From Candidatus Uhrbacteria bacterium (GTDB lineage Bacteria; Patescibacteriota; Patescibacteriia; UBA9934; GWF2-40-263), in assembly GCA_016219925.1 (NCBI GenBank), contig JACRJU010000013.1, positions 244,472 through 281,942 of the forward strand: DNA of 37,471 bases. The letters are read 5' to 3'. Of this stretch, positions 1-37,471 are shown piece by piece. The notes under the pieces were generated by a model, which saw only the letters and a list, made by a program, of their open reading frames with translations, was not told where the DNA came from and searched no databases. Position 1 is the stretch's first letter. Every line of letters starts with the position of its first letter. Made by a program: the position numbers and the translations under genes.

Positions 1-659
1 ATAGGACCGATGAGCGCCAGATGAAGTTCGGCCGCCAGATATTTCATCGCGATTTGTATGCGACCGTCGCGATCAAGACGACGAATGGAGACGGGGATTT
101 TCGTCGCTTTGAGAAAGCCGAACTCACCCACTCTTTTGAGACGGTGAGCATAATCATGATCTTCACAGAACAATACGGACTCATCAAACCCTCCGATTTT
201 TTTATGGGCATCGCGACGGACGAACATACAGAATCCCGGCGCATGCGGAAAGAGTGATCCCCACGCACGGGCATAGGTGTTGTAAGCCTTATGCAAAAAA
301 TGATCGACAACCGCATCCGATAATGGAAACACATCGCACGTGGCAAGGTCTAGTTTGCGTTCAAGCATTTCTCCAACCGCTTTTTCCAAAAATTCCGGAT
401 CGCGTAACTCAACATCCGCGTCCAAAAATAAAATCAAATCCGTTTGCGCTTGTGCGGCTCCGCGATTTCGCCCAGCCCCCGGGAGTCCTCCTTCAATCAC
501 TTCCGCTCCATAAGAACGAGCAATCTCACACGTTCGATCTGTTGAACCCGCATCCGAGACAATTACTTTGTCTGGTTGAAATGTTTGCTTTCGAATGGAC
601 GTAAGAAGTTTTGGGAGAAAAGCTTCTTCGTTTTTCGTTGGGATCACAATGGTCAGCAT
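1..659 (-). CDS. Family 2 glycosyltransferase, 3' end cut by window edge
   Basis: This open frame is absent from the ORF track because no stop lies in the window; I translated it by hand from ATG at 659. The first 219 residues are a GT-A fold transferase: N-terminal MLTIVIPTKNEE, the DAGSTD nucleotide-sugar motif (about 36-41), a DAD metal-binding motif (80-82) and an acidic EDHDYA segment (about 166-171) where the catalytic base sits in GT2 enzymes. It probably transfers a sugar from a nucleotide donor to a lipid or glycan at the cytoplasmic face of the membrane; the acceptor cannot be told. Codon use is AT-leaning like most of the window. A promoter lies 10 nt upstream and there is no Shine-Dalgarno. 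It is divergent from the transporter at 753. The C-terminus, possibly with membrane helices, is outside the window. Confidence 0.85.
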   Translation of the reverse strand, partial: MLTIVIPTKNEEAFLPKLLTSIRKQTFQPDKVIVSDAGSTDRTCEIARSYGAEVIEGGLPGAGRNRGAAQAQTDLILFLDADVELRDPEFLEKAVGEMLERKLDLATCDVFPLSDAVVDHFLHKAYNTYARAWGSLFPHAPGFCMFVRRDAHKKIGGFDESVLFCEDHDYAHRLKRVGEFGFLKATKIPVSIRRLDRDGRIQIAMKYLAAELHLALIGP

Positions 660-669
660 ACTGAAGAGT

Positions 670-698
670 AGTTTAGGTCAAAAACAACCGATTGACAA
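670..698 (-). promoter_or_regulatory. Promoter of the GT2 gene, overlapping the divergent transporter promoter
   Basis: On the minus strand TTGTCA (698-693), a 17-nt spacer and TAAACT (675-670) lie 10 nt before the ATG at 659. The transcript would therefore be leaderless or nearly so. The -35 box is almost the reverse complement of the TTGACA used by the opposite promoter, so both directions share one core. Confidence 0.55.
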
Positions 699-720
699 TT
701 CGTGTCGACGATGATAAGAC
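692..720 (+). promoter_or_regulatory. Promoter of the MFS transporter unit
   Basis: A perfect TTGACA (692-697), a 17-nt spacer and TAAGAC (715-720) precede a leader of roughly 25 nt that ends in TGGAGG, 5 nt and ATG at 753. The same architecture recurs before the genes starting at 20560 and 23297. Confidence 0.6.
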
Positions 721-752
721 CAACTCGCCGATCGTATCGGATGGAGGATTCC

Positions 753-2222
753 ATGGCGACGCGTGCTTCGCTTCTGCAGTTCAGAACGAACGGGAGTCCC
801 GTTCACGCCCCAGCCTTTCGGCGGCGGCGTCTGCTCAACTGGTTGCCACTCGGACTGGGCTATGCAAGCCTGGTCTTCATGCGCTACAACCTCAACGCCG
901 CGCAGAGCGCTCTCTCGGCTGACAAGCTGATGACGCTCGACGACTTCGGCAAGATCTTCGCCGTCGGAGCGTGGGTCTACCTCGCCGGCTTCCTCTACTT
1001 CGGTCGCAAGACCGATGTACACGGAGGCCGCTGGGGCATGATCACCGGCATGACCGGCGCGACCGCTTCGACCCTATTGATGGCGCTCGCCGTGAAGGGC
1101 GTCATCGCTTGGCACTGGAACGTGTCGCTGTTCTGGATGATCCTCATCCTGTACAGCATCAACATGTTCTTCCAGTCGCTCGGTGCCATGTCGATCGTCA
1201 CGACCAAGATGCCGTGGTTCCACGTGCGCGAGCGCGGCACCTTCTCGACGATCTTCGGGATGATGATCTCGACCGGCATCTACTTCGCGTTCGACTGGGG
1301 CTACGCGCTGGTCAGCGCCACGCGCACGCAGATCAACCTACAGAAAATGGACGCGACCGCTCGGTTCTTCTCCGGATTGCTCGGCAGCGGAGGACACGAG
1401 GTCAACGAGAGCTGGTGGATCTTCCTGTTCCCCGCTCTGTTCGCTATCGTTTGGCTCGCCGTCATCATCCTGACGCTCCGCAACAAGCCATCCGACGCCG
1501 GGTTCGCGGACTTCGAGACCGGCGACGAGCACATCGCCGAGACGCCACTCACTATGGGGCAGATGCTCCGCGAAGTGTTCCTCAACCCCAAGCATCGGAC
1601 GATCCTGATCATCTGTCTGATCGAATTCTGCTCGGGTGGAGTGCGCAACGGCGTCATGCAGCTCTACCCGAAGTTCGCCGAGACCATCGGTTTCAAGCAC
1701 GAGTTCTGGATCAGCCAAAACTGGGGTCTGTCCCTGCTCATCGCCGGAATCATCGGTGCCAACGCCACCGGATGGGTGTCGGACAAAGTGTTTCGCTCCC
1801 GTCGCGGCCCGATGGCGCTGTTCTTGTACGGCGCCGTGATCGTTTGCGCGGTGTTGATGTTTTGGGAGCTTCCACATCACTACGGAAAGTACGGGGCTTC
1901 GCTGATCATGGGCATTGCGACTCTCGTCGCTTGCGCGGCCATCATCGGCGTGCACGGAATTCTCTCGGGTACGGCTGCGGCCGACTTCACCGGCGTGAAG
2001 AACACGGCCAAGGCCGTCGGCATCGTCGACGGTGCCGTGTACGCGGGAACCGGTGTGCAATCCTGGCTTACCGGACTCTTCCTCGCAAGCGGTCCGGAGG
2101 CAACCAATCCGAAATCTTGGGCCGCCTGGCCCATCATCATCGGCCTGTTCGCCCTGGGAGGCATATTCTTGAGCGGTTCAATCTACCACGCCTTCCCCAA
2201 GTCCAAGCGTGCCCCCCACTAG
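753..2222 (+). CDS. MFS transporter, organophosphate:phosphate antiporter-like, GC-rich
   Basis: A 489-residue polytopic membrane protein. The start is set at ATG 753 (MATRASLL) by GGAGG five nucleotides upstream; the ORF track's earlier GTG lies inside the promoter. After a basic N-terminus there are about 12 hydrophobic segments. Features that recall the GlpT/UhpT branch of the major facilitator superfamily are RYNLNAAQS in the first helix region, the loop FGRKTDVHGGRWG between helices 2 and 3, the RERGTFSTIFGM segment, and the late DFTGVKNTAKAVGIVDG motif. Members of that branch exchange sugar phosphates or glycerol-3-phosphate for phosphate; the substrate here is unknown. Codons end mostly in C or G, unlike both neighbours. 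The gene has its own promoter, ribosome site and terminator, which suggests acquisition as a self-contained unit. Confidence 0.82.
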   Translation: MATRASLLQFRTNGSPVHAPAFRRRRLLNWLPLGLGYASLVFMRYNLNAAQSALSADKLMTLDDFGKIFAVGAWVYLAGFLYFGRKTDVHGGRWGMITGMTGATASTLLMALAVKGVIAWHWNVSLFWMILILYSINMFFQSLGAMSIVTTKMPWFHVRERGTFSTIFGMMISTGIYFAFDWGYALVSATRTQINLQKMDATARFFSGLLGSGGHEVNESWWIFLFPALFAIVWLAVIILTLRNKPSDAGFADFETGDEHIAETPLTMGQMLREVFLNPKHRTILIICLIEFCSGGVRNGVMQLYPKFAETIGFKHEFWISQNWGLSLLIAGIIGANATGWVSDKVFRSRRGPMALFLYGAVIVCAVLMFWELPHHYGKYGASLIMGIATLVACAAIIGVHGILSGTAAADFTGVKNTAKAVGIVDGAVYAGTGVQSWLTGLFLASGPEATNPKSWAAWPIIIGLFALGGIFLSGSIYHAFPKSKRAPH

Positions 2223-2246
2223 GCGCCACAACCTCCACGCAACCTC

Positions 2247-2272
2247 CAGAGCTTCACAAGAGCTCTGTTTTT
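2247..2272 (+). terminator. Intrinsic terminator of the transporter gene
   Basis: CAGAGCT (2247-2253) pairs perfectly with AGCTCTG (2261-2267) around a 7-nt loop and is followed by TTTTT. It lies 24 nt after the transporter stop and separates that gene from the methyltransferase. Confidence 0.85.
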
Positions 2273-2281
2273 CTTTATACT
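2253..2281 (+). promoter_or_regulatory. Promoter of the rRNA methyltransferase, nested in the terminator
   Basis: TTCACA (2253-2258), 17 nt and TATACT (2276-2281) lie 9 nt before ATG 2291. The -35 box falls in the loop of the preceding terminator. A leaderless or near-leaderless transcript is implied; no Shine-Dalgarno is visible. Confidence 0.5.
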
Positions 2282-2290
2282 CGTTTGGTT

Positions 2291-3430
2291 ATGCCTTCCT
2301 CTTGCCCCCACCCAGCTGTCTGCGGCTCTTGCTCCTGGTCACATATCCCTTACGAAAAACAGCTTGCCCAAAAGATATCTGATATCAACGGGTCATTAAA
2401 GCTAAAAAACCTTGCGCTACATTGCGAGCACATTTTGGCTTCACCCAAAATCGATCATTATCGAAACCGCATGGATTTTACGATTGATTTTGAAGGACGC
2501 ATCGGTTTGCGCGAAAAAGGAAAATGGTGGCGGGTGATTGATGATCATCCTTGCTTCCTTGCTGATGAATGCATTGAGACTTTATTTGCCCAGATCCGCG
2601 CGTGGATTCAAACGTGTGGGCTTTCATTTTACGATCGCAAAACGCATCAGGGTCTGCTTCGCGCCGCCGTCATCCGTGCCACGACGCTTGGACAAACGCT
2701 CATCAACATCGTGACAAGCGCTCCGGTTCATCACGAAGAGGAACAAAAGACCCGCGAAGCGCTTCACGTCCTTGCGAAATTCTGCCCAACATTGACCGGT
2801 TTAGTCTGGACGATCAATCACACCGACGCCGATGTTTCATTTGGAGATGAAACGCATGAAATCGTTGGCCAACCATTTATCGAAGAGCGTATCGGTCAAG
2901 CGACTTATCGCATCAGTCCAAACGCTTTTTTCCAAACCAACTCTTTTGCCGCGCCCCTGTTGTTAGACACCGTTTCTTCTTTTTGCGGCGACCTCACGGA
3001 CAAAACGCTTCTTGATCTCTACTGCGGTACGGGATTTTTTTCCATCGCGCTAGCTCATCGCGCTAAAAAAACCATCGGGATCGAACTTTCCACAGAAGCG
3101 ATCGCGGACGCAAAAATGAACGCCCAAATCAACAACGCGCCCGTCGAATATCTTGCGGCTCCTACCGAACAATACGATTGGTCCGTACACAAAGCCGATG
3201 TCGTAATTCTGGATCCTCCGCGCAGTGGAATGCACGATCGTGCTCTCGCAGACATTATTCGTATTAAACCGCCTGGTATTGTTTACGTTTCATGCAACCC
3301 CAAAAATTTCGCTCGAGAAATGGTACAATTAGAACAGGTCTATCGCGTTGAAGAGATGATGGCGATAGACATGTTTCCGCACACGCCGCATGTGGAATTG
3401 GTGAGTAAACTCGTCGCTCATAGCCCCTAA
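2291..3430 (+). CDS. 23S rRNA (uracil-C5)-methyltransferase, TrmA/RumA family
   Basis: A 379-residue SAM-dependent RNA m5U methyltransferase. The ORF track extends this frame back to 971, but that part is the antisense-like shadow of the transporter; the true start is ATG 2291 (MPSSCPHP). The N-terminus has the iron-sulfur cysteine cluster C5-x5-C11-x2-C14 with a further cysteine in DDHPCFLADEC. No TRAM domain precedes it. The C-terminal Rossmann domain carries LDLYCGTGFFSIAL (SAM binding), DPPRSGMH, and the VSCNPKNF segment with the catalytic cysteine. The family modifies uridines in 23S rRNA (RlmC, RlmD, RlmCD) or tRNA T54; the Fe-S cluster favours the RlmD side, but the exact site cannot be assigned. 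It is followed 12 nt later by era, another ribosome-related gene, probably co-transcribed. Confidence 0.88.
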   Translation: MPSSCPHPAVCGSCSWSHIPYEKQLAQKISDINGSLKLKNLALHCEHILASPKIDHYRNRMDFTIDFEGRIGLREKGKWWRVIDDHPCFLADECIETLFAQIRAWIQTCGLSFYDRKTHQGLLRAAVIRATTLGQTLINIVTSAPVHHEEEQKTREALHVLAKFCPTLTGLVWTINHTDADVSFGDETHEIVGQPFIEERIGQATYRISPNAFFQTNSFAAPLLLDTVSSFCGDLTDKTLLDLYCGTGFFSIALAHRAKKTIGIELSTEAIADAKMNAQINNAPVEYLAAPTEQYDWSVHKADVVILDPPRSGMHDRALADIIRIKPPGIVYVSCNPKNFAREMVQLEQVYRVEEMMAIDMFPHTPHVELVSKLVAHSP

Positions 3431-3442
3431 CCCCTTTCTCCT

Positions 3443-4297
3443 ATGCCCAAATCCGGATTCGCTGTTCTGATCGGTCGCTCGAACGTTGGAAAATCAACGC
3501 TTCTTAATGCTCTGGTCGGATCTAAAGTGGCCATCACAACTCCAAAGCCGCAAACAACGCGCCTGCCCATTCAGGGCATTGTCACGCGTCCCGAAGGTCA
3601 GATTGTTTTTGTGGATACTCCGGGTATTATCAAAAAAAAGGGTGATCCACTCACCAAAAAATTGCGTGAGTCTGTTCTGCATGCCCTCAAAGACGTGGAT
3701 ATTGTGGCATATGTTGTTGATCCGACGCGCGAAATTGGCGATGAAGAACGCGAGGCTATTCGCATGACCACCAACGCGGAGGGCAAGCGTATCCTGATTA
3801 TCAACAAAATAGACGCCCCGCAAAAACCCTTTTTGGATTTTTATCGCGACCTCTCGGATCAGTACGACGCCACCGTTGAAGTCTCTGCTTTGCGCGGCAC
3901 GCACATTGAAACGCTCATCCAGAAGCTTTTTGAATATCTCCCAGAAGGCGAGCGGTATTATCCTGAACACCAACTCACCAACCTCGGCAATCGTTCATGG
4001 CTGGCCGAACTCATTCGAGAAAAATTGTTTTTGCGTCTGCGTCAAGAAGTGCCGTACTCGACGCATGTGGAGATCACGGATTTGCAAGACCGAGATAATG
4101 GCATGAAATATATCGCCGCAACGGTTTTCACAACGGATGAACGATACAAACGGATGATTATCGGAAAAAACGGTCGAGGCATTAAAGAAATCGGTCAGTC
4201 CACACGCAAAGAACTCGAGGGAGTGTTAAATCAAAAAGTCTTTTTGGATCTTACGGTTGAAGTTGATCCGCACTGGGTTCTGCGTCTGCAAGAGTAA
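3443..4297 (+). CDS. era: GTPase Era, 16S rRNA-binding ribosome assembly factor
   Basis: A 284-residue Era, close to the usual 290-300. The GTPase domain shows G1 GRSNVGKS (11-18, with Ser where Pro is usual), the switch region PKPQTTR, G3 DTPG, G4 NKID and G5 SAL. The C-terminal KH RNA-binding domain is present with the loop MIIGKNGRGIKEIG. Era binds the 3' end of 16S rRNA during small-subunit maturation. It starts 12 nt after the methyltransferase stop, so the two likely form one transcript devoted to ribosome maturation. Its last 47 nt overlap the 3' end of the convergent lipoprotein gene, and no terminator lies between them. Confidence 0.95.
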   Translation: MPKSGFAVLIGRSNVGKSTLLNALVGSKVAITTPKPQTTRLPIQGIVTRPEGQIVFVDTPGIIKKKGDPLTKKLRESVLHALKDVDIVAYVVDPTREIGDEEREAIRMTTNAEGKRILIINKIDAPQKPFLDFYRDLSDQYDATVEVSALRGTHIETLIQKLFEYLPEGERYYPEHQLTNLGNRSWLAELIREKLFLRLRQEVPYSTHVEITDLQDRDNGMKYIAATVFTTDERYKRMIIGKNGRGIKEIGQSTRKELEGVLNQKVFLDLTVEVDPHWVLRLQE

Positions 4298-5210
4298 CTC
4301 CCGTGATTTCATAGCCCCAAAACGCTTCGCCGATGGCCTGCTTGCTAAACAGATTAAGCGATCCACGCGAAGCCGGAGAAAGCATCACGCTTAAAATGAG
4401 CGGATTGTCCGGATTGGCAAGAATGGTGTAGCGCGCAAAAGCATTTTGCGCGCTGATGGCGCGCACCGCCGTGTTCACGCCATTCACAGACAGCGCATAA
4501 GTCGCCCAATCAATTTTGGCATCAATTTGTAAAACGTCCTCCTGTTGAGGTTGATCTTGCGAACCTTTAATTCGATCCACAAAATACTTGACCTGATCGG
4601 TCAGACTCATCGCGTACGAAATGGAGTCATCAAAGAGTCCAAGATTCACTTTTGTCTTGCGAGTGTTCACGAGTTCGTCGTATTGCTTGCGCGAAAGCCA
4701 AAGCAAAGACGTGTCATCCCCTTGTGTCTGATCTTTCGCCCAGAACAATGGGAGCAAAACTTTTGAAGCGTCGGCGAGTGCTTGGGTCTCAAGCGTTCCT
4801 TGCTCGACGGTTTTTTTATATTGCGGCTCCGGCGAAGTGGGTAATGTTGCCCCAACCGGCGCACTCACATACAGCGCTTGATAATCAAGCCGGGCCTTTT
4901 TTGAGGCTTCTGTTTCTTCTTTAAATTCACGGCTCCAGTGCAAAACAGCCTGCTTCCCCGCTTCCCATTTTTGAATATCCACCGTGCGCTCAACGTCCGA
5001 CTGCCCAAATAACGTCGCGACTTTTCCTCCGAGACCAAGGACCGTTTCGCGTACGCGAAAGGACGAACCCGAAACAAAAGAAAGCGACTGCGCCGCTTCC
5101 TCTGACGTTTGCGATTGCGGTTCAATACTCAAACAACCGGATCCCAGCAAGACGAGCCCGACAACGAGGACAGCGAGGTTGTTCCAGCGCTGCGTGGCCA
5201 TAGGGTTCAT
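4251..5210 (-). CDS. Predicted lipoprotein of unknown function
   Basis: A 319-residue secreted lipoprotein. The start at 5210 (MNPMATQRW) is supported because its ATG overlaps the TGA of the upstream thioredoxin-like gene (ATGA). A basic N-terminus, a hydrophobic stretch and the lipobox LGSGC predict cleavage and lipid attachment at the cysteine near residue 26. The rest is soluble and hydrophilic, with charged segments and no motif I recognise. It is probably anchored on the outer face of the cytoplasmic membrane. Translational coupling to a CPHC-type redox protein suggests linked expression, but no direct functional link is visible. The 3' end overlaps era by 47 nt. Confidence 0.8.
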   Translation of the reverse strand: MNPMATQRWNNLAVLVVGLVLLGSGCLSIEPQSQTSEEAAQSLSFVSGSSFRVRETVLGLGGKVATLFGQSDVERTVDIQKWEAGKQAVLHWSREFKEETEASKKARLDYQALYVSAPVGATLPTSPEPQYKKTVEQGTLETQALADASKVLLPLFWAKDQTQGDDTSLLWLSRKQYDELVNTRKTKVNLGLFDDSISYAMSLTDQVKYFVDRIKGSQDQPQQEDVLQIDAKIDWATYALSVNGVNTAVRAISAQNAFARYTILANPDNPLILSVMLSPASRGSLNLFSKQAIGEAFWGYEITGVTLADAEPSADQLQP

Positions 5211-5461
5211 TCACTGTTAGCCCATGCGCGAACGTCTTTTTCGGACGCTTCCCCACAAATCGACGCGCCGGTTTCTTCATTATAGAAATACGGGACTCCG
5301 CCACATTTATTCCCCTCTTTTTGCTCAAAAATTTTTGCATTCTCCTTGTCGTGCCACGTTTCTAATTTTTTTATCTCCCCCCCTTCGGCGATCAATTTAT
5401 CCACAAGTGGCATCATCGTATGACAATGTGGGCATTCTTCCCCATAAAAGAAATATTTCAT
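5207..5461 (-). CDS. Small thioredoxin/glutaredoxin-fold protein
   Basis: An 84-residue protein starting MKYFFYGEECPHCHTM; this ATG (5461) is preferred to the track's start at 5479, which overlaps the divergent gene. It shows a CPHC redox motif (about 10-13) after a first beta strand, and the later segment CGGVPYFYNEETG with the cis-proline typical of thioredoxin folds. No signal peptide is seen, so it is probably cytoplasmic and acts as a thiol-disulfide exchanger with an unknown partner. Its stop overlaps the lipoprotein ATG. The size is that of a glutaredoxin rather than a full thioredoxin. Confidence 0.78.
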   Translation of the reverse strand: MKYFFYGEECPHCHTMMPLVDKLIAEGGEIKKLETWHDKENAKIFEQKEGNKCGGVPYFYNEETGASICGEASEKDVRAWANSE

Positions 5462-5465
5462 ATGG

Positions 5466-5471
5466 TATGAT
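5466..5471 (+). promoter_or_regulatory. -10 box of the FecR-like gene (leaderless)
   Basis: TATGAT sits 6 nt before ATG 5478, so transcription would start at or next to the start codon. No convincing -35 hexamer is visible 17 nt upstream. Confidence 0.45.
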
Positions 5472-5477
5472 CTTAAC

Positions 5478-6086
5478 ATGACTGAAGCGACAACAGCAAA
5501 AAAAATGATTTGGCTTTACCTCGCCGGCGGCATTCTGGTGGCAGTTTTTGGGTTGTTGATTGCTCAGAGACTTCACACCCAACCGTCTTTGATCGCCCGC
5601 ATTGTCGACACAGAAAATTCCGCTCATAAGGTCGGAGAAATCATCCGCCGCGGAGAAACCCTTACGACTCAACCCAACGAACATCTTCTTGTTCAAATCG
5701 GAGATTCTCTGCGTGTCGGAATGGATGAACGATCAACGCTTGAATTCTGGAAATTGTTTGATAAGGATGTCACCTTGCGGTTTAAGCGCGGCCGCCTTTT
5801 TGTCGACAATCCGAGTGTTCAGCCGGTTTTCGTCGAGACAAACAAAACAGAAAACTCGCTCGTGCAAGGACAAGCGAGCTTCATCAACTATGACTTCAAA
5901 CAATTGGTTACGGTCGCGCCTCTCGTTGGATCGGTCCAAACGCGACTGAAAAACTCAAATGAATTTTTGGTCGTGCCGAGCGCTCTTAACATTTCAGAAG
6001 GTGATACGCCCACGTTTTCAAAAACAGCGGTTGATGTGACTCAAGGGCTGGCCGCAGATTTTTATACGTGGGTTATGCATCCGTGA
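5478..6086 (+). CDS. Membrane-anchored FecR-like domain protein
   Basis: A 202-residue protein with a short cytoplasmic tail, one transmembrane helix (about 9-28, IWLYLAGGILVAVFGLLIAQ) and an extracytoplasmic domain. That domain has short alternating strands such as GETLTTQPNEHLLVQIGDSLRVGMDERSTLEF, a pattern found in FecR domains, where a scaffold of beta strands senses or binds surface ligands. I infer the FecR similarity from this pattern only. There is no sigma factor next to it, so a FecR/FecI signalling role is not supported. The start ATG follows a -10 box by 6 nt. The last 14 nt overlap the convergent mnmA. Confidence 0.65.
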   Translation: MTEATTAKKMIWLYLAGGILVAVFGLLIAQRLHTQPSLIARIVDTENSAHKVGEIIRRGETLTTQPNEHLLVQIGDSLRVGMDERSTLEFWKLFDKDVTLRFKRGRLFVDNPSVQPVFVETNKTENSLVQGQASFINYDFKQLVTVAPLVGSVQTRLKNSNEFLVVPSALNISEGDTPTFSKTAVDVTQGLAADFYTWVMHP

Positions 6087-7197
6087 TGATGCCACCACCA
6101 AGAACCGTCTGCCCATCATAAAACACTACGGACTGCCCGGAAGTGATGGCGCGTTGCGGTTCATCAAAATCAACTCGCACCTGATCTTTTTCATGAGAGA
6201 GCGTACAGAACTGAAGGGGTTGACGATGACGTATGCGAACCTGATAACGGCCGGACACCATCGTTGAAGCATCCACGAGCCAATTTATTTGGCGGGCGAT
6301 CAATTGTTTTTTAAAAAGTGACGGATGAAAATTACTCGAAACGATCAATTCTTTCGTCTGAAGACGCTTTTCAACGACATAGAATGGCGTCCCGCCGCCA
6401 ACCTCAAGGCCATGACGTTGCCCGATGGTATAAAACGCAACGCCTTGGTGATGGCCGACCACTCGCCCGTCTGTGGTGATGATATCTCCGGGATCATCCG
6501 GAATGCGCGCCTGTAAGAACGAACGCATCGGCACCTCGCCGACAAAGCAGATGCCCGTGCTGTCTTTTTTTTCTGCGACCACCAGGCCACGCGCCCGCGC
6601 TTCGGCTCGGACTTCTGGTTTGGTAAGATGACCGATGGGAAAGAGCACGCGCGAGAGGACGTTTTTATTGATGGCCCAAAGAAAATAGGTTTGATCTTTA
6701 TTCGCATCTGAACTCATGAGGAGGTGAACATTATTGCCCGAGCTTGTCGAGGGCCGGAGAGCGGATACGCGGGCATAGTGCCCTGTTGCGACAAACCCGC
6801 ATCCAAGCTGATCTGCCGCTTGAACAAACCGATCAAACTTGATGTATTTGTTGCACAGAACATCTGGATTTGGGGTGCGGCCTGCGGCAAACTCATCGAA
6901 CATTTCCTCCACGACATCGTGGCGATACTGTTCTTCAAAATCGAACGTGACAAAAGGAATGTCCAGTTGAGCTGCGACACGCGCCGCATCGCGACGCTCC
7001 TGTTTCCAGCCACATTCTTGATGCTCTTCTCCCACGCGGTCCGTCACTTTGCATTCCGGTCCGTTGACATCTCCTGACCAGTTTTTCATGAACGCACCGA
7101 ACACTTCATATCCTTGCTCCAACAACAACGCTGCCGAAACAGACGAATCCACGCCGCCGGACATTCCCACGAGTACCTTGGGTTTTATCTCGGACAT
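6073..7197 (-). CDS. mnmA: tRNA-specific 2-thiouridylase MnmA
   Basis: A 374-residue tRNA thiolase that forms s2U34 in Lys, Glu and Gln tRNAs using ATP and sulfur from a relay. The start is ATG 7197 (MSEIKPKVL), 11 nt after the stop of the HD gene; the ORF track begins at a GTG six codons earlier. Seen are the PP-loop GMSGGVDSS (11-19), the first catalytic cysteine in NPDVLCNKY (C115), the ATGHYAR segment, and the second in TGICFVGE (C217). Residues 149-154 (PSTSSG) are encoded by a copy of the TTCGACAAGCTC-type repeat found elsewhere in the window; it lies in a loop between conserved blocks, so activity is probably kept. It is the last gene of a four-gene minus-strand run. Confidence 0.95.
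   Translation of the reverse strand: MSEIKPKVLVGMSGGVDSSVSAALLLEQGYEVFGAFMKNWSGDVNGPECKVTDRVGEEHQECGWKQERRDAARVAAQLDIPFVTFDFEEQYRHDVVEEMFDEFAAGRTPNPDVLCNKYIKFDRFVQAADQLGCGFVATGHYARVSALRPSTSSGNNVHLLMSSDANKDQTYFLWAINKNVLSRVLFPIGHLTKPEVRAEARARGLVVAEKKDSTGICFVGEVPMRSFLQARIPDDPGDIITTDGRVVGHHQGVAFYTIGQRHGLEVGGGTPFYVVEKRLQTKELIVSSNFHPSLFKKQLIARQINWLVDASTMVSGRYQVRIRHRQPLQFCTLSHEKDQVRVDFDEPQRAITSGQSVVFYDGQTVLGGGIITDA
6734..6754. repeat. Copy of the TTCGACAAGCTC-type palindromic repeat inside mnmA
   Basis: On the minus strand this reads GGCCCTCGACAAGCTCGGGCAA, closely matching CCCTTCGACAAGCTCAGGGCA at 31252-31272. It is translated in frame as RPSTSSGNN between conserved MnmA blocks. Confidence 0.7.
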
Positions 7198-7208
7198 AGG
7201 GCGTGAAT

Positions 7209-8519
7209 CTACCACGCCACATTCTTTTTGACCAGATCAAAACGATCCGCATCCTCGCGCAGAACAAAAAAATCCGTGAATTGCAATTTCTCGCTATATT
7301 TTTGCAACAAGTCAGAATATTTGAAAACCGGAACATGTTCTACCCCATTCACGAGTTTCCTGGCGACATAGAGCATTCCCGCGCGATCCGTTTCGCCTTG
7401 TCCAAAATGGGTCAATTCGTTGGAGACGGTGTGCGTAAAAAAACGAATGTTCTGTTGCGTGCAGAAATATTTTAGTTGGTCTAAAAGCTTCAACTCTTCT
7501 GGTTTAGTCTGATGCAAACGCAGAACCCGACGAGCCGGAATACGCTCCACCATGTGTCGGGACCAGTAATGATTCGAATTTTTTGCGGCCTCAAACATCT
7601 GTTCAATCACGGCCCCATCGCGCAACTGCACATAGGCGTACGGATCGGTTGGAATGCTCAACGGAATTTCATGCGTGGTGATGGCTTCGCGCAAATAGTG
7701 TTCAAAACCGGCTTTCGTTTTGTGATAGTAAACCTGATCGATCATGTGATAACGCGCCAACAAGAGATCTTCATACGCGCGCACCCCATTTTCTGATAAA
7801 GCCACCACAAGTCCATCCGGTCCCGGTGCCGCGCTCATCGCGGAAATGAGCCAATCCAAATCATATTGACCATAAGCCACTCCACAAAAATAACTGTCCC
7901 TCAGCAGATAATCCATGCGATCACAATCGACTTCTCCAGAGATCAATCCTTTTAGGACACGCTTAAGTCCCGGAATGCGCTTAACAAGCGTTTCCAAATA
8001 ATCAGACGCTTTCACCTCTTGATGAATAAGCGAACACACATCTTGCGCAAAGTCCGCATCCAACACCTCTTCTTTAGCGAGCGTCTGAATCAACAAAACC
8101 GAATAGTCCTCATGAACAGCCTTGCGCGGTGAATGAGCGTTCCACCAATTCCATTCAAGTGGAAGGTGATCGAGATCAGGAAAGACAGACTCGGACGCAT
8201 GCGAGAATGGGCCGTGACCAATGTCATGCAAGAGTCCGGCGATGCGCACGCGCTGACGGAGGGCTTCTAATTCTTGCGGGCTAAGGGAGAGACCGGCGCC
8301 AGCCACGACGCGACCGAAAAGGCGCCCAGCAATATGCATAGCGCCAATGCCATGCATAAAACGATCATGCACAGCTCCGGGATAGACGTATGCTTGAATA
8401 AACCCAAGCTGGCTGATGAAGCGCAGGCGTTGGAAAAATGGGTGATCAATGATCGAGCGTTCAAAACCGGAAAAAACAATGCGGTGATGAATGGGATCAC
8501 GAAGTTCAAAATCAGCCAT
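7209..8519 (-). CDS. HD-superfamily (dNTPase-like) phosphohydrolase
   Basis: A 436-residue cytoplasmic enzyme of the COG1078 / SAMHD1-like group. Near the N-terminus are VHDRFMHGIGAMHIA (H51, R53, H56) and the metal-binding HD pair in LLHDIGHGPFSH (H98-D99), followed by the aspartate in GEVDCDRMDYLLRDS. Such proteins hydrolyse dNTPs to nucleoside and triphosphate, often with nucleotide allostery; dNTP specificity here is inference. Length is normal for the group. It lies 11 nt after the ATPase gene and 11 nt before mnmA, in one operon. The link to those neighbours may be only co-transcription. Confidence 0.88.
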   Translation of the reverse strand: MADFELRDPIHHRIVFSGFERSIIDHPFFQRLRFISQLGFIQAYVYPGAVHDRFMHGIGAMHIAGRLFGRVVAGAGLSLSPQELEALRQRVRIAGLLHDIGHGPFSHASESVFPDLDHLPLEWNWWNAHSPRKAVHEDYSVLLIQTLAKEEVLDADFAQDVCSLIHQEVKASDYLETLVKRIPGLKRVLKGLISGEVDCDRMDYLLRDSYFCGVAYGQYDLDWLISAMSAAPGPDGLVVALSENGVRAYEDLLLARYHMIDQVYYHKTKAGFEHYLREAITTHEIPLSIPTDPYAYVQLRDGAVIEQMFEAAKNSNHYWSRHMVERIPARRVLRLHQTKPEELKLLDQLKYFCTQQNIRFFTHTVSNELTHFGQGETDRAGMLYVARKLVNGVEHVPVFKYSDLLQKYSEKLQFTDFFVLREDADRFDLVKKNVAW

Positions 8520-8530
8520 AGATTCTGTCG

Positions 8531-10324
8531 TTATTCAAAACGGATCGCTTGTCCGGGCTTGATGGTTCCCGTGGTCGGTTGCGGTTGCGGTGTTGATGTT
8601 GAAGGTGATGGCGATGATACAGGTGGTGGAGGTGCTGATGATGTTGGAGGTCTTGTTTCTCTCTTGTTGCGCTTGCGTTTTCGTTTTTTCTTGTCATTGA
8701 GTTCCCCCAATGAGAGCGGTTTCTCCTGTGTTTCTTTTTCGATCATGTGTCCGTCAGAAGGTCTGGCTGGCGGCGGAACGGGTGAAGGCGCAGGTGTCGG
8801 TGCAGGTACGGGCGTCGGAACCGATGCGGGTTTTTTCTTTCCGCTTTTTCGTTCCTCACGAACGATCTCAATGCAATCTTCGCAGTAAATCGGACGAGAA
8901 CGATCCAGCTCGACCGGCAGGACCATGTGTTTTTGACATCGCGTGCAATCGTACTCAAACTTGGGTTTTTTCGACTCCTTCGCCATTTTCTTTTTCTCTT
9001 CCGCTTCTTTCAGAAGCGTATCCATATCCATATCTTCCATCCCGCTCCATTTCAAAATTTTCTGCTCAATTTCCTCGCGCGGGTTCGCATAGCGTTCGCG
9101 AGAAACGCGAATCACCCGTTCCGCAGAAGCTGTGCGTTGTGAAATGGGTGGAAGCGTGATCGCAGAAAACGGTAAACTCGTGACCCCATCAATGAGTAAT
9201 TTGAGATAGACATTGTATTTCGGGAGATTGATGATGTCTTCCGGCAAAAATCGCGGAGTGAATTCTTTTTCCATGTAGAGCGCATCCGGCGAACCCACAC
9301 GGTAAGTGATGATGGTCCCAACGTTTCCAAATACCGCTTCACGCACCTCATCAGTCAATTGAGCGATATATTGATGGGCCATGGTCAAACAGAGCCGATA
9401 TTTTCGCGCTTCGGACAAGATTCCAGCAAACGATTCCACAGCAAAATTTTGAAATTCATCCACATAGAGATAGAAGTCCTTACGCTCAATTTCCGGAATA
9501 TCCACGCGCTCCATGGCGGAAAGCTGGAGTTTGGTAATAAGCAATCCTCCAAGCAATCGCGAGTTGTCTTCCCCAATACGGCCCTTGGACAAGTTTACAA
9601 TAAAAATTTTTCCCTCGTCCATAATGTTGCGGATGTGGATGGTTGATTTCACTTGCGCGACCATGTTGCGAATAACTGACGCGGACAAAAATTGACCAAT
9701 CTTGTTCTGAATAGGCGCCACGGCTTCCTGCGCGTACTTATCATTATATGCGGCAAACTCTTTGAGCCAGAATTGTTTGACCACCGGATCGGTGACATTC
9801 CCAACAATACGATTGCGGAAATCAACCTCTGCGAGCATGCGGTTGATGCCAAGCAGAGTCTGTCCGGGATTATCGAGCAGAGCCAAAATGGTGTTATTCA
9901 AAATATATTCCATGCGCGAAGACCACATGTTTTCCCAAATCTTTTTGAACACCCCCATCATTCCGCTTGCCACCAAATGTTTATGGCGCTCGCTTACCGC
10001 TTCTAAAATATTAAACCCAATCGGGAAGTCAACATCGGAGGGGTTGAAATACACCACGTCGTTAATGCGCCAACTCGGAATATAATCAATCAATTTTTCC
10101 GCCGTATCGCCATGCGGATCCACATAACAACAACCGTGCCCGGCGTAAATATCGGACAAAATAAAATTTTCGAGCAAGGTCGTCTTGCCCATACCGGTTT
10201 TTCCAATCACATACACATGACGCCGGCGATCGTCCGTTTTAATGCCAAACTTCGTCATCGAATTGCGAAAATTCGTTTTAGCGAAGTAGGTCACCTCTTG
10301 TTCATGATCGTGATTGTTGGACAT
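8531..10324 (-). CDS. VirD4/VirB4-like type IV secretion DNA-translocase ATPase with C-terminal zinc ribbon
   Basis: A 597-residue ATPase of the HerA/FtsK superfamily. Walker A is VIGKTGMGKTTL (about 39-50), followed by YVDPHGD, a motif typical of TraD/VirD4-type translocases. Walker B is FYLYVDEFQNFA. Near residues 470-500 a CxxC...CxxC zinc ribbon (CTRC ... CEDC) appears, then a tail of proline/threonine-rich low-complexity sequence, a KKRKRKRNKRE basic patch and a conserved-looking end IKPGQAIRFE. The upstream gene, 8 nt away, encodes a large membrane-anchored protein that probably tethers it. Together they look like a minimal DNA or protein transport motor of the kind seen in CPR genomes; no relaxase or pilus genes are present, so the substrate is unknown. 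Confidence 0.85.
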   Translation of the reverse strand: MSNNHDHEQEVTYFAKTNFRNSMTKFGIKTDDRRRHVYVIGKTGMGKTTLLENFILSDIYAGHGCCYVDPHGDTAEKLIDYIPSWRINDVVYFNPSDVDFPIGFNILEAVSERHKHLVASGMMGVFKKIWENMWSSRMEYILNNTILALLDNPGQTLLGINRMLAEVDFRNRIVGNVTDPVVKQFWLKEFAAYNDKYAQEAVAPIQNKIGQFLSASVIRNMVAQVKSTIHIRNIMDEGKIFIVNLSKGRIGEDNSRLLGGLLITKLQLSAMERVDIPEIERKDFYLYVDEFQNFAVESFAGILSEARKYRLCLTMAHQYIAQLTDEVREAVFGNVGTIITYRVGSPDALYMEKEFTPRFLPEDIINLPKYNVYLKLLIDGVTSLPFSAITLPPISQRTASAERVIRVSRERYANPREEIEQKILKWSGMEDMDMDTLLKEAEEKKKMAKESKKPKFEYDCTRCQKHMVLPVELDRSRPIYCEDCIEIVREERKSGKKKPASVPTPVPAPTPAPSPVPPPARPSDGHMIEKETQEKPLSLGELNDKKKRKRKRNKRETRPPTSSAPPPPVSSPSPSTSTPQPQPTTGTIKPGQAIRFE

Positions 10325-10332
10325 AAAAGTTC

Positions 10333-11871
10333 CTATGTTGGCAAATTTGGAGGGACGAATGCGCCCTCGTTGGTGGAACTCGTTGGGGCTTGAACTTCTG
10401 GAACGATTGCCGAACCAATGGCATCGCGAGGCGGACGTTCGGAGGCATCTTCTTCCTGTTGCATTGAAGTCGGGATCTGTGGTGGCCCGATCTCTGGTTC
10501 AGGTTCCATAGCAAAATTGGGAAGAGTTTCCTCTGAAAGTGTAAACGGCAAACCAACAGGCGGCTCGGCGCGCCGCGCTTCAGCCTTTTTAACCAGAGGC
10601 GCTTTAATGCTAATTGCCGGGAAGTGCCAAAGAGAGGCAATTTCTTCAACATTAAGGAAGAACGGATCGGCCCCGACACCCCAGTTGCGAGTCATATACG
10701 CTTTCATAAGCGTCCGTTGTTTGCGCGTGTACACCCATCGCATCCAAAAATAGTCGTCCTTAGGAACCTGCGGAATGAACAAGGTAAACTTGTTCAAAGT
10801 GAGGTCTGCATATTGGTTCAGAATCCCTTTCACCATCGCCGTGCGTTCTACTTTCACAAACACATTTTTCTTCGCCACATATAAAATCCGAATTTTGGCC
10901 CCGAGCCCGACTTTCATGATTTTTTTATGGATAGCTTCGGCTTCTTTTGTTTCTTGAAGTGGCAGTAACACGTACGGTTCCTTCTTTTCTTCAGCTTCCA
11001 CTCCAAGTAGTCCGCTTAAATCCAAAGAGGTCGCATGAGCCAAAAATTCGATTGGCCAAGAAAGCGCCGTCTCAAGACCGGAAACAATTGCGCTCTTTTT
11101 CACTTTTTCTTTCTTTCCATACAGATCGTTCAAGTGTTTGATCCCGGATTTGATCCAATCATTTGTCGACGGCTGAACCAAAATTTGAATCCAGAAATGT
11201 TCTCCAGGGCGCATTTTCGCCATTTGTTCAAGGGTATAGCCAAGCGGATCCTTAATCTCTCCGGTCATTCGATCTTCAAAATCAACATAGGTCTTGATCG
11301 GAAAGTAGGTTGGCTTATCCAACGTAAATTCGGCGCCCCACATCTCATATTCGGCATTCGGAAATTCTGTCGAAAAAAATTTTGTGTAGTCTTCCACTTC
11401 CGAGATTTCAGCGTCCGGGTAATGCGCATAAATACCCGCTTCAATGACGTCACGAAAACGTGTTTGCGTGCGCACCAAAAATTGAATAAACCCTTCTGTT
11501 GAAATAATTTCAAACGAAAAAACCGGATGAAGCTTTCCGACGATCCAGGTTTCCTTCCACGTCAAGGTGGATTTAGCCCCGTAGAGATTTGAAAAAAGAT
11601 TCTCAAGCGCTTTTGGGGTTTGCTCGGTCATGGAGGGAACGTCGATGGCAAGCACAATAAATTTGTATGTCGACACATATTGGCCTTGGCGATTGTTCTG
11701 CCACATCATGACCATTCCCCAACCAACGGTTATCGCAATCGGGATCCAACCGAACCACAAAAAGAGATCAAAAAAAATGGCGTCGATTGGACGACTCAAA
11801 AAGGAGCTTGCAACCGGCGTCGCGGCTACCGTGGCCTGTTGAACGAGCGGTATCGCTAAAAGTGGCAGCAT
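10333..11871 (-). CDS. Membrane protein partner of the type IV secretion-like ATPase
   Basis: A 512-residue protein of unknown function. The N-terminus carries a hydrophobic start, perhaps signal-like, and a clear transmembrane helix (about 34-58, FFDLFLWFGWIPIAITVGWGMVMM). The remainder is soluble, alpha/beta in character, with segments such as SFEIISTEGFIQFLVRTQTRF, MRPGEHFWIQILVQPS and WMRWVYTRKQRTLMKAYMTR, ending in a long Pro/Glu-rich tail. Its fixed position just before the VirD4/VirB4-like ATPase suggests that it supplies the N-terminal, membrane-associated half of a split T4SS motor; this is inference. It is the first gene of the four-gene run and follows a strong terminator after secF. 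Confidence 0.7.
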   Translation of the reverse strand: MLPLLAIPLVQQATVAATPVASSFLSRPIDAIFFDLFLWFGWIPIAITVGWGMVMMWQNNRQGQYVSTYKFIVLAIDVPSMTEQTPKALENLFSNLYGAKSTLTWKETWIVGKLHPVFSFEIISTEGFIQFLVRTQTRFRDVIEAGIYAHYPDAEISEVEDYTKFFSTEFPNAEYEMWGAEFTLDKPTYFPIKTYVDFEDRMTGEIKDPLGYTLEQMAKMRPGEHFWIQILVQPSTNDWIKSGIKHLNDLYGKKEKVKKSAIVSGLETALSWPIEFLAHATSLDLSGLLGVEAEEKKEPYVLLPLQETKEAEAIHKKIMKVGLGAKIRILYVAKKNVFVKVERTAMVKGILNQYADLTLNKFTLFIPQVPKDDYFWMRWVYTRKQRTLMKAYMTRNWGVGADPFFLNVEEIASLWHFPAISIKAPLVKKAEARRAEPPVGLPFTLSEETLPNFAMEPEPEIGPPQIPTSMQQEEDASERPPRDAIGSAIVPEVQAPTSSTNEGAFVPPNLPT

Positions 11872-11890
11872 AATCGATCATAGTATATCA

Positions 11891-11918
11891 AAAAACGCGT
11901 TTGGTGTAACGCGTTTTT
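11891..11918. terminator. Bidirectional terminator downstream of secDF
   Basis: A perfect 11-bp stem, AAAAACGCGTT / AACGCGTTTTT, closes a 6-nt loop and carries T-runs on both strands. It ends the secD-secF transcript on the minus strand. Confidence 0.85.
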
Positions 11919-11928
11919 CTGTTTCGAT

Positions 11929-12810
11929 TTAGGAGCGCCGCTTTTCCCACACCACCAGCAACGGACTGGCAAGAAAAATAGATGAATAGGTTCCCGTAAA
12001 GATGCCGATCATCAGTGCCATTGCAAACGGGCGCGTGGTTTCTCCGCCGAAAAGAAAAATGGCCAAAAGAGCAAGCAATGTTGTAATGCTTGTGCTTAAA
12101 GATCGCCAAAGGGTTTGGTGAATACTTCTTTCGACAGTCGTTTCAAACTCTTGTGAAGCGTGGTGCAGAAGATTTTCGCGCGTCCGATCGAAAACAACCA
12201 CGGTATCGGTAATGGAATATCCCAGAATGGTCAGAATGGCCGCAACAAAAGCCGTGCCGACTTCCCAACCGAATAATTTTCCGAACAAAGCAAACGCTCC
12301 AAGCGGGATGATAACATCATGAAAGGCCGTCAAAATCGTGAGAAGACCATATTTCCACGAAGCAACCGGATCGGATACCTTGCGATAAGCCCACGCGACA
12401 TACAGACCGATTAAAACCAGGGTAATGACAACGCCGGTTGTTGCGGTTCGTTCCAACTCTTTACCGATCACCGGCCCAATGGAATCAAAGCGAGCTTCTG
12501 TGAGTTCACCCTTTGCGCGCAAAGCGCCTAACAATGTTTGGTGTTCCTGCTCGCTCAAAGATGGTAACCGAATAAGATACCCTTGCCCCGAGGATTGAAC
12601 AGTCACCTCTTTGTATCCGGCTTGCACCAAGACTTGGTCGACCTGTTCGCGAGCAACCGGCTGAGTGAAATTAACTTCCATGAGGCTTCCGCCGGTGAAA
12701 TCAATACCGAATCGCAGACCAAGCGTGGCGAGCAGAATAAGACTGGTCAAAACGAGAACCCCAGAAATGGAGAGCCAGATGGCCCGGTGAGGAATGATCG
12801 ATATGGTCAT
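11929..12810 (-). CDS. secF: Protein translocase subunit SecF
   Basis: A 293-residue SecF, a six-helix membrane subunit that with SecD uses the proton motive force to complete export through SecYEG. The start is ATG 12810 (MTISIIPHRAIW), one nucleotide after the secD stop (TGATATG). Seen are the first transmembrane helix, the conserved GLRFGIDFTGGSLMEV that opens the periplasmic P1 domain, and YSITDTVVVFDRTREN in the C-terminal helical bundle. It ends in a run of helices and VWEKRRS. A bidirectional terminator follows directly. Confidence 0.95.
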   Translation of the reverse strand: MTISIIPHRAIWLSISGVLVLTSLILLATLGLRFGIDFTGGSLMEVNFTQPVAREQVDQVLVQAGYKEVTVQSSGQGYLIRLPSLSEQEHQTLLGALRAKGELTEARFDSIGPVIGKELERTATTGVVITLVLIGLYVAWAYRKVSDPVASWKYGLLTILTAFHDVIIPLGAFALFGKLFGWEVGTAFVAAILTILGYSITDTVVVFDRTRENLLHHASQEFETTVERSIHQTLWRSLSTSITTLLALLAIFLFGGETTRPFAMALMIGIFTGTYSSIFLASPLLVVWEKRRS

Positions 12811-12811
12811 A

Positions 12812-14818
12812 TCAGTTCGTCGGTTTCTTATTTCCAAACAACACGGGATGACGCGCCCATTTCCAAGCGGTCACATTGCGCAAATAAACGCGTGTAACGG
12901 TAATGGCCGTAAAGAGACTCAACACCACTCCAACGGAAAGGGTCAGAGCAAAGCCACGGATAAAACTTGAACTGAACCAATAGAGCACCGCCGCCGCGAT
13001 CAGGGTGGTGAGGTGACCATCACGAATAGCGGTCCATGCGCGAGTAAACCCTTCATCGATCGCTGATTGAAAATCACGCCCAGCGGCAAACTCTTCCTTC
13101 ATACGCGCGAAAATCAGCACGTTGGCATCGACCGCAATTCCGATCGACAACACTAATCCGGCAATACCGGCAAGGGTGATCGTCACGTCAAAAAACCGGT
13201 ATGCAGCCATATTAAGCGAGACAAACAATCCAAGCGCGACGACGGCGATGAGTCCTGGAAGGCGATAGGCAATCAGCATAAAAAGCGCGACCAGCAAAAA
13301 TCCAATGAGCGCGGCGCTCACGCTTTTTGCAAGCGAGATGGAACCAAGGGTTGGACCGACGGTTTGCTGAGATAGCAAGTTAATTGGAACCGGCAAGGCT
13401 CCGGCATTCAAGTTCTGCGCGAGGAGTTTGGCTTCATCGAGTGTAAAGTTTCCGGTGATGACCGCCTGTCCTCCGTAGATCGCTTGCTGAACAACCGGCG
13501 CGGACACCGGAACTCCATCCAAAAAGATCGCAATCTGTTGACCGACAAGACGTTCAGTGAGCTTGCCGAACAAATCTGCTCCTTCGCTATTGAAATCAAG
13601 GACAACATTAGGCACGTTGGTCTTTTGATCGAACTGAACCGTCGCGCGCTTCAATTGCTTTCCGGAAAGGGTGGTGTTCAACCAGTTCCCTTGTGGAGCG
13701 ACATCAGTCTCCGTCGTAAGTGGCATCAAAATGCGCTTAACTGTATATGACGGAACCGTGCGTTGAGCTTGCTTGTAAATAAGATGATACCCAAAGGGCG
13801 ATTCAATCACATCCGAAATGCTTCCGACTTTGAGCGCGCTCGCCGCTGTGGCAAAAGCCTCCACATAACGGTCCACGGTTCCCCAACCCAAGTCCTGATA
13901 ACCTTCAAGCTTGGAAAAGCCTTCTGGGGTCGCTTGAGATTTTAGCTGTTGGATCTTGGTGTTGGCTTCAATCTGTGGAATAGGTTTGCTACAACGCTCC
14001 TTGCCTTCGAAACACACGAGAACATGTCCGAGTTGCATTTCTTCTGCGGGCTCCTGTTTCTCATATCTAAAAATGTTGATCCCTTCATCGGTCTCCAATG
14101 TCGATGCGTATACGCGCCCGGGTTTGAGATGATTTTTTTCGATCACAATCTGGAAATCCCCATAGGGTGAGTTTCCTGTGATGTGTTCAAGAGTGGATTT
14201 TTCAAGAGGCACTCGGCTATTTTCTGTAATCAAGCCATCGAAATTTTCTCCTTTAAGAGTCCGACCTAAAACAGTTTGTGCCGCCTCCCGCTCTTTCGCA
14301 TTGGCCTGTTTGAACGCTGTTTTTTGATCGTCGCTCAAATCGTTTTGCGTAGTCTTCGCGGGTTCCTTAAATTCCAATACTGGCGTTTTGCCAATCTGAT
14401 CAATGGCTTGTTTGACATCCTGAATGCCGGCGAGTTCGATAATCAATCGATACGTGCCACCCGTTGTTGTCGTTTGAACGACAGGTTCGGAAACTCCAAA
14501 CGCATTTACGCGCCGCTCGATCACATTTTTTACCCCCTCAAGCGCGTCTGCTCGCTCACTCTCGGGGATCTGACTCATGTCGGCGTCATAAACAAGATGC
14601 GTCCCGCCTTGCAAATCAAGACCGAGCCGAAACGCGTTTTCAGAAAGCCGAACGGAGGCTGGAAGATGTGCCGCATTGACCGCGCGATTCCAGTACATCG
14701 GGAAATCGTAGCCGTAAAAAAGAACAGTCAGAACCAACAGAATGATCCCGACAATGCGCCGACCCCATGGGCTTTTTGGCTTGCGGGCGGTCTTTCTCTT
14801 AAGTTTCCATGTTTGCAT
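12812..14818 (-). CDS. secD: Protein translocase subunit SecD with inserted parvulin-like domain
   Basis: A 668-residue SecD. The start is ATG 14818 (MQTWKLKRK); the track's start 90 nt upstream enters an intergenic repeat. Order: basic N-terminus; transmembrane helix (about 22-38); LGLDLQGGTHLVYDAD; a first P1 half ending KTPVLEFKEP (about 144-153); a roughly 225-residue insertion; then NTTLSGKQLKRATVQFD and the usual rest with ALPVPINLLSQQTVGPTLG and GIAVDANVLIFARMKEEF. The insertion's residues about 262-350 resemble parvulin/PpiC prolyl isomerases (DLGWG, AFATAASALKVGSIS, SPFGYHLI), and 175-255 look like a weaker first copy. This suggests a foldase fused to the export motor's outer domain. 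Fusion status is inferred by eye. It is coupled to secF. Confidence 0.93.
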   Translation of the reverse strand: MQTWKLKRKTARKPKSPWGRRIVGIILLVLTVLFYGYDFPMYWNRAVNAAHLPASVRLSENAFRLGLDLQGGTHLVYDADMSQIPESERADALEGVKNVIERRVNAFGVSEPVVQTTTTGGTYRLIIELAGIQDVKQAIDQIGKTPVLEFKEPAKTTQNDLSDDQKTAFKQANAKEREAAQTVLGRTLKGENFDGLITENSRVPLEKSTLEHITGNSPYGDFQIVIEKNHLKPGRVYASTLETDEGINIFRYEKQEPAEEMQLGHVLVCFEGKERCSKPIPQIEANTKIQQLKSQATPEGFSKLEGYQDLGWGTVDRYVEAFATAASALKVGSISDVIESPFGYHLIYKQAQRTVPSYTVKRILMPLTTETDVAPQGNWLNTTLSGKQLKRATVQFDQKTNVPNVVLDFNSEGADLFGKLTERLVGQQIAIFLDGVPVSAPVVQQAIYGGQAVITGNFTLDEAKLLAQNLNAGALPVPINLLSQQTVGPTLGSISLAKSVSAALIGFLLVALFMLIAYRLPGLIAVVALGLFVSLNMAAYRFFDVTITLAGIAGLVLSIGIAVDANVLIFARMKEEFAAGRDFQSAIDEGFTRAWTAIRDGHLTTLIAAAVLYWFSSSFIRGFALTLSVGVVLSLFTAITVTRVYLRNVTAWKWARHPVLFGNKKPTN

Positions 14819-14864
14819 ATCGGCAGAAGTGTAAAAAATTGTGGGAAATGATGCAAGTGGACAG

Positions 14865-15025
14865 GTAAATGTTATACGTCCTGTTCGACGACATGCGCAG
14901 TCGGCCATTGCTCAACCATGGGGTTACCTCGTCGGTTCCGCCGACGAGCACTAAGCCGCCGAAATCATTCCATCTGTCTATTCATACGATTGGCGGCGGT
15001 CAAGAACAGGACGTATAACATTTAC
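14865..15025. repeat. 161-bp foldback element with 22-bp perfect inverted ends and three internal hairpins
   Basis: The ends GTAAATGTTATACGTCCTGTTC (14865-14886) and its exact reverse complement (15004-15025) enclose 117 nt. Inside are hairpins CGAC/GTCG (14889-14903), CTCGTCGG/CCGACGAG with a 5-nt loop (14928-14948), and GCCGCC..AATC/GATTGGCGGC (14955-14997). The predicted fold is a long stem topped by three arms, like a large cloverleaf. It lies between secD and the coiled-coil gene and holds no reading frame. No clear target-site duplication is visible. A non-autonomous mobile element or a structured RNA are both possible. Confidence 0.8.
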
Positions 15026-15048
15026 AACGTCACAAACGAGCATCATTT

Positions 15049-15399
15049 TTAATTCGTCTTCTTGAAAGAGACCTTGAATATCGGATGCCAAGTCTGCTCA
15101 AACTCATCAACAATCTCGACCGTCTCTTCCTTCATGTACATATTTAATGCCACGTCGCTCAATAATTCTTCATCGGTTTGAATTTCCAACTTGAGCTCTT
15201 CTAATTCCAAAAAATCTGGACTTTGCCCGCGGATCGATTGTTCAATAGCTTTTTTCTCCTCACGAAGCGTTTTAGCCTCCTCAAGGATCTCTTGGTATCG
15301 CGTGTGATGCGCAAGTTCGTCCTTGAGCATCTGACGAATTTCTTTCTGACGTTTTTTACTTTCCTGAATCCGTTTGTAGACTTCGTCGAGTTGGGACAT
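15049..15399 (-). CDS. Small coiled-coil protein of unknown function
   Basis: A 116-residue soluble protein starting MSQLDEVYKRIQES. Residues 1-60 are rich in Lys, Glu, Gln and Leu in heptad-like spacing (KKRQKEIRQMLKDELAHH ...), so a helical hairpin or coiled coil is likely; the C-terminal third (TVEIVDEFEQTWHPIFKVSF) looks like short beta strands. I do not recognise a family. It sits 36 nt after the secA stop on the same strand, so it may be read from the secA transcript; the gap holds a purine-rich AAGTAAG tandem-like stretch. It is followed by the foldback element. Confidence 0.7.
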   Translation of the reverse strand: MSQLDEVYKRIQESKKRQKEIRQMLKDELAHHTRYQEILEEAKTLREEKKAIEQSIRGQSPDFLELEELKLEIQTDEELLSDVALNMYMKEETVEIVDEFEQTWHPIFKVSFKKTN

Positions 15400-15401
15400 A
15401 G

Positions 15402-15435
15402 GGGAGAGGAGAAGTAAAAAGTAAGAAGTAAGAAG
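15402..15435. repeat. Purine-rich AAGTAAG-like tandem repeat
   Basis: The short gap between secA and the coiled-coil gene is a low-complexity run of AGTAAAAAGTAAGAAGTAAG type units. It has no hairpin and no visible regulatory function. Confidence 0.5.
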
Positions 15436-18228
15436 TTAGGAAGAAAGAATCAAATGACATTTCTTATACTTTTTGCCACTGCCGCATGGACATGGATCAT
15501 TACGACCGACTTTTTCCTCCGCATGCCCCGCCCCGCCCGTGCTTCCCCCCTTGTCCGCTCCACTCATCACCACCCCTTTACGTTCAAACACCGATTGGGC
15601 GAGTTGGACCTGCACGCGCATATCAACCGCATGCTTGAGAAATTTGAAAAACGAATACGTGATCTCGCGATTGATTGCCCCAAGGAGTTCTTGATACAAC
15701 ACGTACCCTTCTTTTTTATATTCAATAAGCGGATCGCGCTGGCCATATCCACGTAGACCAATGCCGGTGCGCAACGCCCCCATCGCCGCCAAGTGATCAA
15801 TCCACAGCACATCGACCGCGCGTAAAATCACCCCACGCTCAATCTGATGCAACTCAGATTTCTCATCAAACAACGTTGAGACCTGATCATAATACGCACT
15901 CATCATTTCCATAACGGCTCCAATCAGGCGTGTGCGTTTTGCCGCCAAATCATTTTTATCGCCTGCGGAGGATTCTTCAATCTGACGCAACACCTCTTTC
16001 TGCTCATTCGAAAGCGGCAAAATAGTTCCGATGGTGTCGATGATCTCTTTTTGTTCAACCGGAACATTTTCCGGTTTCTGATCAGGCTCCACTGTCACAA
16101 TGCGTGTCGCGTCGGCCGTTGGAACTTGAATGCCCACCTCGCCCATATGAAAGAGCACCACTTGTTCCACTTCCCCTTCGATAATATCCAAAATGCGCTC
16201 GCGCAACTTTTCCGGCTCATGAGCAAACGTATCAAGCACTTCTCGTCGGCGCGCATAAATCACCTCACGATGTTTGTTGAGCACGTCATCATATTCGAGC
16301 AGATGTTTACGTGTATCAAAGTGATGGCCCTCAACGCGCTCCTGGGCTTTTTCAATCGAACGCGTGACCATGCCATTTTCAATCGGCATGTCTTCGGGAA
16401 TACCTAAACGATCCATCATCCCCTTGGTACGATCCGATCCAAAAATGCGCATCAAGTCATCTTCCATGGAAATATAAAACTGGGTTGATCCCGGATCGCC
16501 TTGGCGACCAGACCGTCCGCGTAACTGATTATCAATGCGACGCGAGTCATGCCGCTCCGTGCCAATCACATGAAGACCTCCGGCTGTTTTAACTGTACCT
16601 TCATCTTCAGCGACAGGGGGATTGCCTCCTAAACGGATGTCCACACCACGGCCAGCCATGTTTGTGGCAATGGTCACAGCTCCCGGTCGTCCAGCTTGCG
16701 CGATGATTTCCGCCTCACGCGCGTGGTTTTTCGCATTCAAAATTTCATGGCGCACGCCAGCCGCTGACAAAAGCTCCGAGAGCATCTCATTTTTTTCCAC
16801 GGAGATGGTTCCCACCAAAATCGGCTGACCTTTCTGTTGCAATTGTTTGATCTCTTGCACAACGGCCTGAAACTTTCCGCGTTCCGTTTTATAAATGCGA
16901 TCTTGCAAATCCGCGCGTGCCACCGGCACATTGGTTGGAATTTCCGTGACTTCCAAATTGTAAATTTTGGCAAATTCTTCCGCTTCAGTTGCGGCCGTTC
17001 CAGTCATTCCGGACAACTTGTCATACATGCGGAATAAATTTTGAAACGTGATGGTTGCAAGTGTTTGGCTTTCTTTTTGGATTTCCACTCCTTCTTTGGC
17101 TTCGATCGCTTGATGGATCCCTTCCGAAAATCGTCGGCCGGGCATGATACGACCCGTAAATTCATCCACAATGATCACCTCTCCCTCTTTGACGATATAA
17201 TGAACATCTTTTTTATAGTTCGCCATGGCCCGCAAAGCGGTGTCGGCAAAACGCGCGTACAAGCCGGAACCTGCCGCATAGAGATTATCAATCCCGATCG
17301 CCTTTTCTACTCGCTCAATGCCCGCATCGGTAAATGTGGCCGTACGCAATTTTTCATCGACGTTGTAATCATCGTTTTCTTTAAGCGTGGCTACGATTTG
17401 GGAGAAGCGGTGGTAAAGCTCGTTGGATTCTTCCGCAGGAGCGGAAATGATCAGTGGTGTGCGCGCTTCATCAATTAAGATAGAGTCGATTTCGTCCACA
17501 ATGGCGAAATGCAAATCACGCATGACCATCTGATCAAGCGTTTGCGCCATGTTGTCGCGCAAATAATCAAACCCGAATTGATTATTCGTTCCGTAGGTGA
17601 TATCCGCGCCATAGGCCTCTTTGCGCGGAACCGGGCGCAAATAATCTTCACGCACACGGAATGATCCCACTTCGTCGCGTGTTTCATCCGCGGCTTGCTC
17701 CTCCACAGAGCCTTCTTCATGTTTATAATTCGGATCGTACACAAATCCGCCTTCGTGCTGGACACAACCAACACTCAAACCGAGTGCATGAAACACTTGC
17801 CCCATCCACACCGCATCGCGACGCGCCAAATAATCGTTTACGGTAACAAGATGACAGCCTTTGCCTGTGAGGGCGTTGAGATATAACGGCGCGGTTGACG
17901 TGAGTGTTTTTCCTTCACCGGTGCGCATTTCCGCAATGCCGCCTTTATGCATAACCAATCCTCCCATGAGCTGAACATCAAAGTGACGTTGGCCGAGAGT
18001 TCGCTTGGCCGTTTCGCGCACTACGGCAAACGCTTCATCGGTGATCGCATCGAGCGATTCGCCCGCAAGGAGACGCTCCTTGAACGAAACGGTTTTGGTT
18101 TTAAGCTCCTCATCCGTCAGAGCAGAAACCTGTGGTTCAAGAGCTGTCATGCTATCCACTTCGCGCTGTAAATCCGAAAGGACTTTTTTATTGGGATCTC
18201 CAAAGAGAATCTTCAAAAATTTCGACAT
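15436..18228 (-). CDS. secA: Protein translocase ATPase SecA
   Basis: A 930-residue SecA, the motor that drives preproteins through SecYEG. The start is ATG 18228 (MSKFLKILFGDPNKK); the longer track frame crosses the promoter. Seen are Walker A MRTGEGKTLTSTAP (K107), the Walker B/DEAD-like IVDEIDSILIDEARTP, motif GTAATEAEEF, the second RecA domain with TNMAGRGVDIRLGGNPP and QLRGRSGRQGDPGSTQF, and a C-terminal SEC-C zinc motif DPCPCGSGKKYKKCH. A charged insertion of about 35 residues (KHEEGSVEEQAADETRDE) precedes the EAYGADITYGTNN block. A -10 box lies 8 nt before the ATG, implying a near-leaderless mRNA. With secDF nearby, it forms an export gene neighbourhood. Confidence 0.97.
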   Translation of the reverse strand: MSKFLKILFGDPNKKVLSDLQREVDSMTALEPQVSALTDEELKTKTVSFKERLLAGESLDAITDEAFAVVRETAKRTLGQRHFDVQLMGGLVMHKGGIAEMRTGEGKTLTSTAPLYLNALTGKGCHLVTVNDYLARRDAVWMGQVFHALGLSVGCVQHEGGFVYDPNYKHEEGSVEEQAADETRDEVGSFRVREDYLRPVPRKEAYGADITYGTNNQFGFDYLRDNMAQTLDQMVMRDLHFAIVDEIDSILIDEARTPLIISAPAEESNELYHRFSQIVATLKENDDYNVDEKLRTATFTDAGIERVEKAIGIDNLYAAGSGLYARFADTALRAMANYKKDVHYIVKEGEVIIVDEFTGRIMPGRRFSEGIHQAIEAKEGVEIQKESQTLATITFQNLFRMYDKLSGMTGTAATEAEEFAKIYNLEVTEIPTNVPVARADLQDRIYKTERGKFQAVVQEIKQLQQKGQPILVGTISVEKNEMLSELLSAAGVRHEILNAKNHAREAEIIAQAGRPGAVTIATNMAGRGVDIRLGGNPPVAEDEGTVKTAGGLHVIGTERHDSRRIDNQLRGRSGRQGDPGSTQFYISMEDDLMRIFGSDRTKGMMDRLGIPEDMPIENGMVTRSIEKAQERVEGHHFDTRKHLLEYDDVLNKHREVIYARRREVLDTFAHEPEKLRERILDIIEGEVEQVVLFHMGEVGIQVPTADATRIVTVEPDQKPENVPVEQKEIIDTIGTILPLSNEQKEVLRQIEESSAGDKNDLAAKRTRLIGAVMEMMSAYYDQVSTLFDEKSELHQIERGVILRAVDVLWIDHLAAMGALRTGIGLRGYGQRDPLIEYKKEGYVLYQELLGAINREITYSFFKFLKHAVDMRVQVQLAQSVFERKGVVMSGADKGGSTGGAGHAEEKVGRNDPCPCGSGKKYKKCHLILSS

Positions 18229-18236
18229 AGACCGCG

Positions 18237-18242
18237 GTATTA
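18237..18242 (-). promoter_or_regulatory. -10 box of secA
   Basis: TAATAC on the minus strand lies 8 nt before the secA ATG, just downstream of the hpf terminator. No strong -35 is visible; the T-run of the terminator occupies that region. Confidence 0.45.
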
Positions 18243-18255
18243 TGCGCTGGATGTG

Positions 18256-18285
18256 AAAAAAAAACAAGGCTTTTACGAAGTCTTG
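18256..18285 (-). terminator. Terminator of hpf (murB-hpf transcript)
   Basis: On the minus strand CAAGACTT and AAGCCTTG form an 8-bp stem with one G-T pair and a 5-nt loop, followed by nine T residues. It starts 4 nt after the hpf stop. Confidence 0.75.
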
Positions 18286-18288
18286 ATG

Positions 18289-18639
18289 CTATATATCCTT
18301 ACCAGGCCTCTTCGCCTTTTGAGAACGATCTGTTCGTTTATCTTTATAATCTGAAATCTGACGACGGAGGTGATCCCGAACCCGATCAATCGCTTCGTAA
18401 AGGTCTTCAGATTCTTCTTCTGATCGCAGATCCGCCCCGGGCAAATGCAAGAACATCTCTGCACGAAAATAGGGACCCTTCGCGTGATGTCGTGTGGATT
18501 TTCCGACTTCGACTTGAAGCGTGTCTGCGGGATCGAACTCCCCACATAATTTTTTGAGCTGTTCGACTTTCTCATCGACATACGCACGAATGGCGTCGGT
18601 GAGATCCATGTTGGTTGCTTTGAGAGTGGTGATGCGCAT
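18289..18639 (-). CDS. hpf: Ribosome hibernation factor, short HPF/RaiA type
   Basis: A 116-residue protein starting MRITTLKATNMDLTDAIRAYVDEKV. It has the beta-alpha-beta-beta-beta-alpha pattern of the S30AE family: the first helix LTDAIRAYVDEKVEQLKKL, strands ending in YFRAEMFLHLPG, and the helix DLYEAIDRVRDHLRRQISDYKDK, with a lysine/arginine-rich tail. Only the N-terminal domain is present, so it is the short form, which binds the 30S decoding centre and inactivates ribosomes in stasis. It follows murB by 18 nt and is closed by a terminator. RaiA/YfiA and short HPF cannot be separated from sequence alone. Confidence 0.88.
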   Translation of the reverse strand: MRITTLKATNMDLTDAIRAYVDEKVEQLKKLCGEFDPADTLQVEVGKSTRHHAKGPYFRAEMFLHLPGADLRSEEESEDLYEAIDRVRDHLRRQISDYKDKRTDRSQKAKRPGKDI

Positions 18640-18657
18640 AGCAAAAGGCTAAGAGGA

Positions 18658-19623
18658 CTAAAACCCGACGAGCTCAACTTCCTCCCTTAAGAATACCCCA
18701 AGTTCATTTCTCGCGCGAGTCTTGATCAGAGCAATCAGTTGAACAACATCGTCGGCTGTTGCCGTTCCGGTGTTGACCACAAAGTTTCCGTGTTTGTCGC
18801 TGATTTTTGCTCCACCGATCTGCTTGCCTTTCAGGTCCAGCTGGTCGATGAGCCACCCGGCGGAAATCCGCCGGGCTTGGCTCATCTCACTAGGGATATC
18901 GAATTTCTGTTGAAGACGTTGCAGTTCATCTTCGGAGATAACCTCGTAATTTTTGAAAAGACATCCGGCCGATCCGGCATCTAACGGTTGAGAAGATTTG
19001 CGTGAAGACAATTTGTATTCAAGATCAGCTTGCAGAGCGACTGAATCGCCTGATTTGAAACTAAACGTCGCGGATAAAACAATATCGGACGAATGTTTAA
19101 TGGCGGACTCCCGATACCCAAATTGCAAATCAGACTTTGAGAGCGTCCTGATTTCGCCATTTCGAAGGACCATCGCTTCAACAAGATGATCTTTCGTTTC
19201 TCCACCAAAACACCCCGCATTCCCACGCACGGCGCCGCCAATGGTTCCCGGAAGCGATATGGCCCACGTAAATCCGGAAAGACCGGCTTGAGCCGTGGCA
19301 CGCGCCAGAGCGGCTGAAAGAACCCCAGCTTCCGCTTGGGCGGTTGTGCCCTCAATTCGAATTCCACGCATGGCCATCTGAATAACCATCCCATCAAATC
19401 CCTCGTCACTGACCAGAGTATTCGATCCTCCCCCCATGACAAAAACAGCGATCTTGTTTTGATGAGCAAGATCGAGAATCTGTCTGAGTTCGTTGAGGGT
19501 TCTCACCTCAACGAACCAACGCGCAGGCCCGCCAATGCGAAAATTCGTATGGCGCGACATCGGCTCCTGTTCTTTCATCCGTTCGCCAACAATTTGCTTA
19601 AGCTGTTGCGAGATATCACTCAT
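18658..19623 (-). CDS. murB: UDP-N-acetylenolpyruvoylglucosamine reductase MurB
   Basis: A 321-residue FAD enzyme that reduces UDP-GlcNAc-enolpyruvate to UDP-MurNAc. ATG 19623 (MSDISQQLK) is preferred; an in-frame ATG at 19650 is possible but lies just after the pgeF terminator. FAD-binding segments are GPARWFVEV, VMGGGSNTLVSDEG and SLPGTIGGAVRGNAG; substrate and catalytic segments are FGYRESAIK and SAGCLFKN. The proton donor, usually Ser in GS.FKNP, appears to be Cys here (AGCLFKN), a substitution also known in other MurB proteins. It would normally follow murC directly, but a GC-rich pgeF-like unit lies between them. Confidence 0.95.
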   Translation of the reverse strand: MSDISQQLKQIVGERMKEQEPMSRHTNFRIGGPARWFVEVRTLNELRQILDLAHQNKIAVFVMGGGSNTLVSDEGFDGMVIQMAMRGIRIEGTTAQAEAGVLSAALARATAQAGLSGFTWAISLPGTIGGAVRGNAGCFGGETKDHLVEAMVLRNGEIRTLSKSDLQFGYRESAIKHSSDIVLSATFSFKSGDSVALQADLEYKLSSRKSSQPLDAGSAGCLFKNYEVISEDELQRLQQKFDIPSEMSQARRISAGWLIDQLDLKGKQIGGAKISDKHGNFVVNTGTATADDVVQLIALIKTRARNELGVFLREEVELVGF

Positions 19624-19654
19624 ATTTTTTACACTTTGCCACAAATCCATCAAA

Positions 19655-19676
19655 GAAAAAAGACCCGAAAGGGTCT
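19655..19676 (-). terminator. Terminator of the pgeF-like gene
   Basis: On the minus strand AGACCC, loop TTTC and GGGTCT are followed by TTTTTT. The stem begins at the last base of the stop codon. Confidence 0.85.
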
Positions 19677-20560
19677 CAGTTGAGCTTCACCACCACGAGA
19701 TTGCGCATCAGCGCATTGCGGCGGTTGGAGTGAAACAGCGGCTCGGAGCCATCGCTCGAGGTGGCGGTGTCGAAGCCATCCCAGACCATGTTGTCAAATG
19801 GGATCCCCAACTTCCAGAGCTGGACCTTCGCCAGAGCCACCAGATCGATCTTGCCCTGCACGGAATCCGTGACGATCGGCGGCTGATCGCGAAGCTGTCC
19901 GGCGTGCATCGCGTACTTCTGGGTGAGATGCCTGATGAGCTGGGCGTTGGCCGCGGCGTACTTGTTGGGAACCGGATTCCCGTCCGGACCCGGCACCATC
20001 TCGGTGGTCGGATGGACGAAGGTCTCCGGACCGATGCCGGCGGCCAGGAAGACGAGGAGCTTGCTAGGGTCGACTCTCGCGTACCTGTTGAGCGCATCGA
20101 GGCCGGCTTCGATGACCGAGGCGTACTGGCGCGGTGGCTTCCCCGCAAGCCGCTCGCGGTCGATGAGCGCGTTGCGTCCGCAGTGCAGAGCGACCAGAGT
20201 ATGCTGGTAACAATCGTACACTACGGTCGTGAGACAATCAGCGCTCGCCAGGATGTAGGCGTCACCGGACTCTGTCAGGAGCACGCCGTCGGCGTCAACC
20301 CCACGGAAGAAACGTGGCAATCGTTCGACGGTGAGCTGGCTGGGCTCGCAGACCATGGCGTGGAACGCCGGCCGCGGCACCAGAGCCCGATGGATCTCGA
20401 GCTGATCCATCACTTCGGCGATGTCCGCCGAGACCCCGGGGTTGTTGGCTTCGATGGCCTCGGGCGTTTCGCCCGCGAAGTTCCAGTTGCGAACCGTGCC
20501 GAACACGGCCACCAGCACGTCACCATGCCACAACCCTTTCACATACGCCGGAGACTTCAT
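19676..20560 (-). CDS. pgeF: PgeF-like multicopper-oxidase-fold (laccase domain) protein, GC-rich
   Basis: A 294-residue protein of the YfiH/PgeF family (Pfam Cu-oxidase_4 fold). The start is ATG 20560 (MKSPAYVKG), set by GGAGG 5 nt upstream; the track's start lies 66 nt earlier. The three zinc-ligand positions of the family appear as H67 (AFHAMV), C109 (SADC) and H126 (ALHCGRN), followed by AAGIGPETF and the C-terminal SNRRN, which resembles the usual SYRRD block. In E. coli PgeF removes L-Ser wrongly placed on UDP-MurNAc by MurC; other members cleave purine nucleosides. Its position between murC and murB supports a peptidoglycan-editing role. Codon use is GC-rich, unlike both neighbours, and it has its own promoter and terminator, so it was probably acquired as a unit. 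Confidence 0.8.
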   Translation of the reverse strand: MKSPAYVKGLWHGDVLVAVFGTVRNWNFAGETPEAIEANNPGVSADIAEVMDQLEIHRALVPRPAFHAMVCEPSQLTVERLPRFFRGVDADGVLLTESGDAYILASADCLTTVVYDCYQHTLVALHCGRNALIDRERLAGKPPRQYASVIEAGLDALNRYARVDPSKLLVFLAAGIGPETFVHPTTEMVPGPDGNPVPNKYAAANAQLIRHLTQKYAMHAGQLRDQPPIVTDSVQGKIDLVALAKVQLWKLGIPFDNMVWDGFDTATSSDGSEPLFHSNRRNALMRNLVVVKLN

Positions 20561-20597
20561 GCGATCCTCCACTTGTACACCTAATGTGCAAGAGCAG

Positions 20598-20626
20598 ACG
20601 CTATCAGAAAACCGCCACGATGTCAA
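20598..20626 (-). promoter_or_regulatory. Promoter of the pgeF-like unit
   Basis: On the minus strand TTGACA (20626-20621), 17 nt and TAGCGT (20603-20598) precede a leader of about 30 nt with TGGAGG and 5 nt before the ATG. It begins about 20 nt after the murC stop. Confidence 0.6.
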
Positions 20627-20643
20627 TCGTAACGGCCCTCATT

Positions 20644-22014
20644 CTATCGAACCATTTGTCGCGCCAATTCATCAATCGTCCCTGCCCCCTGAATGATCAC
20701 AACGCTTTGCGAATCGAGAAGCCCCATGATCCCTTTTTGAGCCTCTTCAAAATCAGGAGCAAATCGCACAGTCAGATCAGGACGTTTCAAAGAAATTGCG
20801 TCAACAAGATGTTGACTCGAAATTGTCTCCTGTTCTGTGCGGCCATCCACGCGGTAAATCTCCGACAATACGAGAGCATCCGCTTCGCTCAAAGCCGTCA
20901 CAAAATCCTCAAACAACGCCTCGGTGCGCGCATGCTGATGCGGTTGAAAACATAAAATAATGCGCCGATTGGGAAACAGTTCACGAGCCGCCTGAAGCGT
21001 CACACGAACGGCTGTGGGGTGATGACCATAATCAGAAATGATGGGCGCTCCTTGAACTTCTCCGACGCGCTCAAAGCGTCGCCAAATTCCCGGAAATGAA
21101 CCTAAAGCCCGAACGCAGGTCTCAAAGGGAATTCCAAGCTCCATCGCCGCGGCAATGGCGGCCAATGCATTGGAGACATTAAAGGCGCCGGGAACCTGAA
21201 GAGAAAGCGTCCCGAGAGCTTCCTTTGGAACAAGACGATGAATTTCAACCGATTGCAGACCTTGCGCAACCGTTCGCGCACGTTGATGATAGTGCGCCTG
21301 AACGTCTGATCCATAACGCACAGGATTCGCAATATGAAGCGTTTGGGAAACTGGATCATCCGCGTTCACAATCACCAAACCCATTCCCGATAGACGATCA
21401 ACAAATGTCTGAAAAGCTATTCGAATATTTTCAAGCGTTCGATAAAAATCCAGATGATCGGCTTCGATACTGGTAAGTACAATCATCTCCGGATGCAGAT
21501 GGAGCATGTTCGCCTGATGCTCGCATCCTTCAATCACCAAAAATCGTCCGCTCCCGACGCGCAAATTACCGTGCGCAAATGACGGAACGAAGGAGCCAAG
21601 AATTACGGTAGGATCATAGCCAGCCGCTTCCAAAATAAGACCGATCATCGCTGTCGTCGTGCTTTTCCCGTGTGTGCCTGTGACGACGATGGTTGAATAA
21701 TGTTTAGAGAGTTCCCCCAAAGCCTCGGCATAAGACAGCACGGGCAGGCCAAGCTCTTTGGCGAGCTGATACTCCGGATTCGTATCGGGAACCGCCGGCG
21801 AATGAATCACAAACTCGGCTTGCGAAGGGAGATTCGATACGGCATGTCCCTTCTGAATCACCGCTCCGCGCGCAACCAAATCACGGGTGATCTCCCCGAT
21901 ATGCAAATCAGAACCTGTCACCTGCTTGCCTTGCAACAAAAATAATTTCGCGAGCGCGGACATGCCGATCCCACCAATACCAATGAGGTGGATGTGCTGA
22001 ACTTCAGAAAACAT
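20644..22014 (-). CDS. murC: UDP-N-acetylmuramate--L-alanine ligase MurC
   Basis: A 456-residue Mur ligase that adds L-Ala to UDP-MurNAc in the cytoplasm using ATP. Domain 1 opens with IHLIGIGGIGMSALAKL; the ATP loop is VVTGTHGKSTTTAMIG; then IEGCEHQANMLHL, SIEADHLDFY and the C-terminal ligase domain with ISDYGHHPTAV, FQPHQHART and SEIYRVDGR. Length is normal. Upstream, after the terminator of the GC-rich orphan gene, TTGACA is followed 17 nt later by CATCCT, and a TAAAAT also occurs; either could be its promoter. The start codon has no Shine-Dalgarno. It lies just upstream of pgeF and murB on the same strand. Confidence 0.95.
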   Translation of the reverse strand: MFSEVQHIHLIGIGGIGMSALAKLFLLQGKQVTGSDLHIGEITRDLVARGAVIQKGHAVSNLPSQAEFVIHSPAVPDTNPEYQLAKELGLPVLSYAEALGELSKHYSTIVVTGTHGKSTTTAMIGLILEAAGYDPTVILGSFVPSFAHGNLRVGSGRFLVIEGCEHQANMLHLHPEMIVLTSIEADHLDFYRTLENIRIAFQTFVDRLSGMGLVIVNADDPVSQTLHIANPVRYGSDVQAHYHQRARTVAQGLQSVEIHRLVPKEALGTLSLQVPGAFNVSNALAAIAAAMELGIPFETCVRALGSFPGIWRRFERVGEVQGAPIISDYGHHPTAVRVTLQAARELFPNRRIILCFQPHQHARTEALFEDFVTALSEADALVLSEIYRVDGRTEQETISSQHLVDAISLKRPDLTVRFAPDFEEAQKGIMGLLDSQSVVIIQGAGTIDELARQMVR

Positions 22015-22055
22015 AGGAGGAGAAAGGATGCCCTAATATTTTACTCTTGTCAATG

Positions 22056-22079
22056 AAAAAAGAGCCAGTCGAATGGCTC
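22056..22079 (-). terminator. Terminator of the GC-rich orphan gene
   Basis: On the minus strand GAGCCA, 6-nt loop and TGGCTC are followed by TTTTTT. It lies 7 nt after the stop. Confidence 0.85.
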
Positions 22080-22085
22080 CCGAGT

Positions 22086-23297
22086 TCACGTTGCATGTGT
22101 GCGATCGGTGATCAGCATCACCACATCGCCCACCACGCCGTTGTAACTGATCGAACCGTCTGGGCGAAGGTTCCATGCGTACTCAAGGGCATCGTGACGC
22201 CGACTGTTAACGATGGCGCGACGAAAACGGCCGTTGCTTTCGATCCAGGCATCCAAACGTCCGCGGTTTCCCACCACGAAATCGACAAAGAAATGCCCGG
22301 GCTTCGCCTGAATATTCTGGCGGTGCGTCACCAGACTCATCGGACCGTCGCCTTGCAGACCCGCATGGATACACGCCATACACCACACCCCATTCGGCGA
22401 CCACGCAAGGTCTCCAGCTCCTAGAGCGAACAGCCCCTCAAACTGCACGCCACAATTCATGACCAGTCGCCGTACCGTCTTTCCTTCCGTACTCACGCGA
22501 ACGAGATAGGCCAAACCTTTCTCATCCGGCGACGTCCACATTCGCTCGAGGATTCCCTCGACAGACAGCACCCTTTCTCGACCGTTGCCTGGAGCGTTGA
22601 AGAGTTGGACGAAGGAGTGATCTTCTGTCCGCAGACCAATGGCATAGCGTCTTCGCCATCGCCCCAATCCAGTGATCTCGGTTGAACAAGAGATCGGTAG
22701 AGGATACCAGTCCTCGAACCCTCCGCGCCCAACGGTGTAGCGATAGCGCATCCCAGCGATCGGCTCCAACACGAGGAGGCGTTGATCCTGCAAACCACTG
22801 ACGATGGCCCGCATGTTCACATGAAGCACATCCGGCAAACCGGGGCTGACGATCCGGCAGATGTCCATCTCATCCTGCCGATGTCTGGCGAAGATGACAG
22901 GCCCAGCTGGGCCATACTGAATGCCCAGGACATCGTCGGCCTGACAAAGCGTTTGGATGCTTTGTGTGGTCACCCGTACGATCGCAGATCGATTCTCACC
23001 CGCGAGACGGCCGAAAATGATCACCGAAGAGCCGTCCACCCACAGGGCGACCGGCCGATCACCGATGAAAGCTGCAGACAGCTGTTGGCCATTCAGACAA
23101 GGCCATATCAGCCCGCTGGGACCGAACATCCAACTTGCCGCGCTTCGCCCGTCGGCACTCACAATCAGCTCGCCCGAGGCGAGCATCGCTCGAATGCGAT
23201 CATGATGGAGCGCTTCACCGAGATGAAGCACGTGTTGGTACAGCCCGTGAAACGCGGACTGTCTGACTTCAACAGCTTTTGCGCAACAGGCCAACAT
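22086..23297 (-). CDS. Hypothetical protein, possibly beta-propeller, GC-rich
   Basis: A 403-residue protein that I do not recognise. The start ATG 23297 (MLACCAKAVEV) is set by GGAGG 5 nt upstream; the track's GTG start is in the leader. There is no signal peptide or transmembrane segment, so it is probably cytoplasmic. The sequence is rich in short beta strands that recur about every 45-55 residues with turns such as GRLAGENRSAIVRV, MWTSPDEKGLAYLVRV, DLAWSPNGVWCMACI and AWNLRPDGSISYNGV, the look of a WD40- or TolB-like propeller; this is inference from pattern. Codon use is strongly GC-biased. It has its own promoter and terminator and is divergent from glyA, with shared -35 sequence. Confidence 0.75.
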   Translation of the reverse strand: MLACCAKAVEVRQSAFHGLYQHVLHLGEALHHDRIRAMLASGELIVSADGRSAASWMFGPSGLIWPCLNGQQLSAAFIGDRPVALWVDGSSVIIFGRLAGENRSAIVRVTTQSIQTLCQADDVLGIQYGPAGPVIFARHRQDEMDICRIVSPGLPDVLHVNMRAIVSGLQDQRLLVLEPIAGMRYRYTVGRGGFEDWYPLPISCSTEITGLGRWRRRYAIGLRTEDHSFVQLFNAPGNGRERVLSVEGILERMWTSPDEKGLAYLVRVSTEGKTVRRLVMNCGVQFEGLFALGAGDLAWSPNGVWCMACIHAGLQGDGPMSLVTHRQNIQAKPGHFFVDFVVGNRGRLDAWIESNGRFRRAIVNSRRHDALEYAWNLRPDGSISYNGVVGDVVMLITDRTHAT

Positions 23298-23324
23298 GAA
23301 AACCTCCACTCGCACGGTCACTTC

Positions 23325-23353
23325 AACCTATGAATTTTTTTGAGATTTGTCAA
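23325..23353 (-). promoter_or_regulatory. Promoter of the GC-rich orphan unit
   Basis: On the minus strand TTGACA (23353-23348), 17 nt and TAGGTT (23330-23325) precede a leader of about 21 nt ending in TGGAGG, 5 nt and ATG 23297. The -35 overlaps that of glyA on the other strand. Confidence 0.6.
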
Positions 23354-23375
23354 TGTTCTAACGCTCTCGTACAAT
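23347..23375 (+). promoter_or_regulatory. Promoter of glyA-recR
   Basis: TTGTCA (23347-23352), 17 nt and TACAAT (23370-23375) lie 9 nt before ATG 23385, predicting a near-leaderless transcript. The -35 is shared, in reverse, with the divergent orphan gene. Confidence 0.6.
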
Positions 23376-23384
23376 AGGCGGAGT

Positions 23385-24629
23385 ATGTCTTACCTTTCAA
23401 CATTCGATCCTGAAATTTCCGAGGCTCTCAAAGCCGAACTGACCCGACAGCGCGAGGGTTTGGAAATGATCCCCAGCGAAAATTTTGTTTCCGCGGCTGT
23501 TTTGGAAGCCTTGGGTTCCATCGCCACAAACAAGTACGCTGAAGGAGTCCCGGGAAAACGCTACTACGGCGGATGTCAGGAAATCGACAAGATTGAAGAC
23601 TTGGCGATCGCTCGAGCAAAACAATTGTTCGGCGCCGAGCACGTCAATGTTCAGCCGCTCTCGGGCGCTCCCGCAAATCTCGCGGCATACAGTGCTCTGC
23701 TCTCCCCCGGCGACACTATTTTGGGCATGGATCTCTCCCACGGAGGCCATCTCACGCACGGTCACCCGGTCACATTCATGTCGCACATCTGGCAATTTAT
23801 TCGCTATAAAACCACTCCCGATGGGTTGATTGATTATGATCAGATGGCCGCGCTGGCAAACGAACACAAACCAAAACTGATCCTCGTCGGCTACTCCGCA
23901 TACTCGCGCGAAATCGACTATGCGCGCGTGAAAGAAATCGCCCAGTCCGTCGGGGCTTATACCATGGCCGACATCGCCCATATCGCCGGACTCATTGCCG
24001 CCGGAGAGATGAACAATCCCGTTTCGCATTTCGATTTGGTGACTACGACAACACACAAAACCCTGCGTGGTCCTCGCGGAGGCATGATCTTGTGCAAAAA
24101 GGAACACAAAAAGGCCGTCGACAAAGCCGTGTTTCCCGGACTGCAAGGTGGCCCACATGAAAACGTCATCGCGGCCAAAGCAGTTGCTTTTATGGAAGCC
24201 CTTCAGCCAGATTTTAAAAACTATGCGCGCCAGATCAAAGCCAATGCAAAAATGCTCGAAGAAGAATTGCGGAAGCGTGATTTTCGTTTGATGTTTGGAG
24301 GGACAGATAATCACCTTTTGCTTATTGATATCACCGCCAAAGGAACCACCGGCGCCCAAGCGGAAAAAGCCCTTGATCTTGCTGGAATCACCGTGAACAA
24401 AAACGCCATTCCGGATGATCCTCGCCCGCCGCTTGATCCTTCGGGGATTCGTCTTGGAACACCGGCGCTCACCACGCGAGGAATGAAAGAAGAAGAAATG
24501 CGACAAATTGCGGATTGGATTGATCGCGCCATCACACACAACAGCGATGAAAAAATGCTCGTGTCAATTAAAGAAGAAGTGAGGTCACTCACTCAACAGT
24601 TTCCGCTCTATACAGAACTTTCCTCCTAA
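23385..24629 (+). CDS. glyA: Serine hydroxymethyltransferase GlyA
   Basis: A 414-residue PLP enzyme that converts serine and tetrahydrofolate to glycine and 5,10-methylene-THF. The start is ATG 23385 (MSYLSTFDPEI), not the track's 23340. Family blocks are EMIPSENFVSAAVLEA, NKYAEGVPGKRYYGG, MDLSHGGHLTHG, DIAHIAGLIAAGE and the PLP-lysine motif TTTHKTLRGPRGGMI. Length is typical. RecR begins 2 nt after its stop, and folD, the next one-carbon enzyme, follows, so glyA-recR-folD may be one transcript with an additional promoter before folD. Confidence 0.97.
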   Translation: MSYLSTFDPEISEALKAELTRQREGLEMIPSENFVSAAVLEALGSIATNKYAEGVPGKRYYGGCQEIDKIEDLAIARAKQLFGAEHVNVQPLSGAPANLAAYSALLSPGDTILGMDLSHGGHLTHGHPVTFMSHIWQFIRYKTTPDGLIDYDQMAALANEHKPKLILVGYSAYSREIDYARVKEIAQSVGAYTMADIAHIAGLIAAGEMNNPVSHFDLVTTTTHKTLRGPRGGMILCKKEHKKAVDKAVFPGLQGGPHENVIAAKAVAFMEALQPDFKNYARQIKANAKMLEEELRKRDFRLMFGGTDNHLLLIDITAKGTTGAQAEKALDLAGITVNKNAIPDDPRPPLDPSGIRLGTPALTTRGMKEEEMRQIADWIDRAITHNSDEKMLVSIKEEVRSLTQQFPLYTELSS

Positions 24630-24631
24630 TC

Positions 24632-25237
24632 ATGCGGCGGTTTCCTGAACCCATCACGAATCTGGTCGCGGCCTTTTCGCGCCTTCCTGGCGTCGGACCC
24701 AAGACGGCTCTGCGTTATGTTTTTTATCTTCTTAAGCAACCGAAGGCAGACCTGGAGATCATGGCGCGCGCGCTAGTGAATCTCGGGGAGCGCATCAATG
24801 TGTGTCCGCGTTGTTTCACGTACACGCAACGGGAGCTGTGCGAAATCTGCGAGGATCCCAAGCGCGATGCCTCTGTGCTCTGCGTCGTGGAAGAACCGCG
24901 CGATATCTCAACCATTGAATCCACGGGCTTCTATCATGGGCTCTACCATGTGCTTGGGGGGGTGCTCAATCCGATCGAAGGGATGACGCCTGATGCTCTG
25001 CGTGGTAAGGAGCTTTACGCGCGCCTCCACAGTGATCCGGGAATTCAAGAAATTATCTTGGCCTTGTCACCAACGGTCCAAGGTGAGATGACTATTTTGT
25101 ATTTACACAAAAATCTCTTACCCCTTGGGCGACAAATCACCCGTCTTGCGCGCGGTCTGCCCGTTGGATCAACCCTTGAATTTGCCGATGAGATCAGTTT
25201 GGGAGATGCCCTGTCCGGTCGAAAAAAGATGTCCTAA
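24632..25237 (+). CDS. recR: Recombination mediator RecR
   Basis: A 201-residue RecR that acts with RecO (and RecF) to load RecA on gapped DNA. Domains in order: helix-hairpin-helix LPGVGPKTALRYVF, the four-cysteine zinc finger CPRCFTYTQRELCEIC, and a Toprim domain (VLCVVEEPRDISTIESTGFYHGLYHVLGG) with a C-terminal Walker-B-like ARGLPVGSTLEFADEISLGDAL. Length is typical. It is usually next to dnaX/ybaB; here ybaB lies about 3.6 kb away behind dnaB. It is tightly coupled to glyA. Confidence 0.96.
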   Translation: MRRFPEPITNLVAAFSRLPGVGPKTALRYVFYLLKQPKADLEIMARALVNLGERINVCPRCFTYTQRELCEICEDPKRDASVLCVVEEPRDISTIESTGFYHGLYHVLGGVLNPIEGMTPDALRGKELYARLHSDPGIQEIILALSPTVQGEMTILYLHKNLLPLGRQITRLARGLPVGSTLEFADEISLGDALSGRKKMS

Positions 25238-25301
25238 TAGAACCTGCCCGACACGTCCACACTGGACGAAAGCCGGTTTTTTGGTTATTCTATTGGCCAT
25301 T

Positions 25302-26156
25302 ATGGCAGAGATCCTCGACGGCCGTGCAATTGCAGAGCGCATCCGCAGCAAAATCAAAGTACGTATTGCTTCACTTTCCAGCGAGCCAGGCCTTGCCGTT
25401 CTTTTAGTCGGCGATGATCCGGCGTCGCATACTTATGTTTCGATTAAGCAACACGCCTGTGAAGAAGTCGGGATTCGTTTTGAAAAATATCTGTATCAAG
25501 CAGATACGATAACGGATGAACTCACCAAAAAAATTGATGAGCTTAATGCGCGACCGGACATCCACGGCATTTTGGTGCAGCTTCCTCTTCCCAATCAAGA
25601 CACCAATCAGGTGATCGCGCGCATCGATCCCAACAAAGACGTTGACGGCTTCCACCCGGAAAATCTTCAGCGCTTGAAAGCCGGCAAGCCAGCCATCGCC
25701 TCGGCCGTTGCTCTTGGGGTGATAAAACTGATCGGACAAGCGACCATAAAAGCGACTGGAACAGCCAAGATCATCTCCAGTCCACTTTTTGCTGAGCCGC
25801 TCAGCGTTCTTCTCGCTGAACAACAAATGAGTTCAACGGTGGTTGATCCAAATGATCCAAACCTTTCCGAGAAAACAAAAACAGCCGACATCTTGATTGT
25901 GGCTGTAGGGCGACCGGGGCTTATCACTGGAGCAATGATTAAACCCGGCGCAATTGTGATTGATGTCGGGACAAGTAAGGTGAATGGAAAACTGTATGGA
26001 GATGTTGACCGCGCGTCCGTTGAACCTGTGGCCGGAGCGCTTACTCCGGTCCCCGGAGGAGTCGGCCCCATGACGGTCGCTATGCTCCTCTCAAATGTTC
26101 TCAAAGCTTTAAGTTTACAGCGTCATGACTTGGTAGATCATTCCTCCGACAAATAG
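25302..26156 (+). CDS. folD: Bifunctional methylene-THF dehydrogenase/cyclohydrolase FolD, divergent cofactor site
   Basis: A 284-residue FolD that would interconvert methylene-, methenyl- and formyl-THF. The start is ATG 25302 (MAEILDGRAIAERI); the track frame continues back into recR. The catalytic YVSIKQHAC (Tyr and Lys), VQLPLP, KDVDGFHP and the C-terminal ALTPVPGGVGPMTVAML are intact. However the usual PCTP block reads PAIASAVAL, and the NADP-binding GRS.IVGKP block reads SSPLFAEPLS. The cyclohydrolase core is thus kept, while the cofactor pocket is clearly altered. It follows glyA-recR, fitting one-carbon metabolism. A TATTCT-like -10 lies before the start. Its last 42 nt overlap the convergent permease. 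Confidence 0.9.
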   Translation: MAEILDGRAIAERIRSKIKVRIASLSSEPGLAVLLVGDDPASHTYVSIKQHACEEVGIRFEKYLYQADTITDELTKKIDELNARPDIHGILVQLPLPNQDTNQVIARIDPNKDVDGFHPENLQRLKAGKPAIASAVALGVIKLIGQATIKATGTAKIISSPLFAEPLSVLLAEQQMSSTVVDPNDPNLSEKTKTADILIVAVGRPGLITGAMIKPGAIVIDVGTSKVNGKLYGDVDRASVEPVAGALTPVPGGVGPMTVAMLLSNVLKALSLQRHDLVDHSSDK

Positions 26157-27257
26157 CGCGATCAACAGCCAAGTCAGCACGTTCGGAAAATTAAGACATT
26201 CTCGTCGCTTGCACAGAGGGCTGTTTTTCATTTTGGCATACGTCAACGCGATCAGAATGCCCAACGCGCCAGAAAATATCGAACCTACAAATCCTATCAC
26301 TTGGATGAATGCGCGCGCGCCGGCAAGATAAAACACGAGCGGAACAATGGTCACAATCGCCCAGGCCATTTTGTGATGCACGCGAAAATCAAAACGAAGT
26401 GTATTGAGCAGTTCGATGCCAAGCATGAGATAAATTGAAATAATCGTGAGACTGCCAAGCAAAGTCGCCACGATTCCAAACGTCTTGCCGAGCATCGGAA
26501 TCAGTCCATCAAAGGCCACCGGAGTCGTGGCAGGGCCAGTCACACCAACCACAGCCGCAGAGAACAACGCATAGAGAAGCAAAATAACTGCCATGCCGCT
26601 GATAATCACATATCCGATGCGATTTTTGAGACGCTCACCTAGAACATCTCTAATTTCAGGAACAATGCCAATGCCAGAAAGCGCAAACAATATGACGCCG
26701 TACGGAAGAAATATGCTTGCTGTTCCTGTAATAGAAAAGGAGCTCCACTGAATGTGCGGGACGGATGCGAGCGCAATAAAAATAAAAAGAAATAATAAAA
26801 TTCCGACGATCAATCCTTCAAACCGAGAGGCAAAACGCAACCCTCGATAGATCAGAGCGCTGGCAACGACGGCGATGAGGACGCTATAAACAAATTCCGT
26901 TCCACCCATGATTGGCGAAACAAGAAGATACAAAAAATTTCCGCCTACAATAATATAGGCAAGCATGGCGCCCCACACACCGGCGGCAAGAGAAATCAAG
27001 GCAACCCACGCCCACCCAGAACCCAAATATTTTCGCACATATCCCGCTAGACGATTATGACCGCCCGTTTGAATCACAACCTCGGCTTGCATGAGCTGGA
27101 GGATCGTCAACAACACCCCCAGAACGAGCAGTTCGATAAGGGTGGTCGCAAATCCGGTTTGCGCAAAAACATACGGCAATCCAAAAACGCCAACACCGAC
27201 TATGGCGCCGACCATCATCCCAATCGCGCGTAAAATGACAGACGAATGTTGAGTCAC
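26115..27257 (-). CDS. Amino-acid permease, aromatic amino-acid/Trp-Tyr permease-like
   Basis: A 380-residue polytopic membrane protein with about 11 hydrophobic helices. The first helix region AIGMMVGAIVGVGVFGLPYVFAQTG has the broken-helix glycine pattern of LeuT-fold transporters, and the overall shape (GHNRLAGYVRKYLG loop, SGIGIVPEIRDVLG) resembles the HAAAP/AAAP amino-acid transporter group. It probably imports one or more amino acids by ion symport, which would suit an organism with limited biosynthesis; the substrate is not resolved. The start is a GTG at 27257. A TATACT box lies 12 nt upstream. The 3' end overlaps folD by 42 nt. Confidence 0.8.
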   Translation of the reverse strand: MTQHSSVILRAIGMMVGAIVGVGVFGLPYVFAQTGFATTLIELLVLGVLLTILQLMQAEVVIQTGGHNRLAGYVRKYLGSGWAWVALISLAAGVWGAMLAYIIVGGNFLYLLVSPIMGGTEFVYSVLIAVVASALIYRGLRFASRFEGLIVGILLFLFIFIALASVPHIQWSSFSITGTASIFLPYGVILFALSGIGIVPEIRDVLGERLKNRIGYVIISGMAVILLLYALFSAAVVGVTGPATTPVAFDGLIPMLGKTFGIVATLLGSLTIISIYLMLGIELLNTLRFDFRVHHKMAWAIVTIVPLVFYLAGARAFIQVIGFVGSIFSGALGILIALTYAKMKNSPLCKRRECLNFPNVLTWLLIALFVGGMIYQVMTL

Positions 27258-27289
27258 ACGTTGTCAACAAGTATACCACATCCGAACAG

Positions 27290-27317
27290 TTGCCGAACCG
27301 CCTCGTCGTGCTAAGAT
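27290..27317 (+). promoter_or_regulatory. Promoter of dnaB
   Basis: TTGCCG (27290-27295), 16 nt and TAAGAT (27312-27317) lie 9 nt before ATG 27327. No Shine-Dalgarno is seen, so the mRNA is probably near-leaderless. Confidence 0.45.
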
Positions 27318-27326
27318 GCCAGCGCT

Positions 27327-28811
27327 ATGTCAGAAACCTCACGTGTCCCTCCTCAGAATATCGAAGCCGAGCAATCTCTTTTGGGCTGTTTGCTTATTGA
27401 CCAAGACGCCGTCGTGCGCATTGCCGACCGCCTGATGTCTGATGATTTTTATCGCCCGGCACATCAAAAAATTTTTGAAGTCATGTTGGATTTGTTCGAG
27501 CGACATGATCCGATTGATATTCTTTCTTTAGGAAATCGTCTGGAAGAGAAAGGGCTTCTTCAGCAAGTTGGCGGTCGCGCGTATCTCGTTGAACTCTCCA
27601 ACATGGAACCGACCTCGGCCCATGTGCTTCACTACGCCGAAATCGTTCAAAAAAAAGCGACTCTGCGGCGCCTCTTGCAAACGGCCGCGGAGATCGCTCA
27701 AATGGGTCACCATGAAGAAGAGGATATCGATATCACGCTTGATCAAGCCGAACGCTCTCTTTTTCAGGTTTCTGAAAAATACAACAAGAACACCTTTATC
27801 TCGATCCGGAGTGTTCTACACGATGCCTTTGATCGCATTGATGAACTTCATAAGGAGCGCGGGAAATTGCGCGGCCTTCCCAGTGGTTTCGGAGAATTGG
27901 ATGCTCTGCTTGCGGGTTTCCAAAAATCCGACCTCATTATTCTCGCCGCTCGTCCGTCTGTTGGAAAGACATCCCTCGCTCTCGATATCGCTCGTCAGAT
28001 TGGCGTTCAAGCAAAATTGCCCGTGGGTTTTTTCTCTCTGGAAATGAGTAAGGAACAGCTCGTGGATCGGATGATCTGCGCGCAAGCGGGAGTAGATTTG
28101 TGGAAACTGCGTACGGGTCGTCTGTCGGATCGCGATGATGATTTTCCGCGCATCGGCCATGCCCTGGGTGAGCTTTCGGAAGCGCCGATTTTTATTGATG
28201 ACAGTGCCCAACTTAATGTGATGCAGCTGCGCACCAAAGCGCGTCGACTCAAAACAGAACATGGTCTCGGCATCATCATGGTGGATTACCTTCAGCTTAT
28301 GGAAGGCCGATCGTTTAAAGGATCCGATAACCGCGTCCAGGAAGTCTCTGAAATTTCACGCGGCCTCAAACAAATCGCCAAAGAGCTCAATGTGCCCGTG
28401 CTTGCGCTCGCCCAGCTTTCGCGCGCGGTTGAACAGACACGCCCCGCCATCCCTCACCTCTCGCATTTGCGCGATTCGGGTTCCATTGAACAAGATGCGG
28501 ATGTCGTTCTGTTCATCTATCGCAAATCATCGGATCGCAATTACCAGATTGAAGACATCCCGCCCGAAGAGCGAAACATCGCCGAGGTGCACATCGCCAA
28601 ACACCGCAACGGCCCCACGGGAAAGATACGCCTCTATTTTGAAGCGACACGCGCGAGTTTCCAAAACCTTGAAACACGCCCAGGATACGCCGCGGTGCCT
28701 CGTCCACAGGAAAATGGTCTCGCTCCGCTCGCAACTCCACCTACCGGACCTGATCCACGCGATCTTCCCCCGCCACCATTGGATCCAAATCCAAGTGGGG
28801 ATATGATATAG
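27327..28811 (+). CDS. dnaB: Replicative DNA helicase DnaB
   Basis: A 494-residue replicative helicase that unwinds DNA at the fork as a hexamer. The N-terminal domain opens with PPQNIEAEQSLLGCLL; the RecA-like domain carries Walker A AARPSVGKTSLALDIA, FSLEMSKEQLVDRM, Walker B IIMVDYLQLM, and RDSGSIEQDADVVLFIYR near the end. The C-terminus adds a Pro-rich tail of about 45 residues (LATPPTGPDPRDLPPPP). No intein or insertion is seen. It is followed by ybaB after 38 nt, with a weak promoter-like TATCTA in between. Confidence 0.96.
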   Translation: MSETSRVPPQNIEAEQSLLGCLLIDQDAVVRIADRLMSDDFYRPAHQKIFEVMLDLFERHDPIDILSLGNRLEEKGLLQQVGGRAYLVELSNMEPTSAHVLHYAEIVQKKATLRRLLQTAAEIAQMGHHEEEDIDITLDQAERSLFQVSEKYNKNTFISIRSVLHDAFDRIDELHKERGKLRGLPSGFGELDALLAGFQKSDLIILAARPSVGKTSLALDIARQIGVQAKLPVGFFSLEMSKEQLVDRMICAQAGVDLWKLRTGRLSDRDDDFPRIGHALGELSEAPIFIDDSAQLNVMQLRTKARRLKTEHGLGIIMVDYLQLMEGRSFKGSDNRVQEVSEISRGLKQIAKELNVPVLALAQLSRAVEQTRPAIPHLSHLRDSGSIEQDADVVLFIYRKSSDRNYQIEDIPPEERNIAEVHIAKHRNGPTGKIRLYFEATRASFQNLETRPGYAAVPRPQENGLAPLATPPTGPDPRDLPPPPLDPNPSGDMI

Positions 28812-28849
28812 GGATCCAAGCAACAAGAATTATCTATTTTTTTCGCCCT

Positions 28850-29155
28850 ATGTTCTCCAAACTCAAAAAATTCAAAGACATGAAGTCCCAAGCCAAGCAC
28901 ATGGAAAGCGAGCTTGGGCAAATTAAATCCGAAGGGTCCGCGGTCTGGGGAAAAATTAAAATGGTTGTGGATGGAAACCGAAACATTCAATCCGTCAGCA
29001 TCGACGATGAGCTCCTTAAGCCATCAGAAAAAATGAAACTCCAGGAAGGTCTGATCGAAGCGCATAAAGACGCTTTGAAAAAAATGCAATTCGCCCTGGC
29101 AAAAAAATTACAAGAAATGGGCGGTCTCGATGCGCTCAAAAATATGGGCGGATAA
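28850..29155 (+). CDS. ybaB: YbaB/EbfC family nucleoid-associated protein
   Basis: A 101-residue small DNA-binding protein. The N-terminal helix LKKFKDMKSQAKHMESELGQIKSEG, the strand-rich centre KIKMVVDGNRNIQSVSIDDELL and the C-terminal helices ending ALAKKLQEMGGLDALKNMGG match the YbaB fold, which forms tweezer-like dimers. It usually pairs with dnaX and recR; here it is behind dnaB, with recR in the neighbouring operon. A bidirectional terminator follows directly. Confidence 0.9.
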   Translation: MFSKLKKFKDMKSQAKHMESELGQIKSEGSAVWGKIKMVVDGNRNIQSVSIDDELLKPSEKMKLQEGLIEAHKDALKKMQFALAKKLQEMGGLDALKNMGG

Positions 29156-29185
29156 AAAAGCACCCGTCGAGAGACGGGTGTTTTT
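29154..29185. terminator. Bidirectional terminator between ybaB and the ABC exporter
   Basis: A perfect 8-bp stem CACCCGTC/GACGGGTG with loop GAGA has A6 before and T5 after it, so it can stop transcription from both convergent genes. The T-run overlaps the exporter's stop codon. Confidence 0.9.
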
Positions 29186-30917
29186 AGTTGACGAACCCTC
29201 CGGCTTGGATCTCCCACAGATTCTTGTAGATCCCGCCTTTGTGTCGGATGAGCTGGCTATGCGTGCCATCATCCACAACGCGCCCATCGTCGATCACGAG
29301 AATACGATCCATCTCCATGATCGTCGAGAGTCGATGTGCGATAACGATAGCGGTCTTGTCGCACATCAGTTCGTGCAGAGCTTGTTGGATGAGCTGTTCG
29401 GACTCGGAGTCAAGCGAGGAGGTTGCCTCATCAAGCACGAGAATTGGCGCGTCCTTGAGAATCGCGCGAGCAATGGCCACGCGCTGACGTTCCCCTCCCG
29501 AAAGCTTCACCCCACGTTCCCCGACATAGGTGTTGTAGCCGTCCTGCAGTTCGAGAATGAACTCATGGCACCGAGCTTTCTTGGCCGCTTCAATCACCTC
29601 TTCATCTGTGGCGCCGGGCCGGCCGTAGCGGATGTTTTCCCTAATGGTTCGATGGAAGAGAATCGGTTCCTGCGGCACCACCGCGATCGCCGCGCGCAAA
29701 CTTTCTTGCGTCACCTTGGCGATGTTCTGATTGCCGATGAGAATCTTTCCGCGTTCGATGTCATAGAACCGAAGCAGGAGTTTTGTGATGGTCGTCTTCC
29801 CCGCTCCTGACGGTCCCACCAATGCCACCTTTTGCCCAGGCTCAATCGCCACATTGAGACCTTTGAGCACGCGGCGAGTCTTGTTAAAACTGAAGTAGAC
29901 GTTTTGGAAGGTGATGCCGCCCCCCTGGAAACTAAGGGGTTTCGCGCCACGCGCATCCACGATGTCTGGCGAGGCTTCCATGATCTCCACCATCTCACTG
30001 GCATCGGCAATGGATTCATAGGTCTTGCGAATAGCACGACCCAGATCCCACAGCTTGCCAAACATGCCGACCAGATACCCTTGGATCAAAGCGAAATCTC
30101 CGATCGTGAGCATCCCACGCTGCCAAAAATGGATAGCCGTGTACATCAGGGCAAATTCGATCACGAACATGAGCCCCGCTTGCATGGCATCCGTGATCTC
30201 ACCCAAATTCCACGTGAGCATTTGCATCCGACGCAGACGCTCCGTCACCTCTTGATAGAGCGACCGCTCGTGACCAAAGCCGGTAAAGAGTTTGATCGTC
30301 ACGGCATTGGCGATGGAGTCCGCCAGAACGCCGGTGGCCTCCGAATCGATTTCGACTCGCTTGGCGTCGTACTTCATCTTCCACATCGAGAACCAGATGT
30401 TGAAGGCAATGAAAACGACCATCCAAACAAGCAGAATGACGGCGAGCAGGTAATGGCGCAAATACAGGACGACGAGATTTCCTGTGATCATGATTGCCAA
30501 AGGGATGTACCTGAACTGCAGTTGGTCTGTCAGTTCCTCGTAAGCGCGTTCAATGCGTCCGACTTTGCGAACGAGCGAACCCGCAAAGTTGTCGAGGAAG
30601 AAGGCGTACGAGTGGCGATGCAAGGAGGCATGGGCCGACTGCACGATGTCTGCCATAACGCTCGGTTGCAACCAGTTGTGTACAACTCCCATGGAACGCC
30701 ACAAGAGCCAACCGATTGCATGGAAGATGAGAACGGCGACGATGGCTCCGACGAGCCCGCTCGTACGTTCATCCGCCGTGAGCGTTTGCGTCCCGGCGAG
30801 CAAATCAAAAAACTTTTTGTAGTAGAGCGGCACAACGATGTTGGCCGTTTCCGAGAGTATCACGGCGCCGATGACGTAGAAATACGCGAGCTTATATTGA
30901 CTCGCGTACGTCCACAA
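29184..30917 (-). CDS. ABC exporter (fused transmembrane and ATPase domains), 5' end frameshifted
   Basis: A half-transporter of about 590 residues, an exporter of unknown lipid, peptide or drug substrate. The N-terminal region has about six helices; the ATPase shows Walker A VGPSGAGKTTITK, signature LSGGERQRVAIARAI, Walker B PILVLDEATSSLDSESE and the H-loop IAHRLSTIM. The in-frame start is a TTG at 30917. A better start, ATG 30952, has GGAGGAGG about 11 nt upstream but is out of frame: it joins the exporter frame only if the A6 tract (minus strand, 30934-30929) had seven A residues, giving MESIHTKKILGRLWTY. So either a sequencing error, a true frameshift or slippage. Codons are more GC-ending than most neighbours. 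The element at 31028-31298 lies upstream. Confidence 0.88.
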   Translation of the reverse strand: MWTYASQYKLAYFYVIGAVILSETANIVVPLYYKKFFDLLAGTQTLTADERTSGLVGAIVAVLIFHAIGWLLWRSMGVVHNWLQPSVMADIVQSAHASLHRHSYAFFLDNFAGSLVRKVGRIERAYEELTDQLQFRYIPLAIMITGNLVVLYLRHYLLAVILLVWMVVFIAFNIWFSMWKMKYDAKRVEIDSEATGVLADSIANAVTIKLFTGFGHERSLYQEVTERLRRMQMLTWNLGEITDAMQAGLMFVIEFALMYTAIHFWQRGMLTIGDFALIQGYLVGMFGKLWDLGRAIRKTYESIADASEMVEIMEASPDIVDARGAKPLSFQGGGITFQNVYFSFNKTRRVLKGLNVAIEPGQKVALVGPSGAGKTTITKLLLRFYDIERGKILIGNQNIAKVTQESLRAAIAVVPQEPILFHRTIRENIRYGRPGATDEEVIEAAKKARCHEFILELQDGYNTYVGERGVKLSGGERQRVAIARAILKDAPILVLDEATSSLDSESEQLIQQALHELMCDKTAIVIAHRLSTIMEMDRILVIDDGRVVDDGTHSQLIRHKGGIYKNLWEIQAGGFVN

Positions 30918-31156
30918 GCGCCCAAGAATTTTTTGGTGTGTATGGATTCCATAGGTTTATTTTCCCTCCTCCTAACGTTACTCACAATGGGCGAAGGCCA
31001 TTGCGGCAGATTCGCAATCTTTTTAGCCGGTTGAACCTGTCCGACCAAAACCGTGTCGAAGGGACATGACCAAAGGTCATATCCCGTTCGTTCGCTCGGT
31101 AGTGAACAAACAAAATTTTGTTCACTACACTCGCTCCGCTCCGGGATCGCCATTGC

Positions 31157-31172
31157 CTTCGACAGGCTCAGG
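31157..31172. repeat. TTCGACAGGCTCAGG repeat copy in the foldback element
   Basis: CCTTCGACAGGCTCAGG at the tip of hairpin 31142-31193 belongs to the same short repeat family as 31252-31272 and the copy in mnmA. Confidence 0.6.
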
Positions 31173-31251
31173 TAATAAGGCTTTGCGATCCCGAGACACG
31201 AGCGGCGGCGGGTATAGCCCATTGTCTGCAACTAACGATGGCCGACCGCGT

Positions 31252-31272
31252 CCCTTCGACAAGCTCAGGGCA
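31252..31272. repeat. CCCTTCGACAAGCTCAGGGCA repeat copy in the foldback element
   Basis: This is the fullest copy of the short repeat in the window. It forms part of the right arm of the foldback element; the left arm has a shortened version (TGTCGAAGGGAC). Confidence 0.65.
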
Positions 31273-31309
31273 TGGTTTTGAGAGGATAGGTTCAACCGAC
31301 AATCTTGAT

Positions 31310-31335
31310 AAAAAATCGCCGCGGTTAAGCGGCGA
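31310..31335 (-). terminator. Terminator of rplU
   Basis: On the minus strand TCGCCGC, a 6-nt loop and GCGGCGA are followed by TTTTTT. The rplU stop codon lies within the loop and stem. Confidence 0.88.
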
Positions 31336-31645
31336 TATGATCAATCTTGATCTTCGTGAATGGCTGTCGGTGTCCGACATTGCGTCGATACCGAACCTTT
31401 GGCTTGTACTTGACCACGGATACTTTGTCCGCTCGGCCTTGCTCAAGCACGGTCGCCTTCACTTTTACGCCGCTCACAGAAGGAGCGCCCACTTTTGTAT
31501 CCTTCCCTTCGGTATCCGAAACCAACAGCGCATCAAACTCAACATCTGCGCCAACCTCAAGGAGGAGCTTCTCCACTTTCAGCATCTGACCCTCCGTCAC
31601 CAGATACTGTTTTCCTCCAGTTTGGATCACGGCAATTTTGTCCAT
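31325..31645 (-). CDS. rplU: 50S ribosomal protein L21
   Basis: A 106-residue L21. The start is ATG 31645 (MDKIAVIQTGGKQYLV), where the family's conserved beginning lies; the track adds 11 residues. The conserved middle VGAPSVSGVKVKATVLEQGRADKVSVVKYKPKVRYRRNVGHRQPFTKIKI is intact. L21 binds 23S rRNA in the large subunit. In most bacteria rpmA (L27) follows in the same operon; here a terminator and a foldback element follow instead, and rpmA is not in the window. Confidence 0.97.
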   Translation of the reverse strand: MDKIAVIQTGGKQYLVTEGQMLKVEKLLLEVGADVEFDALLVSDTEGKDTKVGAPSVSGVKVKATVLEQGRADKVSVVKYKPKVRYRRNVGHRQPFTKIKIDHIAA

Positions 31646-31714
31646 ATTGAGGGCGTTATCCGCGGCTCCATGACTCATGGTCTGTATGCCAGCGGCTGAT
31701 TTAGCGCCAAAATA

Positions 31715-32170
31715 TTACCGCGACAAAAAGGTGATGTCAAGCCGATCGCCCACAGTCACTTGATGGGTTGAGATAAAACCCGATGGAAGTTCAATCACCC
31801 GATTAATCGGACGATCAGGACGATAGAGGGTTTTAGGTGAATTCTCTGGTTCAAGGCCCATATGCATACCGACCACTTGATTTTCATCAATCCAGATCAG
31901 ATCAATGGGAAACCGCATGTCTTTCATCCAATAGGTTGGAATCTCTTTTTGTTCATGAAGAAACAGCATCCCCTCTCCTTCCCGGAGTGGATCATGGCCA
32001 GAGAGGCCTTTTTGGCGCTGAAACGTATTGGCAGCCAGTTCAGCAGTTACGAGAGTTCCATCTTGAAAAACTACGCGCGCAAATTTTATTGACGGTCGAG
32101 AAGCAATCATGAGAAGCCATAGGCTGGTCGCAATAACAAGCAAACCAAACACCCAGCTCAGCCGTCTCAT
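31715..32170 (-). CDS. DUF192 family protein, membrane-anchored
   Basis: A 151-residue protein with an N-terminal transmembrane or signal-anchor helix (about 5-24) and a DUF192 (COG1430) domain outside the membrane. The domain is visible from FQRQKGLSGHDPLREGEGMLF through IPTYWMKDMRFPIDLIWID to VIELPSGFISTHQVTVGDRL. The molecular role of this family is not established. Its ATG overlaps the stop of the upstream transferase gene (ATGA), so it is translationally coupled and ends the four-gene operon. Confidence 0.88.
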   Translation of the reverse strand: MRRLSWVFGLLVIATSLWLLMIASRPSIKFARVVFQDGTLVTAELAANTFQRQKGLSGHDPLREGEGMLFLHEQKEIPTYWMKDMRFPIDLIWIDENQVVGMHMGLEPENSPKTLYRPDRPINRVIELPSGFISTHQVTVGDRLDITFLSR

Positions 32171-33204
32171 ACCTTTTTTTCACTCTGAACCAATAGACCC
32201 GCCGCAATCAGCATCATGAGTCCGAGCAGGACAAGCGCAACCAATTTTTCGCGGCTTTGCAAAAAAAGCGTGGACACCCCAAACGCAGAAGCCACAAAGA
32301 TATAAAGGAACACCACGCGTCGCTGTCCCAAACCAAGATCCAACAAGCGGTGATGAAGATGCTTACGATCTCCGCGAAAAATTTGTTTCAAACCTCCCGT
32401 GCGCCACCGCCGTATAATCACCCAAAGCGCATCCAGGACGGGAATACCCAGAACGAGCAGAGCCGTTGCAAGTTTTCCCCCAGAGATAATCGCGAGCGTG
32501 CCGAGCACATAGCCGACAAATGTACTCCCCCCCTCTCCCAGAAAAATCGAGGCCGGATGAAAATTCCAAAACAGAAAACCGAGCAGGGCGCCGATACATA
32601 CCGCAGACAGTAAGGCGACATCCGGTTGAAAGTACGCCGTGGTGAGCGCAAGCAATAGGATCATCAACGCTCCCACCGCACTCATGCTTGTTGCCAGACC
32701 ATCAAGACCATCCAAAAACTTTGTCGTATAAACAACGGCGAGCATCCAGACAAACACCAAAATGTGCGATTGCCACGGGGCAAGATAAATCACCCCGCCA
32801 AACGGGTTCGTCAATTTTTCCACACCGATTCCGGACACCAACAAAACCACAATGGCCAAAACTGGCGAGATAAAAGAAAGATTGGGTGGAAGATCAAAGC
32901 GATCGTCCAACAGGCCGCCGACCATTAAAATCAACCCACCCACGAGAAAACCGACATAAGGCATGAGGGAGATGCGGCCAGCCGTCAGCGTTGGCGACAG
33001 AAATAATAAAAGAACGATGGCCACCGTGACGCCGATATAAATCGCAAATCCGCCCATGCGAGCGGTTGGTTTGGAATGAACTTTGCGCGCATGGCCCGGT
33101 CGGTCGATGAATCCCCCTTGAAAAGCCAGGTGCTTTACAAAAACCGTTGCAACAAAAGAAACCGCAAAGGCCACCAGACCCCACAGGATGAGCGAAGTGA
33201 TCAT
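32167..33204 (-). CDS. WecA/TagO-like undecaprenyl-phosphate sugar-1-phosphate transferase
   Basis: A 345-residue enzyme with about ten transmembrane helices that would load a HexNAc-1-phosphate on undecaprenyl phosphate, starting a cell-surface glycan. MraY/WecA-family motifs: HSKPTARMGGFAIY, GGLLDDRFDL (the two acidic residues), TKFLDGLDGLA, NFHPASIFLGEGGSTFVGY, and the basic DRKHLHHRLLDLG of the sugar-binding loop. In most relatives the fourth motif reads LGDxGS; here the metal-binding aspartate position is glutamate (LGEGGS). The HHRLLD ending fits the WecA/TagO side better than MraY. It overlaps the Clp-like gene and the DUF192 gene by ATGA on each side. Confidence 0.88.
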   Translation of the reverse strand: MITSLILWGLVAFAVSFVATVFVKHLAFQGGFIDRPGHARKVHSKPTARMGGFAIYIGVTVAIVLLLFLSPTLTAGRISLMPYVGFLVGGLILMVGGLLDDRFDLPPNLSFISPVLAIVVLLVSGIGVEKLTNPFGGVIYLAPWQSHILVFVWMLAVVYTTKFLDGLDGLATSMSAVGALMILLLALTTAYFQPDVALLSAVCIGALLGFLFWNFHPASIFLGEGGSTFVGYVLGTLAIISGGKLATALLVLGIPVLDALWVIIRRWRTGGLKQIFRGDRKHLHHRLLDLGLGQRRVVFLYIFVASAFGVSTLFLQSREKLVALVLLGLMMLIAAGLLVQSEKKV

Positions 33205-35792
33205 AAGGCTTCGGCTTTTTCAATACGGATCCCAGACGCTTCGAGCACGATCGTATCACGGCGCCGGACCTCTTGCTCAAGCAAAGCTTTGGCAATGGTG
33301 TTGTCCACTTCCTCCTGTACCAATCGCCGAAGCGGACGAGCGCCAAACTTTGGATCATAGCCCTTATGCGCAAGTGCCGCGATCACCTCGTCGGAAGCAC
33401 GAAAATGCATTCCCTTGGCTTCCAACCGTTCAGCGACTTGGGCGATCATTCGTTTAGCAATCTCAACCGTTTGCTCTTGGGTAAGTGGCTTAAACACAAT
33501 CACGCCATCAAAACGATTAAGCAATTCTGGACGATAAATCCCTTTGAGTTCTTCTTCGAGTAAATGGGTTTTGATGTCTTCTAGTGACGTCTGTTGTTTC
33601 ACAGCCTCTTGAATATACGACGTGCCGGCATTGGATGTCGCCACCAGAATAGTGTTGGTAAAATCAATCGTTCGACCCGCGGCATCCGTCAGACGCCCAT
33701 CGTCAAAAACTTGAAGGAAAAGATTGAGGATCCCGGGATCGGCTTTTTCAAATTCATCCAACAGAATAAGCGCGAACGGTTGTTGGCGCACCGCTTCGGT
33801 GAATAACCCGCCTTCGTCCTGTCCCGGCCGACCAATGAGTCGTACCACACTGTCCTGGGTTTGATATTCGGACATATCCAGCCGGATCATGTTGTCTTCA
33901 CTCCCGAAATACGCCTCCGCAACGGTTTTTGCCAGCTCTGTTTTGCCCACACCAGTCGGACCCAAAAAAAGAAACGTGGCCATCGGGCGATCCTCGCTTC
34001 GCAGTTGAGTGCGCGCTCGTCGCAAGGCACTTGCAATGGCCTCCACAGCTTCTTCTTGACCAACCACGCGCCCATGCAACCGTTCTTCGAGATGAAGGAG
34101 GGTATCTTTTTCCTGCTCGGCTACACGTGTGATTGGAATACCCGTTTTTTGCGCGATCAATCGACTGGCATCATCAGAGGTAATGACGGCATTTTGTCCT
34201 CGTTCTTTCGCCACCATCACCGCCACTTCTTTTGCCACCTCGATGGCTTTTTGCGGCAAATACGTTTCGTGCATGAACCGATCGGTAAGCTGGACGATCG
34301 ATTCAACCGCCAGATAGGTGAACGAAACGTGCTGATCGTATTCAATCGCGAGCACTTTTGATTCCAAAACACGAATAGACTCATCAATATCCGGTTCAGC
34401 AACAAGCACTTTTTCAAACACCCGGCCGAGAATAGATCGTTCGATGGTCGCGGTGTAACCGCGCGGCGTCGTTGTCGCCACAGCAAACGTATTACCTCGC
34501 GATAAAAATTCGACCAAGACAGCTGAAAGCTCGACAGGAATTTCATCCAAATCAGAAAAAGCGAGAATGATGTTTCCGGAACGCGAGGCTTCCATAAGCG
34601 CCAGCATAAGGCGCTCTTGGGCCTGTTCGGTCGTTGCTCCAGAAACGAGATGTGGAAGCGATACACGCACAAGGCGTTTGTCTTGTAATACTTGAGGAAC
34701 ACGCTCTTCAACCATGAGCACGGCGATCCCTTCCAAAATCGCTTCTTTGCCCACACCATCCTGTCCGACCAGAACGGCACTCTGGCGCCCACCTTCGATA
34801 ATACGAAACACCTCTTCGAGTTCTTTTTCGCGGCCAACTAAAATGCCGGTTCTTCCCTGCACCGCCACTGTTGTGAGATCAACAGAAAACGCATCAAGCG
34901 TCGGAGTTGCAACTGCGGTCATGGATCGATTCATGGCGCCGACCGGCTTAAACTGCGCCGCACGGCGAAACGCTTCGTATTGTTCGCGCGTTTTCTCATG
35001 GATGCGCACCCATTCAACCATGTTCGCCATCTGCCCTGCCGTCACACCCAAGTCGTAAAAAAGTTCTTGTACAAAATCATCGTGCCCAAACGCCTCGTAA
35101 AAAATCTCAAAAGCGTTCACCACCTGTCGCCCTTGTTGATAGGCGTTGATGAAAGCGCTTAGAAGCACGTGTTCAGCTGCCTCGGACAAAACCGTTTCGG
35201 GAGCGAGTTGGCGCGTGGTAAGGCGCCGTGCGAGGGGATCTTTCACTTTCTCAAAAGAAATTTGCAATCGTCCCAAAACGGCCGACGCATTATCGTCGGA
35301 AAGCGAAGCAATAAACACATGCAACGGATCGACTTGGCCATGGCCAAACTGACGAGCTAATTTAAACGCTTGATCCACAACCCCAAGCGCGGGCTTGTCC
35401 AACAACTCGGCAATATCCACACGATCGCCTTCGGCTTGAAAAGGCCCGATCTGCGGCAAAGCATCCCCAAGGTGCCGAACAGGGATCACGTGTTTAATGC
35501 GCCGCCCCTGTGCGATATGCGAAAAAATTAAGCACACCATGATCAGTATGAAAAAGACCAATGCGGCAGTCCAGTTTGAATCGAACCAAAATGTCTTCGT
35601 CGCAAACCGTCCGACATCAAAAAAAACTGAAAGCAAAACGATGACGGCACTGATGCCCCCCACCACTAAAAATACAACACCAACAGCACGTTCAGCTTTG
35701 GCTTTCGCGCTTCGCCGAGCAATGGCCATGGCGGACATTTCCTCGGCCCAGACGTACGGTTGTTTTCCAATGACAACACTCAAACGAGGCAT
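33201..35792 (-). CDS. Membrane-anchored Clp-like AAA+ ATPase with degenerate first nucleotide site
   Basis: An 863-residue two-ring AAA+ protein of the ClpA/B/C group. The start is ATG 35792 (MPRLSVVIG), one nucleotide after the upstream stop. Order: two transmembrane helices (about 36-58 and 74-95); Clp-N-like repeats (127-270); AAA1 with Walker A GQDGVGKEA (343-351), where Thr is replaced by Glu, and a changed Walker B AFSDLDE; AAA2 with intact FLGPTGVGKTELAK, LILLDEFEKAD and ATSNAGTSY; and a ClpB-D2-like C-terminus. There is no coiled-coil middle domain, and I see no [LIV]GF loop for docking ClpP. It is probably an unfoldase at the inner membrane face rather than a ClpP partner. It is coupled to a small membrane protein upstream and a WecA-like gene downstream. 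Confidence 0.9.
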   Translation of the reverse strand: MPRLSVVIGKQPYVWAEEMSAMAIARRSAKAKAERAVGVVFLVVGGISAVIVLLSVFFDVGRFATKTFWFDSNWTAALVFFILIMVCLIFSHIAQGRRIKHVIPVRHLGDALPQIGPFQAEGDRVDIAELLDKPALGVVDQAFKLARQFGHGQVDPLHVFIASLSDDNASAVLGRLQISFEKVKDPLARRLTTRQLAPETVLSEAAEHVLLSAFINAYQQGRQVVNAFEIFYEAFGHDDFVQELFYDLGVTAGQMANMVEWVRIHEKTREQYEAFRRAAQFKPVGAMNRSMTAVATPTLDAFSVDLTTVAVQGRTGILVGREKELEEVFRIIEGGRQSAVLVGQDGVGKEAILEGIAVLMVEERVPQVLQDKRLVRVSLPHLVSGATTEQAQERLMLALMEASRSGNIILAFSDLDEIPVELSAVLVEFLSRGNTFAVATTTPRGYTATIERSILGRVFEKVLVAEPDIDESIRVLESKVLAIEYDQHVSFTYLAVESIVQLTDRFMHETYLPQKAIEVAKEVAVMVAKERGQNAVITSDDASRLIAQKTGIPITRVAEQEKDTLLHLEERLHGRVVGQEEAVEAIASALRRARTQLRSEDRPMATFLFLGPTGVGKTELAKTVAEAYFGSEDNMIRLDMSEYQTQDSVVRLIGRPGQDEGGLFTEAVRQQPFALILLDEFEKADPGILNLFLQVFDDGRLTDAAGRTIDFTNTILVATSNAGTSYIQEAVKQQTSLEDIKTHLLEEELKGIYRPELLNRFDGVIVFKPLTQEQTVEIAKRMIAQVAERLEAKGMHFRASDEVIAALAHKGYDPKFGARPLRRLVQEEVDNTIAKALLEQEVRRRDTIVLEASGIRIEKAEAL

Positions 35793-35793
35793 A

Positions 35794-36135
35794 TCAGAGC
35801 GAACCCAAGGCGTGATAAAAAAATCCGAGCACGGCAATAGGAGGAAGAACAAGATAAAGGACGAACAACACCATTAAAAGGATCGCGTACAAAAATAATC
35901 CAACCGTCCGGGAGATGATCATCACCAAACGAATGCCAAAACTGATCGCCCGTCCGGCAAAAGACGTGTCTCCGTACATCGGAACGAATAAATTTTTCAT
36001 CCACACCTTCAAAGCCAAACTTTCAGCGAGACTACCCGCCGTTTGCAAAAGACGTTTTAAAAACAACGCCAAACCAGGCCCGTACCACCAAATCGGAAAA
36101 CCCACGATGCGCAGAAAAAGCATTTGCAACACCAT
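35794..36135 (-). CDS. Small membrane protein of unknown function
   Basis: A 113-residue protein with two to three hydrophobic helices, one near the N-terminus (FLRIVGFPIWWYGPGLALFL) and a strong one at 78-103 (TVGLFLYAILLMVLFVLYLVLPPIAVLGFF). I do not recognise a family. A TAAAAT -10 box lies 9 nt before ATG 36135, so this gene probably leads the operon with the membrane Clp-like ATPase, whose ATG follows its stop by one nucleotide. It may be a partner of that ATPase; this is inferred from position only. Confidence 0.72.
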   Translation of the reverse strand: MVLQMLFLRIVGFPIWWYGPGLALFLKRLLQTAGSLAESLALKVWMKNLFVPMYGDTSFAGRAISFGIRLVMIISRTVGLFLYAILLMVLFVLYLVLPPIAVLGFFYHALGSL

Positions 36136-36144
36136 ACAAAATCT

Positions 36145-36150
36145 ATTTTA
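36145..36150 (-). promoter_or_regulatory. -10 box of the small membrane protein / Clp-like operon
   Basis: TAAAAT on the minus strand lies 9 nt before ATG 36135, in the short gap after tgt. Near-leaderless transcription is implied. Confidence 0.45.
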
Positions 36151-36163
36151 TCACACGATCCCT

Positions 36164-37471
<1,308 letters not shown>

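Follow-up and report, generated by a model that had tools for sequence, protein, structure and literature searches.

Three genes of the Uhrbacteria genome G000, encoding an MFS transporter, a laccase-domain (PgeF-like) protein and an orphan protein, probably belong to a standing class of accessory genes found throughout the family, beside which lies a core that is poor in Shine-Dalgarno (SD) sites and apparently in part leaderless. MurC assigns the genome to Candidatus Uhrbacteria. All three lie in the window, the stretch of 37,471 nucleotides at the end of contig C10 that was analysed as a whole (Table 1). At each of them TTGACA, the 17-nt spacer and the −10 box are exactly as the initial annotation had given them, as are TGGAGG, the 5-nt spacer, the ATG and a terminator consisting of a stem-loop with a T run. 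The pattern TTGACA-17-TA-15/45-GGAGG-4/8-ATG has three matches in the window and none in 100 shuffles. Two details needed correction. The leader, put at 21-31 nt, measures 16-26 nt from the −10 box to the SD site and 27-37 nt from the −10 box to the ATG, and a GC-ending coding region is found in the transporter and pgeF-like genes, while the orphan gene is just mildly GC-rich. The anti-SD is present, and the SD sites are complementary to the 16S tail at 4-9 nt, as in SD-led units. A search for RNA elements gave no Rfam match in the window.

Table 1. Positions in the window of the three cassettes and of the promoters that diverge from two of them.
Feature	Position	Strand	Description	Found by
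Glycosyltransferase-like gene, divergent promoter	670..698	-	TTGTCA-17-TAAACT; ATG at 659	
Transporter promoter	692..720	+	TTGACA (692-697), 17 nt, TAAGAC (715-720)	pattern search
Transporter SD site	742..752	+	TGGAGG + 5-nt spacer to ATG	
Transporter gene	753..2222	+	MFS, organophosphate-antiporter type (PgtP/GlpT-like), 489 aa, GC3 0.83	
Transporter intrinsic terminator	2247..2277	+	8-bp stem, then TTTTTCTTTA	
pgeF-like intrinsic terminator	19660..19677	-		
pgeF-like gene	19676..20560	-	Laccase-domain (PgeF-like) protein, 294 aa, GC3 0.81	
pgeF-like SD site	20561..20571	-	TGGAGG + 5-nt spacer to ATG	
pgeF-like promoter	20598..20626	-	TTGACA-17-TAGCGT	pattern search
Orphan intrinsic terminator	22060..22081	-		
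Orphan gene	22086..23297	-	403 aa, GC3 0.63	
Orphan SD site	23298..23308	-	TGGAGG + 5-nt spacer to ATG	
Orphan promoter	23325..23353	-	TTGACA-17-TAGGTT	pattern search
glyA, divergent promoter	23347..23375	+	TTGTCA-17-TACAAT, 9 nt before ATG 23385; leaderless type	

This layout is typical for the group, genome-wide and family-wide, and the suggestion that it is special to the three genes does not survive. Across the whole 874-kb genome, the promoter plus GGAGG occurs 14 times against once in a reversed control. The full pattern is present in 53 of 60 scanned relatives, the reversed control being almost always zero, and in 39 of 78 genomes of the wider phylum, mostly once or twice. Of the 31 TTGACA promoters that precede an SD-led gene in this group, 27 have a 17-nt spacer (decoy hexamer, 1), and GGAGG-to-start spacing clusters at 4-6 nt. 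The seemingly exact spacings are thus ordinary sigma-70 and SD geometry.

The transporter matches Pfam MFS_1 (E 2e-18) and NCBIfam TIGR00881 (1.5e-25, under its cut-off). Its orthologs in G006, G015, G027 and G032 are 57-59% identical, and the G006 ortholog also has the −35 and TAAGAC. In G024 (C7:4097-5195; L112, L121), an in-frame TGA breaks the transporter ortholog, which is probably decaying. The pgeF-like protein matches Pfam PF02578 above cut-off (E 1.5e-9) and NCBIfam PgeF far below cut-off; a PDB sequence search gave nothing for it. The orphan protein has no Pfam match, and a PDB sequence search likewise returned nothing. Its predicted fold is all-beta and beta-propeller-like: the AF2 model has a pLDDT of 72, and Foldseek matches are mostly propellers, with low TM-scores. 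Most orphan orthologs with a resolved start repeat the −35 and a TAGRTT-like −10.

The accessory class emerges from composition. Genes were called by a home-made simple codon-model script over 542 kb (62%) of this genome and 60-120 kb per relative. GC3 in G000 is clearly bimodal, the main mode lying close to 0.5 and the other at 0.75-0.95; genes with GC3 of at least 0.68 were taken as class B (57 of 499 sampled) and the core as class A. Class B averages 0.64/0.46/0.81 at GC1/GC2/GC3 against 0.58/0.39/0.52 for class A, is monocistronic in 82% of cases against 29%, and is SD-led in 67% against 10%. Five decoy motifs of equal GC occur in 6-17% of the high class, compared with 72% for the true SD, so the SD excess is not an artefact of base composition. 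When classes were set by GC3 alone in five genomes (88 GC-rich and 442 low-GC3 genes), the SD was found in 61 of 88 against 56 of 442 (p 1e-26) and the TTGAC promoter in 44 against 53 (p 3e-14). The initial annotation's claim is borne out in that a shared design goes with GC-rich coding, sets such genes apart from the core and does not descend from duplication. Neighbouring genes do mostly lack an SD (SD of at least 5 nt in 10% of low-GC3 genes vs 67-70% of high-GC3 genes), and AT-leaning genes are preceded by the motif combination far less often, not equally often. SD-led genes are richer in GC in G000, G005, G006, G015 and G022; G020 (64% GC) has no GC3 difference, and none is significant in G027, G036 and G045.

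Class B includes UPRTase, thioredoxin, acetyl-CoA synthetase, an OPT transporter, an aminotransferase, an aldehyde dehydrogenase, a GGDEF protein, MopE-repeat lipoproteins and many proteins without a Pfam match. The window holds a fourth class-B-like gene, for an ABC transporter (29184-30952, minus strand; GC3 0.69), with a strong terminator, no TTGACA and TAGGAGGAGGG upstream. The ATG that follows its SD does not share the reading frame of the 577-aa ORF, apparently owing to a frameshift or an assembly slip close to the start. Elsewhere in G000, five very GC-rich lipoprotein- or secreted-type genes stand in a row with long GC-rich spacers (C10:49833-58515; L017:9833-18515), most with MopE-type CDGxDNNCDG repeats and two with almost the same leader, about 90 nt long. 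At C6:89841-90878, a 345-aa gene with GC3 of 0.99 follows a 563-nt upstream gap with no clear standard-type promoter.

Core genes appear to start differently. A leaderless-type −10, 7-13 nt before the start, precedes none of 88 GC-rich heads and 95 of 442 low-GC3 heads, about a fifth, in the five genomes (p 8e-9); a control window of the same width further upstream has no class difference (5 of 88 vs 32 of 442). Pooled −10-to-start counts peak at 8 nt (39) and 9 nt (42), compared with a level of about 8 at each position. By standard sigma-70 geometry, a transcript from such a promoter would have its 5′ end at the start codon or no more than about 3 nt away from it. The remaining core genes may initiate in other SD-less ways. 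In the window, the leaderless type is represented by glyA, by the dnaB-like gene at 27327 and, to the left of the transporter, by the glycosyltransferase-like gene, whose −10 is about 10 nt from the ATG. The adk promoter 3′ of secY keeps the same −10 spacing in several genera, judging from junction sequences read by eye. In the open-licence literature, no paper was found that pairs Parcubacteria with leaderless or Uhrbacteria with codon usage; the sole relevant match for Patescibacteria names leaderless mRNA just for the factor YchF (PMC12641178).

The promoter itself is common to both classes. A promoter type unique to GC-rich genes was considered and rejected, since core heads also use TTGAC-17-TAnnnT, and the cassette promoter is of the sigma-70 type that is ordinary in this host. 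Two of the three cassettes diverge from a leaderless-type core gene and have the −35 in common with it, because TTGACAA reads TTGTCAA on the other strand. This holds for the orphan gene and glyA, and for the transporter and the glycosyltransferase-like gene, whose palindromic −35 recurs in the same arrangement in G006. As a general rule for divergent cassettes the common −35 was discarded, as it occurs in only 5 of 32.

Sequence architecture, statistics and conserved positions together suggest the following modes of expression. Each accessory gene would form its own transcription unit, at which the ordinary sigma-70 RNA polymerase would start from TTGACA-17-TAnnnT, and its short leader would bear a strong SD site pairing with the CCUCC tail of 16S rRNA. 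Transcription of the unit would stop at the intrinsic terminator. Most of the core would consist of SD-poor operon genes, the first genes often with a −10 box at 8-9 nt from the start codon, an arrangement that would place the 5′ end of the mRNA at or next to that codon. New accessory genes would enter singly between core genes; many, including the three in the window, would then stay put for very long while their proteins diverge fast, and a pressure acting on the coding sequence would hold their GC above that of the core.

It could instead be supposed that the cassettes are lone horizontal imports from GC-rich donors, brought in with promoter, SD and terminator and not yet adapted to the host. 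This reading has several points in its favor and is nonetheless unlikely. The functions include acquisition-typical ones (acetyl-CoA synthetase, OPT transporter, MopE-repeat lipoproteins), and the distribution is patchy: the transporter is found in 10 of 60 relatives, the pgeF-like gene in 8 and the orphan in 22, all of the same family. Absence from close relatives applies to some class-B genes. Acetyl-CoA synthetase has no ortholog in the 60 relatives, just a weak partial match in one. In the secY-adk gap of the ribosomal-protein operon, G000 alone carries a class-B gene (374 aa; L131:5398-6519, minus strand), which follows the secY terminator, precedes the adk promoter and is equipped with an SD and a terminator of its own. 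At this place in G006 and others, just a short gap separates terminator and promoter; the protein of the G000 gene has no strong relative in the 60 genomes. The gain of single units is thus real, but it is not a recent event for the three window genes. A slot between two conserved core genes, holding four class-B genes in G000 (C10:194464-198886) and two mostly different ones in G006 (C9:64357-66595), is a possible hotspot.

The position of the three genes speaks for long residence. G006, of another genus in the same family, is colinear with G000 over about 100 kb, including core neighbours of the cassettes such as murC and glyA, and preserves the slots, order and spacing of the transporter (58% identity), pgeF-like (48%) and orphan (30%) genes. 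Three more class-B genes are also slot-conserved there, and the orphan is at the same place in L035, L036 and L041 as well. The initial annotation had pictured moron-like scattered insertions, which sister synteny largely contradicts: wherever relatives carry these genes, they occupy the same place and are relatively GC-rich, the G006 copies being GC-richer than their neighbours, although many of the 60 relatives are without one or more. Ortholog identity averages 42% for class B and 64% for the core (p 7e-4). Class-B orthologs are more alike within genera, which fits inheritance, notwithstanding the orphan, which is 31% identical to its copy in the sole same-genus genome, where SecY is at 85%.

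Composition, too, argues against import. The six slot-conserved class-B genes keep their GC excess in G006 at near-saturated silent sites: 4-fold sites are 0.288 identical against 0.229 expected, a comparison of six ortholog pairs only, and GC4 in class B and class A is 0.83 vs 0.58 in G000 and 0.42 vs 0.28 in G006. Class-B GC follows host GC, GC3 of monocistronic SD-led genes being 0.49 in a 40% GC genome, 0.74 in G000 and 0.80 in G015. The excess lies mostly in the coding sequence and its immediate surroundings; the GC of leaders and promoters is like the host's, and leaders beyond about −40 resemble core ones. Within the block that was compared, GC3 is no higher in lineage-specific class-B genes (0.75-0.87) than in slot-conserved ones (0.63-0.95). 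Persistence at near-saturated sites, host tracking and coding location together weigh against an import relic for the slot-conserved genes, whose composition is not foreign and transient since the excess is kept. This argues for a pressure on the coding sequence that keeps class-B GC above the core; as to its nature, we infer that it is not purely synonymous choice, since GC1 and GC2 are also raised. Regional GC, as islands or biased conversion, was rejected because leaders beyond about −40 are not GC-rich, the MopE lipoprotein cluster being the exception. An SD compensating for GC-rich, structured mRNA is unlikely, as G020 genes are GC-rich yet mostly without SD.

That class B represents highly expressed genes with classic codon adaptation is very improbable. 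Strong promoters and SDs and a gain mainly in C-ending codons would fit, but for ribosomal proteins and EF-Tu GC3 is close to 0.5 and an SD is mostly missing, so class B is not the usual highly expressed codon class. The notion of phage morons or other mobile single-gene cassettes, scarcely credible overall and largely refuted for the three genes, accounts for the autonomous promoter-gene-terminator layout and for single-gene differences between otherwise colinear genomes, but 49 class-B proteins match 16 PHROG families against 62 for 48 core proteins, phage records gave no relatives of the orphan and pgeF-like proteins and just remote MFS matches, two queries gave no viral-contig relatives, no flanking repeats were found and positions are fixed in G006.

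The standing accessory class may be part of a wider pattern, which is put forward tentatively: Uhrbacteria would combine a leaderless, AT-leaning core with an SD-led, GC-rich accessory set, whose GC is kept over genus-level divergence by coding-level pressure and whose membership can be read from the type of translation start. If true, the start region alone would suffice to distinguish accessory genes from core genes in such uncultured bacteria, and gene starts in such genomes should be annotated with two models. GC outliers in them would not automatically be recent imports, and the usual rule of AT-rich accessory genes would be reversed.

Leaderless and SD-led initiation coexist in Actinobacteria, Deinococcus-Thermus and haloarchaea. 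Here too, a −10 at 8-9 nt marks one gene set and SD-led leaders another, but the split in Uhrbacteria follows core versus accessory status and codon composition. As in phage morons, a single gene comes with its own promoter and terminator; unlike morons, the window cassettes are not on prophages, are not phage-related and are positionally stable. Across 36 species, core genes are reported as a rule to be GC-richer than accessory genes (PMC5303225). Accessory genes differ from the core in GC here as well, but in the opposite direction, the accessory genes being the GC-richer ones.
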